Positions 1 to 64,000 of a stretch of DNA of 64,000 nt are shown here, in pieces (within the stretch, counting starts at the first letter, position 1; each line of letters opens with the position of its first letter). The notes beneath the pieces are model-generated. The model saw nothing but the letters and a program-made list of their open reading frames with translations. It had not been told where the DNA came from and ran no database searches. This DNA is from an uncultured Synechococcales cyanobacterium. GTDB taxonomy: Bacteria; Cyanobacteriota; Cyanobacteriia; Thermosynechococcales; Thermosynechococcaceae. The stretch lies in NCBI GenBank assembly GCA_902806435.1, contig CADCWO010000194.1, positions 1 through 64,000 on the forward strand. Reading direction: 5' to 3'. A program made the translations under genes and the position numbers.

Positions 1-78
1 GCAATGGCACTTATCACTAGCATTGAATCTAGAGGACAACGGGGTAGCTACCTGGTCGAGCGTTTTAAGTTTAATTAG
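1..78 (+). CDS. C-terminal end of an unidentified protein (partial)
   Basis: Frame 1 is open from the window edge to a TAG at 76-78 and encodes about 25 residues ending in SYLVERFKFN. The body of the gene lies outside the window, so no family can be named. It would converge on menG, leaving about 100 bases between the two stops. The open stretch is short and could be chance, so confidence is low. Confidence 0.3.
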   Translation, partial: AMALITSIESRGQRGSYLVERFKFN

Positions 79-176
79 ATCCTTCTACTTATCATTTGTG
101 AACTAACTTCAACTCTAAGCGAGTATTGCGCGAAGACCAACTAGCCAGCATTAGCTTACGAAAGAGAACTGCCACG

Positions 177-878
177 CTAAGCTCGCTTTAAAACAAGGAC
201 ACCCATCATCCCGCCAGCGATCGCATAATGAGTAGCCTCCCTAAATCCGGCCTGATGTCCCAACTTAACTTGTTCCGGTCCAGGGGGAAACCTCTCCAGG
301 CTAGGCCCCAAGTAAGCATACTCTTGCGTCAAACCGAAATGAGCAGCTGCGGGGACCACCAGCGTTTTAAGATACCACTGCTGAAAAGTTTGCATCCAAG
401 GATTTTGAGGCTGATGAAAATCTAAAATTGCCGCCTTGCAACCGGGTTTGAGCACTCGGTAGATTTCTCGCAAGCAAGCAGGAATATCAGTTACATTACG
501 CAGACCATACCCCATGGTAATTGCATCAAAAGTCTGATCAGCAAAGGGTAAATCCAAGGCATCTGCTTCTAGCCAAGCAATCACACAATTACGGCTACTG
601 GTCTGAGATCGTTGCTCGGCTACTGCTAGCTGGGCTGATGAAAAATCTACCCCATAAACGTGACCTGTTGAACCCACTACCTGAGCTAGCATCAGGGCTA
701 GGTCACCACTGCCACAACATAGGTCTAGACAAGTACCACCTCGGGGCGGATGGCTCCACTTCACTGCCATCTGCTTCCAAATCCGATGCTGGCCTAAGCT
801 TAGCCAATTATTGAGTTGATCGTAAACAGGTGCAATCCGGTCAAATAAAAGACGAATTTGCTCAGAGTCTGAAGGCAC
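177..878 (-). CDS. menG: 2-phytyl-1,4-naphthoquinone methyltransferase MenG (UbiE/MenG family)
   Basis: This SAM-dependent methyltransferase should perform the last ring methylation in phylloquinone (or menaquinone) synthesis, which supplies the photosystem I quinone. The sequence shows the family start (SEQIRLLFDRIAPVYDQLN), the SAM-binding LDLCCGSGDLAL motif and the GYGLRNVTD and LKPGCKAAILDFH blocks. The frame is open upstream to an ATG at 1052, but that extension overlaps the neighbouring gene and is unlike the family. A GTG at 878 gives 233 residues, close to the usual cyanobacterial length, and is preferred. It lies 31 bases downstream of a small membrane-protein gene and hisF on the same strand, so the three may be cotranscribed. 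Plant-type MenG and UbiE are hard to separate by sequence; cyanobacteria normally use it for phylloquinone. Confidence 0.85.
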   Translation of the reverse strand: MPSDSEQIRLLFDRIAPVYDQLNNWLSLGQHRIWKQMAVKWSHPPRGGTCLDLCCGSGDLALMLAQVVGSTGHVYGVDFSSAQLAVAEQRSQTSSRNCVIAWLEADALDLPFADQTFDAITMGYGLRNVTDIPACLREIYRVLKPGCKAAILDFHQPQNPWMQTFQQWYLKTLVVPAAAHFGLTQEYAYLGPSLERFPPGPEQVKLGHQAGFREATHYAIAGGMMGVLVLKRA

Positions 879-909
879 TAGTCTAATAAAGTATCTAGAT
901 TTAAAGAAT

Positions 910-1230
910 TTAAAGGCTCGCACCAAGATCTTCCCAGAAAGATCTTTGATCCACAGGCCCAAAAAGGCTGATATTTGTCTCATCTTGGTTGGGCTGAACT
1001 TCCCCAACAATTCCAGAACCACTATCCAAAGGGAGTTGATACCGGACTGCATCCGTCATATATCCCATATACCCTTCCATCAGGAAGTAGACGACTATTA
1101 GCCCAGCAGCAGAGATAGCAACCAAAGTCCCCGCCAGCATAAACGAAAACTCACGATGGTTAACAGCCGCTTGCATTAGCTGCAGAGACCACATCACTAG
1201 AGCAGTTACAAGAATTAGAAGAATAAGCAT
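910..1230 (-). CDS. small two-helix membrane protein, unknown function
   Basis: The 106-residue product has two hydrophobic segments, at roughly residues 1-20 and 30-52, followed by a polar C-terminal half ending in FGPVDQRSFWEDLGASL. No catalytic motif is visible and I do not recognise a named family. It sits between hisF (80 bases upstream) and menG (31 bases downstream) on one strand, and the compact spacing supports a real gene. A role in histidine or quinone synthesis cannot be inferred from position alone. Confidence 0.65.
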   Translation of the reverse strand: MLILLILVTALVMWSLQLMQAAVNHREFSFMLAGTLVAISAAGLIVVYFLMEGYMGYMTDAVRYQLPLDSGSGIVGEVQPNQDETNISLFGPVDQRSFWEDLGASL

Positions 1231-1310
1231 ATGTTTACATATTTTAACAATAAAAACTTTGCCGCAACGAGCAAAGCAACAATTTTTGGTAAAACTAAAA
1301 AAAGTAACTC

Positions 1311-2081
1311 TTAGGGTAGACGCACGGGAACCCGATGAGCTGACAAATGATTTTTAATTTGACTAATTGTTAGTTGCCCATAATGCAGTAGGGAAGCTAG
1401 TAGGGCAGCTTCAGCCTTGCCAGTTGTCAGCACCGATTGAATATGCTCACAGTTACCCGCTCCGCCAGAAGCAACGACGGGAATCTGTACCATTTCTGCA
1501 ATCTGACGAGTCAGTTCTAAGTCGTACCCTGCCTGTGTACCATCGGCATCCATACTGGTAATGAGGAGTTCTCCGGCTCCCCGCTGCTCCACTTCCGCAG
1601 CCCAGGCAATTGCATCAAGCCCAGTGTTTTCGCGTCCACCTCGCACGAATACATCCCAACCAGGGTTAGCTGGATCATCCCGGCGACGCGCATCAATAGC
1701 CACAACAATGCACTGACTGCCAAAGCGATCGCTGGCCTGGTTGACCAAACTGGGATTTCGCACCGCCCCCGAATTAATGCTGACTTTATCTGCTCCGGCT
1801 CTTAAAAGATCTTTAATCGTTATCAAGTCCTGGATTCCGCCCCCTACTGTTAAGGGAATAAAGACTTGCTCAGCAGTCTGGTAGACCACATCAAAGATAA
1901 TGCCCCGGTCTTCATGGGTAGCAGTGATATCTAAAAACACTAACTCATCCGCACCGGCCTGGTTATAGGCTTGAGCCAGCGCCACCGGATCACCAGCATC
2001 CTGCAGATTAACAAAGTTAATGCCTTTGACTACTCGCCCTGCTTTGACATCCAGGCAGGGTAAAATTCGCTTTGCCAGCAT
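1311..2081 (-). CDS. hisF: imidazole glycerol phosphate synthase cyclase subunit HisF
   Basis: HisF forms the cyclase half of imidazole glycerol phosphate synthase. With HisH it converts PRFAR and glutamine-derived ammonia to IGP and AICAR, linking histidine and purine synthesis. The 256-residue product is a full (beta/alpha)8 barrel: it opens with [20 protein letters not shown], which carries the catalytic Asp near residue 11, and has the phosphate-binding blocks TVGGGIQ and VVASGGAGN. The second catalytic Asp lies in [12 protein letters not shown]. hisH is not in the window, as is usual for cyanobacteria with scattered his genes. Length and motifs are normal. Confidence 0.96.
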
Positions 2082-2543
2082 GGGCGCCTGCTAGAGGATT
2101 TTCTATTCAGTCACGTTAAAGGTTAGCACTTTTACTGGCTGGACGCTGAAATCCTAGTTGACAGAACCAAAGCAAACGCCTAAAAACCAACAAGCTAGAA
2201 TTTTGAATAAGCATTGTCCTAAGCTGTTCCTGGCATTTGGTAGCAAGGCTCAGTTGAGTGAAGTTATCCTATCCCAGTAGATTAAGAACAATCTGAAGTG
2301 AAACTACTGATGTTTTGAAAATGTGATTTTTAGTCAAGGCGACAAGCATCTTTGTTAGATGAAGCATTCAGGACCGGATGTAATATCTCGAAACGCCACA
2401 AACTATTGCATGGTTCAATCCAGCTGATCCAACTAACTTCAGATTTAGGGCTAGCTAAACTTAAAGTTCTTTTAGAGTAAGCCTTACGTATTTAATTGCT
2501 AAAGTACAGCAGGCACTGCAAGAGGTGCTGTAAAGTTACAAAT
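2082..2543. other. intergenic region between divergent hisF and the HEAT-repeat gene
   Basis: This stretch must hold the promoters of the two divergent genes. I see no convincing small ORF, strong hairpin or RNA gene in it. An A/T-rich segment from about 2440 to 2510 precedes the HEAT-repeat gene and is the likeliest promoter region, but no clear -35/-10 pair stands out. Confidence 0.4.
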
Positions 2544-3296
2544 ATGTATGATGATGATGACCTCTCTTTACTAAATACTGAAACAACTTTAGAGAGTCCT
2601 CTAGATCAGCTGGCACCTGTTGACGCAGACTCAGCGGCTGCACCTGATCTAGAGGAAATGTTGGCTTTATTAAATTCCTCTGATGTGGCGCAGCGGATGC
2701 TGGCTGCACGAGCTTTTTGTGAACTTCAAGATGAGCGTGCTACCCCGTACCTAATCGAACTACTGCACGATGCCTGCCCGTTAGTGCGAGTGAGTGCCGC
2801 CTATGCCTTGGGACGCAACCCTGATTCGTCTGCTGTAGAACCCTTGATCGGGCAACTCAACCAGGATTGGAATGGTTATGTCCGCAAAGGAGTAGTCTGG
2901 GCGTTGGGCAACTGCCGCGATCGCCGCTCCTTAGAACCTCTGATTGATGCCGTTAAAACTGATATTTCTGCTGTGCGTCTGTGGGCCGCTAGTTCACTAG
3001 GCCAGATGGCAGAAGTTAACTTGGAAGCAGCCGAAGCTGCGATGGCACCTTTGATTGAAGCCCTAAGTCAAGACCCGGTAGCAGCAGTTCGTAGTAATTG
3101 TGCCTGGGCTTTGGGACAGTTAGCCCGCGAGATCCCACTGAATAACCTTTACACTAGAGCTGTCAATGCTTTAATCGCTGCCCTTACTGATCTAGACATG
3201 GGCGTGCAGGAAGATGCCAAATCAGCTCTTTTAAGGCTAGGAGATCCCAAAGGTCTGCAAGTGATCGAAGAGTCAGAGTTAGAAGGATTGATCTAG
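2544..3296 (+). CDS. HEAT-repeat protein (PBS-lyase HEAT-like)
   Basis: The 250-residue product starts with an acidic tail (MYDDDDLSLLNTETTLESPLD) followed by a run of about five HEAT-like repeats of roughly 31-35 residues. The repeats show the typical D-x-x-x-VRxxAAxALG pattern, for example LVRVSAAYALG, YVRKGVVWALG, AVRLWAASSLG and AVRSNCAWALG. Such solenoids act as protein-binding scaffolds; some cyanobacterial members are bilin lyases, but no lyase-specific feature is evident here. The open frame extends 16 codons further up to 2496, but the ATG at 2544 gives the acidic start known from cyanobacterial relatives. It stands alone, convergent with chlP. Confidence 0.85.
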   Translation: MYDDDDLSLLNTETTLESPLDQLAPVDADSAAAPDLEEMLALLNSSDVAQRMLAARAFCELQDERATPYLIELLHDACPLVRVSAAYALGRNPDSSAVEPLIGQLNQDWNGYVRKGVVWALGNCRDRRSLEPLIDAVKTDISAVRLWAASSLGQMAEVNLEAAEAAMAPLIEALSQDPVAAVRSNCAWALGQLAREIPLNNLYTRAVNALIAALTDLDMGVQEDAKSALLRLGDPKGLQVIEESELEGLI

Positions 3297-3362
3297 CGAA
3301 TTTTGAGGATATTCCAGCTGGGGACAAGTACCTTCAGTATTTGCTAACCGGCGCGGAAAAAT

Positions 3363-3392
3363 CAAAAAAGGGACACACTGAGAGTGTGCCCC
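3363..3392 (-). terminator. Rho-independent terminator of chlP
   Basis: Read on the minus strand, GGGGCACAC, a five-base loop (TCTCA) and GTGTGTCCC form a stem with one mismatch, followed at once by six T residues (A tract at 3364-3369 on the plus strand). It lies 34 bases after the chlP stop codon, as expected for an intrinsic terminator. Confidence 0.8.
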
Positions 3393-3425
3393 TAGCTTGA
3401 GGAAAAAAGCTCAGAAATTTCTTGA

Positions 3426-4646
3426 TTAAGGAGCTAGGGCATTACCCCTTAGCAAGCTGCCTAAGGTTTTTGCTGTAATTTTCAGTTGAGTAAGCGGGTT
3501 GGCAGGGACTACCGTTTTGTAAAGGTAGCTGTCGAAGGTAAGTTTTTGTACATCCTGGTCGGCGCACATTTCTACAAATGCTTCGCGTGCCGCATCGGAG
3601 CGATAGAAAACTCTTTGCAGAATATCTAACACTTTGTACGTCATGCCGTACTTCTTATCCCAACGCTTCAGGTACACTTTGAGATCAGCTTCTGTGGGAA
3701 CCCGTGTCCCGTTTTGAGAATATTCAACAATCGCCTCCGCACACATGCGGGCTGATTTGGCCGCAAAGTAAATGCCTTCGCCAGAAGACTTGGTAACGGT
3801 ACCAGCAGCATCACCCACCAAGGCAACGCGACCGACAACCCGCCGTGGACGGGGATGCTCTGGAATTGGGTGGGCTTCCACCTTGATAATTTTTCCACCC
3901 CGGAGCCGGGCGGCCGCTCGGCTCCGAATTCCTGCTTGCAGTTTGCGGATATCTGCCTTGTTAACCTGCATTGTACCCGTACCTACAGCCACATGGTCGT
4001 ATTTGGGAAATACCCAGGCGTAAAAGTCTGTGGAGACATCATCGCCCACATACATTTCTGCCAGGTCTTCGTAGTAGGCCATTTTGTCTTCCGGTAGCCG
4101 AATCCGTTCCTGGAAGGCGATCGCAAAGTTGTAGTCCCCAGCATCAATCTCTTTGGCAATCCGGGAATTAGCGCCATCAGCACCGATCACGACATCGACT
4201 TGCAGGGTTTTGGCAATACCTTCTAAGCCACCATCGGAATGGTCAGCGTAATGAATCGTATAGGGCTGAGTATCATTGGCTGGAATTTCCAGCTTATGCA
4301 CCGTGCCATTGATTAGTTTCGCTCCCAAGCTGACGGCACGATCGCGCATAAAGCCATCCAAGACTTCCCGGCGGCACATGCCGATATACTCATCTGGCTT
4401 TGTAATATTAATATCGACCTCCACATTGGATGGGGAGATCATTTTCATCTTTCTCACCCGGCGGTCAATAATATGGGGAGGCAGATCAAACTCTGCAACC
4501 ATACACAGTGGAATTGCGCCCCCACAGGGCTTAGCGTTATCCAGCTTTCGTTCAATTAAGTACGTTTCTATGCCAGCTTTCAGCAACGTTTCAGCAGCAG
4601 AGGAACCTGCTGGACCAGACCCAACAACAGCAACCCGTAGTGCCAA
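3426..4646 (-). CDS. chlP: geranylgeranyl diphosphate/chlorophyll reductase ChlP
   Basis: ChlP reduces the geranylgeranyl group to phytyl for chlorophyll, tocopherol and phylloquinone. The N-terminus carries the FAD-binding motif VVGSGPAGSSAAETL with the ERK acidic end of the second strand, and the GDAAG motif (VALVGDAAGTVTKSSGEGI) lies near residue 290. The frame is open up to 4880, but that extension has no family similarity. A TTG at 4646 preceded by GGAGG (4653-4657, six-base gap) gives 406 residues, matching the normal length, so TTG is the probable start. The gene is monocistronic, with a terminator downstream, and is divergent from cysA. Confidence 0.93.
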   Translation of the reverse strand: MALRVAVVGSGPAGSSAAETLLKAGIETYLIERKLDNAKPCGGAIPLCMVAEFDLPPHIIDRRVRKMKMISPSNVEVDINITKPDEYIGMCRREVLDGFMRDRAVSLGAKLINGTVHKLEIPANDTQPYTIHYADHSDGGLEGIAKTLQVDVVIGADGANSRIAKEIDAGDYNFAIAFQERIRLPEDKMAYYEDLAEMYVGDDVSTDFYAWVFPKYDHVAVGTGTMQVNKADIRKLQAGIRSRAAARLRGGKIIKVEAHPIPEHPRPRRVVGRVALVGDAAGTVTKSSGEGIYFAAKSARMCAEAIVEYSQNGTRVPTEADLKVYLKRWDKKYGMTYKVLDILQRVFYRSDAAREAFVEMCADQDVQKLTFDSYLYKTVVPANPLTQLKITAKTLGSLLRGNALAP

Positions 4647-5072
4647 GGTTATCCTCCAAATCTCTAAAGCGATTATGGCTACGACGTGCATCCTATCACG
4701 GGACTTTGGCCCATCAGTCGCAACGTGCCCTAATCCACCAAAGTTGAAACACAGCTTAACATCCGGTAGGACAAGCGCATGGTGTGACGCACAAGTGAAA
4801 GGGTACTTCCGAGAGGCACCATCTATGAAGTTTGCAGCATCAGACCAAGAACACAGCGATGAATATCGCCAAGACACCAAAGACCTGAGGCAATTTATGG
4901 TATAAAACTACTGTAAGCCCAGCCACAAACTGGGGATTCTTTTGCATCTCAGCATTGAATTCGTCAGGTCGTAAAGCGATCGCCGCTAGAGATATTAAGC
5001 AATTTAAAGTAGAAGCAATTCTCCTTAATCATCGGTAAGGCTTTTACTTTTTGTGATCAGAGGTCAATACTT
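4647..5072. other. divergent promoter region chlP/cysA
   Basis: The region holds the upstream signals of chlP (minus) and cysA (plus). A TATAAA at 4901-4906 could serve as a -10 box toward cysA, but no good -35 accompanies it. One HIP1 octamer lies at 4976-4983. The long open frame that reads through part of this stretch on the plus strand is antisense to chlP and is not considered a gene. Confidence 0.35.
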
Positions 5073-6089
5073 GTGGGCATTTTAGTCGAAGACGTCTCAA
5101 AACAGTTTGGTAGCTTTAAAGCCGTTGACCACGTCAACTTAGAAATCCAGAGCGGTTCCTTGGTTGCCTTGCTGGGGCCGTCGGGGTCCGGCAAATCTAC
5201 CCTGCTGCGCTTAATTTCTGGGCTTGAGGCGCCCGATTCAGGTAGAGTTTGGTTGACAGGCACAGATGCCACCGATCAAAGTGTTCAAGATCGCAATATT
5301 GGCTTTGTCTTCCAACACTATGCTTTGTTCAAGCACTTGAGCGTGCGTAAAAATATTGGTTTTGCCCTGGAGTTACGCAAGGCACCAAAAGCAAGAGTCA
5401 AGGCGCGGGTGGAGGAACTACTGGAGTTAGTGCAGTTGCAAGGTTTGGGCGATCGCTATCCCTCACAATTATCTGGTGGTCAACGTCAACGGGTAGCTCT
5501 AGCTCGTGCTCTGGCCGTTGAACCGCAAGTATTACTGCTAGACGAACCGTTTGGGGCTTTAGATGCCAAAGTGCGTAAAGATTTACGCGCTTGGTTGCGC
5601 CGCTTGCACGAGGAAGTTCACGTGACTACCGTATTTGTCACTCATGATCAAGAAGAGGCAATGGAAGTGGCCGATCAGATCGTCGTCATGAACAAAGGAC
5701 GGATTGAACAGGTTGGTACCCCGGCAGAGATTTATGACCACCCTGCCTCTGCTTTTGTCATGAGCTTTATTGGTCCTGTGAATGTGCTGCCAAGCACTTC
5801 TGGGATTTTTCAAGGCAACGGTTTTGACTCTGCTCATCAGGAAATGTTTCTGCGGCCCCAGGATGTCGTGATTCAAACAGAATCTAACGGCGCTACTGCT
5901 CCGGCACGAGTAAATCGTCTGATTCATCTTGGTTGGGAGATTCAGGCAGAGTTGATCTTGGATGATGGTCAAGTCGTCACGGCTCACCTGACTCGCGAAC
6001 GGTTTGACCAGTTAAACCTAGAGCCGCAGCAACGGGTCTATGTCAAACCAAAAGAAGCAAAGTCTTTTCCCCTCTACTACTCAATTTGA
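5073..6089 (+). CDS. cysA: sulfate/thiosulfate ABC transporter ATP-binding protein CysA
   Basis: This is the nucleotide-binding subunit of an importer, most like CysA for sulfate/thiosulfate. It begins [20 protein letters not shown] and has Walker [10 protein letters not shown] (about residues 36-44), the Q-loop FVFQHYALF, the signature [15 protein letters not shown], Walker [13 protein letters not shown] and the switch histidine [14 protein letters not shown]-terminal TOBE-like regulatory region follows (FLRPQDVVI). The start is GTG with AGAGGTC upstream. The 338-residue length fits the family. No permease or binding-protein gene adjoins it, so the sulfate assignment rests on sequence alone; a related importer such as molybdate is possible. 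Confidence 0.85.
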
Positions 6090-6133
6090 GGCGGTCCTGA
6101 TCGCTGCAGTTTGGTTAGAGAACTTGAGGAAAG

Positions 6134-6149
6134 GAAGGGTGCGCCCTTC
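6134..6149. terminator. possible terminator hairpin between cysA and por
   Basis: GAAGGG, a four-base loop TGCG and CCCTTC form a six-pair stem in the 69-base gap between the convergent genes cysA and por. No T-run follows on either strand, so its action as an intrinsic terminator is uncertain. Confidence 0.35.
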
Positions 6150-6158
6150 TCAATCCTG

Positions 6159-8705
<2,547 letters not shown>

Positions 8706-8760
8706 TTCTAAGGCTCGTGTGGTCTTTTACTATCGGTAGTGTTGCTACGGCAACAATTAG

Positions 8761-8816
8761 CCTTGGAATCTATTACCAGCTTTAGACTTGTTAGCTTGGT
8801 AACCTAGATTCCAAGG
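8761..8816 (+). repeat. long inverted repeat between petH and hom
   Basis: CCTTGGAATCTA at 8761-8772 is matched perfectly by TAGATTCCAAGG at 8805-8816. Inside it TTACCA (8773-8778) pairs with TGGTAA (8797-8802), leaving two unpaired C residues on one side. The hairpin thus has about 18 pairs and an 18-base loop. There is no T-run behind it. It ends 30 bases before the GTG start of hom and 56-111 bases after the petH stop, so it may stabilise the petH mRNA or act in the hom leader. Whether it recurs in the genome is unknown. Confidence 0.75.
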
Positions 8817-8845
8817 TTGTCTTGTTTAAACGAGAAATAACGATT

Positions 8846-10210
8846 GTGACTTTTAAAGTAGGGTTACTGGGATTAGGAACAGTAGGGACAGGCACTGTAG
8901 AAATATTGCTGGACCCCAGCCAGCGCCATCCCTTACTCCAGGAGTTAGAACTGTACCGGGTGGGAGTGCGATCGCTAGATAAGCCTAGACAGGTAAACTT
9001 ACCCTCTCAGGTGACTACAGATCTGCAGGCGATTGTCACTGACCCAGCCGTTGATATTGTAGTAGAACTGATTGGGGGGCTTGAACCAGCGCGATCGCTG
9101 ATCCTGACAGCTCTTGCTCACCGTAAGCATGTGGTCACGGCCAACAAAGCGGTAATTGCTCGCTATGGTGATGAAATATTTAGCACCGCTAACGCCTTTG
9201 GGGTGCATGTGATGCTAGAAGCTACCGTGGGCGGAGGTATCCCTGTAATTCAACCTCTGAAACAATCTCTAGGCGCTAACCGCGTTCACACTGTCATGGG
9301 AATTGTCAACGGTACCACCAACTACATCCTGACGCGGATGCAGCAAGAGGGGGGAGATTTTGCTGAGATCTTAGCAGATGCCCAGCGCCTAGGTTATGCA
9401 GAGGCCGATCCGACGGCTGACGTTGATGGTTGGGATGCTGCAGATAAGATTGCAATCCTAGCTTCATTAGCATTTGGGGGCCGGATCAAACTAGACCAGG
9501 TTCACTGTGAAGGTATCCGCCAAGTGGGTGCTACCGATATTGCTTACGCCCAAAAACTGGGATTTGTAATCAAGCTTTTGGCGATCGCTCGCAACCAACA
9601 AGGTGTCCCTAATCTCAGCCGGACTAATACTAACTCTGATCTGCTAGTAAATGATCCCACAACGCCGCCCGCACAGCTTGAAGTACGAGTCCATCCGACG
9701 CTAGTACCTCGCGATCACCCCTTGGCTAGCATTAACGGTGTTTATAACGCAATTTTGATTGAAGGAGATCCCCTAGGCCAAGTCATGTTTTTTGGGCCGG
9801 GAGCTGGCGCTGGACCGACTGCTAGTGCTGTGGTTTCTGACCTGATTAACCTTGCTGCCTTCTTGAAGTTGAATGTTGCTAGTTCTTCTGCAAAAGCAGC
9901 TCTCCACCCCCTGCTTAGTTGTTCGCACGAAAATTACTGTGCTGTTGCCCCAATGCGATCGCTAGTTACCCGTTTTTATGCCAGATTTCTAACGGAGGAT
10001 CAGTCCGGAGTGATCGGTAAGTTGGGTACCTGCTTCGGTGATCGCAACGTTAGCTTAGAGTCAGTTGTCCAAACAGGCCTCCAAGATAATTTGGCGGAAA
10101 TAGTTGTTGTCACCCACCACGTCCGTGAAGGTGACTTTCACCAAGCCCTCCAGCAAATTCAAAGCCTAGAGGCTGTCGACAGTGTTCCCAGCCTGTTGCG
10201 GGTTTTATAA
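8846..10210 (+). CDS. hom: homoserine dehydrogenase
   Basis: Homoserine dehydrogenase reduces aspartate semialdehyde to homoserine on the way to threonine and methionine. The NAD(P) motif GLLGLGTVGTGTVEIL is at the N-terminus, followed by VVTANKAVIARYG, the catalytic block VNGTTNYILTRM and ADPTADVDGWDAADKIAILASLAFG. A C-terminal ACT domain (ARFLTEDQSGVIGKLGTCFGDRNVSLESVVQ) suggests allosteric control, probably by threonine. The frame opens with a TTG at 8822, but GTG at 8846 gives 454 residues starting just before the Rossmann motif and is preferred. It is convergent with gatC, 17 bases apart. Confidence 0.95.
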   Translation: MTFKVGLLGLGTVGTGTVEILLDPSQRHPLLQELELYRVGVRSLDKPRQVNLPSQVTTDLQAIVTDPAVDIVVELIGGLEPARSLILTALAHRKHVVTANKAVIARYGDEIFSTANAFGVHVMLEATVGGGIPVIQPLKQSLGANRVHTVMGIVNGTTNYILTRMQQEGGDFAEILADAQRLGYAEADPTADVDGWDAADKIAILASLAFGGRIKLDQVHCEGIRQVGATDIAYAQKLGFVIKLLAIARNQQGVPNLSRTNTNSDLLVNDPTTPPAQLEVRVHPTLVPRDHPLASINGVYNAILIEGDPLGQVMFFGPGAGAGPTASAVVSDLINLAAFLKLNVASSSAKAALHPLLSCSHENYCAVAPMRSLVTRFYARFLTEDQSGVIGKLGTCFGDRNVSLESVVQTGLQDNLAEIVVVTHHVREGDFHQALQQIQSLEAVDSVPSLLRVL

Positions 10211-10227
10211 ATTCATCTCAACCTGCT

Positions 10228-10533
10228 TTAAGGCTCTACATCCTGAGTGTTGATGATCTGAGGCACCTTAAAAAAGTCGCCTTCTGGATTAGGAGCACCC
10301 ACTAGAAAAGTTTCTGGGTGAGGATAAGGGTGTAACTCATCTGGTCTGGTGATATTACTAACATCAATTGCGCGAGCCGTTGGCGCTATATCGCTAACAT
10401 CTAGTTCACGCAACTGCTCAAAGTATTCCAGAATTCCAGTAAGTTGAGTTGTCAGCTGCGCTGCTTCTGTGTCAGTTATTTCCAGTCGAGCCAGATGAGC
10501 TACCTTACGAACCTGGTCTGCATCAATTATCAC
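10228..10533 (-). CDS. gatC: Asp/Glu-tRNA amidotransferase subunit C
   Basis: GatC stabilises the GatAB complex, which converts mischarged Glu-tRNA(Gln) and Asp-tRNA(Asn) to the cognate forms. The 101-residue product shows the family pattern: VRKVAHLARLEITDTEAAQLTTQLTGILEYFEQL, then VSDIAPTARAID and a C-terminal FFKVPQII. Length is normal. It follows ycf3 by 15 bases on the same strand, so the two are probably cotranscribed. gatA and gatB are not in the window. Confidence 0.93.
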   Translation of the reverse strand: MIIDADQVRKVAHLARLEITDTEAAQLTTQLTGILEYFEQLRELDVSDIAPTARAIDVSNITRPDELHPYPHPETFLVGAPNPEGDFFKVPQIINTQDVEP

Positions 10534-10548
10534 TAGTACCTGTCCTAA

Positions 10549-11070
10549 CTAGGAGTAAGCATCAATACTAGAGCGGCCTGTCCGTTTTAGCCAATTCTGA
10601 GCCTCCATGTAGTTGTTAGGAGCCATGCTAATTGCTGTTTTCCAGTAACCAGCTGCCCGGTTATAACATGCCTCAGCTTCAGTTGAGTTGCCTGCCTCAG
10701 TAGCTTTGTCACCGCGATAGTGGTAAATGACAGCAACATTATTTAATGCCTGGATCAGCCTTGGGTTGAGCTCAAGACCCTGCTCGTAGTAGCGCAGTGC
10801 TGATTCATGGTCGCCATTACTGGCATGAATGAGCCCCATGTTGTAGAGGATATAGCTGCGATCGTAAATATCTTCCTCAAGTTTCAGGGCTTCTTCGTAA
10901 TTTTCAAGTGCTTCCGCATACTCACCGTCTGCCTGAGCAGACATTCCATCACGGTAGTAAGCAAAGGCTTCTTTTTCTTTTTTACTAGCGGGCAATACTT
11001 TTAAGAGGATGTCCGCCATAACAGTGAAGCTTTTGTCAATGAAGTTATCGTTACGCTGCGATCTTGGCAT
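10549..11070 (-). CDS. ycf3: photosystem I assembly protein Ycf3
   Basis: Ycf3 is a thylakoid-associated chaperone that helps assemble PsaA/PsaB in photosystem I. The 173 residues begin [20 protein letters not shown] and contain three tetratricopeptide repeats (about residues 35-68, 72-105 and 120-153; for example [20 protein letters not shown] and [17 protein letters not shown]). This is the exact length and order of the chloroplast and cyanobacterial family. It heads a probable two-gene unit with gatC. Confidence 0.95.
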
Positions 11071-11188
11071 CCTGGCCTCTATAGTTCAAAGCAGTGAGCT
11101 TGCAATTAAGTGGGTATTTAATTTGATCTTAGCTCTAGTCTGGTGCTAAACAGCTCGAACGAAAAGAACTCGTACAAGCAAGACCTAG

Positions 11189-11980
11189 CTAGTTACTCTC
11201 ACGAAAGCTGGATTGGTTCTGACTATTATTGCTCTGACTGCTGTTGTCAAAGCTAGATTGGTTCTGACTATAGTTAGTTTGGGTATCCTCGCCAAAGCTG
11301 GATTGGTTCTGACTATTATTGGTCCGGCTGCTGTTGGGGCTGCTAGATTGGCTTTGACTGTTATTATTCTGGCTGCTGTTGGGGCTGCTAGATTTGTCCG
11401 AGCGACTGCTATCAAAGTCAAACTGGTTCTGCCAGCTGCTATCACCTTGCTGTTTATTATTCGATGTGGCACCTATATTTGTATTATCTTTTAGCCTATT
11501 GGTGCGGCTACTAAAGCTAGTTCGATCCTGGTTTATCTTCTCCGGTTGAGTGATCCGACTTAAACTGGATCGCGATTGATCACTTCCCGGCGCTTTTAAC
11601 GGGTTGCCAGTAAAACTACCAGGTTTTGGACTACTCCTGTACCTAGCCGGTTTTTGGCTATCATCCACCAGGGTTCCACTGGCAGAGCTGCTACCACTTA
11701 AACTATCACTGGTGGAACTACTCAGGTCTAAATCGTCATCCATGAAGCTTCTAGCACTCGAACCATCGATGGTGGAGTTGCCAGAGCTGAGGTTACTATT
11801 CGTAAAGCTGGAGGTACTCTGCTGCTTACTACCAATCTCAATAGGGCCTGAAGTTTTAGTAACGCTAGGAGAAGTCTGGATCTTTTTACTCTGGTCAGAA
11901 TTACTTAATCTGGAGCTGTCGGAAGCGCATCCTTGGCTGACCAGTAGCAGTGCCATAGTAGCTAGAATTTTTAGCTTCAT
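11189..11980 (-). CDS. Ser/Asn/Gln-rich repetitive lipoprotein, unknown function
   Basis: The product (263 residues) starts MKLKILATMALLLVSQGC, a clear lipoprotein signal with Cys at residue 18, so it should be lipid-anchored in the envelope. The rest is low in hydrophobic residues, very rich in Ser, Asn, Gln and Asp, and probably disordered. The C-terminus has four tandem 15-residue repeats ending in NSQNQS or NSQSQS. An ATG 15 codons upstream is in frame, but the ATG at 11980 with GAGAGC before it starts exactly at the signal peptide. I recognise no family. Fast divergence is likely, and many unrelated low-complexity proteins look alike. Confidence 0.75.
   Translation of the reverse strand: MKLKILATMALLLVSQGCASDSSRLSNSDQSKKIQTSPSVTKTSGPIEIGSKQQSTSSFTNSNLSSGNSTIDGSSARSFMDDDLDLSSSTSDSLSGSSSASGTLVDDSQKPARYRSSPKPGSFTGNPLKAPGSDQSRSSLSRITQPEKINQDRTSFSSRTNRLKDNTNIGATSNNKQQGDSSWQNQFDFDSSRSDKSSSPNSSQNNNSQSQSSSPNSSRTNNSQNQSSFGEDTQTNYSQNQSSFDNSSQSNNSQNQSSFRESN
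11210..11389 (-). repeat. four tandem 45-base repeats in the lipoprotein gene
   Basis: Four in-frame units of 45 bases (11210-11254, 11255-11299, 11300-11344, 11345-11389) each encode a 15-residue block with consensus S-[SF]-x3-[ST]-x2-N-x-S-Q-x-Q-S. A partial fifth copy (SFRESN) ends the protein. Unit-to-unit identity is high at the DNA level, especially between the second and third halves, so copy number may vary between strains. Confidence 0.8.
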
Positions 11981-12777
11981 ATTGCTCTCAGCTCTATTTA
12001 TAGCTTTTGAATTGCCACATTTCACTTACTACTTCCTTGCTACCTGGACAAGACAGCCTACAATGACTGTAACCTGAACCGGCTGAACTTAAAATGCTTA
12101 AGCGCTAATAGTCATTTAGTGAAATAGCATGATGAAGATAAACTATAGCGAATTTTTCGAATATCAAACACGCTTGGACCAAGAGTAGAAAGGTTCTAGA
12201 GCTAAAGCCTAATTAAGAAATTTCGCGCAACCTTAGTGGCGGGGATGGCATCTATAGGCTCCGTGCCAGCAACGCTCTAGAAGCTCAACCTGATAATGAT
12301 ACTGGAAGCGGTAGGGGTGCAGAATGAGCTTTGAACTGCTACTAAAAATTGGCTGGTTTAAGTATTGCCAAAGGGGAAACCAGTTTCGCTGAAATATTGA
12401 AGTCATAAACTGATAGGGCAAGTATGACGTTACTACTGGGTAGGTAAGCTTCTTTACAGGAGCCTTTGCAGTAAGCGGGTCCAACAGTAAGCATTCCCTA
12501 GTTCACGTTTAAAACTTAAACTATAAAGAATGTTTCAACCTGTTGGAGCAATAAAAGCAAAGGTGGAAAACTTTAGGTAATGCTGAATGACACGTAAGGT
12601 CAGTAATTTCCTTAACGACGCTATTGCAGCGACATACATTTAACGACTGTAAATATAGACTCAACCAAAAGTGAGATGCTATATGAGGTTAAGAGAAATC
12701 AAGACTAGCTTAATGCCGACCTAGCTAAATCAATTTGCCAGGTTGAATTGACAACTTATTAGGAATTGACTGTGGTC
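11981..12777. other. long intergenic region without a recognisable gene
   Basis: About 800 bases separate the lipoprotein gene from accD. A minus-strand frame at 12233-12484 (83 residues) has no ribosome-binding site, signal or family motif and is judged spurious. I see no tRNA, riboswitch core or terminator. An A/T-rich stretch from about 12640 to 12760 probably contains the accD promoter. Confidence 0.4.
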
Positions 12778-13731
12778 ATGTCTCTATTTGACTGGTTTGC
12801 TAACCGCCGGAAGTCAGGTCCAATCGGAAACGAGCAGCAAGAGCGAGAAATTGCCGATGGCCTGTGGACTAAGTGTGAGGACTGCGGCGTTCTCACCTAT
12901 ACGAAGGACTTACGTGCCAATCAGATGGTTTGCCCGGAATGCAATCACCACAAGCGAGTTGGCAGTTCAGAGCGTATCCAGCAATTGATTGACCCAGGCA
13001 CTTGGATGCCAATTGATGAATCTCTCGTACCTGTTGACTCCCTCAAGTTCCGCGATCGCAAGCTTTATAGCGAGCGCCTGCGTGAGTACCAGGAAAAAAC
13101 CGGATTGACAGATGCGGTTCAAACCGGCTTAGGCCAGCTAGCAGGGTTTCCGACTGCCTTGGGAGTGATGGACTTTAGTTTCATGGGAGGTAGCATGGGC
13201 TCTGTAGTCGGTGAAAAGTTGACCCGGCTGACAGAAAGGGCAACTCGCCAACGTCTGCCCTTGGTCCTGATTTGTGCCTCTGGCGGAGCCCGGATGCAGG
13301 AAGGCATGCTAAGCCTGATGCAAATGGCTAAAACCTCTGCCGCCTTAGAGCGCCACCGGGCAGCTAGGTTACTTTATATTCCTGTACTTACCCATCCGAC
13401 AACTGGGGGCGTGACTGCCAGTTTTGCCATGCTAGGAGATGTGATATTAGCTGAACCGAAGGCAACTATTGGCTTTGCTGGTCGTCGGGTTGTGGAGCAA
13501 ACCTTAAAAGAAAAGCTACCGGATGATTTTCAGACGGCTGAATACTTACTAAATCATGGCTTTATCGATTCTATTGTCCAACGCCCAGAACTGAAGCAAA
13601 CCTTATCTTCCCTGATTCAACTGCACCAGCCTACTCCCTCTAACGCTGACATTGTGGCAGCGAAGCTGAGTAGCCATCACTTAATTACCGAGGAGCCTAA
13701 AGTTCTCCCTCGTCCTGCCAATGTTGATTAA
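12778..13731 (+). CDS. accD: acetyl-CoA carboxylase carboxyltransferase subunit beta
   Basis: AccD with AccA transfers the carboxyl group from biotin to acetyl-CoA in the first step of fatty acid synthesis. The product (317 residues) opens [14 protein letters not shown] and has an N-terminal zinc ribbon with four cysteines ([13 protein letters not shown]...MVCPECNHH, residues about 33-55). The carboxyltransferase domain follows, with the oxyanion-hole segments [19 protein letters not shown] and [19 protein letters not shown] four codons upstream is in frame, but the ATG at 12778 matches the family start. It stands alone on the plus strand. Confidence 0.96.
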
Positions 13732-13817
13732 ACCCGATTGATAGGGCAATTTTGGGAAAATGCAGCTCAGTGGCATGATATTAGGTAGACAATTTTTTAG
13801 TACAGCAAAGAAGCATC

Positions 13818-14003
13818 ATGGGCTTTGCGGATTTGTCAGTAGCAGAACTCGCAGAAGACTATAAACTCTCCGTTGAGGATGTGTTTAGTCTTTGTGATCA
13901 ACTTGGCATTGCTTACAAGGCTCCTCAGACTCGTCTGGCGTTGGAGGATGTCAAAGCAATCATTCTCAAAATTGTGGCGCAAAGAAATGATTCAGACCTC
14001 TAA
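13818..14003 (+). CDS. 61-residue IF2_N-like small protein
   Basis: The product is a compact 61-residue protein starting MGFADLSVAELAEDYKLSVED. Its core, ELAEDYKLSVEDVFSLCDQL followed by GIAYKAPQTRLALEDVKAII, has the pattern of the small helical IF2_N domain found at the start of translation initiation factor IF-2. It also aligns with the N-terminus of the polyphosphate kinase at 48.5 kb (EL..., LC/IC-x2-L-x-I-x-x-K, ...II/IL). The fold assignment is my inference from this pattern. The gene lies between accD and psbV. Its role is unknown; RNA or ribosome contact would be a guess. Confidence 0.75.
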   Translation: MGFADLSVAELAEDYKLSVEDVFSLCDQLGIAYKAPQTRLALEDVKAIILKIVAQRNDSDL

Positions 14004-14005
14004 CC

Positions 14006-14027
14006 TAAAGCCTTTGGCTTTAAAGCC
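14006..14027 (+). terminator. overlapping hairpins after the IF2_N-like gene
   Basis: TAAAGCC, TTT and GGCTTTA (14006-14022) form a perfect seven-pair hairpin directly behind the stop codon. The overlapping palindrome GGCTTTAAAGCC (14016-14027) would compete with it. There is no long T-run, so this may be a weak terminator or an mRNA 3' end stabiliser. Confidence 0.45.
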
Positions 14028-14209
14028 AGGGTTTGAAGTCATCTCTTGCCAGAGGTTCTTCTATTTCATTGCCAAATCCTCGTGCTCATGGCTTTTTCAA
14101 ACAGGGTACTTAGTAAGGCTTTCTAGCGTAAGCATTGCTAGACACGACACCCCCTTGTCTTTATTTCGGATTGAGAAGTTTAATTACTAAGCCAAATTTA
14201 AGGAGAACC

Positions 14210-14701
14210 ATGCTAAAAAGATACATTTGGCTGTTTGTAGCCACTGTATTCTTTGCCTTTCAAGTGCTTGCTAGCAGTGCCTCTGCTGCTCAAGTCGATG
14301 AGGCAACTCGGACCGTCAAGCTAAACGATCAAGGTGAAACCATTGTGCTGACGCCTCAGCAGGTTAGAAGTGGCCAGCGTCTATTCCAAAAAGCTTGTGC
14401 TCAGTGCCATGCGGGTGGGGTCACAAAGACCAATCCTAACGTTGACCTGAGACCTGAAACCCTAGCACTGGCAACTCCGTCGCGAGACAACATTGAAGGA
14501 TTAGTTGATTACATGAAGAACCCGACAACTTACGATGGTGAGGAGTCAATCGCTGAACTTCATCCCAGTGTGAAGAGTGCGGATGTCTACCCGATCATGA
14601 GAAACCTGACTGAAGATGATATGGAAGCGATCGCCGGTCATGTACTGTTCCAACCCAAAGTGGTTGGCGATCGTTGGGGTGCAGGCAAAATTGGCTACTA
14701 A
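14210..14701 (+). CDS. psbV: cytochrome c550, photosystem II extrinsic protein PsbV
   Basis: PsbV binds the lumenal face of photosystem II and stabilises the oxygen-evolving manganese cluster. The 163-residue precursor has a signal peptide (MLKRYIWLFVATVFFAFQVLASSASA) with cleavage before AQVDEATRT. The heme site is CAQCH and the distal ligand histidine lies in ELHPSVKSADVYP. The C-terminus GDRWGAGKIGY is typical. The frame extends 25 codons upstream, but ATG 14210 with AGGAGA (14201-14206) is clearly the start. It is followed by psbV2 after a hairpin. Confidence 0.97.
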   Translation: MLKRYIWLFVATVFFAFQVLASSASAAQVDEATRTVKLNDQGETIVLTPQQVRSGQRLFQKACAQCHAGGVTKTNPNVDLRPETLALATPSRDNIEGLVDYMKNPTTYDGEESIAELHPSVKSADVYPIMRNLTEDDMEAIAGHVLFQPKVVGDRWGAGKIGY

Positions 14702-14734
14702 GCCTGCCCGCCATCTCTAGAATTTAGCGCCTTA

Positions 14735-14765
14735 AGAGGGACCTCGGATCGCCGTAGGTCTCTCT
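14735..14765 (+). terminator. hairpin between psbV and psbV2
   Basis: AGAGGGACCT (14735-14744) pairs with AGGTCTCTCT (14756-14765), with one G-T wobble, and the loop contains a further CGG/CCG pairing. A T-rich segment (TAATTTTT) follows about 6-14 bases later. It probably ends or attenuates psbV transcription and may set a lower level for psbV2. Confidence 0.6.
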
Positions 14766-14792
14766 AATACTAATTTTTACAAAAAGCTTCTA

Positions 14793-15287
14793 ATGCAGCG
14801 ATCATTGTTAGTCCGTTGTCTGCTTGGAATTTTCGGAATAGTTGTGGGGATTGTGTTCTCTAGCTTCCCTGCCCAAGCTGATACGGTAGATTCCTACGTT
14901 TCCCGTTACTTAAAAGCAAGGGAACCTGTGCCAATCGAGATTAATCAGCAAGGACAAACGCGCTTATTCTCGCCAGTTGAACTCACAGAGGGTAAACGAT
15001 TGTTTGAAGAAAACTGCAAAAATTGCCATGTTGGCGGCGCAACCTTGCCCAATCCCTTAGTGTCACTGTCTTTGGATGATCTTAAGGCAGCAAATCCAGC
15101 CCGCGATAACATCAATGGTTTAGTTGCTTACCTGCGCAAACCCCTGACCTACGACGGCAGCGAAGAGACGTTTTGGTGCCGCCAGGTTCCAGAAAGCTGG
15201 ATGAGCCAAGCCCAAGTGGAGAACTTGTCAGCCTTCATCCTGCGAGCTGCTGAAAGAGCACCAGGTTGGGGTACAGAGACATTTTGA
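14793..15287 (+). CDS. psbV2: cytochrome c550-like protein PsbV2
   Basis: This is a second, divergent c550. It has a signal peptide ending in FPAQA before DTVDSYVSRYL, a CKNCH heme site, and blocks shared with PsbV (NPARDNINGLVAYLRKPLTYDG against SRDNIEGLVDYMKNPTTYDG). Where PsbV has ELHPS, this protein has FWCRQV, so a cysteine replaces the distal histidine. His/Cys heme ligation is known for PsbV2 of Thermosynechococcus. The 164-residue length fits. Its role in photosystem II is not established. It converges with ndhJ, only two bases apart. Confidence 0.9.
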   Translation: MQRSLLVRCLLGIFGIVVGIVFSSFPAQADTVDSYVSRYLKAREPVPIEINQQGQTRLFSPVELTEGKRLFEENCKNCHVGGATLPNPLVSLSLDDLKAANPARDNINGLVAYLRKPLTYDGSEETFWCRQVPESWMSQAQVENLSAFILRAAERAPGWGTETF

Positions 15288-15289
15288 TC

Positions 15290-15982
15290 TTAGTAGGCAT
15301 CCTGTAACTCATAGAAATCAGGTGATATATAGTCTTTACGAAGCGGCCAGCCTACCCAATCTTCTGGCATCAACAGTCGCTTCAGGTTGGGGTGACCTTC
15401 GTAGATAATCCCAAACATATCGTAGGTCTCCCGTTCCTGAAAGTCAGCAGTCTTCCAGATCCAATAGAGCGACGGTACCCGTGGATCCTCACGGGGCAGA
15501 AAAACCTTGACACACAATTCATCGGGCCGGTCAGCGTTGTCAGTCAGCTTAGTCAAGTGATAGACGCTGACTAAATCTTCGCCTGGACCAGCGTCGTAGC
15601 CACTTTGGCAGCGGAGGTAGTTGAAGCCGGAGGCGTAGAGAGCTGTAGCAAAAGGAACCAGAAACTCCCGGCCTACCTTCAGGATTTCGATACCTTCATG
15701 GTCAACTCCCAGAGACTCATGCTCAAAACCATTCTGAGTCAGCCATTGGGAGGTTTTGCCGACTGTAATAGCAACTTCCGACTGATCCTCAGCTTGAGAG
15801 CCTGGGTCTTCTGGTGCTGCTTGTGATTTAGAGGTTTTGGCTTTTTGTTCTGAGGGTTGCGGCTTGGCTCCCTTCTTTAGATTCGATGTCTCGGCGGATG
15901 CCGCTTTTGAATCAGATGCTTGTGCTTCCGACTTTGAATCTGAATTGTGATCAATCGCATCCGGTTGAGAATTTTCAGCCAT
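15290..15982 (-). CDS. ndhJ: NDH-1 subunit J with long N-terminal extension
   Basis: NdhJ belongs to the peripheral arm of the photosynthetic NDH-1 complex (respiration, cyclic electron flow, CO2 uptake). The conserved region starts near residue 75 ([24 protein letters not shown]) and includes [43 protein letters not shown] and the C-terminal [20 protein letters not shown]. Before it lies a 65-70 residue extension rich in Ser, Ala, Glu, Lys and Gln, longer than in typical members of about 170-180 residues. The ATG at 15982 has a strong AGGAGG eight bases upstream, so the extension is probably translated. ndhC lies 70 bases upstream; ndhK, normally between them, is absent. Confidence 0.95.
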
Positions 15983-16052
15983 AGTTAGCAGCCTCCTTTG
16001 CTACAGCTTCGAATCAATTTCTGATTCAGTCTAAATCCCTGCTGAAGTCGAT

Positions 16053-16415
16053 CTATGACCACTCTAGAGCACCTTTGCGCCAAGCATAGACCAATCCAAC
16101 AATCAGAATCGCAATGAAAATTAAAGCTTCAACAAAACCAAGCAACCCGAGACGATGAAAAGCGACAGCCCAGGGATAGAGAAAGACCGTTTCCACATCA
16201 AAGATTACAAAGACGAGAGCAAACATGTAGTAGCGGATGTTGAACTGAATCCAAGCACCACCCTTGGGCTCCATCCCTGATTCATAGGTTGTGCGAGTCT
16301 CTGGATCACGGCCGCTAGGTCTGAGCAACTTTGATGCCGTTAGTGCAAGAACTGGCACTGTGCTGACAACTAATATAAATCCGAGTAGATACTCGTAACC
16401 GCTAAGAACAAACAC
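16053..16415 (-). CDS. ndhC: NDH-1 subunit 3 (NdhC)
   Basis: NdhC is a membrane-arm subunit with three transmembrane helices, visible here at about residues 5-27, 62-84 and 90-112. The conserved loop [43 protein letters not shown] is intact. The 120-residue length is exact for the family. It forms a short unit with ndhJ downstream; the interposed ndhK found in most cyanobacteria is not there. Confidence 0.96.
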
Positions 16416-16522
16416 TATTAACTACCGTTTGGTGTTGGTGCAGTTACATTATAGGGGTCTTGCCCTACACTTTTAAGCTTCTACGAATGATCTACCTAGA
16501 TGACTGCATTGAAGCAGTAGTC

Positions 16523-18256
16523 CTAGGCTGGATAAATCCGCAAACGCCGATTAGGTTCTTCCCCAAAACTACCGGATTTGAGATGATAGTGCTCCACAAG
16601 TTCATGCTGCATTTTACGAACACTAGAAGAGCGCGGTAAAAGTTCGACCGGCTGCCCTTTAGGAATCACAATTCGCTCTACAGCCAGTCTAGCTTCCTCT
16701 AAAGCTTCAATCTCATCTTCACTGCCATTGCGAGAAAACATTCCTAGATCATTTGCTTCTGGCATCCCAGGTTCATCCATCTGGAGGATTTGCCGCAAGG
16801 TTCGGGCAATCTGGGGAACTGAGCTTGCTTTAATCGTATGAATGGGAATTTGATGAGTTTTAGCGATCTGCCGTAGTTTTGAGTGATGCTTGATATGCGA
16901 TCGCAAAGCCAAGACAACATCAGCACTATCAATATCTTTCGTCAGGGCGATCGGTAAATTCAACGTGTGCACTACTTGCTCTAATTGCTGGCGACTAACG
17001 CCATAGGGGTAGATATGAACGGGTAAGTCTTCACCATCCGGGCCACTGTTGACTAATCCTTCAAACGTCTCCTGGCGACTTAGGGACTCATCCAGCAACT
17101 GTTCAAAGTAATTTTTGTCTGGATTAAGTGCTTCTGCTTTAGCCGGCAACGGAACTATTTGCCCAGAACTCCGCCACCCCCCCGGTGTTGTCACCACGGA
17201 CCGGGGAGTAACATCTAATGTGGCAGGCTGGGACAGCTCATGGGTGATCGTTACCTTACCCGTTTCACTCACCGTTCTAACTTGGGGATTGGGGCGACGA
17301 CCACGTAATAATACGTCCACAGTCTCTGCAACTTGCTCGTGGACCACCCAGCGGTCTCGTTCCAGCATTTCCACAGCAATTTCAAAGGTCGGCGGTGCTT
17401 TACGCTCCAAGACACTTTTCTGGCTACCCCGCCGCCTTGCCTCGTCATCGCCTAGGGTAACGGATTGAATACCACCCACCAAGTCAGACAACGTTGGATT
17501 TTTCACCAAATTCTCAATTTGGTTACCATGGGCTGTGCCAATCAGTTGAACACCACGCTCTGCAATTGTCCGTGCTGCCAGGGCTTCTAATTCTGTCCCA
17601 ATCTCATCAATCACAATTACTTCCGGCATGTGATTTTCTACAGCCTCAATCATTACCTGATGCTGGAGTTCGGGTCTTGCCACTTGCATCCGTCGCGCTC
17701 TACCGATCGCTGGGTGGGGAATGTCTCCATCTCCAGCAATCTCATTGGAGGTATCAATGATCACCACCCGCTTTTCTAGTTCATCTGCCAGTACTCTGGC
17801 AATCTCTCGTAGGGCTGTGGTTTTACCGACTCCAGGGCGTCCTAGCATTAAAATTGATCGGCCTGTCTCGACAAGATCCCGGATCATCCCAATCGTGCCA
17901 AAAACAGCGCGCCCAACTCGGCATGTCAGACCAATAACTTCTCCTTGACGATTACGAATTGCACTGATCCGATGAAGTGTTTGCTCGATCCCGGCCCGGT
18001 TATCACCGCTAAAGGAACCAACTCGAGCAGTGCAGTAATCTAAATGCTCACGGGTAATAGGAGTTTCCGATAAATACTCCGCTCTACCAGGAAATCGAGC
18101 TTCAGGACGACGCCCAAGGTCCATGACAACTTCAATCAAGTTGCTAGTTTGAGAATGTAGCTCTAGGTGCTGCCGGATGATGTCTGGTAGCACGCTTAAC
18201 AACTTGTCTAGATCATCTGTAATCAGCTTGTTTTCTACAGTGATGTTTTCAACCAT
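16523..18256 (-). CDS. Ycf45-like AAA ATPase with C-terminal R3H domain
   Basis: The 577-residue product has an N-terminal region like Ycf45/SpoIIIAA ATPases with Walker A LGRPGVGKTTALREIARVL (about residues 137-155) and a Walker B segment MPEVIVIDEIGTELEA. A middle region follows (IYPYGVSRQQLEQVV, IPIHTIKASSVPQIARTLRQIL), and the C-terminus carries an R3H motif (RKMQHELVEHYHLKS) for single-stranded nucleic acid binding. The protein is conserved in cyanobacteria and some plastids, but its substrate is not known to me. It stands 107 bases upstream of ndhC and 67 bases downstream of ldpA on the same strand. Confidence 0.9.
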   Translation of the reverse strand: MVENITVENKLITDDLDKLLSVLPDIIRQHLELHSQTSNLIEVVMDLGRRPEARFPGRAEYLSETPITREHLDYCTARVGSFSGDNRAGIEQTLHRISAIRNRQGEVIGLTCRVGRAVFGTIGMIRDLVETGRSILMLGRPGVGKTTALREIARVLADELEKRVVIIDTSNEIAGDGDIPHPAIGRARRMQVARPELQHQVMIEAVENHMPEVIVIDEIGTELEALAARTIAERGVQLIGTAHGNQIENLVKNPTLSDLVGGIQSVTLGDDEARRRGSQKSVLERKAPPTFEIAVEMLERDRWVVHEQVAETVDVLLRGRRPNPQVRTVSETGKVTITHELSQPATLDVTPRSVVTTPGGWRSSGQIVPLPAKAEALNPDKNYFEQLLDESLSRQETFEGLVNSGPDGEDLPVHIYPYGVSRQQLEQVVHTLNLPIALTKDIDSADVVLALRSHIKHHSKLRQIAKTHQIPIHTIKASSVPQIARTLRQILQMDEPGMPEANDLGMFSRNGSEDEIEALEEARLAVERIVIPKGQPVELLPRSSSVRKMQHELVEHYHLKSGSFGEEPNRRLRIYPA

Positions 18257-18323
18257 AATCGCCGGTTAGAGTTCACAGTCAGAGTAACTGGTAGAAAGAG
18301 GAAAGCCAGGGCTGATAGCTGGA

Positions 18324-19499
18324 TCAAGTTATATTGGTTTGACCTGAGCTGAGGCTAGCGGGTTGCCTGGATGTATCAAAGCGAGAATGCTGGATCGAAG
18401 GCGCTTTCAACTGGTCAACTAAAGATCGGGCGAGGGCCACGGCTTGCGCCAGTAATCGGGGATTTTTCTCTAAATGATAAGACGGGTTTTCAGGATCTGC
18501 CTGATCGAGTTGATGAAGCACTGGCCACAGTAAAGTTCGGGCAAAACTGCCATAGGCAACGCCGGAAACATAAATTTTGTGGGTCAGCCAATTTGAACTA
18601 AGATGCTGATCACCACTAGGATTTAGTAATCCCATGGCTTGTAGCTTAGGTACAGTACGACGATTGGTGCCACCTGCCAGTTGTACGTAACCAGGTAAAC
18701 CAGCACTTAAAACCTTTTGACCTAGTTTTAAGGTAGAGCGGGTGGTACCATCCCCAATATCACCACTCATCGGCCGCCCATCCGTCTGCCAGATTAAAGG
18801 GCAGGGAAGCGGAGAAACAATTTCGTACAGGCTCCAAAGATAATCGAGCAGCCCTTCTCCATCCGGACAACTGACAGACAGCACCTTCAACTGGCGAACG
18901 TAAGGAGCGACTGCCTGCCAAAGCTTTTGAAATTCTGCCACCCTACCAATCTGCGTATGAATTTCTAGGGCATCAACTTCTCTCGTCTCAATCAAAGACC
19001 CGAGAATGTCAGGAGTAGAGCGATAGGAGCGGGTGGATATTTGCTGGATTGGACAGACGGGTAAACAGCGACCGCAGCCATAGCATAACTGATCGATTAC
19101 ACCAGAAAAGCCATCCCCTACACGATTAAAGGTAATTGCCTGAGCTGGACAGATAGCCACACAAGGTTGAGGGCAATTGACAGAACAATCTCCAGGTTGC
19201 AACTGTGCTTTGCGAAAGTGGGGATCTTCACCATCGTTTAAGCTCACCATTAGCCAGGGAGAGCGAAAGTTTAGCCCTCTCCCATGCGCAGAGGCTAGGC
19301 TTTTTGCCATCGTCAAAGCCGAGCGAGCCGTACGGATCACCCCTGGGTCCGCGGCAACATCAATACAATCAGCACCCGCCAGCGCATAAGCTAGGGCAAG
19401 GGTCCGCACAGCAGGAAGGTACTCCAGGCTCGCGCCGCAAATCAGCTTGAACCAATGGCCCTTTTGCAAGGATATTAAGGGTTGGTACAGATTTATCAC
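18324..19499 (-). CDS. ldpA: light-dependent period protein LdpA (iron-sulfur, circadian input)
   Basis: LdpA in Synechococcus senses redox state and feeds light information to the circadian clock. The 391-residue product begins INLYQPLISLQKGHWFKLICGASLEYLPAVRTLALAYALAGADCIDVAADP. It has two ferredoxin-like cysteine clusters, CSVNCPQPCVAICP and CYGCGRCLPVCP (about residues 102-152), consistent with two Fe-S centres. The start is GTG. The LdpA-type C-terminal region follows (MGLLNPSGDQHLSSNWLTHKIYVSGVAYGSFARTLL). It lies directly downstream of ndhN (38 bases), an NDH-1 gene, which fits a redox-linked role, though that link is inference. Confidence 0.9.
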   Translation of the reverse strand: MINLYQPLISLQKGHWFKLICGASLEYLPAVRTLALAYALAGADCIDVAADPGVIRTARSALTMAKSLASAHGRGLNFRSPWLMVSLNDGEDPHFRKAQLQPGDCSVNCPQPCVAICPAQAITFNRVGDGFSGVIDQLCYGCGRCLPVCPIQQISTRSYRSTPDILGSLIETREVDALEIHTQIGRVAEFQKLWQAVAPYVRQLKVLSVSCPDGEGLLDYLWSLYEIVSPLPCPLIWQTDGRPMSGDIGDGTTRSTLKLGQKVLSAGLPGYVQLAGGTNRRTVPKLQAMGLLNPSGDQHLSSNWLTHKIYVSGVAYGSFARTLLWPVLHQLDQADPENPSYHLEKNPRLLAQAVALARSLVDQLKAPSIQHSRFDTSRQPASLSSGQTNIT

Positions 19500-19537
19500 C
19501 CTTCTATGCTAGTGTGCCTAGCTAGATTATGACGAGA

Positions 19538-20017
19538 TCAACCCGAGAGGCTATCTTTTAGCGGCTGCCAACGAAAAGTGCGATCGCCTCCCAGCTCGAT
19601 TGCCACTTTTACCCTAGGTTCTAAGGTGGGTAGCAACGCGAGAAACTCTAGTTCCTGGCGCGATAGTCTGCCACCATTGATAAACCACAGGGCTAAACCT
19701 TTTGCCTTGGCTGGCAAATTAGCCAAATAGGAATCAATAATCGGCGGAACGAAATAGGTACGTATCTCACTTTTTCCGATATGGTGTGGGCGCACCCCGT
19801 GCACACCAGTTAGGTAAGCGGGTAAGTCTCCTAAACCTGCTGCAGACAAGTGTAGGGTAGGATAACCCGCTCCCCGCAAGCGACGCTGGTATCGGCCTTC
19901 AAATCCACCTTCAAGTGGAACATAGAGTCCTAGGGCACCGACATTTTCCAAGTCCCGAACAAATTTATTGCCAGTGATCAGCAGGGGCATAAATCTTAAG
20001 TTTTTACTAGTTTCCAT
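19538..20017 (-). CDS. ndhN: NDH-1 subunit N (NdhN)
   Basis: NdhN is one of the oxygenic-photosynthesis-specific subunits of the NDH-1 peripheral arm. The 159-residue product shows the family signature MPLLITGNKFVRDLENVGALGLYVPLEGGFEGRYQRRLRGAGY and YLTGVHGVRPHHIGK. Length is normal. It leads a minus-strand series ndhN, ldpA, R3H ATPase, ndhC, ndhJ, three of which are NDH-1 genes. Confidence 0.95.
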   Translation of the reverse strand: METSKNLRFMPLLITGNKFVRDLENVGALGLYVPLEGGFEGRYQRRLRGAGYPTLHLSAAGLGDLPAYLTGVHGVRPHHIGKSEIRTYFVPPIIDSYLANLPAKAKGLALWFINGGRLSRQELEFLALLPTLEPRVKVAIELGGDRTFRWQPLKDSLSG

Positions 20018-20589
20018 GTCCAGGTTGCCTGGACTGGGTTGTTCAAAATTAGCGTAGCCAAATGACCATCTAAACTTTACTAGGTTTGCTGGCCTTCCTA
20101 ACTATCTTAAGTAAGTAATCTAAGTGTGCAGCACAACACAGAGCTAGATTCTAGACCAGAATGCTCAGGATTTTGGCTTAACCGTACTTTTCCCCAGAAA
20201 GTGTAGCTAGTGGTGTCTGAGGGATGAAATCTTTACTACCTCTGCCTAGACCCCTAGTTCCATGCTTCCTATCAGGTAAATCTCGATTCCAGCTGCTTCT
20301 TTGATAGGCGAGGTTGAATAACTTTTCTACTTCGTCTATAGTGGTTTATTGGCGCCGAAATTTAGGATACTGGGTGGCATTGTTGCTCAAGTCTTAGCGC
20401 CAAATGGGTCTGGTTACCCATCTTGAAGCTTCCTGTTTTCAACTCAAGCGGGCCTGAAGCTTTATCAAGCACCGAAGGCGCCTTCTTTAACAAGAACGGC
20501 TTTTCGGCTGCTTACTGTCAAAGGTCGAAGTGTGAGGACTGTAGTACTTCGATGGCATCTAACGCGTTAAGAAAGGGAGACTAGTCACT
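20018..20589 (+). promoter_or_regulatory. leader and promoter region of the ribosomal protein block
   Basis: This 572-base gap between divergent ndhN and rplC has no credible ORF. It contains two hairpin candidates likely to be in the rplC leader: ATGGGT/ACCCAT with a six-base loop (20404-20421), and the perfect palindrome GAAGGCGCCTTC (20474-20485) followed by TTTAAC. These could serve ribosomal-protein feedback or attenuation, but no known leader motif was recognised. Confidence 0.4.
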
Positions 20590-21231
20590 GTGTCCGTTGG
20601 TATTCTCGGTACTAAACTCGGAATGACTCAAGTGTTTGATGAGGCAGGAAAAGCAATTCCTGTCACCGTTATTCAAGCTGGTCCATGCTCTGTAACTCAG
20701 GTTAAAACGCAGCAAACTGATGGTTATGCAGCTATACAACTTGGATATGGTGAAGCTAAAGCAAAAGCCCTAAGTAAGCCTGAGCTAGGCCACCTCCAAA
20801 AGTCAAATACTTCGCCCCTGCGTCATCTTAAGGAATACAGGCTAGACGATACGGGTGAGTTTGAGATTGGGCAGCAGCTGATCGTCGACCGCTTTACTGC
20901 TGGTCAGATAGTAGATGTGGTTGGGGTCAGTATTGGCCGTGGGTTTGCTGGGTATCAAAAACGCCACAACTTCAAGCGCGGTCCGATGGCACATGGTTCA
21001 AAAAATCATCGAGCACCTGGTTCGACAGGCGCTGGTACAACCCCGGGACGTGTCTACCCTGGAAAACGCATGGCGGGTCGTTTGGGTGGAAGCCAAGTGA
21101 CCATTCGTAAGCTAACAGTAGTGCGAGTTGATTCAGAGCGAAATGTATTACTAGTTAAAGGCTCTGTACCAGGTAAACCTGGAGCCCTACTCAATGTTGT
21201 TCCGGCCACAATTGTTGGTAATAGAGAGTAG
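20590..21231 (+). CDS. rplC: 50S ribosomal protein L3
   Basis: L3 helps start assembly of the 50S subunit near the peptidyl transferase centre. The 213 residues include [20 protein letters not shown] at the N-terminus and the family signature [39 protein letters not shown]. The start is GTG with GGGAGA at 20575-20580. It is the first gene of the S10-spc-alpha type block; rpsJ is not upstream, as usual in cyanobacteria. Confidence 0.97.
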
Positions 21232-21255
21232 CGTCGCCACGTTGAGGAAAAAATT

Positions 21256-21888
21256 ATGGTTAGTTGTGTGATTCGAGACTGGCAAGGAACAGAGACAGGT
21301 GAGGCATCGTTGCAGTTGCAGGTAGCTGCTGAAGCTAATGCCGCCCACGTCGTGCATCGAGCGTTGCGCCGTCAAAACGTAAACGCGAGGCAAGGTACTG
21401 CCTCAGCCAAAACTCGTGCTGAAGTCAGGGGTGGAGGACGTAAACCTTGGCGACAGAAGGGTACGGGACGAGCCCGAGCAGGGTCCAATCGCTCTCCGCT
21501 CTGGCGAGGCGGTGGTGTGATCTTTGGACCCAAACCAAGAGATTTCTCGATCAAGATGAATCGAAAGGAACGGCGGTTAGCCCTGCGAACTGTGCTTCAA
21601 AGCCGGGCGGAAGAGTTAATCGTGGTCGAAGACTTTAACGATCAACTACCTCGTCCTAAAACGAAAGAGTTAATTGCAGCGATCGCCCGTTGGGGCGTAG
21701 AGCCACAGGAAAAGGTGCTGTTAATTTTGCCACAGCAGCAAGAAACGATTTACCTTTCTGGCCGTAACATTAGCCGCCTTAAGCTAGTACTAGCAGACAG
21801 CTTAAATGTCTATGACCTACTGGCTGCTGATCGAATCGTTGCGACAACATCAGCCCTTGCCAAAGTTCAGGAGGTTTACGGTGAGTAA
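21256..21888 (+). CDS. rplD: 50S ribosomal protein L4
   Basis: L4 binds 23S rRNA and lines the exit tunnel with its extended loop, seen here as the basic stretch [38 protein letters not shown]. The 210 residues match the family. In some bacteria L4 also represses its own operon; nothing here shows that it does. GAGG eight bases before the ATG is the probable ribosome-binding site. Its 3' end overlaps rplW by eight bases, which suggests translational coupling. Confidence 0.97.
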
Positions 21889-22183
21889 GATAGCCCCACG
21901 CGCTCTTGCCGATCTGATTCGTCGCCCCATTATTTCCGAAAAAGCGACGGTCCAGCTGGAAGAGAATAAATACACTTTTGAAGTGGACCCCAGAGCAACA
22001 AAACCTCAAATCAAAGCCGCGATCCAAGACTTATTCCAGGTCCGGGTAATAGGGGTTAATACTCAAAATCCTCCCCAGAAGAAACGTCGGATGGGGCGAT
22101 TTGCAGGACATCGTCCTCAATACAAGCGTGCCCTGGTAACACTTGCACCGGGAGACTCTATTACGCTTTTCCCAGAAGTTTAG
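21881..22183 (+). CDS. rplW: 50S ribosomal protein L23
   Basis: L23 sits at the tunnel exit and docks trigger factor and SRP. The product contains [40 protein letters not shown] and the C-terminal [10 protein letters not shown]. The open frame extends 25 codons further into rplD, but GTG at 21881 with a perfect AGGAGG (21869-21874) gives the normal 100 residues. The start codon lies inside the rplD stop region (GTGAGTAA). Confidence 0.96.
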
Positions 22184-22217
22184 TTTGAAATACTGCAATC
22201 ACCTTTGAGTTGAAGTT

Positions 22218-23081
22218 ATGGGCATTCGTTCTTATCGACCTTACACTCCTAGTACGCGTCAGCAATCAGTTTCTGATTTTGCCGAAATTACCCAGGACCA
22301 ACCGCAGAAAGCGTTAACCCATTCACGGCATCGGCCGAAAGGCCGTAACAATCGTGGGGTAATCACAAGCCGTCGCCGGGGCGGTGGTCATAAGCGTCGC
22401 TATCGCTTAGTTGATTTTCATCGCAATAAGTACAATATTGTGGGAAAGGTGGCGACAATCGAATACGACCCAAACCGCAACGCCCGGATTGCTCTCATTA
22501 ATTATCAAGATGGTGAGAAGCGTTATATTCTGCATCCTCGTAATCTTGCCGTTGGCACTCTGATTAGCTCTGGTCCCGATTCTGCGATCGAAGTGGGTAA
22601 TTCCTTACCTCTGAGTAAGATCCCGCTTGGTACTGGTGTGCATAATATCGAGTTGATTCCTGGCCGGGGAGGACAATTGGCCCGTGCCGCGGGTGCTATG
22701 GCGCAGGTGGTTGCCAAGGAAGGGGATTTTGTCACCCTGAAGTTACCTTCGGGAGAAGTTCGTCTATTTCGGCGGGAGTGCTACGCCACGATTGGTCAAG
22801 TCGGGAATGTTGAGGCTAGCAATATTAGTGTTGGCAAAGCAGGCCGTAATCGCTGGAAGGGCCGCAGGCCTAAGGTTAGAGGTTCTGTAATGAACCCAGT
22901 TGATCACCCACACGGTGGTGGGGAAGGTCGTGCTCCGATTGGTCGTAGTGGGCCAGTTACGCCCTGGGGCAAGCCGACCTTAGGCTATAAAACACGCAAG
23001 CGCAAAAAGCCGAGCAATGATTTGATCATTCGTCGTCGTCGTAAATCCTCTAAACGAGGCCGGGGTGGCCGTGAGTCCTAA
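22218..23081 (+). CDS. rplB: 50S ribosomal protein L2
   Basis: L2 is needed for subunit association and peptidyl transfer. The 287-residue product opens [21 protein letters not shown] and has the RNA-binding core [20 protein letters not shown]. The signature [19 protein letters not shown] near residue 230 contains the histidine important for activity. The C-terminus is very basic ([13 protein letters not shown]). It lies 34 bases after rplW. Confidence 0.98.
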
Positions 23082-23140
23082 GGGTTCAGAAACTCCGTTC
23101 GTCATTGGATTGCTATCAATTCACAATAGGTTAGCTGACT

Positions 23141-23419
23141 ATGGGTCGTTCACTTAAAAAAGGTCCGTTTGTTGCCGATCATCTCTTGAGCAAGGTGGAA
23201 GCACTAAACGTCAAAGGCGAAAAACAGGTGATCAAGACTTGGTCCCGTGCCTCTACAATTCTGCCCCAGATGATTGGGCATACCATCGCAGTTCACAACG
23301 GACGGCAACATATTCCCGTTTTTATCAACGAACAGATGGTTGGGCATAAGTTAGGGGAATTTGCTCCCACTCGTACCTTTCGTGGTCACGCCAAGGGTGA
23401 CAAAAAAGCTCGTTACTAG
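23141..23419 (+). CDS. rpsS: 30S ribosomal protein S19
   Basis: S19 binds the 30S head next to S13. The 92 residues are fully typical: [40 protein letters not shown] and [25 protein letters not shown]. The gene lies 59 bases after rplB and nine before rplV. Confidence 0.97.
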
Positions 23420-23428
23420 GGCATAACA

Positions 23429-23803
23429 ATGGCTAAGAATATCACTGAAGATCAACAAACGGCCGCTAAGGCCACTGCCCGCTACATTCGCATGTCACCC
23501 CATAAGGTGCGTCGCGTTTTAGATCAGATCCGAGGGCGCTCCTACCGAGAAGCCTTAATCTTATTGGAATTCATGCCCTACCGGGCTTGTGAGCCAGTTT
23601 TAACAGTTCTGCGCTCTGCGGTGGCTAACGCTGAACATAACGAAGGGTTAGACCCAGCTTCATTAGTTGTGAGTTATGCCTATGCCGATCAAGGTCCGAG
23701 TCTCAAACGTTTTCGGCCAAGAGCCCAAGGCCGGGCCTATCAAATTCGTAAGCCCACCTGTCACATTACGATTAGTGTTGCGCCGCTGGCTGAGGGGTCT
23801 TAG
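23429..23803 (+). CDS. rplV: 50S ribosomal protein L22
   Basis: L22 forms part of the exit-tunnel constriction. The 124-residue product shows [29 protein letters not shown] and the C-terminal hairpin segment [22 protein letters not shown]. It starts nine bases after rpsS, so the two are cotranscribed. Confidence 0.96.
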
Positions 23804-23860
23804 ATAGTTTTGCTTGAGACGTTAGTAGTGTTTCAGATTTTGATTTAGAGGACGTAACTT

Positions 23861-24592
23861 GTGGGACAAAAAATTCACCCAACTGGCCTTCGGCTTGGTA
23901 TTACCCAAGAGCATCGCTCTCGCTGGTTTGCCGATACAGTTCGCTACCCTGAACTTTTGCAGGAAGACTATAAGATCCGCCGTTACGTTGAAAAAAACTT
24001 GAGCAACGCCGGTGTTTCTGGCGTCCATATCGAGCGAAAAGCGGATCAGATTGATTTAGAGGTCAGGACTGCACGGCCAGGTGTTGTTGTCGGTCGTGGT
24101 GGTACTGGTATTGAGTCTTTACGGGTTGGGCTCCAGCAAGCCTTAGGAGGAGAGCGACCGATCCGGATTAACGTTGTGGAAATAGCACGGGTAGACGCGG
24201 AAGCGGCGCTCATTGCCGAATATATCGCCCAGCAGCTAGAGCGACGGGTATCCTTCCGGCGAGTCGTCCGTCAGGCCATTCAACGGGCACAGCGCGCTGG
24301 AATTGAAGGTATCAAGATTCAAGTGGCTGGCCGGTTAAATGGAGCAGAAATTGCCCGAACAGAGTGGACCCGTGAAGGCCGAGTGCCGCTACATACGCTC
24401 CGAGCTGATATTGACTACGCCTATTACACCGCCAGTACAATTTACGGCATTCTCGGTGTCAAGGTTTGGGTCTTTAAAGGAGAAGTGATTCCCGGTCAAG
24501 AGGAGCAACCAGCTCCGAGAGAAGCGCAACCTCGGCGGCGTCAACAACAGCGACGGCGACAGCAGTTTGAAGACCGCTCCGTTGAAGCTTAA
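23861..24592 (+). CDS. rpsC: 30S ribosomal protein S3
   Basis: S3 lies at the mRNA entry of the 30S subunit. The product has the KH domain ([21 protein letters not shown]) and the S3 C-terminal domain ([58 protein letters not shown]). It ends in a basic tail rich in Arg and Gln. The start is GTG with GAGG about ten bases upstream. 243 residues is normal. Confidence 0.97.
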
Positions 24593-24647
24593 TCGGATGT
24601 CTCTGCTCCATCCATAGCTATTTTGTCTCATTCACTGACTGCACATT

Positions 24648-25076
24648 ATGCTAAGCCCAAGAAAAACGAAGTTTCGGAAACAACAGCGCGGTCGCATGCG
24701 AGGTGTTGCCACCCGCGGTAACACGCTTAATTTTGGTGATTTTGGTCTTCAGGCAATTGAGCCCGCTTGGGTTACAGCCCGTCAGATTGAGGCAGGCCGT
24801 CGAGCGATGACTCGATACATCCGCCGGGGCGGTAAGATTTGGATTCGTGTCTTTCCCGATAAGCCTGTAACGATGCGCCCTGCGGAAACCCGGATGGGTT
24901 CTGGTAAAGGGGCCCCAGAGTTTTGGGTGGCTGTGGTCAAGCCAGGACGAATTCTCTATGAGATCACAGGTGTTCCAGAAGCAACTGCGCGTGAGGCTAT
25001 GCGTTTAGCGGCTTTTAAGATGCCGATCAAAACAAAATTTGTTGTCCGTGAGACTGAGGGACCGGAGGAAACGTAA
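24648..25076 (+). CDS. rplP: 50S ribosomal protein L16
   Basis: L16 organises the aminoacyl-tRNA site of the large subunit. The 142 residues show [63 protein letters not shown] and [19 protein letters not shown]. rpmC follows three bases after the stop. Confidence 0.97.
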
Positions 25077-25079
25077 ACC

Positions 25080-25337
25080 ATGGCTTTATCCAAAATTCAA
25101 GATTTTAGAGACCTCAGTGACGAGGAAATTGACACTCAAATTCAGACATTGAAGCGGCAGCTTTTTGAACTACGAATGCAAAAAGCAACACGCCAAACCG
25201 TTCAACCTCATTTATTCAAGCATGCCCGTCATCAGTTAGCGCAATTAATGACGCTAGAGCGAGAGCGCCAGATCTCAGTGGTCAACGCTGATGAACCGAC
25301 AGTTACCCCTACAGGAGATGTGATCAGTGGCAGTTAA
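25080..25337 (+). CDS. rpmC: 50S ribosomal protein L29
   Basis: L29 sits beside L23 at the tunnel exit. The core [33 protein letters not shown] is typical. At 85 residues it is longer than the common 65-70 because of a C-terminal tail ([21 protein letters not shown]). Its last 11 bases overlap the rpsQ start. Confidence 0.93.
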
Positions 25338-25587
25338 AGAGAGAGTTGGCTTAGTAGTCAGCGACAAGATGGACAAGACAGTAGTTGTTGCTGTTGAAAA
25401 CCGCGCTCCCCATCCCAAGTACGGTAAAACCATGGTTCGGACAAAGCGATTCAAGGCCCATGACGAGGAGAATCGTTGTCACGTTGGAGATCGTGTCCGA
25501 ATTCGTGAAACCCGCCCTCTTAGTCGCACTAAGCATTGGGAAGTCACAGATGTTCTTACTACTGCTGCATTAGGTGCATCACGATGA
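25327..25587 (+). CDS. rpsQ: 30S ribosomal protein S17
   Basis: S17 binds 16S rRNA early in assembly. The 86-residue product starts [36 protein letters not shown] and includes [20 protein letters not shown]. The start is a GTG lying within the end of rpmC. Its stop TGA overlaps the rplN ATG (ATGA), a coupled junction. Confidence 0.96.
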
Positions 25588-25949
25588 TTCAACAGGAAAC
25601 GTATTTAAATGTTGCTGACAACAGTGGGGCCAAAAAGCTACTCTGTATCCGGGTACTGGGCGGCAATCGCCGCTATGGCGGAGTGGGTGATGTCGTTATT
25701 GCAACGGTGAAAGATGCCACTCCTAACATGCCCGTTAAAAAATCTGATGTTGTGCGGGCAGTGATCGTGCGTACTCGCAAAGCCATCGGTCGCGATAGTG
25801 GTATGAGCATCCGGTTTGATGACAATGCCGCAGTTTTAATTAACCAAGATGGTAACCCTCGCGGGACCCGCGTGTTTGGTCCTGTCGCCCGTGAACTTCG
25901 GGATAAAAACTTTACTAAAATCGTCTCCCTGGCACCGGAGGTTCTGTAA
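25584..25949 (+). CDS. rplN: 50S ribosomal protein L14
   Basis: L14 contributes to an intersubunit bridge. The product begins [27 protein letters not shown] and has [30 protein letters not shown]. The frame is open 16 codons further upstream, but ATG 25584 gives the standard start and 121 residues. The stop overlaps the rplX start by one base (TAATG). Confidence 0.97.
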
Positions 25950-26308
25950 TGACAAAAAGATCAGATCGTAATTCAAAGCCGCAGCGCCACAAGATGCATG
26001 TCAGGAAGGGCGATACTGTTCAGGTGATCGCTGGCAAAGATAAAGCCAAAGTGGGAGAAGTATTACAGGTTCTCCCCACCACCAGTCAGGTAATTATCCA
26101 AGGGGTCAACATCAAAACCAAGCACGTTAAGCCCCAGCAAGAAGGCGAGTCAGGTCAAATTACCACGATAGAAGCTCCAATTCATAGCTCTAACGTAATG
26201 CTCTACTCAACAAAACAAAACGTTGCTAGTCGCATTTGTTTTAGCGTTGATGAGGCAGGACGGAAGGTTCGTAAGCTTAAAAAGACAGGGGAAATCATTG
26301 ATCTCTAG
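25949..26308 (+). CDS. rplX: 50S ribosomal protein L24
   Basis: L24 nucleates 50S assembly. The KOW motif region [27 protein letters not shown] is intact, followed by [19 protein letters not shown]. At 119 residues the length is normal. A small hairpin, TAGGAA/TTCCTA (26306-26323), begins at its stop codon in the 88-base gap before rplE. Confidence 0.95.
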
Positions 26309-26396
26309 GAAGCTAGGTTCCTAACTCAACCCCCCAATTACTGTGACATCTTCCACTTCTCTGACCAAGACCAGGGACTACTAGGAGTTAGATCCA

Positions 26397-26942
26397 ATGA
26401 CAGAACGACTAAAAACCCTTTATCAAGAAACTATTGTTCCAAAGCTGATGGAGCAGTTCCATTACGACAATATCCACCAAGTTCCTAAGGTTGTAAAGGT
26501 GGTAGTCAATCGTGGCTTGGGAGAGGCTTCTCAAAACGCGAAAGCACTAGAAGCGTCCTTGAACGAAATCGCAGTAGTTACGGGCCAAAAGCCTGTGGTG
26601 ACACGGGCAAAAAAAGCGATCGCCGGATTTAAAGTCCGTCAAGGAATGCCTGTCGGGGTAATGGTAACCCTCAGAGCAGGGCGAATGTACGCCTTCCTAG
26701 ATCGGCTAGTTAGTTTGGCCCTTCCCCGAATTCGCGATTTTCGTGGCATCAGTCCGCGTAGCTTTGATGGGCGTGGCAACTTTACCTTAGGTATCCGGGA
26801 ACAACTGATTTTTCCAGAAGTAGACTACGACAGTATTGACCAAATTCGCGGCATGGATATTTCAATTATCACGACGGCAAACACAGATGAAGAGGGTCGC
26901 ACCTTGCTTAAAGAAATGGGGATGCCCTTCCGGGAAAGTTAG
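26397..26942 (+). CDS. rplE: 50S ribosomal protein L5
   Basis: L5 binds 5S rRNA and contacts the P-site tRNA. The 181 residues include [49 protein letters not shown] and [32 protein letters not shown]. rpsN (S14), which follows L5 in many bacteria, is absent; rpsH follows directly, the usual cyanobacterial order. Confidence 0.97.
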
Positions 26943-26962
26943 GAGTCACACGAGGAGCAATT

Positions 26963-27364
26963 ATGGCGACAAATGACACGATTGGCGACATGCTGACGCG
27001 AATCCGCAACGCAAACTTAGCCCGGCATCAGACTACCCAAGTGCCAGCGACAAGGATGACCCGGAGCATTGCCACAGTTCTAAAAGAGGAAGGCTTTATT
27101 GGTGAGTTTGAAGAAGCCGGTGATGAGATAAAACGGCAGCTAGTTATTTCTTTGAAGTACCAGGGTAAACAGCGCCAGCCAATTATTACCACTTTGAAGC
27201 GAGTAAGCCGACCAGGGTTACGAGTTTACTCCAATCGCAAAGATTTGCCGCGAGTCTTAGGTGGTATAGGTGTAGCAATCATTTCCACATCCAGTGGGAT
27301 TATGACCGATCGCGATGCTCGGCGCAGTGGTGTTGGAGGTGAAGTCCTGTGTTATGTCTGGTAG
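26963..27364 (+). CDS. rpsH: 30S ribosomal protein S8
   Basis: S8 binds the 16S central domain. The product (133 residues) shows [27 protein letters not shown] and the C-terminal signature GIAVISTS-type segment [37 protein letters not shown] lies just upstream of the ATG. Confidence 0.97.
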
Positions 27365-27417
27365 GTTCAGCATCCATACAGCCATTACATAATACCAAAG
27401 GAGTAGTCTAAACCACT

Positions 27418-27957
27418 ATGTCTCGAATTGGAAAACGCCCAATTACGCTTCCCGCTCAAGTTACGGTCACTGTTGAAGGACAACAGGTTCAGGTTAAGGG
27501 GCCAAAAGGAGAACTCTCACGCCTTATTCCTGGTGAAGTTTCTGTAGTTCAGGAAAATGGGACGTTGCTGGTTAACCGGCGCGATGAGTCAAGAGTAGCT
27601 CGCCAACGCCATGGTCTGAGCCGCACCTTAGTTGCCAACATGGTTGATGGGGTGTCTCAGGGGTTTCAGCGACGTCTAGAAATTCAAGGCGTGGGATACC
27701 GCGCCCAGGTTCAGGGGCGGAACTTGATCTTGAACGTTGGTTATAGCAAGCCAGTTCAGATTGACCCCCCTGAAGGTATTCAGGTTGCCGTTGAAGGTAA
27801 TACCAATGTAATTGTTAGCGGTATTGACAAAGAAGTGGTGGGTAATACTGCTGCCCGTATCCGTGCTGTTCGACCACCGGAACCTTACAAAGGTAAAGGT
27901 ATTCGTTACGCTGGTGAATTTGTCAGACGCAAAGTTGGCAAGGCAGGGAAGAAATAA
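27418..27957 (+). CDS. rplF: 50S ribosomal protein L6
   Basis: L6 lies near the factor-binding site. The 179 residues start [21 protein letters not shown] and carry [24 protein letters not shown] and the C-terminal signature [15 protein letters not shown]. Its stop is directly followed by the rplR ATG without any gap. Confidence 0.97.
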
Positions 27958-28320
27958 ATGAAGTTTAATCGTCGCTCATCTACCCATAGTAGGCATCGCC
28001 GTATTCGCTCTAAAGTTCAGGGTACGGCAACCCGTCCTCGGTTGGCTGTTTTTCGGTCAAATCACCATATCTACGCCCAGGTAATCAATGATGAACAGCA
28101 GCGGACTCTTGTTGCTGCTTCAACCATAGAGCCAGCCGTCAAATCGCAATTGGAATCCACAGCTAGCTGCGATGCATCGACCCAAGTGGGTAAGTTGATT
28201 GCCCAGCGATCGCTAGAGCAGGGCATTCAGCAGGTCGTCTTTGATCGCGGTGGCAACCTCTACCATGGTCGAATTAAAGCACTGGCAGAGGCGGCGCGTG
28301 AGGCAGGTTTAGGCTTTTAG
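27958..28320 (+). CDS. rplR: 50S ribosomal protein L18
   Basis: L18 binds 5S rRNA. The 120-residue product has a basic N-terminus ([43 protein letters not shown]) and the C-terminal block [28 protein letters not shown]. It begins at the base after the rplF stop, so the two are translationally coupled. Confidence 0.96.
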
Positions 28321-28360
28321 AACCGCCTATTTTAAGATTACTGAAGCAGGAGCAAGTGTC

Positions 28361-28879
28361 ATGGCACGTCGTAAAAGTAGCCGCAGTCGAGAAAAAGAAA
28401 CCAACTGGCAGGAGCGGGTGATTCAAATCCGCCGCGTCTCCAAAGTTGTTAAAGGTGGGAAAAAGCTTAGTTTCCGGGCGATCGTTGTTGTCGGCAATGA
28501 GCGTGGCCAGGTTGGAGTTGGAGTGGGTAAAGCAAGCGATGTGATTGGTGCTGTTAAAAAAGGCGTCGCGGACGGTAAAAAGCATTTAATCGATGTGCCC
28601 CTCACAAAGGCAAATTCAATTCCCCATCCAACAAATGGTTTGGGCGGAGCTGCAAAAGTGATGATGCGGCCTGCAGCCCCAGGAACTGGAGTGATCGCTG
28701 GGGGTGCTGTGCGAACCGTACTGGAATTAGCAGGTGTACGTAACGTTTTAGCAAAGCAGCTCGGTTCTGATAATCCCTTAAACAATGCTCGCGCTGCTGT
28801 CGATGCTTTAGACAGTCTGCGCACCTTTGCAGAAGTTGCTGAAGAACGCGGCATTACCGTTGAAAAACTCTATGCCTGA
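28361..28879 (+). CDS. rpsE: 30S ribosomal protein S5
   Basis: S5 helps decoding accuracy. The product (172 residues) has [46 protein letters not shown] and the conserved [10 protein letters not shown]-type segment [23 protein letters not shown] lies eight bases before the ATG. rpmD (L30), often next in other bacteria, is missing as is normal for cyanobacteria. Confidence 0.97.
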
Positions 28880-28906
28880 TTCGTGCTGTATATCTGGAGT
28901 TCATCA

Positions 28907-29359
28907 ATGAGACTAGAAGACGCTCAACCAAAGCCTAAATCGCAACACCGTCGGCGGCGGCTCGGTCGGGGGATTGCGGCGGGGCAAGGAGCTAGTGCTG
29001 GCAAGGGAATGCGTGGTCAAAAAGCGCGCTCAGGGCGCTCTACTCGGCCCGGATTTGAAGGTGGTCAAAACCCTCTCTATCGCCGGATTCCTAAGTTAAA
29101 GCATTTTCCAATCATCAATCGTCAGTGTTATACGATCATCAACATCAGTAAGCTAAACGGCTTAGCTGCTAACACAACTGTTTCTCTTACCTCCTTAATT
29201 GAAGCCGGTATTGTAACTACTGATGATGGTCCTCTAAAAGTTTTAGGGGATGGTGATCTCAACGTAGCGTTACAAGTTCAAGCTGCCGCTTTTACAAAAT
29301 CTGCCCGCTCAAAGATTGAAGCTAACGGTGGAAGCTGCGAAGTGCTTAGAGCAGGTTGA
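28907..29359 (+). CDS. rplO: 50S ribosomal protein L15
   Basis: L15 helps late 50S assembly. The product begins [43 protein letters not shown] with the typical glycine- and arginine-rich N-terminus. An upstream TTG-type start at 28883 would add eight residues; ATG 28907 with TGGAGT before it gives 150 residues and is preferred. Confidence 0.95.
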
Positions 29360-29481
29360 GGTTTGCTATGGTTAGATCTAGAGTCCTTATCTGTTGGACT
29401 AATAACTCAACGCTAGGTAGGTTTACTTAGTGATAATGGGTGATGTTGTATCCCTTAATAAGTACATGGTAGAGGTTCGTC

Positions 29482-30783
29482 ATGGTCGTTAGTCGAGGTA
29501 AGGCTCCCAGTGCCCAAGAAACCTTTATGCAGATGGCTCAGGCTGCTGGCATTAGAGGGCGACTATTCCTGACTATTGGTCTGCTGATATTAGTACGATT
29601 GGGAATTTACCTGCCAGTTCTGGGTATTGATCGCAATGCCCTTGCGCAAATTGTTCAAAACAACCCGGCCTTGGGCTTTTTAGATATTTTTGCAGGCGGC
29701 GGCCTCTCAACCTTAGGCATTTTTGCTTTAGGGATTTTGCCATACATCAATGCCTCAATTATTTTACAGCTCCTGACGACGGCAATTCCTTCCCTGGAAC
29801 GGTTGCAAAAGGATGAGGGTGAAGCAGGACGACGGAAGATCTCGCAAATTACTCGCTATGTTGCCCTAGGTGGAGCGATTATTCAAAGTACTGGTATTGC
29901 TTTTTTAGTTCGGCCCGCAGTAGCACAGTGGGGTCCGTTGTTTGTCGCAGAAACAGCTTTGGCCCTCACAGCAGGAGCGATGTTCGTAATGTGGGTCGGA
30001 GAGCTAATAACAGAGCGCGGGATTGGCAATGGGGCTTCTTTATTAATTTTCCTCAGTATCGTCTCAAGTTTACCAACATCAATTGGCCAAACGATTGATC
30101 TAGCTCAGGGAGGCGGTAACGTTGGTGGTGTTGTGATTTTGATGCTGGTCTTCCTAGCCATGATTGTGGGGATTGTGTTTGTGCAGGAAGGAACTCGGCG
30201 CATCCCGATCATATCCGCCCGGCGGCAGGTCGGTCGTCGCATTTATCAAGAGCAAAGAAACTATCTGCCTTTGCGTCTGAATCAAGGGGGAGTGATGCCG
30301 ATTATCTTCGCCTCAGCAGTATTGATTCTTCCGGGCTCACTGGCATCATTTACCCGTAATGAGACACTGACGCAAATAGCTAACTATCTTGCTCCTGGTG
30401 GCCCTGCACCTTGGATCTACATCAGCGTTTACTTGATATTGATTTTATTCTTCAGCTATTTCTATGCTTCCTTAGTTGTAAATCCGGTTGATCTAGCTCA
30501 AAACTTAAAAAAAATGGGTTCTAGTATTCCTGGTATCCGTCCTGGCAAGGCCACAACTGAGTATATTGAGCGGGTATTAAATCGCTTAACATTGCTTGGA
30601 GCAATCTTTCTCGGTTTAGTCGCAATTATCCCGACAGCGGTTGAGAGTGCAACTCGGGTCACAACTTTTCGCGGAATTGGGGCAACTTCTTTACTAATTT
30701 TGGTTGGGGTTGCGATCGACACAGCTAAGCAAGTTCAAACTTATGTGATTTCTCAGCGGTACGAAGGAATGGTGAAGCAATAG
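29482..30783 (+). CDS. secY: preprotein translocase subunit SecY
   Basis: SecY forms the protein-conducting channel in plasma and thylakoid membranes. The 433-residue product has about ten hydrophobic segments. It includes the first-helix region GRLFLTIGLLILVRLGIYLPVLGID, the plug-side IFAGGGLSTLGIFALGILPYINASIILQLL, GELITERGIGNGASLLIF, and the cytosolic loop EGTRRIPIISARRQVGR. Its TAG stop overlaps the GTG start of adk by one base. Confidence 0.97.
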   Translation: MVVSRGKAPSAQETFMQMAQAAGIRGRLFLTIGLLILVRLGIYLPVLGIDRNALAQIVQNNPALGFLDIFAGGGLSTLGIFALGILPYINASIILQLLTTAIPSLERLQKDEGEAGRRKISQITRYVALGGAIIQSTGIAFLVRPAVAQWGPLFVAETALALTAGAMFVMWVGELITERGIGNGASLLIFLSIVSSLPTSIGQTIDLAQGGGNVGGVVILMLVFLAMIVGIVFVQEGTRRIPIISARRQVGRRIYQEQRNYLPLRLNQGGVMPIIFASAVLILPGSLASFTRNETLTQIANYLAPGGPAPWIYISVYLILILFFSYFYASLVVNPVDLAQNLKKMGSSIPGIRPGKATTEYIERVLNRLTLLGAIFLGLVAIIPTAVESATRVTTFRGIGATSLLILVGVAIDTAKQVQTYVISQRYEGMVKQ

Positions 30784-31346
30784 TGGTGCGCCTGATTTTA
30801 TTCGGCCCGCCAGGAGCGGGTAAGGGAACTCAAGCGCAAACGCTGGCTAAGTCCTGGCAGATTCCTCATATTTCAACTGGTGATATTCTGCGGGCAGCCG
30901 TGGCAGAGAAAACGGATCTAGGCGTCAAGGCCCAAGCCAATATGAATCGTGGCGAACTCGTCCCTGACCAATTGGTGACTGCCATGGTGCAAGAGCGTCT
31001 AAGACAGCCAGATACGAAGCCAGGTTGGCTTCTAGATGGATTTCCTCGTAATGTCGTCCAAGCACATACTCTGGAACAGTTTTTACAGCAATCTGCTCAG
31101 ATCTATGACCGAGTCATTAATTTAGAAGTGCCAGACGATGTGCTAGTAGCCCGGATGTTGAGTCGGGGCCGCCAAGACGACAATGAGGCTGTAATCCGAC
31201 GACGGCTAGAAGTCTACCGGGAGGAAACAGCTCCATTGATTGATTTCTATCGTGGCCGCCAATCTTTAATTGACATTAATGGCGACGTTAGTGTGGAAGC
31301 AGTCACCACAGCGATTAAAGATGCGATCGCCAAACCGGACAGTTAG
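30783..31346 (+). CDS. adk: adenylate kinase
   Basis: Adenylate kinase balances ATP, ADP and AMP. The product (187 residues) opens VRLILFGPPGAGKGTQAQTLAK with Walker A GPPGAGKGT and has ISTGDILRAAV and WLLDGFPRNVVQA. The lid is short (RGRQDDNEAVIRRRLEVY), without a zinc motif, as in other cyanobacterial enzymes. The start is GTG overlapping the secY stop, placing both genes in one operon. Confidence 0.96.
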   Translation: MVRLILFGPPGAGKGTQAQTLAKSWQIPHISTGDILRAAVAEKTDLGVKAQANMNRGELVPDQLVTAMVQERLRQPDTKPGWLLDGFPRNVVQAHTLEQFLQQSAQIYDRVINLEVPDDVLVARMLSRGRQDDNEAVIRRRLEVYREETAPLIDFYRGRQSLIDINGDVSVEAVTTAIKDAIAKPDS

Positions 31347-31480
31347 CTTGGCGATGGCAGCCAGCTGCACTTTTAGGCAGTTCGACCAAGCCGGCTGCAG
31401 TGAGGCTGACCTCTATCCAAAGGTTTAATAGTGAAATGAGTAGGTGAAATTAGTCTCGAGAGTGTTCAGGAGTCAGCACA

Positions 31481-31705
31481 TTGTCCAAACAAGATGCAAT
31501 CGAAATGGAAGGGACAGTCAATGAATCCCTACCAAATGCTATGTTTCGAGTCGAATTAGATAACGGTTTTAACGTTTTAGCTCATATCTCCGGTAAAATC
31601 CGCCGCAACTACATCAAAATACTACCGGGTGATCGCGTCAAAGTTGAGTTAACTCCTTATGACTTAACTAAAGGCAGAATCACCTATCGCTTGCGGAAAA
31701 AGTAA
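31481..31705 (+). CDS. infA: translation initiation factor IF-1
   Basis: IF-1 binds the ribosomal A site during initiation. The S1-like fold sequence is complete: [69 protein letters not shown]. The start is TTG with AGGAG at 31468-31472, eight bases upstream. 74 residues is close to the standard length. Confidence 0.96.
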
Positions 31706-31791
31706 AGGCTCAGTCAAACCCCAGCTGGGCTCGACTAAACCACCAGAAAGTTGGTACAATAAAAACTTTGCAATCATAGCGCCAAAAAGGC

Positions 31792-31905
31792 ATGAAAGTT
31801 CGTTCATCAGTTCGTAAGATTTGTGACAAATGCCGTGTCATTCGCCGTCGCGGTCGGGTGATGGTCATTTGTGAAAATCCAAAGCATAAGCAGCGGCAGG
31901 GTTAA
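31792..31905 (+). CDS. rpmJ: 50S ribosomal protein L36
   Basis: Translation of this short frame gives 37 residues, [20 protein letters not shown] plus [17 protein letters not shown]. The zinc ribbon ligands are Cys11, Cys14, Cys27 and His32, so this is the zinc-binding form of L36. It sits in its usual place between infA and rpsM. A TACAAT at 31755-31760 could be a -10 box for a local promoter, though the -35 region is weak. Confidence 0.95.
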
Positions 31906-31976
31906 TGTAAGTCTGTAGCTGCTTCATTAAGAAGCGTATCAAGACCTTTTAGGAATCAATTAGTAGGGAGATTAGT

Positions 31977-32360
31977 GTGGCACGGATTGCCGGAGTAGAC
32001 CTTCCCCGCGATAAGCGTGTTGAAATTGGTCTGACATATATTTATGGGATCGGCCTTAAACGATCTCAAGACATTCTAGAAAGCACTGGTGTTAATCCAG
32101 ACACGCGCATCAGAGACCTGAGCGAGCCTGAAGTTACCGCCCTGCGTGGCAATATTGAGAGTAATTATCAAGTTGAAGGGGATCTTCGGCGGCTAGAGGC
32201 AATGTCTATCAAGCGATTGATGGATATTGGTACCTATCGAGGTCGTCGTCATCGGCTAGGTCTGCCTGTACGCGGTCAGAGAACCCGGACTAATGCACGA
32301 TCACGGCGTGGTGGGCGTCGCACTGTTGCCGGCAAGAAGAAAGCCCCTGCCAAGAAGTAA
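31977..32360 (+). CDS. rpsM: 30S ribosomal protein S13
   Basis: S13 links the 30S head to the 50S subunit and P-site tRNA. The 127 residues show [33 protein letters not shown] and the basic C-terminus [37 protein letters not shown]. The start is GTG preceded by TAGGGAG. Confidence 0.97.
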
Positions 32361-32435
32361 TTCCTTTGCCCATCTGTAAGGAACACTTACCCCTATTAGT
32401 TCACCTAGCCCCAATTAAGTTAAGCAAATTACGTC

Positions 32436-32831
32436 ATGGCGCAACAACCAACGAAGAGAACTGGTGCCCGCAAGCAAAAGCGGAATGTCCCTAACGGTGT
32501 AGCTCACATCCAGTCAACCTTTAACAACACTATTATCACGGTTTCAGACCAAAATGGTGAAGTAGTTTCCTGGGCTTCCGCCGGGTCTAGTGGCTTTAAA
32601 GGTGCTAAGAAGGGAACACCCTTTGCTGCCCAGACTGCTGCTGAAGGTGCTGCTCGTCGCGCCGTTGACCAAGGAATGCGCCAGGTCGAGGTAATGGTCA
32701 GTGGCCCCGGTGCTGGACGCGAAACGGCAATTCGGGCCCTTCAAGGCTCAGGTCTAGAAATTACGTTGATTCGAGACGTGACACCCATTCCGCATAACGG
32801 TTGCCGCCCGCCAAAGAGACGGCGAGTTTGA
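32436..32831 (+). CDS. rpsK: 30S ribosomal protein S11
   Basis: S11 forms part of the 30S platform near the Shine-Dalgarno helix. The product (131 residues) contains [46 protein letters not shown] and the C-terminal [20 protein letters not shown]. Length and motifs are normal. Confidence 0.97.
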
Positions 32832-32951
32832 GGTATCTTCTCAGCCAGCTTAGTTTGGTTGAGCTTCAAACCAGTAGATAAGACCGTCCCTCTGGCAGTT
32901 TTTATCTAGGTGTTGAACAGGTGTTATTGATAGCGATAAGGGAGAGTTCCT

Positions 32952-33899
32952 GTGGCGCAGTTTCAGGTTGAGTGTGTAGAGTCTCAGATCGAAGAAAATT
33001 ACAGCCAGTACAGCAAGTTTGTCTTGGAGCCGCTTGAGCGTGGTCAGGGAACTACTGTGGGTAACGCTCTGAGACGAGTTTTACTGTCTAATTTAGAAGG
33101 AACGGCGGTAACAGCAGTGCGGATTGCTGGTGTTAACCATGAATTCGCCACGATCCCGGGTGTGCGGGAAGATGTTCTCGAAATTTTGTTGAATATGAAG
33201 GAAATGGTTCTCAGGAGTTATAGCTCTAGCCCACAAATTGGGCGGCTATTCATCCAGGGGCCTGCGACTGCCACCGCCGACAACTTCGAGTTGTCCTCGG
33301 ATGTTGAGGTGGTCAACCCAGACCAGTACGTTGCTACCCTTTCTGCAGGAGCAACCTTAGAAATGGAGTTTAAGATTGAGCAGGGCAAGGGCTATCGCAG
33401 CGTATCGCGCGAGCATGATGAGTCCTCTGCTTTAGACTTCCTCCAGATTGATGCTGCTTTTATGCCTGTTCGACGGGTTAACTATAGCGTTGAAGATGCT
33501 CGGGTTGGGGAAGCACTTGAGAAAGACCGATTGCTCTTGGATATTTGGACTAATGGTAGTCTTAGCCCCCAGGAGGCATTGAGCCAAGCCGCAGGTATCT
33601 TACTAGACTTGTTCAACCCCTTGAAGGATGTAACATTCAGACCGACGGAAGAAGCTCAAGTTGATGACGAAGATGAAACCAACCAAATTCCGATTGAAGA
33701 GCTAAACTTATCTGTTCGGGCTTATAACTGTCTCAAACGGGCGCAGGTAAACTCTGTTGCAGATTTACTGGACTTTTCCCAAGAGGATCTGCTTGAGATC
33801 AAGAATTTTGGAGCGAAATCGGCAGAGGAAGTGATTGAAGCTCTGCAAGTGCGTTTGGGAATTACTCTGCCTCCGGAGAAGTCTGCTAAAACTAGTTAG
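32952..33899 (+). CDS. rpoA: RNA polymerase subunit alpha
   Basis: The alpha subunit scaffolds RNA polymerase assembly and binds UP elements and activators. The N-terminal domain (residues about 1-230) has FVLEPLERGQGTTVGNALRRVLLSNLEGTAVTAVRI. An acidic linker (EAQVDDEDETNQIPIEELNLS) leads to the C-terminal domain with the helix-hairpin-helix region RAYNCLKRAQVNSVADLLDFSQEDLLEIKNFGAKSAEEVIEAL. The start is GTG with GGGAG. rplQ follows after 12 bases. Confidence 0.97.
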   Translation: MAQFQVECVESQIEENYSQYSKFVLEPLERGQGTTVGNALRRVLLSNLEGTAVTAVRIAGVNHEFATIPGVREDVLEILLNMKEMVLRSYSSSPQIGRLFIQGPATATADNFELSSDVEVVNPDQYVATLSAGATLEMEFKIEQGKGYRSVSREHDESSALDFLQIDAAFMPVRRVNYSVEDARVGEALEKDRLLLDIWTNGSLSPQEALSQAAGILLDLFNPLKDVTFRPTEEAQVDDEDETNQIPIEELNLSVRAYNCLKRAQVNSVADLLDFSQEDLLEIKNFGAKSAEEVIEALQVRLGITLPPEKSAKTS

Positions 33900-33911
33900 A
33901 GGAATTACAGG

Positions 33912-34262
33912 ATGCGTCACCGTTGTCAAGTTTCTAAATTAGGTAAGCCTGCTGACCAGCGCAAAGCACTGTTGAGGGCGCTGACTACCGAGCTAATTCG
34001 GCATGGCAGAATTACGACAACAAAAACACGAGCTAAGGTGGTTCGGAGTGAAGCCGACAAGATTATTACCCTAGCGAAACAAGGATCCTTAGCCGCTAGG
34101 CGGCAAGCGATGGGCTACCTGTATGATAAGCAGCTGGTCCACGCCTTGTTTGAGCAGGCCGGTGAGCGCTATCGCGATCGCAGTGGCGGATATACTCGCA
34201 TTCTGCGGACTATCAACCGCCGGGGGGATAATGCTGAGATGGCGATTATTGAGCTTACCTGA
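33912..34262 (+). CDS. rplQ: 50S ribosomal protein L17
   Basis: L17 sits near the tunnel exit. The 116 residues include [56 protein letters not shown], the family hallmark. It follows rpoA closely, and the truA reading frame starts directly after its stop. Confidence 0.97.
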
Positions 34263-35123
34263 TTGAGTGTCCGTGCTGCCATGGTGATGTCTTTACCAAT
34301 CCAACGTGTTGCCCTAGTCATTCAATACTTGGGTACTCATTTTCATGGTTGGCAAAGACAGCCCCATCATCGCAGCGTCCAAGCTGAGATTGAGCAGGTG
34401 TTGCACGATATCCTAGAGAAAAAGGTGACGCTTTACGGTGCTGGCAGAACAGACAGCGGCGTTCATGCTGCGGCCCAAGTGGCTCACTTTGATACGACAG
34501 CTCCAATCCCTGCACATCGCTGGGCCAGTGTTCTCAACTCCCGTCTGCCAGACGATATTTTAATTCGGGCTTCTGCTCAGGTAAGTCCAGCCTGGCATGC
34601 GCGCTTCTCAGCCCTTTGGCGGCGCTACCGTTACACACTCTATACTGCCGCGCAGCCTAATTTGTTTGTCCGTCCCTACGTTTGGCACTATTACCATCCC
34701 TTGGATGTATCCCGGATGCAAGCTGCATTAACACCCATGGTGGGGCATCATCACCTGGCAGCCTTCCACCGAGCCGGTTCTCACCGCCCTCACTCTTGGG
34801 TGGATGTGCAACAAGTTCAGTGCGATCGCCAAGGCGACTGCATTCAAATTGAGGTACAAGCTAGCGGATTTTTGTACGGTATGATGCGCCTGCTAGTAGG
34901 GCTTCTAGTTCAAGTGGGCCGAGGAGCCCTATCACCGGAAAGCTTTACAGAGCTGTGGACAACCCAACGCCGGGAGCAAGTGCGATATGCAGCACCTCCT
35001 CAAGGTCTTTGCCTACTGCGAGTTGGTTATTCAAACCTACCAATTGCCCCAGAAATCTGGTTTGATGCTTTTCCCAAGTTAGCGTTGCCAGAAGTATTAC
35101 CACCAGCCTACTGTCTTAACTAG
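34263..35123 (+). CDS. truA: tRNA pseudouridine synthase A (positions 38-40)
   Basis: TruA makes pseudouridine in the anticodon stem-loop of tRNAs. The catalytic aspartate lies in the block GAGRTDSGVHAAAQVAHFD (near residue 62). ALWRRYRYTLY and FLYGMMRLLVGLLVQVGRG are further family blocks. The open frame begins with a TTG immediately after the rplQ stop (286 residues); ATG codons at 34281 and 34287 are equally possible starts, and no clear ribosome-binding site decides. The exact start is therefore uncertain. Confidence 0.93.
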   Translation: MSVRAAMVMSLPIQRVALVIQYLGTHFHGWQRQPHHRSVQAEIEQVLHDILEKKVTLYGAGRTDSGVHAAAQVAHFDTTAPIPAHRWASVLNSRLPDDILIRASAQVSPAWHARFSALWRRYRYTLYTAAQPNLFVRPYVWHYYHPLDVSRMQAALTPMVGHHHLAAFHRAGSHRPHSWVDVQQVQCDRQGDCIQIEVQASGFLYGMMRLLVGLLVQVGRGALSPESFTELWTTQRREQVRYAAPPQGLCLLRVGYSNLPIAPEIWFDAFPKLALPEVLPPAYCLN

Positions 35124-35173
35124 CAGCCCTTTAACTCAATTGCGACATTTTTATTAACCTGACTTAACGTGCC

Positions 35174-35629
35174 ATGACTAATAAAACTTACCTACCTACC
35201 CCAGCCACCCAGAACCATAACTGGTACATCATCGATGCTGCTGACCAGCGCCTTGGCCGTCTGGCAACGCAAATCGCCATGATTTTACGCGGCAAAAATA
35301 AGCCAGAGTACACTCCGTCTATGGACACAGGCGATTTTGTGGTTGTTGTCAATGCTGAGAAAGTGGCGGTTACGGGCAAGAAGCGAACCCAAAAAGTTTA
35401 CCGGCGTCACTCTGGCCGCCCAGGCGCGATGAAGACAGAAACCTTCGCCCAATTGCAAAATCGGATACCAGCGCGAATTATTGAGCAGGCCGTCAAAGGA
35501 ATGCTGCCTAAGAATACCTTGGGCCGGCAGTTGTTTACCAAACTTAAAGTCTATGCCGGGCCTGAACATCCCCACCAGGCTCAGCAACCCCAGGTACTCG
35601 AAGTTAAAACTATTCCAGGAGAGCAATAA
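35174..35629 (+). CDS. rplM: 50S ribosomal protein L13
   Basis: L13 is an early 50S assembly protein. The product (151 residues) shows [56 protein letters not shown] and the [29 protein letters not shown] block. rpsI follows after three bases, the common L13-S9 pair. Confidence 0.97.
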
Positions 35630-35632
35630 ATC

Positions 35633-36046
35633 ATGCAAGCAACTGATCAGAATAGCCGCGTCACCTACTGGGGCACAGGCCGCCGTAAGTCATCTGTCGT
35701 CCGTGTGCGACTGGTACCTGGTAGTGGTCAGCTAGTGATTAATGGTAAACCCGGTGAACTGTATCTGCAATTTAATCCAGGCTATTTAGCGGTCGCCAAA
35801 TCACCTTTAGAAACCCTTGGGTTAGAAAATGACTACGATGTACTCGTTAATGCTAAGGGCGGTGGATTAACTGGTCAAGCAGACTCGATACGCTTAGGTG
35901 TCGCCCGCGCCTTATGCCAACTGGACCCAGAGAATCGCAAACCGCTTAAACTGGAAGGCTATTTAACCCGCGACCCCAGAGCTAAAGAGCGTAAGAAGTA
36001 CGGTCTGCGAAAAGCTCGTAAAGCTCCTCAGTTCTCCAAGCGCTAG
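35633..36046 (+). CDS. rpsI: 30S ribosomal protein S9
   Basis: S9 reaches the P-site tRNA with its basic C-terminal tail, present here as [18 protein letters not shown]. The N-terminal block [28 protein letters not shown] and [20 protein letters not shown] are typical. 137 residues is normal. Confidence 0.97.
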
Positions 36047-36109
36047 CCGTCAATATTGTTCGCGTGTCAAAATTAGTACAGATAGTAATTAGATAACAGG
36101 TAAAGCGTT

Positions 36110-36349
36110 ATGCCAAAGGCAAATCTTCATCCGAAATGGTACCCAGAGGCTAAAGTCTTCTGCAATGGCCAAGTTGTAATGACAGTTGGCTCCACCAAGC
36201 CAGAGCTTCATGTTGATGTCTGGTCTGGTAATCATCCATTTTATACTGGCACCCAAAAGCTAATTGACACAGAAGGGCGGGTTGAGCGCTTCCTGCGTAA
36301 GTACGGTATGACAGAAGAGCAACCGCAAAAACCCGAGTCAAAGCCGTAA
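36110..36349 (+). CDS. rpmE: 50S ribosomal protein L31
   Basis: The 79-residue product starts MPKANLHPKWYPEAKVFCNGQ and contains VWSGNHPFYTGTQKLIDTEGRVERFLRKYG. Only one of the four zinc-ligand cysteines of classic L31 (the one in VFCNG) remains, and the CxxC before HPFYTG reads WSGN, so this is a zinc-independent version. It lies between rpsI and prfA. Confidence 0.94.
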   Translation: MPKANLHPKWYPEAKVFCNGQVVMTVGSTKPELHVDVWSGNHPFYTGTQKLIDTEGRVERFLRKYGMTEEQPQKPESKP

Positions 36350-36401
36350 ATTGTCGGCTCGTTTCTCAACTTGAAACCTTTTTACCCTCTGTTTCTGCTA
36401 A

Positions 36402-37502
<1,101 letters not shown>

Positions 37503-37566
37503 GTTAGGAACAAGTTACCGGTCGTTTGCTTCTTTTAAACAAGTGCTTGCGGGGTGCAGCTTTGTA

Positions 37567-38088
37567 ATGCTAAGGCAATCGATTAAGCTAATCAGTTTAA
37601 TTCTGCTGTTGGAGTTGATTTCACCTCAAGTCTCAGTGGCAACGGAACCCACCGTATCTAGAGCTCCAATTAGCGGTGCTACTGCTAGGACTCAACTTCC
37701 GCGTTTAGAAATTCATCTTAGTCGTCGTCAAGTCACTTTATATCGAGGTGACACCAAGGTTAAAAATTACTGGATTGCAGTCGGTCGTAAAGGCTGGGAA
37801 ACTCCAACCGGAAAGTTCAAAGTGGCTCAGATGTTCCTTGATCCACCCTGGGCTCACCCGCTCAAAAAAGGAGTTGTGATTCCCGGTGGCGATCCAGAAA
37901 ATCCCTTAGGGCGCTACTGGATTGGGTTTTGGACAGACGGCAATAATTGGATTGGTTTTCACGGTACTCCTACTCCTAAATCTGTAGGGACCGCAGCTTC
38001 CCATGGTTGTATTCGCATGTACAACAAAGATATTGCAGAACTATTTCCACAAATTACGCTAGGAACTTCGGTTATTGTTCGCCGCTAG
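37567..38088 (+). CDS. L,D-transpeptidase (YkuD family), exported
   Basis: This protein should form 3-3 crosslinks in peptidoglycan or attach proteins to it. A hydrophobic signal (MLRQSIKLISLILLLELISP) is followed by the YkuD domain. The active-site pattern HGTPTPKSVGTAASHGCIRM supplies the conserved His and catalytic Cys. The C-terminus is LGTSVIVRR. An in-frame GTG at 37543 would add eight residues; ATG 37567 starts at the signal peptide and is preferred (173 residues). It stands between prfA and leuS on the same strand. Confidence 0.88.
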   Translation: MLRQSIKLISLILLLELISPQVSVATEPTVSRAPISGATARTQLPRLEIHLSRRQVTLYRGDTKVKNYWIAVGRKGWETPTGKFKVAQMFLDPPWAHPLKKGVVIPGGDPENPLGRYWIGFWTDGNNWIGFHGTPTPKSVGTAASHGCIRMYNKDIAELFPQITLGTSVIVRR

Positions 38089-38188
38089 TCCTTCACCTGG
38101 GCAATAAATTTCAAGCTACGCTGCGAGAGCTGCTGTCGAAATTCTCTAAAATGTGAGGACAGTGAGTAACGCAGCAGGAGTGTTTTCC

Positions 38189-40786
38189 TTGGAGTCCCGT
38201 TACAACCCCGGTGAGATTGAAGTTAAGTGGCAACAATTTTGGGCAGAACAAAATTTAGACCAAACTTCCGTTGAGAGTGATAAACCTAAGTTCTACGCCC
38301 TCTCTATGTTTCCCTATCCCTCAGGCAATCTGCACATGGGCCACGTCCGCGTGTACACCATCTCGGATGTAATTGCCAGGGTTCACCGGATGCAGGGCTA
38401 TCGAGTTCTACACCCGATGGGTTGGGACGCCTTTGGTCTTCCAGCAGAGAACGCGGCGATTGAACGGGGGATTCATCCCAGCAAATGGACTTACCAGAAT
38501 ATCGAGCAGATGCGGAGGCAACTTCAGCGTTTAGGACTTTCCTTCGACTGGAGCCGGGAAGTAACCACCTGCTCACCGGACTACTACAAATGGACACAAT
38601 GGATGTTCTTGCAGTTTTTAGAGGCGGGCTTGGCCTACCAAAAAGAATCTGCTGTGAACTGGGACCCGGTGGATCAAACGGTGCTGGCGAATGAACAGGT
38701 CGATAATGAAGGCCGTTCCTGGCGTTCTGGAACTAAGGTAGAACGAAAGCTATTGCGGCAGTGGTTTCTGAAAATCACCGACTACGCGGAGCAATTGCTG
38801 AATGATCTCGATAAGCTAGAGGGCTGGCCGGAGCGGGTACGGCTGATGCAGGCTAATTGGATTGGTAAGTCTGTCGGGGCCTACCTAGAGTTTCCTATCG
38901 TCGCGTTAGATGAAAAGATCGGCGTCTTCACCACGCGGCCCGATACTGTCCATGGCGTTACTTACTTAGTACTGGCTCCTGAACATCCTCTGACGCGCCA
39001 TGTCACAACACCAGATCAAAAGGTTGCTGTCGAAGCCTTCATTCAGGAAGTATCTGCCCAAAGCGAACTGGAGCGCACGGCTGAAGACAAACCAAAACGG
39101 GGCATTCCTACAGGTGGTAAGGCGATCAACCCATTCACAGGGGAGGAAATTTCGATCTGGATTGCTGACTATGTACTGGTCGAGTACGGTACTGGGGCGG
39201 TGATGGGAGTACCAGCCCACGATGCACGGGACTTCCAGTTTGCTAAGCAGAATCAGTTGCCGATCAAAGTGGTGATTGTCTCAGAACGGGATCTCACTAT
39301 TGATCAATTGGACGCTGCCTATACCGACCCTGGATTTTTAATCCATTCTGATTCCTTTAACGGGATGGCCTCAACCGAGGCAAAAGCAGCAATTATCCAG
39401 GCCGCAGAAGAGAAAGGTTTTGGCAAAGCCCGGATTCAGTATCGATTGCGGGATTGGTTGATTTCTCGCCAGCGTTATTGGGGCGCCCCGATCCCGATCA
39501 TTCATTGTCCTAGCTGTGGTACGGTGCCCGTAACTGAGGCAGACTTACCCGTTCGTTTACCGGAAGACATTGCTTTCTCTGGGCGTGGGCCTTCACCCTT
39601 AGCCCAACTGGAAGCTTGGGTAAACACGACTTGTCCGGCTTGTGGTGAACCTGGCAAGCGGGAGACAGATACGATGGATACCTTCATTGACTCCTCCTGG
39701 TACTTTTTGCGCTACCCCGACGCCCGGAATGAGCAGGAGGTTTTTGACCCAGCGAAGGTGAATGACTGGATGCCGGTAGATCAATATGTGGGTGGGATTG
39801 AACACGCGATTTTGCACCTGCTTTACTCTCGATTTTTTACGAAGGTACTGCGTGATTCGCCTGGCAGCGATCGCTCTGCTTCAGGCGGCCTGCTTAATTT
39901 TGATGAACCATTCCAGCGTTTGTTAACTCAAGGCATGGTCCAAGCCAAAACCTACAAAAACCCAGTCACAGGCAAATACATTCCGGCAACAGAAATTGAT
40001 CCCACTAACCCCAAAGATCCTGAAACGGGGGAAGCGTTGGACGTGTTCTACGAGAAAATGTCCAAGTCGAAGTACAACGGTGTAGACCCTGAATCTGTAT
40101 TGGCAAAATATGGGGCAGACACTGCCCGGATGTTTATCCTATTCAAGGCTCCCCCGGAGAAAGATCTAGAGTGGGATGATGCCGATGTCGAGGGCCAGTT
40201 TCGCTTTCTGAATCGAGTTTGGCGGTTAGTCACAGAATTTATCGGCAGTCAGAACCTCTCCTCTGGCAGCGCAACTACCTCGCCTGGACAAGAGCTAGCT
40301 AAGCCGGAAAAAGAGTTGCGACGGGCGATCCACACCGCAATTCAAAAAGTTACGGAAGACGTACAGGGTGAGTATCAATTCAACACCGCCGTCTCCGAAC
40401 TAATGAAATTGAGCAATGCCCTCACTGACTCCTCTAAAGATTCCCCCGTTTACGCGGAAGGAATCAAAACCCTGGTCTTACTCTTAGCTCCCCTAGCACC
40501 CCACATTGCGGAAGAACTCTGGCACAATTTAGGATACTCAGACTCAGTTCATACTCAAAGCTGGCCAACAGTAGACCCTGCTGCCCTAGTGGTGGATGAA
40601 ATTACGCTAGTAATTCAAATCTTGGGTAAGACGCGGGGCACAATTCAGGTTCCAGCCACTGCTAGCCGGGAAGCGCTAGAGCAGTATGCTCGTGATTCTG
40701 CGGTGGGGCAACGCTATTTGACAGACAAAGAAGTGAAGAAAGTGATCATTGTTCCAGGTAAGTTGATCAACTTTGTTGTAGCTTAG
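38189..40786 (+). CDS. leuS: leucyl-tRNA synthetase
   Basis: LeuRS charges tRNA(Leu). The class I signatures are [19 protein letters not shown] (HIGH type) and [16 protein letters not shown] (KMSKS). The editing domain ([21 protein letters not shown]), the zinc-type segments CPSCGTVPV and [28 protein letters not shown], and the C-terminal domain are all present. The frame begins with GTG at 38153, but a TTG at 38189 with AGGAG eight bases before gives the usual start [17 protein letters not shown] and 865 residues. The TTG start is preferred. Confidence 0.95.
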
Positions 40787-40817
40787 TGTTTCTAGCCCCA
40801 AACATCAGATTCAAAGC

Positions 40818-41111
40818 TCAGGTTGAAGTGGTAATCTGAGCCTCGGCGATCGCCGCCTGATCCCACTCCCAAGCTCCAGGCTGGGAAAACGTGATCAGTT
40901 GGTCGATGGAGAGTAGCTCTTCTGGGTCAGGTGTAGTGCCAGTATCCACCGGCTGCCCTTGGGGTCGCAGAAAAATTACTGGGCGTTCATAGGTTTTGTC
41001 ATCTTTGGTGATGCACCAGATACCAGCCATGAAGGCGTTCATGCCACCTTTACTAGTACCTATTTTGATAGGTGGTCCCTCAACCTTTTTATCAATTTTT
41101 GCTATCGGCAT
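40818..41111 (-). CDS. conserved hypothetical protein, about 97 residues
   Basis: The product begins MPIAKIDKKVEGPPIKIGTSKGGMNAFMAGIWCITKDDKTYERPVIFLRPQG and ends in an acidic C-terminal half (PDPEELLSIDQLITFSQPGAWEWDQAAIAEA). It has no signal peptide or membrane helix and resembles small cyanobacterial proteins of unknown role that I cannot name. It sits between convergent leuS and the glycerate kinase gene, with 84 bases to the latter. Confidence 0.65.
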   Translation of the reverse strand: MPIAKIDKKVEGPPIKIGTSKGGMNAFMAGIWCITKDDKTYERPVIFLRPQGQPVDTGTTPDPEELLSIDQLITFSQPGAWEWDQAAIAEAQITTST

Positions 41112-41195
41112 TGAAGAGCACGCTACCTAAACTAATTGGACTTTAGGAGCAATTGTAGCCTGGTAAGTTTATGAGGCTGAGAGACTAGACACTTA

Positions 41196-42266
41196 TCAAC
41201 CAGGTAGATTCCCAGGCCGGTAAAGCTTCCCGAAACTGTGGTCAGGATTGATCTCAATTACTAGATCAACCTTGTGGGCATCCTTAATCAAAGGTTTGAG
41301 GAATAGCTCTGGATGCAGAGCCCGCCAGAAGTATTCCACAAACTGGTCAATCGTTGCATCGTTCATCCCCGGCTTGCCTGCTGCGATCGCTTCATGTTCG
41401 GCCTGACGTCGCCACTGCTGGCTGAGGCGATAATTCACCGGGTAAAGCAAGAGCAAGCGATCAAGCCGTGCCCAAAGTGGTAGGTAAGCCTGGAGGCGCG
41501 CATTCATATCTTTGGCAAACAGCCGATCTATTTCTGTATGGATTGGCGGAGGAGCAGTAGCAAACACAACTGGATCGATGGGCTGCACCCCCACAAACCA
41601 TCCCTCGAATAGCACCAAGTCCACGGCTCCAACAACGTCAGGAGCAGTTCTATCGCCAGCGCCAGCTTGAGCAGATTTGTCGAACCGGGGAATCAAAATT
41701 GGATTTGCTAAATTTAGCCGCAACTGATCTAGCACCTGAATACCCAGTTGAACATCATGGGTGCCCGGAGGCCCCCGCCAAATCAACCGAGGATCTTGCT
41801 GCTGTAGTTGCTGGCGTTCGTCATAGGTTTTATAGAGATCGTCGAGGGACAAGCTGAGGGCGGTGTAGCCCATATGGGAGAGGATGAAGGTCAAAACTGC
41901 CGCCAAGGTGCTCTTTCCCGTCCCTTGGCTACCGAGAACTCCCTGAATCAGGGGTCGGTTTAGCGCCCGACGATATTCTATAAGCTGGAGGGCTAGCGGT
42001 AGCCATAAGTGCCAAAGGGTTTCCAGTAGACATCTTGGCGCTAGCTTGTGACAGTGTTGCCATTGCTCAAGCGCTGCATGGACCCCTGGTAGCAGCTGCG
42101 ATCGCGATTTGAGCATTGCTTGCACATTCTCAGGATTAATGCCAAAAGCGTTGGCTCGCAACTGATCCTGGAGCGTCGAATATTCTAGCTGCTTTTGTTG
42201 CTCCTCACGCAGGGGAGACCCGCAAAGCAGCTTTTCGAGAATGCAAGTTAAGGCTGATGGCATCAT
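41196..42266 (-). CDS. glyK: D-glycerate 3-kinase
   Basis: Glycerate kinase returns glycerate to the Calvin cycle as 3-phosphoglycerate at the end of photorespiration. The 356-residue product has a P-loop (GVLGSQGTGKSTLAAVLTFIL), LSLSLDDLYKTYDERQQL, RGPPGTHDVQLGIQVLDQL and VLFEGWFVGVQPI, matching the plant and cyanobacterial GLYK family. The C-terminal segment includes GMNDATIDQFVEYFWRALHPELF. It is divergent from the secreted-protein gene downstream of 42.3 kb. Confidence 0.9.
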   Translation of the reverse strand: MMPSALTCILEKLLCGSPLREEQQKQLEYSTLQDQLRANAFGINPENVQAMLKSRSQLLPGVHAALEQWQHCHKLAPRCLLETLWHLWLPLALQLIEYRRALNRPLIQGVLGSQGTGKSTLAAVLTFILSHMGYTALSLSLDDLYKTYDERQQLQQQDPRLIWRGPPGTHDVQLGIQVLDQLRLNLANPILIPRFDKSAQAGAGDRTAPDVVGAVDLVLFEGWFVGVQPIDPVVFATAPPPIHTEIDRLFAKDMNARLQAYLPLWARLDRLLLLYPVNYRLSQQWRRQAEHEAIAAGKPGMNDATIDQFVEYFWRALHPELFLKPLIKDAHKVDLVIEINPDHSFGKLYRPGNLPG

Positions 42267-42379
42267 AGTTGACTGGCGTCATGGCCCCTTCTAAGGGTAT
42301 TTACAGAAACATTTGTAACCTACGATACGTCTTGATTCCTAAATCCATCGTCGGGGGGTACCAAATTAGGGTGGCCCGT

Positions 42380-43549
42380 ATGCAGCGTTCAAAACAGTTT
42401 CCTCTCTTTTTAGCTTTACTAACGTTGACCAGCTTTGGCTCAATCAGCGCAACAGAAGCCCAAGCTAAACCACCGGATCATGCTCCTGCTTGGGGCTATC
42501 GTTGCAACCGCGATGAACGGGTGAACTATCCTGACAAGCGTGACTGCACAGACCACAGGGATAACGATGATGATCGCGAGGCAGACCGCGATGACCAGGA
42601 TAGTAGACTTAACGACCGCTTCTATAGCAGTTTAATTGTCACCCAGATTTCCAATCGAGATTTGCCACGAGAAGTGGGGCGAAATGAGATCTTCCGGCTA
42701 ATTGAGAGAGACCGCTACTTCGATGAGCGGCAAGTTATCATCTTGCGATCAGATGGCCAAATCCTCCAGTCCCGTGGGGGTAGGACTGTCAGGATCGGCC
42801 GGATCTCACGAGACGAGGTAAGGGAGTTTGAGCGGTTGTTGCGGAACCAGGACTTTGAGGCTTTTGATCGCCGCAGTTATTCCAGCCGTAGCGACCGAGA
42901 AGCAACTACTATCCTTCTGAGCAGCCGAGACACGACGGTGCGTTATCAGCTGGATATTGAAAATCGGCTACCCCAGCAACTGAGACGTATAATTGATGCC
43001 TTTGAGCGTCTGAGCGATCGTAGTTCCTATAACTATGAGCGCGATCGCGATGATCGCTATAGTTCCGGTACTCTTCCGGCGGGAACCCGGTTAAGTGTTG
43101 AATACCAAAATTCAGACCGGATTGTGCTCCGGCGCAATGAACGGCTAGACCTGACACTGGTGGCCAACCGGGATGTTAGAGATAGTCGCGGCACAGTTGT
43201 GATTCCGGAAGGTAGCCGAATTGAAGGTGAACTACGGCCTACTGGTGACGGCACCCAGTTTGTTAGTGATCGCCTGATTCTCACGAATGGTCGTCGTTAT
43301 GAGATTGATGCCACGTCTGACATTATTAGGAGGAATCGAAACCTCGAAACTGTTAGGTTAGGTAATACCAACGTGACTGAAGCAGCACGAGTCGTACTAG
43401 GCTCTATTACCAGAGGTGGCAACTTAAATTTGGGAACAGTTTTAGGCGATGTTTTTGCGGGTAGACTTGGTCGGAATACCGATATTGTTGTGGTTTACCC
43501 TGACAGCGATCTGGATCTGACACTACGTTCCGACTTCTCTATCCGCTAA
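42380..43549 (+). CDS. exported protein with charged repeats and VirB10/TrbI-like C-terminal region
   Basis: The product (389 residues from ATG 42380; the frame is open to 42269) has a signal peptide (MQRSKQFPLFLALLTLTSFGSISATEAQA). A highly charged Asp/Arg-rich region follows (RDNDDDREADRDDQDSRLNDR), then a central domain (residues about 85-210). The C-terminal half, LPAGTRLSVEYQNSDRIVLRR through VVIPEGSRIEGELRP and LILTNGRRYEIDATSD, resembles the beta-barrel core of VirB10/TrbI proteins. Such domains occur outside secretion systems in cyanobacteria, and no other transfer gene is nearby. Function is unknown; the VirB10 similarity is a pattern judgement. Confidence 0.75.
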   Translation: MQRSKQFPLFLALLTLTSFGSISATEAQAKPPDHAPAWGYRCNRDERVNYPDKRDCTDHRDNDDDREADRDDQDSRLNDRFYSSLIVTQISNRDLPREVGRNEIFRLIERDRYFDERQVIILRSDGQILQSRGGRTVRIGRISRDEVREFERLLRNQDFEAFDRRSYSSRSDREATTILLSSRDTTVRYQLDIENRLPQQLRRIIDAFERLSDRSSYNYERDRDDRYSSGTLPAGTRLSVEYQNSDRIVLRRNERLDLTLVANRDVRDSRGTVVIPEGSRIEGELRPTGDGTQFVSDRLILTNGRRYEIDATSDIIRRNRNLETVRLGNTNVTEAARVVLGSITRGGNLNLGTVLGDVFAGRLGRNTDIVVVYPDSDLDLTLRSDFSIR

Positions 43550-43570
43550 AGGTCAACCTACGACAAGCAC

Positions 43571-43650
43571 CCTCCCAAGCCACAGGCTCAGGAGGTATAG
43601 AATTTATCCCCTTTCTTCTCCTTATCCCCCTCCAAGGCCAGCCGGAGGGG
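43571..43650 (+). terminator. tandem terminator hairpins after the exported-protein gene
   Basis: Two hairpins follow the stop codon. The first is CCTCC...AGCC/GGCT...GGAGG (43571-43595). The second, CCCCTCC (43627-43633) pairing with GGAGGGG (43644-43650) and followed by CTTTTACTT, is a good Rho-independent terminator. Together they insulate kaiA from upstream transcription. Confidence 0.75.
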
Positions 43651-43691
43651 CTTTTACTTCCTCCCAGTTGTCTCACCTAGCTGGCAGTTAA

Positions 43692-43763
43692 GTGGGTAGT
43701 AGTTTTATAGCAGGTGATGCAGAGGGTACTTTAGCGGCTTAAGCTAATTAGAACACTACCCAC
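43692..43763. repeat. inverted repeat upstream of kaiA
   Basis: GTGGGTAGT (43692-43700) and ACTACCCAC (43755-43763) are perfect nine-base inverted copies separated by 54 bases. They lie 63-134 bases upstream of the proposed -10 box of kaiA, where a regulator pair could bind or a looped structure form. Confidence 0.55.
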
Positions 43764-43825
43764 AAGCCTGTAGTTCTTCCAACCGTATGTGCTTTGCCTA
43801 GGCTGCATTTTTAAACACCCAGCGG

Positions 43826-43831
43826 TACAAT
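43826..43831 (+). promoter_or_regulatory. putative -10 element of kaiA
   Basis: TACAAT lies 62 bases before the kaiA ATG. The -35 position (about 43803-43808, CTGCAT) is a poor match, so an activator or a non-standard sigma factor may be involved. Confidence 0.4.
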
Positions 43832-43892
43832 AGCCGGGCTTGGGTAGTTCACTTGCAGCAAGTATAGCGCTACCGGAGGTCATAAACCGCTG

Positions 43893-44246
43893 ATGGATTA
43901 TCGCCAACGTAATCCGCAACATTTTCTCCAACACTTACCTGAAACAAAGCAACGTTCATTTCTGAATGAACTTAAGGGCGATTACCAGGAGATTATTCTC
44001 AGCTATTTCACTGCCACCGCAGCATCAAGTCAGAAAATTGACGCCTTTGCCACTAAAGCATTTCTGGCTGATCTTTCAGTGTCTCAGGTAATGGAAATTC
44101 ATATGGAACTAATGGATGCCTTTAGCAAGCAACTAAAATTAGAAAATCGGAGCGATGATGTTCTACTGGATTACCGCATCACCTTAATCGATACGATTGG
44201 TCACCTGTGTGAACTCTACCGCTGCGCGATTCCGAGAGAACCTTAA
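43893..44246 (+). CDS. kaiA: circadian clock protein KaiA, short form (C-terminal domain only)
   Basis: KaiA stimulates KaiC autophosphorylation by binding its A-loops. The 117 residues correspond to the four-helix C-terminal dimerisation and KaiC-binding domain, with RNPQHFLQHLPETKQRSFLNELKGDYQEIILSYF and MEIHMELMDAFSKQLKLENRSDDVLLDYRITLIDTIGHLCELYRCAIPREP. The N-terminal pseudo-receiver domain of the roughly 285-residue unicellular form is absent, and no remnant is visible upstream. Short KaiA proteins are known from Anabaena and Nostoc. It is followed by kaiB after 34 bases. Confidence 0.93.
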   Translation: MDYRQRNPQHFLQHLPETKQRSFLNELKGDYQEIILSYFTATAASSQKIDAFATKAFLADLSVSQVMEIHMELMDAFSKQLKLENRSDDVLLDYRITLIDTIGHLCELYRCAIPREP

Positions 44247-44280
44247 TGTAAGTTCCTGACGTACCCCCGCCGTTGCTCCA

Positions 44281-44580
44281 ATGAGTTCATTAAATCAAGT
44301 CTATGTTCTCAAACTCTATGTAGCTGCTAACACTCCGAATTCAGCTCGGGCCTTAAAAGCCCTGAAGGAAATTTTGGAGCAGCAATTTCCGGGAATTTAC
44401 ACACTCACAGTTATCGATGTCACCAAAAATCCCCAGGCTGCCGAGGATGACAAAATTTTGGTCACACCCACCTTGGCGAAAGATTTGCCGCCACCGAGGC
44501 GGAAGATCGTCGGAGATCTTTCTGATCGCGAAAGAGTTTTGATGAGTTTAGATCTGTTAAACAAGGAACGCGACCCATAA
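44281..44580 (+). CDS. kaiB: circadian clock protein KaiB
   Basis: KaiB is the fold-switching protein that binds phosphorylated KaiC and sequesters KaiA. The 99 residues show [77 protein letters not shown], the complete conserved core. Length is near the usual 102. kaiC follows after 43 bases. Confidence 0.97.
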
Positions 44581-44623
44581 AGAAGGGTCATCAAATTACC
44601 GCAGCTTTTACGTCTACAACACA

Positions 44624-46192
44624 ATGAATCAAGGAAGCAAAATCGAGGAAAACGCTCAGCCAGTTAAGTCCGAAGTTCAAAAGCTGCGGACAATGATTGA
44701 GGGCTTTGACGATATCAGCCATGGTGGTTTGGCTGCTGGTAGGGCAACCTTAGTTAGTGGCACCTCCGGGACCGGCAAAACGTTGCTGGCAATCCAGTTT
44801 TTGTATAACGGCATCCTCTATTTTGATCAGCCGGGGATTCTAGTGACATTTGAGGAGACCCCTGTGGATATGATTCGTAATGCCGCTAGCCTGGGTTGGA
44901 ATTTACAACGCCTGATTGATCAAGGTAAGTTATTTATTCTTGATGCTTCACCAGATCCCGAGGGTCCGGATATTATTGGAGATTTTGACCTATCAGCTTT
45001 AATTGAGCGAATTCAGTATGCAATTCGCAAGTACAAAGCACAGCGAGTGTCGGTTGACTCAATTACCTCCATTTTTCAGCAATACGATGCTGCGCCAATT
45101 GTCCGCCGAGAAATCTTCCGGCTGGTGGCCAAACTAAAGCAGATGGGGGTGACGACACTCATGACGGCTGAACGATTAGAAGAGTATGGCGCCGTAGCCC
45201 GGTTTGGGGTTGAAGAGTTTGTCTCAGACAGCGTGGTGATTGTGCGTAATGTTTTGGAGGGAGAGCGTCGCCGTCGGACGATTGAAATTCTCAAATCTCG
45301 CGGCACGACGCACATGAAAGGCGAGTTTCCATTCACGATTATGAACCAGGGACTGAATATTTTTCCTCTGGGAGCGATGCGCCTCACCCAGCGATCATCA
45401 AATATTCGCGTCTCCTCTGGTGTGAGAACGCTTGATGAAATGTGCGGGGGTGGTTTTTTTAAGGACTCCACCATCCTAGTGACAGGAGCAACTGGAGCAG
45501 GCAAAACGTTGCTAGCGAGTAAGTTTGTGGCAGAGGCTTGCCTGAATAGCCAGCGAGCGATTCTGTTTGCTTATGAAGAATCTCGTGCTCAGCTCTCCCG
45601 GAATGCCTATTCTTGGGGAATTGATTTTGCAGCCATGGAACAACAGGGTTTGCTGAAAATTATTTGTGCTTACCCTGAATCTACGGGTCTAGAAGACCAC
45701 CTGCAGATTATCAAGTCTGAAATCACTGCCTTCAAACCTGATCGAATTTCGATTGATTCGCTCTCAGCCTTAGCTCGCGGAGTTAACAATAACACCTTCC
45801 GGCAATTTGTGATTGCTTTAACCGGGTTTGCTAAGCAGGAAGAACTAACTGGGTTGTTTACGAACACAACTGACCAATTTATGGGGTCCAACTTTATTAC
45901 CGAATCCCATATCTCAACCATTACAGACACCATTTTGCTGCTGCAATACGTCGAAATTCGAGGAGAAATGTCCCGGGCGATTAACGTCTTCAAAATGCGC
46001 GGCTCTTGGCATGACAAAGCAATTCGGGAGTACACTATCACGGCTCAGGGACCACAGATCAAAGACTCTTTTCGCAACTTTGAAGGCATTATTGGTGGTA
46101 GTCCAACCCGGATCGTGGTTGATGAAAAGAGTGAACTGTCGCGGATTGCTCAAAATATTCAAAGCATTGCTAATGACACCCCAAAGAGTTAA
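44624..46192 (+). CDS. kaiC: circadian clock ATPase/kinase KaiC
   Basis: KaiC is the hexameric core oscillator with a CI ATPase and a CII kinase domain. Walker A motifs GTSGTGKT (CI) and GATGAGKT (CII) and catalytic glutamate pairs (FEETPVD, YEESRAQ) are present. Codon counting puts the phosphorylation sites at Ser431 and Thr432 (HISTITDT) and the shuttling Thr at 426, exactly the Synechococcus numbering. The C-terminal A-loop region follows (GSPTRIVVDEKSELSRIAQNI). Length 522 is standard. The oscillator enzyme therefore looks intact even though KaiA is short. Confidence 0.98.
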   Translation: MNQGSKIEENAQPVKSEVQKLRTMIEGFDDISHGGLAAGRATLVSGTSGTGKTLLAIQFLYNGILYFDQPGILVTFEETPVDMIRNAASLGWNLQRLIDQGKLFILDASPDPEGPDIIGDFDLSALIERIQYAIRKYKAQRVSVDSITSIFQQYDAAPIVRREIFRLVAKLKQMGVTTLMTAERLEEYGAVARFGVEEFVSDSVVIVRNVLEGERRRRTIEILKSRGTTHMKGEFPFTIMNQGLNIFPLGAMRLTQRSSNIRVSSGVRTLDEMCGGGFFKDSTILVTGATGAGKTLLASKFVAEACLNSQRAILFAYEESRAQLSRNAYSWGIDFAAMEQQGLLKIICAYPESTGLEDHLQIIKSEITAFKPDRISIDSLSALARGVNNNTFRQFVIALTGFAKQEELTGLFTNTTDQFMGSNFITESHISTITDTILLLQYVEIRGEMSRAINVFKMRGSWHDKAIREYTITAQGPQIKDSFRNFEGIIGGSPTRIVVDEKSELSRIAQNIQSIANDTPKS

Positions 46193-46204
46193 TTTCAAGT
46201 TTAT

Positions 46205-46972
46205 TTACAGCTCAATTACGGTGATTTCTGGTCGGCACCAAGCGCGAATAGGTAAATAGAAAGTACCAATACCAGGATTGACGTATAAGGGACCAGCTTT
46301 CGTTTGAAATAGTCCCAAATCATAAGGACCCACATCGTAGGGTAAGACTAAGGCTCGCCAGAATGGAACACGAACTTGACCACCGTGGGAGTGACCTGCC
46401 AGCACCAAGTCGAAATTACCCTTAGCTCGTTCGGCAAACAGCGGATAGTGAACCAACAACAATCGTTTAAGTGACTGTTTTAATGGTGGTAGTTGAAGTT
46501 GAGAACCTGTCGCGCCAATAATTTGTATCTGACCATCACGGCTGAGCGTATCCTGATCGACCAGCCAGGCTCCACCTGTGGACTGGCAAAATTGGGCGAT
46601 CGCTTCGAACGCGGCACCGCTGGAGTAGTCATGATTGCCAGGAACGCTATAAACCGGATGACGAATCGCACTCATGATCTCCAGCGCTTCCCTGAGGTGA
46701 GTTGCCTCCTCTACCCAGTCACCTGTAAAACAGACAAAATCTGGTGATAGAGCATTCACTATCCCGACAACTTTTTTTAGGTACCTTCGATTACCCTTGT
46801 GATGAATGTCACTGATATGAACAATCCGGTGGCTGATTGCTTTACCCACCCTCAGCTTTTTGATCCTCAGCCAGTAAGGTTCTAAAACCCAAGGCTCCAA
46901 GAGACACCAACCGAGAGCGGTCCCTAAGCTTAGGTGTAGTAATTGGCGACGGCGGAGTTTAGGTAGGGCCAT
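46205..46972 (-). CDS. metallophosphoesterase, membrane-anchored or exported
   Basis: The 255-residue product has the calcineurin-like metal motifs SDIHHKG, GDWVEEA, VPGNHDYSS and GHSHGGQVRVPF. The N-terminus (LRRRQLLHLSLGTALGWCLLEPW) has paired arginines before a hydrophobic run, like a twin-arginine signal or anchor. It resembles the YaeI/YkuE group, which acts on lipid-linked or phospholipid headgroup substrates; the real substrate is unknown. It converges on kaiC with 12 bases between stops. Confidence 0.85.
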   Translation of the reverse strand: MALPKLRRRQLLHLSLGTALGWCLLEPWVLEPYWLRIKKLRVGKAISHRIVHISDIHHKGNRRYLKKVVGIVNALSPDFVCFTGDWVEEATHLREALEIMSAIRHPVYSVPGNHDYSSGAAFEAIAQFCQSTGGAWLVDQDTLSRDGQIQIIGATGSQLQLPPLKQSLKRLLLVHYPLFAERAKGNFDLVLAGHSHGGQVRVPFWRALVLPYDVGPYDLGLFQTKAGPLYVNPGIGTFYLPIRAWCRPEITVIEL

Positions 46973-46985
46973 AGTACGAGCTCAA

Positions 46986-48377
46986 TCAACAGCGGGCGAT
47001 TCCTGCATGTCGCGCTGCCTGTTGCACCGCACCCGCCACCGCAGTCACCACTCGCGGATCAAATACAGAAGGAACGATCTGCTCCCGGTCTAGGTCGCTA
47101 GAACTAATTAAGGCAGCGATCGCAGCAGCTGCTTCTAAGTGCATTGATGTTGTAATTGCTGCGGCTCGACAGTCCAAGGCACCGCGAAAAATTCCCGGAA
47201 ACGCCAGTACATTGTTAATTTGATTGGGGTAATCACTGCGGCCCGTTGCCATGACTGCTACCTTGTCTTGCACCAGTTCCGGTTGGATTTCCGGAATTGG
47301 GTTTGCCATCGCAAACACAATTGGGTCAGAGGCCATCGTGTATACCATCTCTGGGGTTAAGACGCCGGGGGCACTTACCCCCAAAAATACATCAGCCCCT
47401 TGCAGGGCATCTGCTAAGGAGCCAGATTGGGGTTGAGCAAATTCTCGTTTGGCAGCACTCAGGTCTGGACGCTGATCCGAGAGAATTCCCTGGGAGTCGC
47501 ACATCCAAATTTTCTCCACGCCCGATTTACGCAACAGCCGGGCGATCGCGACTCCCGCCGCACCCGCCCCGTTGATCACAACCCGCACCTGAGACAAAGA
47601 CTTTTTAACCAGTTTCAAGGCATTAATCAAAGCAGCCAGGACGACAATCGCTGTCCCATGCTGGTCATCGTGAAAGATGGGAATCTCCAATTCCCGCTGT
47701 AGCTGGGCTTCAATCTCAAAACAGCGGGGGGCACTGATATCTTCGAGGTTCACCCCTCCAAACACTGGCGCAATATTCTTTACGGCTGCCACGATTGCTG
47801 CTGTGTCTTGAGTAGCTAGGCAAAGTGGAAAAGCATCAATCCCAGCGAACTCCCGAAATAGCATCGCTTTACCTTCCATTACCGGCAAGGCAGCCGCAGG
47901 ACCAAGGTTACCCAACCCCAAGACAGCACTACCATCAGTAACGATCGCGACGGTGTTGCTTTTAATCGTTAGCTGATAAACTTTTTCCGGTTGAGCAGCG
48001 ATTGCTTGGCAGATCCGGCCAACGCCTGGAGTATAGGCCATTGCCAGATCCGCTTGCCGTTTCAGCGGATGCTTACTCTGAACCGTGATTTTGCCTCCTT
48101 GGTGCAGTGCCAAAGTGCGATCACAAACCTCTAGAACGTCTACGGCTGACAGGGCTTTGACCGCTTCCACAATCTGCGTCGCGTGCTCCTGACTAGCAGC
48201 ATCCACACTGATGTTGCGAACAGACAGCTTCCGGGTTTGGGTCAGTAGCTCAATTTCACCTAGGTTGCCACCGCTGGTTGCGATCGCTTGCGCGATACTC
48301 GCTAGCATTCCAGGCTGGTTGGGGGTTTGGAGCCGAATGGTTACGCTAAAACTGGGGTTGGGCGTCAGGTTGGCCAT
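46986..48377 (-). CDS. NAD(P)-dependent malic enzyme with N-terminal ACT domain
   Basis: Malic enzyme decarboxylates malate to pyruvate. Residues about 9-85 form an ACT-like regulatory domain (VTIRLQTPNQPGMLASIAQAIATSGGNLGEIEL). The catalytic part has LAMAYTPGVGRICQAIA, VAIVTDGSAVLGLGNLGPAAALPVMEGKAMLF, PIFHDDQHGTAIVVLAALINALK and VVINGAGAAGVAIARLL (cofactor site). 463 residues is normal for bacterial malic enzymes with an ACT domain. It lies 13 bases upstream of the phosphoesterase gene on the same strand. Confidence 0.92.
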   Translation of the reverse strand: MANLTPNPSFSVTIRLQTPNQPGMLASIAQAIATSGGNLGEIELLTQTRKLSVRNISVDAASQEHATQIVEAVKALSAVDVLEVCDRTLALHQGGKITVQSKHPLKRQADLAMAYTPGVGRICQAIAAQPEKVYQLTIKSNTVAIVTDGSAVLGLGNLGPAAALPVMEGKAMLFREFAGIDAFPLCLATQDTAAIVAAVKNIAPVFGGVNLEDISAPRCFEIEAQLQRELEIPIFHDDQHGTAIVVLAALINALKLVKKSLSQVRVVINGAGAAGVAIARLLRKSGVEKIWMCDSQGILSDQRPDLSAAKREFAQPQSGSLADALQGADVFLGVSAPGVLTPEMVYTMASDPIVFAMANPIPEIQPELVQDKVAVMATGRSDYPNQINNVLAFPGIFRGALDCRAAAITTSMHLEAAAAIAALISSSDLDREQIVPSVFDPRVVTAVAGAVQQAARHAGIARC

Positions 48378-48538
48378 ACTGAGAGGATGCTGTAAAACTG
48401 CTAGAACTTGTCCTTAGCTTACCGGAGTAACTGATCTAGGATTGTACTAACTCGCACTGGCTGCTCAATAATTTCACGCTCTATTTAAAATGTGAAGTAT
48501 TGAAGCTAGTCCGAACATCCTGTAAGAGAAGCGTGTGG

Positions 48539-50977
48539 ATGAGCAGCAAAATTAGAATTCATGAGCTGTCTGGAAAATTAAATGTACGCAGTCAGGAAAT
48601 TTTAGCAATCTGTGCCCGGTTAAATATTCCGGCCAAAAGTCATAGCAGTACCATTACTGCGGCTGAAGCTGACCGTATCCTAGCTGCTGCTCAAGCGTCT
48701 ACTGCCGCTGGTTCTAACAGTACTAAACCCCATAGCGAGGGTAGCCTGAACTCAGCAGCCCATCGTACCGCTCAAACGACACCGCTAGAACAGGAATCTT
48801 CTCAATCTCAGCGATCAATTGAGGCCGTCTCTGGTGACATTCATCTAGATGACCCGCAGTATTTTTTCAACCGAGAGCTGAGTTGGCTAGAGTTTAACAA
48901 GCGGGTATTACACGAAGCATTTGACCCGCGCACTCCTTTACTGGAGCGTTTAAAGTTTCTGGCCATCTTCTGCACCAATTTGGACGAATATTTCATGGTG
49001 CGGGTTGCCGTCCTTAAGCAGCAAGTTGTCGCCCAGGTAAGCCAGAAAACCCTTGATGGCTTAACACCCCAAGAGCAACTCGCTGCGATTCGAGAACAGC
49101 TTCAGCCCGTTTTTACAAGTGCTCACCGCCACTTTGAACATCAACTGCGATCGCAACTGGTTGCTGAGGGAATTTATATTCTCAATTACGACGAACTCAA
49201 CCAAAAGCAGCGTCACTTCCTGCATGAATATTTTGAAGAACAAATTTTTCCGGTACTGACTCCACTAGCCGTTGACCCCGGTCACCCCTTTCCTTACATC
49301 TCAAACTTGAGCCTCAACCTAGCGGTAATAGTCAGAGATATGGAGACCGGTGAAGATCACTTTGCTCGGCTAAAAGTACCCAAGGTGTTGCCTCGCTTTA
49401 TTACCCTGCCGGAGGAACTCCATGCCAGCAAAACAGACCAGCCGTGGCACTGGGCCGGCGTCCCATTAGAACAGGTGATTGCCCATAACTTAGAAGCTTT
49501 ATTTCCGGGGATGACCATTCAGGAATACTCTCCCTTCCGCATTACTCGCAACGCTGACTTAGAAATTGAAGAATACGAAGCCGACGATTTATTGTTAGCC
49601 ATTGAGCAAGAACTGCGCAAGCGCCGGTTTGGTTCTACAGTCCGGATGGAAATTCAGGTTGAAATGTCTGAGACCATCCGGCAGACGTTGATGCGAGAAC
49701 TAGATTTGGAGGAAAGTGATGTCTATGAAGTCGAAGGGTTACTTGGCCTTAACGACCTGATGGGAATGATGGAGTTGTCTTTGCCGGAACTGAAAGAGCC
49801 TGACTGGTCTCCTGTTATCCCACCGCGAATTCAAAGGCTGGAGCAAACCGAGATCACTGCTTCAACTCTGGATGGCCATAGCGAGGAGCGGGAGGATATT
49901 TTCTCAACGATTCGCAAAGGTGATTTACTCGTTCATCATCCTTACGAGTCTTTTACGGGAACCGTGCAGCGTTTTATTACCTACGCAGCTGAAGACCCCC
50001 ACGTTCTAACGCTTAAAATGACGCTCTACCGTACTTCTGGAGACTCACCGATTGTCAATGCCTTAATAGCCGCTGCTGAGAATGGCAAGCAAGTGGTTGC
50101 TTTAGTTGAATTAAAAGCCCGCTTTGATGAAGAAAATAACATTTTATGGGCGCGGAAGCTGGAAAAGGCTGGGGTTCATGTGGTTTACGGGATGGTTGGC
50201 CTCAAGACTCATACCAAAGTTGCTCTGGTCGTTCGGCAAGAGTCAGGCCAGATTCGACGGTATTTTCATATTGGAACAGGGAACTACAATTCAAAAACTG
50301 CCCGCATCTACACAGATCTGGGGCTGTTGAGTTGCCGGGAAGAGCTAGGGGCTGATCTGACAGATTTGTTCAATTATCTGACAGGTTACTCTCGCCAAGA
50401 GTCTTACCGGAAGCTTTTAGTAGCACCCGTCAATTGCCGCGATCGCATGATGGCATTGATTCAGCGGGAGATCGAACACCAGAAGCAAAGCGGACAAGGC
50501 CAGATCATTGCCAAGATGAATGCATTAGCTGATCCAGATATTATCATTGCCCTTTATCAAGCTTCCCAAGCAGGCGTACAGATTGATCTGGTGATTCGAG
50601 GGATGTGTTGCCTTCGCCCTGGCATCAAAGGCGTGAGTCAGAATATTCGTGTAATCAGTGTGATTGGGCGCTTTTTAGAGCATTCACGCATATTCTATTT
50701 TCATAACCAAGGCCAGGCGGAAGTATTGATTGGTAGTGCAGACTGGCGACCCCGTAACTTGGACCGGCGAGTGGAAGCAGTTGTGCCAGTGGAAGATCCG
50801 GAGATTGCGCTTCATTTAAAGAAAATCTTAGATGTCATGCTAGCTGATAACCGACAAGCTTGGGAGTTACAGCCTGATGGCACCTACGTGCAGCGCCAGC
50901 CGGTGGATAATCAGTCAGAACAAGGCAGTCAGACACATCTAATGAAACTAACCCTACAATCCGTAGGTACACTTTAG
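48539..50977 (+). CDS. ppk: polyphosphate kinase 1 with an N-terminal IF2_N-like domain
   Basis: Ppk1 makes polyphosphate from ATP. The kinase proper begins near residue 103 (DDPQYFFNRELSWLEFNKRVLHEAFD) and is complete, with FCTNLDEYFMVRVA, the region around HTKVALVVRQESGQIRRYFHIGTGNYNSKTARIYTDLG (active-site histidines) and IRGMCCLRPGIKGVS. Before it, residues 1-50 (MSSKIRIHELSGKLNVRSQE and ILAICARLNIPAKSHSSTIT) strongly resemble the IF2_N domain of initiation factor IF-2. A Ser/Thr/Gln-rich linker joins the two. The ATG at 48539 starts the extra domain; a TTG 13 codons upstream is unlikely. The total is 812 residues. Confidence 0.94.
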   Translation: MSSKIRIHELSGKLNVRSQEILAICARLNIPAKSHSSTITAAEADRILAAAQASTAAGSNSTKPHSEGSLNSAAHRTAQTTPLEQESSQSQRSIEAVSGDIHLDDPQYFFNRELSWLEFNKRVLHEAFDPRTPLLERLKFLAIFCTNLDEYFMVRVAVLKQQVVAQVSQKTLDGLTPQEQLAAIREQLQPVFTSAHRHFEHQLRSQLVAEGIYILNYDELNQKQRHFLHEYFEEQIFPVLTPLAVDPGHPFPYISNLSLNLAVIVRDMETGEDHFARLKVPKVLPRFITLPEELHASKTDQPWHWAGVPLEQVIAHNLEALFPGMTIQEYSPFRITRNADLEIEEYEADDLLLAIEQELRKRRFGSTVRMEIQVEMSETIRQTLMRELDLEESDVYEVEGLLGLNDLMGMMELSLPELKEPDWSPVIPPRIQRLEQTEITASTLDGHSEEREDIFSTIRKGDLLVHHPYESFTGTVQRFITYAAEDPHVLTLKMTLYRTSGDSPIVNALIAAAENGKQVVALVELKARFDEENNILWARKLEKAGVHVVYGMVGLKTHTKVALVVRQESGQIRRYFHIGTGNYNSKTARIYTDLGLLSCREELGADLTDLFNYLTGYSRQESYRKLLVAPVNCRDRMMALIQREIEHQKQSGQGQIIAKMNALADPDIIIALYQASQAGVQIDLVIRGMCCLRPGIKGVSQNIRVISVIGRFLEHSRIFYFHNQGQAEVLIGSADWRPRNLDRRVEAVVPVEDPEIALHLKKILDVMLADNRQAWELQPDGTYVQRQPVDNQSEQGSQTHLMKLTLQSVGTL

Positions 50978-51131
50978 CTCCTGTTGCTCTTCAGAACGTC
51001 ACAAACGGCCTTGTTTCTCAGTGGATCAACCTAAAATCATCCCACTGGTATACGAACTTAAGCATCTTGTAACATTAAATAGACTTAAGTTAAGTTTAGC
51101 TTAAACAATAAATTGATATATACTGCGTTTT

Positions 51132-51521
51132 ATGGTTTCCTGCCAGCCTTCAGTTCTACGGGTCTTAGTTGTTGATGACCACGAGTTGACACGTTTCAGC
51201 CTAAAAATAGCTCTCCAAACTCAATCGGATATTGAACTGGTTGGGCTAGCTAGTAACGGCCAAGAGGCAGTGCAGTTAGCTAAGCAGTCTCACCCGCATG
51301 TTGTGATCCTTGACTTGCAAATGCCCATCATGGATGGTGCTAGCGCCTCTAAACAGCTTAAAAAGCTTGATTCTCGTGTAAAAATTATTGGCTATTCTTC
51401 TGTGCAGATGCCTTATCTAGAGGGGTTAATGAAGAAGGCCGAACTCGATGCTTTTTGTGATAAATCTACTTGCACGCCAGACCTAGTCAATCTGGCACGG
51501 CAATTAGTTGCTAGAGATTAA
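51132..51521 (+). CDS. single-domain response regulator (CheY-like receiver)
   Basis: The 129-residue product is a receiver domain without an output domain. It has the acidic pair VVDDHE, the phosphoacceptor aspartate in VVILDLQMPIMDG (about residue 58), the Ser in IIGYSSV and the conserved lysine in FCDKS. The sequence resembles the receiver part of NarL-type regulators. No kinase is adjacent; the partner is unknown. It converges with the small coiled-coil gene, six bases apart. Confidence 0.85.
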   Translation: MVSCQPSVLRVLVVDDHELTRFSLKIALQTQSDIELVGLASNGQEAVQLAKQSHPHVVILDLQMPIMDGASASKQLKKLDSRVKIIGYSSVQMPYLEGLMKKAELDAFCDKSTCTPDLVNLARQLVARD

Positions 51522-51527
51522 AAAGGC

Positions 51528-51710
51528 TTATTTAGCGTCAGGGAAGGTACGTTGATACTCATCGACTAAGTCGTCAAGTTCTTCCAGCGCTTGGTTAACA
51601 TCAATTCTTAGGGTCCCCAGATCTGGTTTTTCTAAAAGTTCAATCAATTTTCCCCGCTTTTGTCTAACAGAATCGATTCGTTCTTGAAGTGTCTGAGCAT
51701 CCATTGGCAT
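51528..51710 (-). CDS. small coiled-coil protein, unknown function
   Basis: This 60-residue, mostly helical and highly charged product (LQERIDSVRQKRGKLIELLEKP then DLGTLRIDVNQALEELDDLVDEYQRTF) shows heptad-like spacing suggestive of a coiled coil. ATG codons at 51710 and 51704 are both possible; no strong ribosome-binding site is seen. The regular pattern and tight packing against the neighbour support a real gene. Confidence 0.6.
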   Translation of the reverse strand: MPMDAQTLQERIDSVRQKRGKLIELLEKPDLGTLRIDVNQALEELDDLVDEYQRTFPDAK

Positions 51711-51828
51711 TTTAGTAAGAAACGTCTTTCGTCTTTCAACTGCTAAGAATAAACAGTTTTTGTCGACACGACAGGTCAGGGATAGTCTAAGCTAGCTGAA
51801 GATTCCTATTAATTTTAATCTATAACTC

Positions 51829-52722
51829 GTGTCTCACCGTTTTGCCTTTACCTCACTACTTATCATCCTTGGTTTAGGAAGTACTGTGCCACCCGCGTTG
51901 AGTCAGGTTGTTCCTCATGTCTTACAGTTAGATAGCACTCAGTTAGAGAAGACAGGGGTAGCTTTAGCTCAAGAAGCTGCTCAATTAGCTCAGTTTCAGC
52001 AGCTAGAGCTAGCGCTGACAAGAGCTCAATTAGCAACTCAATTGGCTCCTCAAACCTACCAAGCTTGGGCCATTTTGGGTGTCCTTTCTCTGGAAGCTCA
52101 GCAGCCGCGGCAGGCGATCGTCGCTTTGGAACGGGCTCGGTCTTTAAGTCGTAATGATCCTAAGGCTTTGCCTAGTGTTTTATTTAGCCTGGGTAATGCT
52201 TATTTCCAGCAAAACAACTATCCGGCAGCAGTGCGCGAGTTACAAGCAGGGTTGGCCCTAAAGCCCAATACGCCTGACGCTTTGTTTGATTTAGGCAATG
52301 CCTATTACAAGCTACAGCGATTCCAGGATGCAATTGCCCAGTATAGTAAGGCGATCGCGCAAGACAAGCAATTTTGGCCAGCAATCAACAATATTGGGCT
52401 GGTGAAGTACGAGGCAGGAGATATTGCTACCGCGATTCGCCAGTGGCAATCGGCGATCGCGATTGACGCTAAGGCTAGTGAACCAAAATTAGCCCTGGCT
52501 GTAGCTTTATATACGCAAGGACGCCAAGATCAAGGGTTAGCTTTAGCAGAAGCAGCTCTGAAGCTAGATGGTAGCTATGCCAGTGTTGACTTCTTAAAGG
52601 AAAACCTTTGGGGCGATCGCCTCTTGGCCGATACAAAAAAGATGCTGGCAGCACCTAGACTGCGCGCAACTATTGCCCAGATAGAAGCACTAAAGCGCCG
52701 CTCCCCTCAGGCTCCCCGTTGA
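51829..52722 (+). CDS. exported TPR-repeat protein
   Basis: The 297-residue product has a signal peptide (MSHRFAFTSLLIILGLGSTVPPALSQ) and then about five to six tetratricopeptide repeats from residue 50 to 250 (for example AWAILGVLSLEAQQPRQAIVALERA, LFSLGNAYFQQNNYPAAVRELQAGLALKP, LFDLGNAYYKLQRFQDAIAQYSKAIA). It probably works as a periplasmic or thylakoid-lumen scaffold. The start is GTG. The acetyltransferase gene follows after 75 bases. Confidence 0.85.
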   Translation: MSHRFAFTSLLIILGLGSTVPPALSQVVPHVLQLDSTQLEKTGVALAQEAAQLAQFQQLELALTRAQLATQLAPQTYQAWAILGVLSLEAQQPRQAIVALERARSLSRNDPKALPSVLFSLGNAYFQQNNYPAAVRELQAGLALKPNTPDALFDLGNAYYKLQRFQDAIAQYSKAIAQDKQFWPAINNIGLVKYEAGDIATAIRQWQSAIAIDAKASEPKLALAVALYTQGRQDQGLALAEAALKLDGSYASVDFLKENLWGDRLLADTKKMLAAPRLRATIAQIEALKRRSPQAPR

Positions 52723-52797
52723 TATTGATGAACGAGTCCTTTTGTCCTTCGCTGGCAATGTACGATTCAACTCCAGTAAGTACTAGCCCCTACTGTT

Positions 52798-53457
52798 GTG
52801 ATTAATCCTTCTTCCCTCACCCCCCTTAAACAGGCATTCAATCAGACTCGTCATCTAGCCCAGGGTGTTTCCCAAGTACCTTCACCTGCAACGGGTAAAT
52901 CACAGGGGCAATCGACAGCTCATGTTGTCCGTGCTGCCCGTTTGGAAGACTTATCCAACATTGCAACGCTGTTGAGCGAAAGCTTCTATCCAGCCGACGG
53001 TTTAACAAGCTGGTTTTCACCATTACTCCGCTTGGGGATTTATCAAGACTTAAGAGGGCGGATTACGACCTCAGCTAAACATCTTTGCCTAGTTGCCTTC
53101 CAGGGCGATCCAAGCCCACAGCCAGGGCGCCAATCTTTAGCAGGCACTGTCGAGGTAACACTACGTTCACTCACGCCTTGGCAGGGTTCTTTATCGAAGT
53201 ACCCTTATATTTCTAATCTGGCGGTGAAAGGAGAGTTTCGCCGCCAGGGAATCGCTCAACACCTATTACTCACTTGTGCCCGAAGCGTTCAAGAGTGGGG
53301 TTACCAGGATCTTTATCTGCACGTCTTAGAAGATAATCAAGCGGCTCGACAGCTTTACGCTAAGGCTGGATATCAACAAGAGCGCAGCGATCCAACTTGG
53401 ACTGCCTACCTATTGCGTCAGCCTCAACGACTTTTGTTTCGCAAACGCCTGAAATAA
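52798..53457 (+). CDS. GNAT-family N-acetyltransferase
   Basis: The 219-residue product has a GNAT domain from about residue 43 (VVRAARLEDLSNIATLLSESF) with the acetyl-CoA binding motif NLAVKGEFRRQGIAQHLLLTCARSVQEWGYQDLYLHV and VLEDNQAARQLYAKAGY. A 40-residue Ser/Gln-rich head precedes it. Similar proteins in cyanobacteria and plants act on amino groups of proteins, but the substrate here cannot be told. The start is GTG. Confidence 0.85.
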   Translation: MINPSSLTPLKQAFNQTRHLAQGVSQVPSPATGKSQGQSTAHVVRAARLEDLSNIATLLSESFYPADGLTSWFSPLLRLGIYQDLRGRITTSAKHLCLVAFQGDPSPQPGRQSLAGTVEVTLRSLTPWQGSLSKYPYISNLAVKGEFRRQGIAQHLLLTCARSVQEWGYQDLYLHVLEDNQAARQLYAKAGYQQERSDPTWTAYLLRQPQRLLFRKRLK

Positions 53458-53659
53458 CTTGTTATAGGTCGTTAGAAAGCCCCTTAGTGCTATACGTATG
53501 AGCATTGTAGTCGCCAACTTCTTGAATCTGATCAGCCGGAAGTCGGAGCCAGGAAAGGTTGGCCCAAAGTTAACGATAAGGAAACAATTTTGCGATACCT
53601 GCTGTCAAGTTGCACAGACGCTGTCCTACTTGAGGAAGCAACCAATCTTTAGAAGAAGT

Positions 53660-53688
53660 CAGGATTGAAAGTTACTAGATCAATCCTG
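53660..53688. repeat. inverted repeat upstream of the InrS-like gene
   Basis: CAGGATTG (53660-53667) and CAATCCTG (53681-53688) are perfect inverted copies with a 13-base loop, 55-83 bases before the start of the metal-sensor gene. It could be an operator or transcript hairpin. It lacks the G-tract seen in known CsoR/RcnR operators, so self-regulation by InrS through it is doubtful. Confidence 0.5.
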
Positions 53689-53742
53689 GCAAGATTTATT
53701 AGTCTAAAATACTATTTTGAGCTAGTGCTTTCCGCAGAATAA

Positions 53743-54111
53743 TTGGGTCAAACCTTGATTAATTCAGTTCCCGGCAAAATTCGGTCTAGAGACCGTAACC
53801 ACGACGATCATACTCATTCCGAGAGCTCTGCTCACCCCCATGTTCACAGTGAAGAGTCTATCAGGGCTGTTGTGAACAGGCTTTCCCGGATTGAAGGGCA
53901 TATTCGGGGGATTAAATCGATGGTTCAGGAGGACCGTCCTTGCCCAGACGTTCTAGTACAGGTTGCTGCCGTGCGAGGCGCACTAGACCGTGTAGCTCGG
54001 ATCATTCTCGATGAGCACCTGACTCAATGTATTGCCAGAGCCGCTGAAGAAGGCAGTATTGAGGCAGAGATTGAACAGCTAAAATCTGCCCTAGATAGAT
54101 TTTTAACTTAA
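53743..54111 (+). CDS. CsoR/RcnR-family metal-sensing repressor, InrS-like
   Basis: The 122-residue product is a DUF156 all-helical DNA-binding sensor. It has a His-rich N-terminal tail (HDDHTHSESSAHPHVHSEES). The core is AVVNRLSRIEGHIRGIKSMVQEDRPCPDVLVQVAAVRGALDRVARIILDEHLTQCI. Cys67, His92 and Cys96, with N-terminal histidines, match the ligands of the nickel sensor InrS of Synechocystis. Nickel is therefore the likeliest metal; copper and others are not excluded. No efflux gene is adjacent. The start is a TTG without an evident ribosome-binding site, so the exact N-terminus is uncertain. Confidence 0.85.
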   Translation: MGQTLINSVPGKIRSRDRNHDDHTHSESSAHPHVHSEESIRAVVNRLSRIEGHIRGIKSMVQEDRPCPDVLVQVAAVRGALDRVARIILDEHLTQCIARAAEEGSIEAEIEQLKSALDRFLT

Positions 54112-54235
54112 GACGGCTCTGAAAAGGATATGAGCTTGAGGCGAAGGTAGAGGCAACCGGAGAACTTAGTAAGAGGACCTGTTAAGCCACTTCTGCTAAC
54201 ACAGGAATTGGCATCTTAGGGTTTGTTTGCACTAT

Positions 54236-55519
54236 CTACGCTTCCAGCAGAGAAATGGTGAAGGTACTTCCTGGGCTATTCAACTCGCTTTGCTGCCAAT
54301 GCTGAGCTGGGCTAAAGGCTTGGATGTCGCCATGCATCTGCTGGACTAAGGCTTTTGCGATCGCCAGCCCCAACCCAGTACCAGGAATAGCAGTTTGCGC
54401 TTGAGCGCCGCGGTAGTGACGTTCAAAAACGTGATTGAGATCTGCTGGGGGAATCCCAGGACCAGTATCATGAATGGCAATCGTCTGGTGATCTATGAGG
54501 TCCAGGGCACGATACACCTGGATCAAGACTTGACCACCAGTAGGGGTGTATTTCAAAGCATTGTCGATTAAGTTGTGTAGCACTTCCCGCAAAGCTTTAG
54601 GGTTAGCCCGGACTGGAGGCAAACCGGAAGGGATGTCTGTGGATAGTTGCACGTGACGGTCTTGGGCGATCGCGCGAGCGGACACCAGCAATGGTTCTAG
54701 CATCTGGGCAAGCGAACAAGCTTCCAGCGGCAAATCGCTACCAGCTTGATCTGCAGGTAAGAGCCACGGTAGAGAGAGTACTTCAGCCTGTCCGCTGATT
54801 TGCCTTGCCGGCAGCAAATCAGCTGTGAGTTCTACTTCGCCCCAATCAATCGCCGTATCGAACTGCTGCAAGAGCTCCTCTAAGTGCTCACTTTCACGCA
54901 CCACACTGGCGGCAATTTCCCGGTTGTTGTCCCCCGGGCTTAGGCGTTTTAACAGCAACTTGCCTAGGGTGCGTAGGGTTGTTAGCGGGTTGCGAAACTG
55001 GTGCAACAGATCCGCTAGGGTATCGTGCTGCTGCGCTTGGAGCAACCGCTGCTCGGGAGGGGAGTGAACTAACCATTGGTGACGCTGGTCTAGTACACAG
55101 GCGATCGCCAAAGTGTTGGCAATTTGTTTTAACTGCACCTGCTCGGATTCATTCCACTGCCGATCTTCGCGGCTGACAACCAACAGCCCCAAGACAACCT
55201 CCTGATCCATCAGGGGTAAAACAAGGCGTTGCTGTTTCAGTAAGGAGGCTGCCCTTGGCCGCTCAGCCTCCATATTGAGCGCTCCGGCGGAAAGCCGAAG
55301 AGCCGCAGTTTGGTTTTGAGATGACGGCAAAGACGCAGGTGCTTGCCAAGAAATAGGTTCCTCAGGATAGACTACGACTGGAATCAGGTTGACAGGCTTA
55401 CCATCTCTAAACTCCTGGGTAAGATAGATGCCGCTAGAAGACGCACCCAATCCTTGCGTCAGCAAGGTGGTTTGCGATCGACAGAGGTTAACAAATTCTG
55501 AGCTAGCAGGCATCAACAT
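54236..55519 (-). CDS. GAF-domain sensor histidine kinase
   Basis: The N-terminal 150 residues form a GAF-like sensor region. The phosphoacceptor histidine lies in LADLLHQFRNPLTTLRTLGKLLLKRL. The ATPase domain has the N box (LHNLIDNALKYTPTGGQVLIQVY), G1 (IHDTGPGIPPADL) and G2 (GTGLGLAIAKALVQQM). The 427 residues lack membrane helices, so the kinase is probably soluble. The ATG at 55519 or at 55513 may be used. No response regulator is adjacent; the one at 51.1 kb is a possible but unproven partner. Confidence 0.9.
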   Translation of the reverse strand: MLMPASSEFVNLCRSQTTLLTQGLGASSSGIYLTQEFRDGKPVNLIPVVVYPEEPISWQAPASLPSSQNQTAALRLSAGALNMEAERPRAASLLKQQRLVLPLMDQEVVLGLLVVSREDRQWNESEQVQLKQIANTLAIACVLDQRHQWLVHSPPEQRLLQAQQHDTLADLLHQFRNPLTTLRTLGKLLLKRLSPGDNNREIAASVVRESEHLEELLQQFDTAIDWGEVELTADLLPARQISGQAEVLSLPWLLPADQAGSDLPLEACSLAQMLEPLLVSARAIAQDRHVQLSTDIPSGLPPVRANPKALREVLHNLIDNALKYTPTGGQVLIQVYRALDLIDHQTIAIHDTGPGIPPADLNHVFERHYRGAQAQTAIPGTGLGLAIAKALVQQMHGDIQAFSPAQHWQQSELNSPGSTFTISLLEA

Positions 55520-55623
55520 GGAACTTTAAAGACAGGCTGTGCTAAAGCATCCAAAAAAAAGTTTTCAGGCTTCCGGTTTTGATCCTAACTTCCTTCACTG
55601 GCTGCCCCTGTCAATAGTCTCGC

Positions 55624-56400
55624 TTACATACCCATGATTGAGTAGCCAGAATCAACGTAAAGCACTTGGCCCGTAATTCCACTGGCCAGATCACTGCATA
55701 GAAAGGCTGCTGTATTTCCCACTTCCGTCTGGGTGACAGTCCGGCGCAGGGGAGCAACCGTTTCAACGTGATGAATCATATCCAGAATGCCACCTACAGC
55801 AGAAGAGGCAAGTGTGCGGATCGGGCCAGCGGAAATACCGTTGACGCGAATCTTTTGCGGTCCTAGGTCTGCTGCCAAGTAACGAACATTCATTTCCAAG
55901 GCGGCTTTGGCAATCCCCATGACGTTGTAGTTGGGAATCACTCGCACCCCACCGAGGTAGGTCAAGGTGACGATACTACCTCCGGCCCTCATTAAGGGCT
56001 GAGCGGCAGCACTCAGCTGGATTAAGGAATAGGCACTCACGTCCAAGGCTAAAGTAAACCCCTGGCGAGAGGTATGGCTAAATTGGCCACTCAGGTCATC
56101 CTTGTTGGCAAAGGCAAGACAGTGAATCAAGATGTCTAGTTTGTCCCACTGGTTAGCGATCGCGGCAAAAGTTGATTGAACCTGCGCCTCATCTTGAACA
56201 TTACAGGGCAAGAACAGGCTAGGGGCTAGGGGCTCTACTAAATTCTTGACTTTTTGCTCGTGGCGACCTCGCTCGTCCGGCAGGTAGGTAACTCCAAGTT
56301 TAGCTCCGGCTTGATGAAGCTGCTGGGCGATTCCCCAAGCGATCGAGCGGTTATTGGCAATGCCGGTTACTAAAGCATTTTTCCCGGTTAAGTCAAGCAT
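55624..56400 (-). CDS. fabI: enoyl-[acyl-carrier-protein] reductase FabI
   Basis: FabI reduces the enoyl-ACP intermediate in each elongation round of fatty acid synthesis, using NADH. The 258-residue product begins MLDLTGKNALVTGIANNRSIAWGIAQQLHQAGAKLGVTYLPDERG. It carries the FabI-type catalytic pattern YNVMGIAKAALEMNVRYLAADLGPQKIRVNGISAGPIRTLAS. Length is normal. It is divergent from ntcA. Confidence 0.95.
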   Translation of the reverse strand: MLDLTGKNALVTGIANNRSIAWGIAQQLHQAGAKLGVTYLPDERGRHEQKVKNLVEPLAPSLFLPCNVQDEAQVQSTFAAIANQWDKLDILIHCLAFANKDDLSGQFSHTSRQGFTLALDVSAYSLIQLSAAAQPLMRAGGSIVTLTYLGGVRVIPNYNVMGIAKAALEMNVRYLAADLGPQKIRVNGISAGPIRTLASSAVGGILDMIHHVETVAPLRRTVTQTEVGNTAAFLCSDLASGITGQVLYVDSGYSIMGM

Positions 56401-56873
56401 AAAAGTTTCAAACGAAGGCTAACTTAGAGCGTACTAAAGATAGGGACATAGTAGTTGAAGTCCAGAAGTTAAAACCCGGTCAGCCACCTTTAAAGTTTTC
56501 TGTTTTCACCACTAGCTAGCAACAAACTTGTAAAGGTGCGCTTCCAACTTCTATATGGGTAAATTAATTGGATTAGTTAAAAGCAGAAATTCTACCCTGA
56601 ATACCCGCTAGTTGCTGCAAGCAATATCAAACAAAATTGCGAGCTTATAGACCGACCTTGAAGGCGATAATCGGTGTTAGCTTCCGTCCGGAAGGGTTGC
56701 TAAGTAAGGGTTACAGAAGCTGCCGCTCTAGCTTTGCTAATAAAACCCTGAAACAATGTAGCAAATAATACAAAAAAACCACTGGGAGTCAGCTTAAGTA
56801 AGTCTCAGTCTACAGATTGACATCATTATAGTTACGGCTGTTAGGAATACCTACGGGGGCGCGACAGAGAGGC
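56401..56873. other. divergent promoter region fabI/ntcA
   Basis: This 473-base region holds the promoters of fabI and ntcA. Besides the NtcA box at 56757-56772 I see A/T-rich stretches but no ORF, RNA gene or other strong hairpin. Confidence 0.5.
56757..56772 (+). promoter_or_regulatory. NtcA-binding site upstream of ntcA
   Basis: TGTAGCAAATAATACA fits the NtcA consensus TGTA-N8-TACA exactly. A -10-like TTAAGT lies at 56794-56799, about 22 bases downstream, which is the spacing of NtcA-activated promoters. The site is about 100 bases before the ntcA start, so the gene is probably autoregulated, as known in other cyanobacteria. Confidence 0.8.
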
Positions 56874-57545
56874 ATGGTAGTGACTCAAGATAGGCCACTG
56901 GCGGCTGTGTTCCGTCAGATGAGTAATAGTGGCTTTCCACCCGTTGTGGAAACCTTTGACCGGGGTAAAACCATTTTTTTTCCAGGTGATCCGGCTGAGC
57001 GCGTTTATTTCCTGCTTAAAGGTGCAGTAAAGCTCTCGCGGGTCTATGAAGCTGGTGAAGAAATCACGGTGGCTCTGCTGAGAGAAAATAGCGTCTTCGG
57101 CGTCCTCTCGTTAATCACAGGCAATCGTTCTGATCGCTTTTACCACGCCGTTGCCTTCACGCCAGTTGAGTTACTTTCAGTTCCAATTGAACAGGTTGAA
57201 AAAGCGCTAAAAGAAGACCCTGAGCTGCCAGTCATCTTGCTGCGCGGCTTGTCTTCGCGGATTCTCCAAACGGAAATGATGATTGAAACCCTAGCTCACC
57301 GAGATATGGGGTCCCGTTTAGTAAGTTTCCTGTTAATTCTCTGCCGTGACTTTGGGATGCCGACTGCTAATGGCATCACGATTGATTTAAAGTTGTCCCA
57401 CCAGGCGATCGCTGAAGCCATTGGTTCAACCCGTGTCACCGTAACTCGCCTCCTCGGAGAACTGCGCGACCAAGCGATGATCTCGATCCACAAGAAAAAG
57501 ATCACGGTTCATAACCCGGTCACCTTGGGTCAGCAATTTACTTAA
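56874..57545 (+). CDS. ntcA: global nitrogen regulator NtcA
   Basis: NtcA is the CRP-family activator of nitrogen assimilation that responds to 2-oxoglutarate. The effector domain shows [49 protein letters not shown]. The helix-turn-helix [25 protein letters not shown] is complete. The 223 residues match the family closely. The upstream box supports autoregulation. Confidence 0.97.
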
Positions 57546-57742
57546 AGGTTGTAGATACCTAAATCCAACGACCGTTTAGTCTAGTAAAAGCTGTTATGTG
57601 CTTTCAGGCGAATTTACTTTCAAAGAACTAAAGTGGATCGGGGCTTTTAGTTGCACCGCAAACTTGATAGATCTATAAGCAGACATAAGATTACTAAAGT
57701 TTAAATTGGTAAACTGTAATACCTTTATGGAGATGTACTTCA

Positions 57743-58102
57743 ATGAAATCCAGAATTTTTCGGTTTCTAGCTGTCTGCCTAGTTATTTTTTCTAGCTTAA
57801 TCCTGTCGGCTCAAGGTCCTGCTTTAGCCAAGTCAACGTTCCTGGGAAAAGATAGCAGCCAATCTGCTTCTGCCATAAGCGGTAAGGGTACAGGTTCTGC
57901 TGAGTCTCAGCGCCAGACTGCATCCAAGCTGGAGATCCCAACGGGTGGTGAACTTGGCCGAGAAGATGTTAGAGACACAATTGAGAGCGCTAATACCAGA
58001 AGTGCTCACGAAACGCGAGATCAAGCATTAGAAATTCTACCGACACCACCCAAAGGCGAGTATTCAGCAGACAGCGTTGGTCAGACGCGGGGAATACAGT
58101 AG
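57743..58102 (+). CDS. small exported protein, unknown function
   Basis: The product (119 residues) has a signal peptide (MKSRIFRFLAVCLVIFSSLILSAQGPALA). The mature part is polar and rich in Ser, Gly, Glu and Arg (GGELGREDVRDTIESANTRSAHETRDQALEILPTPPKGEY), without known motifs. A small inverted repeat (AGTTTA/TAAACT, 57698-57715) lies just upstream and a terminator follows, so it is a single-gene unit. I do not recognise the family. Confidence 0.75.
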   Translation: MKSRIFRFLAVCLVIFSSLILSAQGPALAKSTFLGKDSSQSASAISGKGTGSAESQRQTASKLEIPTGGELGREDVRDTIESANTRSAHETRDQALEILPTPPKGEYSADSVGQTRGIQ

Positions 58103-58134
58103 TCTAGCTGGTCTATAATCTTTTGAAGCTCCGA

Positions 58135-58165
58135 TTGAACCCTAGCTAAAGAGCTAGGGTTCAAC
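58135..58165 (+). terminator. terminator after the small exported protein gene
   Basis: CCCTAGCT (58141-58148), loop AAAG and AGCTAGGG (58153-58160) form a perfect eight-pair stem. It is extended by TTGAA/TTCAA past one bulged C, and a T-rich stretch follows within 20 bases. It lies 33 bases after the stop codon. Confidence 0.7.
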
Positions 58166-58222
58166 GATCTATTCGTTTTATTCTTAACTTAATCTTGAAC
58201 TCACATTCTTATATCTAAAAAA

Positions 58223-58516
58223 ATGAATCCTGCTAATCAAACTACTACAGGTGCTGATGCTGTTGATCAAGCGATCGCGAAAGGCATTGATCTAGATGGC
58301 TCACCGATTCCACCTGCCAAGCTAGAACTCTACAGCAAGGTAATGGGACTTGAGGCAGGCCGCCAACGTAGTGGCGTATCTAATACAATGCGCTCTCGCA
58401 TTGTGCGGATTGGCGCCAAGCATCTTTCTCAAGCAGAACTTAACCAAAGGCTTATCGCTGCTGATTTTACACCCCTTAAAGATAAAGAAATTGCCTTTTA
58501 TTACGGCAGTAAGTAG
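58223..58516 (+). CDS. conserved cyanobacterial protein, DUF4090 type
   Basis: The 97-residue product (AVDQAIAKGIDLDGSPIPPA then KLELYSKVMGLEAGRQRSGVSNTMRSRIVRIGAKHLSQAELNQRL) matches my recollection of the cyanobacterial DUF4090 family. No catalytic motif is evident and its function is unknown. The N-terminal ten residues are variable. Confidence 0.8.
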   Translation: MNPANQTTTGADAVDQAIAKGIDLDGSPIPPAKLELYSKVMGLEAGRQRSGVSNTMRSRIVRIGAKHLSQAELNQRLIAADFTPLKDKEIAFYYGSK

Positions 58517-58539
58517 CAACACAGTCGGACAGCAGGCAG

Positions 58540-58750
58540 TAACTTAGCGCATACTAAATCCTTCGGGATGAGTAGCTGTACGGTAGCAGGTACCCGTCAA
58601 TCAGTAGAAGTAGATTAGGGTGTGGACGCTAAGGTGTGGACGCTAGAGACTTTATGCCTGACATCTAAATGGATCTAATTAATTGTCGTTGCTCCTCCAT
58701 CCGCAATAGCCTAACCAGAATTTTCTCAACTTCTGGCTAGGCTATTTTCT
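58540..58750 (+). ncRNA. candidate structured small RNA
   Basis: No ORF fits this stretch. It contains a hairpin with a UUCG tetraloop (ATCC-TTCG-GGAT, 58558-58569) and a 13-base direct repeat GGTGTGGACGCTA (58619-58631 and 58633-58645). It ends in a strong terminator, AATAGCCTA-x-CCAGAA pairing with TTCTGG-x-TAGGCTATT (58705-58746) followed by TTCT. These fit an independent transcript or a long 3' UTR. The 5' end is a guess, and I could not match it to a known RNA family. Confidence 0.4.
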
Positions 58751-58993
58751 GTTGCCTGCTTGATCAAACTACCCTAAGGCACCAGCATGCAAAATGCTTA
58801 CTGATAATCATGTCAGCCTCTAAAAGCCATAATCCGACCCTTACTCGACCCTTACTGGCACCATGACTCTTTAGCCAACCAGACTCAGGAACTCGCAATT
58901 ATTCAATGCCGTCTTAGTTGTTAGTAAAATGCTGTGCTAGCCTTCGCCGTCGAGGGGCACTCTAATAACAGCATTCGTAGGCGGAGGACAATT

Positions 58994-59374
58994 GTGAGTC
59001 ACTCGGTACTGAAGTACGCGTTGAAGTTGAGGGACCCAGACCGCTTAAACTGGATCATTGAATCACTTTTAGAAAGAGAAGGCCCTAAGACCGTCGGTGA
59101 GATGATGGCCCAGGTAATTAGAGAACTGGCTATAGAAAATCCAAAAACGTTTGTTTGGGCACTACAAACCCTGATTAACCGAGACAGTTTGCTAGCAATT
59201 GGTCAAGCCGCTGCTAGCCGTTGCGCTACCCTCCTCACTCAAAACGGGTTTTTGATCGGTAAAGACTTTGAAGTTCACCCCGAAGGTGGTTTGATGATAT
59301 TTAATCAAGAAGCTTTTGAGGTGCTTTTACTAAGCTTACCTATAACGATTCAGCGAGCCATTAAGTTCAGCTAA
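58994..59374 (+). CDS. conserved hypothetical protein
   Basis: The product (126 residues) starts SHSVLKYALKLRDPDRLNWI and includes WALQTLINRDSLLAIGQAAASRCATLLTQNGFLIGKDFEVHPEGGLMIFN. It looks largely helical and soluble. The GTG at 58994 has a perfect GGAGG (58983-58987) six bases upstream and is preferred over the upstream frame opening at 58934. The family is unknown to me. Confidence 0.75.
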   Translation: MSHSVLKYALKLRDPDRLNWIIESLLEREGPKTVGEMMAQVIRELAIENPKTFVWALQTLINRDSLLAIGQAAASRCATLLTQNGFLIGKDFEVHPEGGLMIFNQEAFEVLLLSLPITIQRAIKFS

Positions 59375-59447
59375 AGTACTTAGTTTTTTACTCCTGACAT
59401 AGATTAAGACAGCGCTATTATCTAATAGACCGACGCTAAAAGTACAT

Positions 59448-59864
59448 CTAGAAGTCACCATTACCTGCTAGCAAACTAAGTACAAACAAGGTTGTAATGC
59501 AGAGAGAGCCTACCCCAAACATTAAAGAGCGGGCGATCGGCACGTTCAAAATATAAAAAATTGGATAGAGTAACCGGGCAACGACAAAGGTTAAAGCTGC
59601 ACCTATTGCCAAAGTTGTATCTTGCCCTGTGACATAAGCCGTTAGTGCTGCTGCTGCGAACAGCATAAAAGCTTCCATTGAATTTTGGTAAGCCCAGTTT
59701 GCTCGTTGAGCATAGGGAGGCAATTTGTCGAACATTGTCCGGGGGGCAGCATTATCATAGCCAACTTTCAGACGAGCGTAAGCCACAACTACGAAAGGAG
59801 CGTACATTAGAAGCGCAGCAGCAGCAATACAGTTCAGTAAAATGGCCGATCCAGGATGAGTCAT
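59448..59864 (-). CDS. MAPEG-family membrane protein
   Basis: The 138-residue product has four hydrophobic segments and the MAPEG pattern, with RANWAYQNSMEAFMLFAAAAL in the middle and YVTGQDTTLAIGAALTFVVARLLYPIFYILN after it. In eukaryotes the family metabolises eicosanoids or glutathione conjugates; bacterial roles are mostly unknown. It is an isolated gene upstream of the photosystem II cluster. Confidence 0.85.
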   Translation of the reverse strand: MTHPGSAILLNCIAAAALLMYAPFVVVAYARLKVGYDNAAPRTMFDKLPPYAQRANWAYQNSMEAFMLFAAAALTAYVTGQDTTLAIGAALTFVVARLLYPIFYILNVPIARSLMFGVGSLCITTLFVLSLLAGNGDF

Positions 59865-59969
59865 GAATATAAGGTATTAGAGGCTAACTGCATAATGACG
59901 CACTTGTGCCGAGAAACTTTCTTACCTTTCTCAATCATCTTTGTGGTTTAGAACTACAGCTAGTTCATC

Positions 59970-59993
59970 TAAAAACCCCCGACGAAGCCGGGG
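59970..59993 (-). terminator. Rho-independent terminator of psbH
   Basis: On the minus strand CCCCCG, a seven-base loop and CGGGGG are followed by TTTTTAGA. It lies about 60 bases after the psbH stop codon. Confidence 0.8.
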
Positions 59994-60053
59994 GAAACTT
60001 TAGCACACTCATCATCTTCAGTCCGAAGTTGGCTTTCTTGAGCAATGAACGGC

Positions 60054-60257
60054 TTAACCGCCCAAATGCTGCCAATCAACGTTTACCCCTTCCAGGAGCA
60101 GTGAGGAGTTGTAAAGTTGGAGGATGATGAGTAAAAAGACAAAGAAGAGAAGAATGAAAACGCTCATCACAGGCGTAGTCCCCCAACCAGGGGCTACTTT
60201 GCCATACTCAGAGTTCAGGGGTTTAAGGACATCTCCTAGCCAAGTCCGTCTTGCCAT
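60054..60257 (-). CDS. psbH: photosystem II protein PsbH
   Basis: PsbH is a one-helix phosphoprotein-type subunit of photosystem II near CP47, important for the quinone sites. The 67-residue product shows [53 protein letters not shown]. The N-terminal extension with phosphorylated Thr known from plants is shorter here, as in cyanobacteria. A TATAAT -10 (60305-60310, minus strand) lies upstream. Confidence 0.96.
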
Positions 60258-60340
60258 AAGTCACCTACTGCCAACCGTAACGGTCCTTTTTAATCTTCCG
60301 TAATATTATAGAGGAATACTCCTCATAATTAATTTACCTT

Positions 60341-60472
60341 ATGGAGCCTGCAATAGTTCTTAGTATTACGATCGCTGCCTTCTTTGTAGCAATCACAGGT
60401 GTATCAATTTACACTGCCTTTGGCCCCCCCTCAAAAGAGCTGGGTGACCCGTTTGAAGACCACGAGGACTGA
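60341..60472 (+). CDS. psbN: photosystem II assembly protein PsbN
   Basis: Translation gives 43 residues, MEPAIVLSITIAAFFVAITG and VSIYTAFGPPSKELGDPFEDHED. PsbN is needed for assembly of the reaction centre rather than being a stable subunit. It runs opposite to psbB, psbT and psbH, the arrangement also kept in chloroplasts. It starts 83 bases from psbH on the divergent side. Confidence 0.96.
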   Translation: MEPAIVLSITIAAFFVAITGVSIYTAFGPPSKELGDPFEDHED

Positions 60473-60495
60473 GGGGCACAACGACTGTCACTCAA

Positions 60496-60522
60496 AAGCC
60501 ACCTGCTGGGAGCAAGTGGCTT
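60496..60522. terminator. bidirectional terminator between psbN and psbT
   Basis: AAGCCAC-x-TGCT, loop GGG, AGCA-x-GTGGCTT form an eleven-pair stem with one mismatch, between the convergent stops of psbN and psbT. T residues follow on both strands (CTTCTT and TTTT), so it may serve both genes. Confidence 0.7.
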
Positions 60523-60553
60523 CTTGAAATTAGTTAAACAAGGTTAAAAGAAG

Positions 60554-60652
60554 CTATTTTTTGGTAATCCGGGGCGGTTCGCGGAAAAAGATTGCAAAGA
60601 ATAATACAGCAAGGGCCCCAAACAAAATCAAGACATAAGCAATACTTTCCAT
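60554..60652 (-). CDS. psbT: photosystem II protein PsbT
   Basis: The 32-residue product [20 protein letters not shown] and [12 protein letters not shown] is a one-helix subunit at the photosystem II dimer interface near CP47. It lies 117 bases downstream of psbB on the same strand, the usual psbB-psbT order. Confidence 0.95.
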
Positions 60653-60769
60653 GATGCTTTCCTTAACTATTTATCGACTCGGATAATTTATCAAACATAC
60701 ATCTAGGTTGGCCTAGAGCAATTGTAACTACCAATTACTGACTAGACCAACCCAAATCTTTTGAGGGTG

Positions 60770-62299
60770 CTAAACCGCTTCCTTGCGCCGAGTTGTGGTG
60801 TCCCCTACTTTCGCAAAGGCACCAAACTCAACTTCTTCCTCTAAACCAGGTTCAATTCCAGCAAATACATCTCGGAAAATTGTCCGAGAACCATGCCAGA
60901 TATGGCCGAAGAAGAACAGTAGCGCAAATACAGCATGACCGTAAGTAAACCAGGTCCGAGGGCTTGCCCGGAAAATCCCATCTGAGTTGTAAGTCTCGCG
61001 GTCAAAATCAAAGATTTCACCGTACAAGGCAGCACGAGCATAACGCTTCACCGTCGGTGGATCATCAAAGGTCTGACCATCTAATTCACCACCGTAGAAG
61101 CTAGCTGTGATTCCCTGTTGCTCAAAGCTATACTTCGATTCAGCACGCCGGAAGGGTATATCCGCCCGTACAACGTCGTCTTTATCCTGCAGGATTACTG
61201 GGAAACTTTCAAAGAAGTTAGGCATGCGCCGCACGGATAAATCCCGCCCTTCGCTGTCTTTAAAGATTGGATGACCTACCCAGGAAACAGCAACACCATC
61301 ACCCTTGTACATTGGGCCACCTCGGAACAAACCGCCTTTAGATGGGTTATTGCCAATGTAGTCGTAGAAGGCTAATTTCTCTGGAATTGCTGACCAGGCA
61401 GCAGAAGGAGTTTCACCAGCTGCCAAACTTGATTGGACGCGGCGGTTAATTTCCTGCTTGAAGTAGCCACTATCCCACTGGTAACGGGTCGGCCCGAACA
61501 ACTCAATCGGTGTGGTGGAATTGCCGTACCACATAGTGCCGGCAACAACAAAAGCAGCAAAAAAGACCGCAGCAATACTGCTAGAAAGCACAGTTTCGAT
61601 ATTACCCATCCGCAGGGCCTTATAAAGTCGCTGCGGTGGCCGAACAGTCAGGTGAAACAAACCAGCAATGATGCCAACAATTCCGGCAGCAATGTGGTGA
61701 GCGACAACACCCCCTGGATTAAAGGGGTTAAAGCCATCCGGCCCCCACTCTGGTGCCACGGGTTGGACACTGCCAGTTAAGCCATAGGCGTCAGATACCC
61801 ACATCCCCGGACCAAATAGCCCTGTCAGGTGAAAGGCACCAAATCCGAAACAAAGCAGGCCGGATAAAAGCAAGTGAATACCAAACATTTTAGGTAGATC
61901 TAAAGCTGGTTCACCGGTACGTGGATCACGGAATAGCTCTAGATCCCAATAGACCCAATGCCAAACGGCAGCTAGATACAAAAGGCCAGATAAGAGGATG
62001 TGGGCGATTGCCACTCCTTCAAAGCTCCAGATGCCTGGATCGACACCTGTTGCTCCAGTAACGCTCCAACCGCCCCAAGAGTCAGTTACCCCCAAGCGGG
62101 CCATAAAGGGGAGAACGTACATCCCCTGCCGCCACATTGGGTTTAAAACTGGATCGCTGGGGTCAAAAATCGCTAACTCGTAAAGGGCCATTGAACCAGC
62201 CCACCCTGAAACTAAAGCGGTATGCATTAGGTGGGTGGAAATTAGTCGCCCTGGATCATTAATCAGAACAGTGTGTACTCGGTACCAAGGTAGTCCCAT
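60770..62299 (-). CDS. psbB: photosystem II core antenna CP47 (PsbB)
   Basis: CP47 binds chlorophyll a and carries energy to the reaction centre. The 509-residue product begins [59 protein letters not shown]. It has six transmembrane helices with paired His ligands and the large lumenal loop. Length and sequence are fully typical. It heads the psbB-psbT pair; a TTGGGA/TATAAT promoter is placed at 62498-62527. Confidence 0.98.
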
Positions 62300-62497
62300 T
62301 GACTACGCTCCTCCTCTAACAGTATGGCTGTACTTTTTCAACAGGTTATTAAAGTGCCAGATCCTATGAACATCATCCAAGTCTGATTCAGAAGCGATTC
62401 AAATGGGAACGACCTCTCCAGACTTAACGTTCCGCGCCTGACAGTACTTCTATTACAGTTGCAATCTGACAGCACTTTCAGCCGCTGCGATGGAGTC

Positions 62498-62527
62498 ATT
62501 ATACCCTAAGCGTTATCTTCCTCCCAA
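62498..62527 (-). promoter_or_regulatory. putative psbB promoter
   Basis: On the minus strand TTGGGA (62522-62527), an 18-base spacer and TATAAT (62498-62503) form a good -35/-10 pair. The implied leader is about 190 bases. Confidence 0.5.
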
Positions 62528-62529
62528 GC

Positions 62530-62558
62530 TTTAGACGGCTAGGATGAGAGAGTATAAA
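62530..62558 (+). promoter_or_regulatory. putative promoter of the ferredoxin gene
   Basis: TTTAGA (62530-62535), a 17-base spacer and TATAAA (62553-62558) form a plausible -35/-10 pair 60 bases before the ferredoxin start. It lies back to back with the psbB promoter. Confidence 0.4.
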
Positions 62559-62617
62559 GAAGTGTAACCAGTCAATCAAAGCAATTGCGAGAGAGCTGGC
62601 AGTTTTAGGAGTGAGTG

Positions 62618-62914
62618 ATGAGCAGTATCAAGTTTGTCCGCGAAGATCAAGAAGTAATCGTTGCCGAAGGCGCAAATCTCCGCCTAAAAGCTTTAGAAAA
62701 CAATATTGATATTTACAAGTTGAAAGGCAAACTGATGAACTGTGGTGGCTACGGACAGTGCGGCACCTGCATTATTGAAGTCATCGCAGGGTTGGAAAAT
62801 CTCTCGCCTCGCACGGATGTTGAAAACCGTATGCTAAAGAAACGACCCTCAACTTACCGGCTAGCCTGTCAGAGCTTGATCAACGGTCCGATAAGTGTAA
62901 AGACAAAGCCGTAA
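62618..62914 (+). CDS. 2Fe-2S ferredoxin-like protein
   Basis: The 98-residue product has a ferredoxin fold with the cluster ligands in [15 protein letters not shown] and a fourth Cys in RLACQSL. It differs from the photosynthetic PetF, whose cluster loop reads differently, so it is a specialised cyanobacterial ferredoxin. An in-frame GTG precedes the ATG, but AGGAG (62607-62611) is spaced six bases from the ATG at 62618. It is divergent from psbB and upstream of psbM. Confidence 0.88.
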
Positions 62915-63051
62915 CCCGCGATCGCAGTTTTGACGTAAGGTATTTAAGCCACTAAAACCTCTAAGAGACTTGCATAAGCCTAGGAGAAGAATAGGAAAGT
63001 GGTATTCTGGGAATACATGAACTGCTAAGACAGGACTAAGTAATAAGTTTT

Positions 63052-63171
63052 ATGGAAGTTAACATCTTAGGTTTTATCGCCACAGCCTTGTTTGTGTTGA
63101 TTCCGGCTGGTTTCCTAATTCTTCTCTATGTGCAAACGGTTACTCGCCAAAATAATGAGGGTGAGGGTTAG
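63052..63171 (+). CDS. psbM: photosystem II protein PsbM
   Basis: Translation gives 39 residues, [20 protein letters not shown] and [19 protein letters not shown], a one-helix subunit at the photosystem II dimer interface. A short hairpin (GTATTC-TGG-GAATAC, 63002-63016) lies before it. Its last 32 bases overlap the 3' end of the convergent methyltransferase gene. Confidence 0.95.
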
Positions 63172-63994
63172 TATTGCGCTCCCAAAATACATCCTGTTCA
63201 TAACCTTGAATCCGGCGATCACGCTTTGCTAGTTGCAGGCGCTTTTCTGCTAAACAAGCATAGCTCTCATCCCATTCAATCCCTACAAATCTACGCTCTA
63301 GCTTCCTAGCAACCACTGAGGTTGTACCGGAACCAACAAAGGGATCGAATACTACTGCTCCCGGTTGTGAGCTAGCCAAAATTACTTTAGCCACAAGTTT
63401 TTCCGGTTTTTGGGTTGGATGATCCGTATTTTCCGGCATAGACCAAAAAGGTACTGTTAGATCGGTCCAAAGATTAGAAGCTGCAGTCAACCGGAAGTCA
63501 CCTTTAGGGCTCCGCTGCCAATCTTTAGGCTCACCTTTAGCATCAGTATAAGGTGCGCGTACTCGTCGCTTTAGTTGAACGGCCTCTGCGTTGAAGTAAT
63601 AGTTGTTGGATACGGTGCAGAACCAAATATCTTCGGCGCAGTTCTTCCAGTTTGTCTGAGCGGCACGCCCTTTTTCCCGTTCCCAGGTGATCCGGTTACG
63701 CACCTGAAAGTAGCGGCAGGCAACAGCATGAAGGGCTAGGGAAGATTGCCAATCACCGCATAAGTAAATGGAAGCTGTTGGCTTCAGGAGGGGGACCAAG
63801 CGCGAGAGCCAACTATCTACCCAACGCTCATAGTCAGAGTGCGATTGCCGTTTTACAGATTGTTGGTTAAATCGTTTGGCTAAATTGTAGGGCGGGTCTA
63901 CAAATAACAAATCCACAAAACCCCTTGGCAGCCAATCCAAAATATCAAATAGATCCTGGCACAGAGTTCGGTCCAGAATATCCGCCACCGCCAC
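63140..63994 (-). CDS. site-specific DNA methyltransferase (beta-type, N4-cytosine or N6-adenine)
   Basis: The product has the catalytic motif [12 protein letters not shown] (about residues 31-42) ahead of the SAM-binding motif [17 protein letters not shown] (about 215-231), the order of beta-type amino-methyltransferases. [24 protein letters not shown] and [12 protein letters not shown] are further family blocks. It may be the widespread cyanobacterial GGCC-specific N4-cytosine enzyme, but that is a weak guess. The first in-window start is GTG at 63994, and the frame is open to the window edge, so the true start may lie outside. No restriction gene is visible. Confidence 0.88.
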
Positions 63995-64000
63995 TGGGCC

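Follow-up and report, generated by a model that had tools for sequence, protein, structure and literature searches.

A stand-alone IF2_N-like protein encoded next to psbV in cyanobacteria

IF2_N domains (PF04760) are usually the front end of the initiation factor IF-2, as described in PMC1780047. The window analysed here, a 64-kb stretch of DNA from an uncultured Synechococcales cyanobacterium, contains a 61-residue open reading frame (ORF) lying between accD and psbV (all three on the + strand, in that order), which an initial annotation made from the sequence alone had likened to an IF2_N module standing by itself. What is this small protein, how widely is it kept, and what might such a module do beside the gene for a photosystem II cytochrome? 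A literature search that covered few subscription journals returned no paper that we recognised as describing a psbV-linked IF2_N-like protein; PMC2823733 lists ssl0461 as an 83-residue hypothetical protein, which we do not connect with this one. The features of the locus, together with a second IF2_N module of the window, are collected in Table 1.

Table 1. Positions of the ORF, its neighbours and the Ppk1 head within the 64-kb window
Feature	Position	Strand	Remarks
accD, upstream neighbour in the window	12766..13731	+	
Conserved element TGGCATGATATT, probable core of the promoter of the psbV transcription unit	13771..13782	+	exact copy, 47 nt 5' of the ORF ATG
61-aa ORF, stand-alone IF2_N-like protein	13818..14003	+	ATG start; MGFADLS...TRLALEDVKAII
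Spacer, ORF to psbV ribosome-binding site	14004..14199	+	
psbV ribosome-binding site AAGGAGAACC	14200..14209	+	
psbV (cytochrome c550 of photosystem II), constant downstream neighbour	14210..14701	+	ATG at 14210
psbV2-like cytochrome gene, frequent but not constant third gene	14793..15287	+	
IF2_N head of Ppk1	48545-48688	+	44.9 bits to IF2_N

Domain identity and predicted fold

The 61-residue protein is almost certainly an IF2_N-like stand-alone module. Its top match in Pfam is IF2_N (E 9.8e-5, 22.5 bits), a score just below the curated cut-off of 25.3; we therefore class the protein as IF2_N-like by homology, short of formal membership of the Pfam family. IF2_N is matched by 18 of 24 family members at E <= 0.1; when ten members were re-scanned at E <= 0.01, seven matched IF2_N, one of them over the cut-off (L003, 26.5 bits), while L031 matched a YlxM-like model only, and L001 and L009 matched nothing. 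The YlxM/UPF0122 helix-turn-helix model of Pfam is matched by 10/24 members (best E 5.7e-4), and NCBIfam gave weak matches only, most commonly YlxM (9/24). A profile search of the PDB found homology over the length of the domain, to residues 2-55 of Thermus thermophilus IF2 (E 4e-4); two designed repeat proteins outrank IF2 in this search, through summed weak repeats.

The AF2 model of the protein (pLDDT 81.6, pTM 0.62) has the IF2 N-terminal fold, its best match among solved structures being the first 59 residues of IF2 (1-363), with Z 10.1-10.2 and an rmsd of 0.9-1.0 Å over 58-59 residues. The next protein, the pSK1 Par domain, stands at Z 8.4, and the lower matches include RacA (7.2) and MerR-type regulators (about 5-6), as well as the N2 subdomain seen on the Pseudomonas aeruginosa 30S subunit (7uiu, Z 6.0), in a listing from which no family is excluded by its absence. 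Foldseek also ranked IF2 first (TM 0.89), with a best E of 0.009 for so short a chain and zero matches at E <= 0.001. The GTPase and C-terminal domains of IF-2 are absent, the ORF stopping after 61 residues, and the IF-2 of the source genome is encoded elsewhere, on contig C1. Pfam, PDB profile, Foldseek and fold match thus agree with the identity first proposed from the letters, and the unrelated predicted fold that had been named beforehand as its refutation did not appear.

A second IF2_N module outside IF-2 forms the head of Ppk1, and the initial annotation had aligned the two, suggesting a small family of adaptors. Both modules are indeed found by a Pfam search of the source genome, in which four IF2_N matches at E <= 0.002 (two in IF-2, the Ppk1 head and the 61-aa ORF) are followed by four weaker ones (E 0.02 to 1.1). 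Their mutual resemblance is weaker than implied: BLASTP of the ORF against the Ppk1 head finds no similarity, and it takes the family profile to recover the head, at 57.6% probability (E 1e-4, 43 columns), compared with 85% (E 6e-6, 37 columns) for the IF-2 head of the source genome. The Ppk1 head shares 67% identity with this IF-2 head over 54 residues and therefore looks like a recent copy of it, whereas the ORF belongs to a separate, psbV-tied family with its own invariant signature; the two do not form one small family. Together with the helicase-like frame described below, this suggests that other proteins acquired copies of IF-2 heads independently of the psbV-linked family. In a 98-genome sample, most genomes show two IF2_N matches at E <= 0.01, the number that a two-module IF-2 would be expected to give. 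In the source genome, the fifth IF2_N-like match, a weak one (E 0.02), falls in a 601-aa open frame (G000:C195:31162-31251, + strand, locus L016), and a large open frame in another genome (L101:1743-4001, on G030:C82), by eye a UPF1-like helicase, begins with an IF-2-type IF2_N head.

Distribution, linkage to psbV and selection

The family was sought in 292 genomes across the phylum, many of them outside the class of the source genome. With the single protein as query, 48/292 genomes match at E <= 0.01, some solely in IF-2-sized frames; with a 24-member profile, 75/292 match at E <= 0.05. Most of the long frames matched by the profile in the genome search (923-1071 aa) have the size of IF-2, and several of them coincide with over-cut-off IF2_N matches (e.g. 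G095:C1:3214062, G097:C45:4129, G089:C1:1102483); G241 and the fragment in G085 look like IF-2 heads. Among the weak matches in other frames, L096 and L099 are IF-2 heads, and L097, L098 and L100 look like chance. We read the profile search as placing the short-frame family in 49 genomes, the source genome and 48 others, under 14 family labels. A score of about 84 bits or higher is reached in 39 of the 49, including three with altered copies (in G262 the match begins at position 7, and the copies of G101 and G278 have diverged); the remaining 10 are weak or broken. Among 98 genomes drawn, 40 are the source genome or belong to its family or class; 15 of the 40 have an intact copy and seven a decayed one. 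All four listed genomes of the same family as the source carry the ORF, so its absence from close relatives, also named beforehand as counting against the protein, did not occur.

An origin from a mobile element or phage was considered and rejected: plasmid and phage records gave no match, and a PHROGs search returned nothing under E 0.1. Two matches in viral contigs have in common just a short LCDELGIAY-like stretch, within an unrelated-looking 196-aa frame.

In all 48 genomes with short-frame relatives outside the source genome, psbV lies just downstream on the same strand, and the same holds in 11/11 named contigs, a set that may share species with the genomes; together the two sets comprise 40 non-source loci, 14 further loci and five decayed loci. 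Of the two neighbours named in the initial annotation, only psbV is constant; linkage to accD was rejected, that gene being adjacent upstream in just 18 of the 40 other loci (among the 40, the flank of L043 is too short for a decision). Translations inspected by eye in 13 loci without accD show that the upstream gene varies (uroporphyrinogen methyltransferase-, guanylate kinase-, glutathione synthetase-, peroxiredoxin- or ABC transporter part-like). A psbV2-like cytochrome gene follows psbV in many, not all, carriers, and some others have a plastocyanin-like gene (by eye). Conversely, psbV is present in 29 of 30 searched genomes lacking an intact ORF (G107 gave no psbV), so a genome can possess cytochrome c550 without the ORF.

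By its pattern of substitution, the 61-aa ORF is a real gene whose relatives are under purifying selection, with a median pN/pS of 0.37 and a maximum of 0.62 (207 pairs, restricted for the median to those with pS 0.1-0.7; L010, L011 and L015, a second copy of the source locus, excluded). Conservation is strong in the start MGFADLS and in the segment TRLALEDxKA, with 11 columns invariant in 24 sequences and 13 residues invariant after M1 when L010 is left out. The family-specific invariant residues cluster in the N-terminal strand and in the stretch before helix 3, a pattern that suggests a binding site for a specific partner. Net charge is -1 to -8 in 23/23 members (alignment columns 1-57; L010 excluded), and wide variation is seen at positions 21 and 24, which belong to the second helix and are presumably exposed.

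This constraint appears to be relaxed in part of one group, GTDB family f7, which we call Nostocaceae-like on the strength of its resemblance to the Anabaena and Trichormus loci L010 and L011, a presumptive naming. Four f7 copies are intact, with pN/pS of 0 to 0.45 over the first 41 codons, where single values are noisy, and of 0.22 to 0.67 over the whole length; other f7 copies are disrupted by frame breaks or an in-frame stop, or are heavily changed. Pairwise comparison of nine diverged or decayed copies gave a pN/pS of 0.6-1.1 in 28 of 36 pairs and lower values, down to 0.21, in the other eight. Decayed copies still lie 5' of psbV in Nostocaceae-like genomes (L051, L052, L053, L059, L061, L089-L093).

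The strict linkage to psbV, the acidic character of the protein and the family-specific residues conserved in GFAD and TRLALED would all suit a cytosolic chaperone, or a targeting or assembly factor, acting on the PsbV precursor or another photosystem II part before export. We consider this rather unlikely, since the linkage may reflect a shared promoter alone, psbV persists in nearly all searched genomes without an intact copy, and the fold points to a translation factor.

A conserved element and the psbV transcript

Within 220 nt 5' of the ORF, 24 of 42 rows contain TGGCATGATATT with no more than one mismatch, and 30 contain it when two are allowed, the rows counting the source locus twice (L015, L020) and retaining some near-identical loci; three mismatches are seen in 5/42 rows, and nothing convincing in 7/42. 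In the 30 rows with at most two mismatches, the element starts 38-60 nt before the ATG in 24, at 185-207 nt in five related loci and at 97 nt in one, and it is often followed by a second block, ACTCAATCT. A motif-free count gave the same picture, 8-mers of the element occurring in up to 12 of 25 representative loci, compared with at most five in 100 shuffles. The source genome has a single exact copy of GTGGCATGATATT. With two mismatches allowed, the window contains three matches to the element, fewer than the 5.26 expected by chance, so only the exact, conserved copy is meaningful; a consensus promoter scan of the window did not flag the element. A regulon was considered and rejected, since outside psbV the matches in the source genome are close to chance (one exact and four one-mismatch sites for a 13-mer, three for a reversed control).

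What the element serves can be judged from genomes without an intact ORF, for which 30 psbV loci of 29 genomes were compared, five with a decayed ORF and 25 with none. The element lies 5' of psbV in 10 of these 25: seven have it 83-335 nt from the gene with no more than one mismatch, and three (L054, L055, L060) have a longer f7 form; it was not confidently recognised in the other 15, which are uninformative. In L060 (from G103), the element lies 47 nt 5' of psbV and, together with ACTCAAT, leads directly into the ribosome-binding site of that gene; this junction was read from the last alignment block, the automatic alignment having misplaced the L060 start. The arrangement looks as if the ORF had been cleanly deleted. 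Decayed copies occur in four other genomes that share the genus label of G103 (G048, G064, G072, G127).

Where there is an ORF the element lies ahead of it, and in a good part of the genomes without one it lies ahead of psbV; from this we infer, with good support, that the element serves as psbV promoter and that the ORF is the first cistron within the psbV transcription unit. That ORF and psbV share a transcript is probable on this comparative evidence. The spacer between ORF and psbV measures 19-245 nt (median 145.5 over the same 42 rows, with the psbV start taken too late for L045 and L046); in six rows it is 19-49 nt, which leaves little room there for a separate promoter.

The position of the gene beside a conserved element, together with the winged-helix matches described above and the YlxM/UPF0122 model, the sole match of L031, brings up a different protein: a small winged-helix transcription regulator that would bind the psbV promoter and control its own operon. 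Such a regulator would be expected to present a positively charged, conserved DNA-reading helix, whereas this family is net negative throughout and variable at the recognition-helix positions 21 and 24, so that reading of DNA is unlikely; moreover, some genomes that lack the ORF have the element 5' of psbV, where it does without the protein, and IF2 is the better structural match. The regulator is, in our view, improbable.

It might also be the act of translating the ORF, and not its product, that tunes psbV translation or message stability. The probable first cistron has no Shine-Dalgarno sequence apparent by eye in the window, and most other loci likewise none, yet it precedes a gene with a clear one, of which AGGAGAAC is common to 15 of 25 representatives; the one genome in which the element almost abuts psbV would fit the same idea. 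Such a leader cistron is nevertheless very unlikely, given invariant columns and purifying selection on the encoded protein, a predicted folded domain, and a spacer of variable length without unusual RNA fold (z -0.41 in the window). A regulatory RNA in the spacer was rejected as well: beside the unremarkable fold, Rfam gave no match above the gathering score, its single sub-threshold match lying on the minus strand inside psbV. No terminator-like sites occur in the spacer, those detected falling inside psbV (14228-14243).

A possible role in translation and comparison with known systems

Cytochrome c550 is lumenal. The 61-aa protein shows no signal peptide by eye and should therefore be cytosolic. 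More cautiously than for the transcription unit, we suggest that it serves there in docking and may influence translation initiation. The psbV message would supply it as first cistron, and its IF2_N-type domain, with the conserved GFAD start and the TRLALEDxKA segment, would dock on a partner, either a protein or the ribosome, for which the 30S initiation machinery is the likeliest candidate, and so tune initiation when psbV is expressed. According to a preprint (PMC13345285), IF2 N-terminal domains stabilise the 30S pre-initiation complex, the 30S contact being mainly through the N2 domain and the alpha-specific N-terminal region being unresolved. As such domains stabilise IF2 on the 30S subunit, a ribosomal or initiation partner is the first candidate, with a photosystem II or precursor partner next; in the profile alignment, however, T. 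thermophilus IF2 has only five of the 13 invariants, which means that the family may have another partner.

Followed up to a translation-linked docking role, this chain has, in our judgement, somewhat under an even chance of being right. Docking on the ribosome itself, argued by analogy with IF2, is possible and yet doubtful, and we think it unlikely that the protein is a free-standing IF2 head that, as first psbV cistron, competes with or assists IF-2 and thereby couples synthesis of a photosystem II subunit to initiation. Were an IF2 head found to act in this way, it would represent a class of initiation modulator that works in trans and is translated from the very message that it accompanies.

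Whichever partner it may have, a conserved stand-alone IF2_N module in what is probably the psbV transcription unit, one that many lineages retain and that is in decay among Nostocaceae-like genomes, offers a testable handle both on what IF2_N does alone and on how psbV expression is set, and genomes with intact, decayed and missing copies provide natural comparison strains.

Among known systems, the closest is the N-terminal domain of bacterial IF2, which has the same predicted fold (Z 10.2, rmsd about 1 Å); in contrast to IF2, the 61-aa protein stands alone, without GTPase, and is placed beside psbV. In the profile alignment with T. thermophilus IF2, the family invariants F3, D5, C26, L29, T38, L42, E43 and K46 are not found in that protein, F3 lying outside the alignment. 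The Ppk1 head is the same kind of module, but is fused to an enzyme and is invisible to the ORF by BLASTP. Winged-helix domains (pSK1 Par, RacA, the MerR family, YlxM) have a similar helix arrangement (Z about 5-8.4), and members of the 61-aa family give weak matches to the YlxM model; the family is, however, acidic, with variable second-helix positions, and matches them less well in structure than it does IF2.

Follow-up and report, generated by a model that had tools for sequence, protein, structure and literature searches.

Does the polyphosphate kinase encoded in the window (the whole stretch of 64,000 nucleotides that was analysed) carry a domain of translation initiation factor 2 (IF2) at its N-terminus, and if so, where did this domain come from and what might it do there? 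The preliminary description had assigned the first 50 or so residues of the Ppk1 product to an IF2_N module of the cyanobacterial IF-2 type, followed by a Ser/Gln-rich linker and an entire Ppk1, and both assignments were borne out. The ppk1 gene occupies positions 48539..50977 of the forward strand and encodes 812 amino acids when translated from its ATG to the stop codon. The HMM search that had been proposed placed an N1-like IF2_N domain (PF04760) at residues 3-50 (48545..48688, forward strand), with E=3.1e-10 and 40 bits in the full 812-aa protein and with E=6.1e-12 and 45.6 bits when residues 1-64 were searched alone, the Pfam gathering score being 25.3 bits. The domain is followed by a Ser/Thr/Gln-rich linker, residues 54-104 (48698..48850, forward strand), which is predicted to be unstructured, and the originally claimed span of 48539-48850 thus comprises the IF2_N domain and the linker. 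All four Ppk1 domains follow on the same strand with 136-253 bits each, namely PP_kinase_N (PF13089, residues 109-214, 48863..49180, 136 bits), the PP_kinase middle domain (PF02503, residues 223-409, 49205..49765, 230 bits), PP_kinase_C_1 (PF17941, residues 453-619, 49895..50395, 253 bits) and PP_kinase_C (PF13090, residues 626-798, 50414..50932, 238 bits). His558 in PP_kinase_C_1 and His715 in PP_kinase_C line up with the two catalytic histidines of the E. coli enzyme (1xdo), and we take them to be the counterparts of E. coli His435, the phospho-histidine, and His592, respectively. His558 is also near-invariant in our Ppk1 alignment (A1), and the catalytic core is intact. A Pfam scan of the protein detected neither the G domain nor the tRNA-binding domain of IF-2, and the window protein is not an IF-2. 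According to a whole-genome profile search, the genome from which the window comes holds three IF2_N domains, one on ppk1 and a pair within a single 1022-aa frame, infB.

The fusion, which had been read from one open frame, also withstood a check of the translation start. Codons 2-125 of the window ppk1 contain no in-frame ATG, GTG or TTG, and CTG occurs there at codons 10, 70 and 114 only. A downstream start, including one near residue 100, is therefore rejected for ATG, GTG and TTG, and the IF2_N domain is obligatory on every Ppk1 made from this gene. Upstream of ppk1 lies a divergent open reading frame (46986..48377, reverse strand), which we assign by reading to the malic-enzyme family. 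The same neighbour adjoins the fused ppk1 of a related genome, G003 (tblastn, 79% identity in L011), but it is common to G003 only; the Acaryochloris loci show no shared neighbour, and a conserved operon partner of the fused ppk1 was not found. No RNA element was found near the window ppk1.

The structure prediction that had been suggested gave the same picture of the head. The AlphaFold2 model of the head built from 14 fused sequences has a mean pLDDT of 88, and its best match among solved structures in a Foldseek search was Thermus IF2 1-363, with a TM of 0.81, an rmsd of 1.3 Å and a probability of 1.00; the E-value of 0.02 for this match reflects the short query. A chance match to IF2_N is rejected by the bit score, the fold and the conservation of the domain. 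The next neighbours of the head in fold, with a TM of about 0.74, were two DNA-binding winged-helix domains, those of pSK1 Par and RacA. In the full-length model, the head is predicted with confidence and residues 57-98 are disordered, with pLDDT values of 25-41 over residues 61-100. The mean pLDDT of this model is 66.6, and its Ppk1 part is only fair owing to a shallow alignment, so that the model is too weak to judge packing between head and core.

We then consider how widespread the fusion is among cyanobacteria. The order of the window genome is represented by 29 genomes of one family, and the IF2_N-Ppk1 fusion is present in 14 of them, from seven genera (g1, g3, g4, g6, g8, g9 and g11): the window genome, G002, G003, G005, G007, G008, G012, G013, G015, G017, G019, G021, G023 and G025, several of which are Acaryochloris or Acaryochloridaceae. 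Pfam detects IF2_N in all 14 fused proteins at E <= 0.01, and in each of them the start Met lies a few residues ahead of a V/I-R-I/V-Y/H motif. The head is absent from genus g5, which we take to be Thermosynechococcus, and from G001, G006 and G009, and no Ppk1 match was obtained in G010. In the metagenome-assembled G025, the fused ppk1 is split into two frames near residue 240 (L050:2995-3714 onward), which points either to a genuine pseudogene or to a fault in the assembly. When the class was surveyed with a profile built from the fused heads (390 genomes, 43 families and 160 genera, on the basis of per-genome match counts), no IF2_N on ppk1 was found outside the one family. Among the matches listed (to about 5e-21), those outside the fused ppk1 genes were mostly frames of infB size, and where a genome outside the picocyanobacteria gave two or more matches, inspection assigned the extra ones to infB or other proteins, never to ppk1. 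The survey of cyanobacterial spread that had been called for thus gave a divided answer: the fusion is kept in related genomes, but it is not general, being limited to one family among 43. The idea that it is common to cyanobacteria was rejected, and the longer ppk1 frames of Thermosynechococcus result from stop-to-stop reading of upstream sequence and not from IF2_N. A plasmid-borne fusion was rejected as well, as none of the 91 matching plasmid records reached 80% query coverage and the 30 matches listed start at residue 70 or later. As far as cyanobacteria were surveyed, the fusion is confined to one cyanobacterial order, and an IF2_N-bearing polyphosphate kinase was not found described in the literature.

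A domain that had been placed on ppk1 by accident could persist without a role. According to this explanation, recombination put the 5' end of infB, with its promoter and start site, before ppk1, and the functionless domain was carried along. It gains some weight from the observation that, in other cyanobacteria, two or more unrelated proteins also carry an infB N1-like head, so that the infB 5' end seems to have been captured repeatedly. The codon comparison of the fused genes speaks against it. The dN/dS values were 0.05-0.30 for the IF2_N domain, in pairs with measurable dS, and 0.03-0.05 for the Ppk1 core; since synonymous sites are near saturation, single ratios are rough. The contrast between pS (0.50-0.78) and pN (0.08-0.32) in the domain was nevertheless consistent between pairs, while pN of the linker was high in all pairs (0.30-0.57) and the linker differs in length between fused proteins. 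These values indicate that the head is under purifying selection between genera and that the linker is near-neutral and free to drift, and the selection acting on its coding frame shows that the module is translated. In addition, the 400 bases upstream of ppk1 show no similarity to those upstream of infB in the window genome and in G003, and synonymous sites between the ppk1 head and infB N1 are near or at saturation, so that the domain has outlived neutral decay. On the same two grounds, a recent promoter capture from infB was rejected. Based on these observations, the passive origin is already disfavoured and seems very improbable to us, and we are nearly certain that the fusion is genuine and has a function.

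As to its source, sequence comparison indicates that the head derives from the first IF2_N domain (N1) of infB. Its identity to the IF2 N1 of the same genome is 35/53 in the window genome and 39/54 in G003, and 16-25/53 in the other fused genomes. The window genome also contains a second, plain ppk1 (L078:373-2496, contig C165 of G000), whose product groups with Thermosynechococcus Ppk1. Fused and plain ppk1 coexist in two genomes, the window genome and G003, and Thermosynechococcus has plain Ppk1 only. Trees of the Ppk1 core resolve three groups in the family, consisting of the fused copies of the window genome and G003, the other fused copies, and all plain copies, the last including the plain copies of the window genome (C165) and G003 with support of 99/97; the IF2 tree shows the same three lineages. 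The three groups of the core trees fit an old ppk1 duplication, gain of the head by one copy and later loss of either copy. We propose that, at an early stage of the order to which Acaryochloris and Thermosynechococcus belong, a copy of infB N1 was fused ahead of one of the two ppk1 genes.

The identities given above could also reflect two separate captures, an earlier one in the other genera and a later one in which the window genome and G003 took the domain from their own IF2. The heads of these two genomes are far closer to their own IF2 N1 than those of the others, the domain tree splits them from the other fused heads, and two changes are required on the tree of the Ppk1 core. However, neither the core tree (AU p=0.395) nor the 54-column domain tree (p=0.13) rejects a single origin, and Ser replaces Asn18 of IF2 in 13 of the 14 fused proteins, including that of the window. 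We regard two captures as a tentative possibility; it concerns the origin only and is compatible with a role of the head in targeting.

What the head does was approached from its residues. Asn18 of IF2 is replaced in all 14 fused heads, and Lys33 and His35 of IF2 N1 are gone from most of them. Among the 25 conserved residues of IF2 N1, the window protein keeps 18 and G003 keeps 23, while the other fused copies keep 12-16. In view of this loss outside the window genome and G003, the partner of the head may have changed. The net charge over the 46-residue core is -1 to +4 on Ppk1 and -5 to -1 on IF2, so that the Ppk1-borne heads are, by calculation, less acidic than the IF2-borne copies; as the fused sequences are kin, the difference amounts to few independent events.

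The simplest reading, in our analysis, is a targeting role. We suggest that the head would be a flexible, non-catalytic targeting module, which keeps the core of the IF2 N1 fold in a less acidic form and may direct the making of polyphosphate to ribosomes or to RNA. Ppk1 would most likely be held where IF2 acts, that is, on initiating 30S subunits, or alternatively in RNA-translation bodies where IF2 and polyphosphate meet, and polyphosphate would be made, or ATP regenerated from it, beside the translation machinery under stress. This reading fits reports on IF2 and polyphosphate in E. coli. InfB is named among seven new polyphosphate-binding proteins of E. coli, all linked to translation (PMC12345225), and ppk mutants are described as having disturbed polysomes and more mistranslation (McInerney et al. 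2006, as cited in PMC12345225). All three initiation factors are enriched in Hfq bodies that depend on polyphosphate (PMC13193609). It has also been reported that the N-terminal domain of IF2 helps binding to the 30S subunit (PMC9192638), and that the N1 copy makes IF2 join the 30S preinitiation complex faster, though N1 was not resolved structurally (PMC13345285, preprint).

Several observations weaken the tether to the ribosome. The ribosome contact for which a structure exists, on helix 16 of 16S rRNA, is made by the N2 subdomain of IF2 (PMC9192638), whereas the head is N1-like. In a hand-made correspondence, Asn15-Val16-Arg17 of the window protein match the P. aeruginosa N2 contacts Ser277, Val278 and Lys279, but these residues are not conserved among the fused proteins; a basic residue at position 17 is found in the window protein, G013 and G025 only and is kept neither in the other fused proteins nor in IF2 N1. 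The low retention of IF2 N1 residues in most fused heads, the resemblance of the fold to DNA-binding winged helices, and the fact that Thermosynechococcus manages without a fused form point in the same direction. Taking both sides together, it is quite possible, nearly an even matter, that the head tethers Ppk1 to the ribosome or the translation machinery. The more specific proposal, in which the head carries Ppk1 to 30S subunits at initiation or into bodies of polyphosphate, RNA and initiation factors and so physically couples synthesis to translation initiation, appears rather doubtful.

The fold neighbours and the charge bear on a second explanation, in which the head holds Ppk1 on DNA (the nucleoid), on mRNA or on its own product and determines the site of polyphosphate granules. 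The RacA and pSK1 Par domains that resemble the head are bound to DNA, the less acidic heads would suit a nucleic-acid or polyphosphate partner equally well, and E. coli IF2 itself is listed as binding polyphosphate (PMC12345225). On the other hand, IF2 and not a DNA-binding protein is the best match in both sequence and fold, and the net charge is merely -1 to +4, with Arg6 as the sole conserved basic residue. We consider such a tether unlikely, yet a serious rival to the ribosome tether. Even less probable in our view is a regulatory or assembly module, which would pack on the Ppk1 core or on another protein and alter the oligomer state, activity or stability of the enzyme. A small folded domain on a flexible linker would be suited to this, and protein binding is conceivable because the N-terminal extension of IF2 has been reported to bind NusA (PMC13345285, preprint), but a near-neutral linker of variable length is more in keeping with a tether than with a fixed contact.

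The targeting reading bears on how polyphosphate affects translation and on how polyphosphate kinase is placed in cells. That a domain of an initiation factor has been fused to this kinase, obligatorily and under selection, is natural evidence that translation and polyphosphate synthesis belong together. If the coupling to initiation is true, the head would be a hard-wired form of a connection for which the only evidence in E. coli is the binding of polyphosphate by IF2 and other translation proteins. Since the plain Ppk1 of the same genome can serve as an internal control, a clean head-deletion experiment is possible. The fusion also shows that cyanobacteria reuse the N-terminal domain of IF2 as a portable head, which unrelated proteins carry too, among them a Mokosh-type defence helicase.

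Such heads were observed on frames of 1494-1510 aa in family f32 (L150:773-5254 in G334, L151:584-5113 in G376 and L152:1719-6218 in G136). The L150 and L152 frames, the two that were scanned, match the Mokosh defence helicase MkoA with 340-384 bits in PADLOC, and the frame next to the MkoA-like one in L152 matches MkoB. A 427-aa frame that contains an FGE-sulfatase domain, of the formylglycine-generating enzyme family, likewise bears an IF2_N head (L153:1830-3110, G175), and a 116-aa frame in a 1.7 Mb genome of family f2 is close to a single IF2_N domain with 33.7 bits (L154:859-1206, G029). Like the heads of the MkoA helicase and the FGE-sulfatase protein, the head of the fused Ppk1 is an infB N1-like domain placed before an unrelated protein; unlike it, those heads sit on other partners in other lineages, with no sign of a shared origin. 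Compared with N1 (N/G1) of IF-2 (PF04760; Thermus IF2 4b3x and 4kjz), the window head scores over the cut-off and has the same predicted fold, whereas the fused heads differ in the replaced Asn18, the mostly lost Lys33 and His35 and the less acidic charge. In contrast to IF-2 as a whole, the head sits on another enzyme, and the fused Ppk1 lacks the G domain, the tRNA-binding domain and N2. The plain Ppk1 paralogue of the window genome is without the IF2_N domain and linker. Finally, like E. coli PPK (1xdo/1xdp), the window protein has all four domains and both catalytic histidines in a full-length alignment, but the solved PPK structures align from window residue 108 on, and the window protein differs from them by about 104 extra N-terminal residues, which form the IF2_N domain and its linker.
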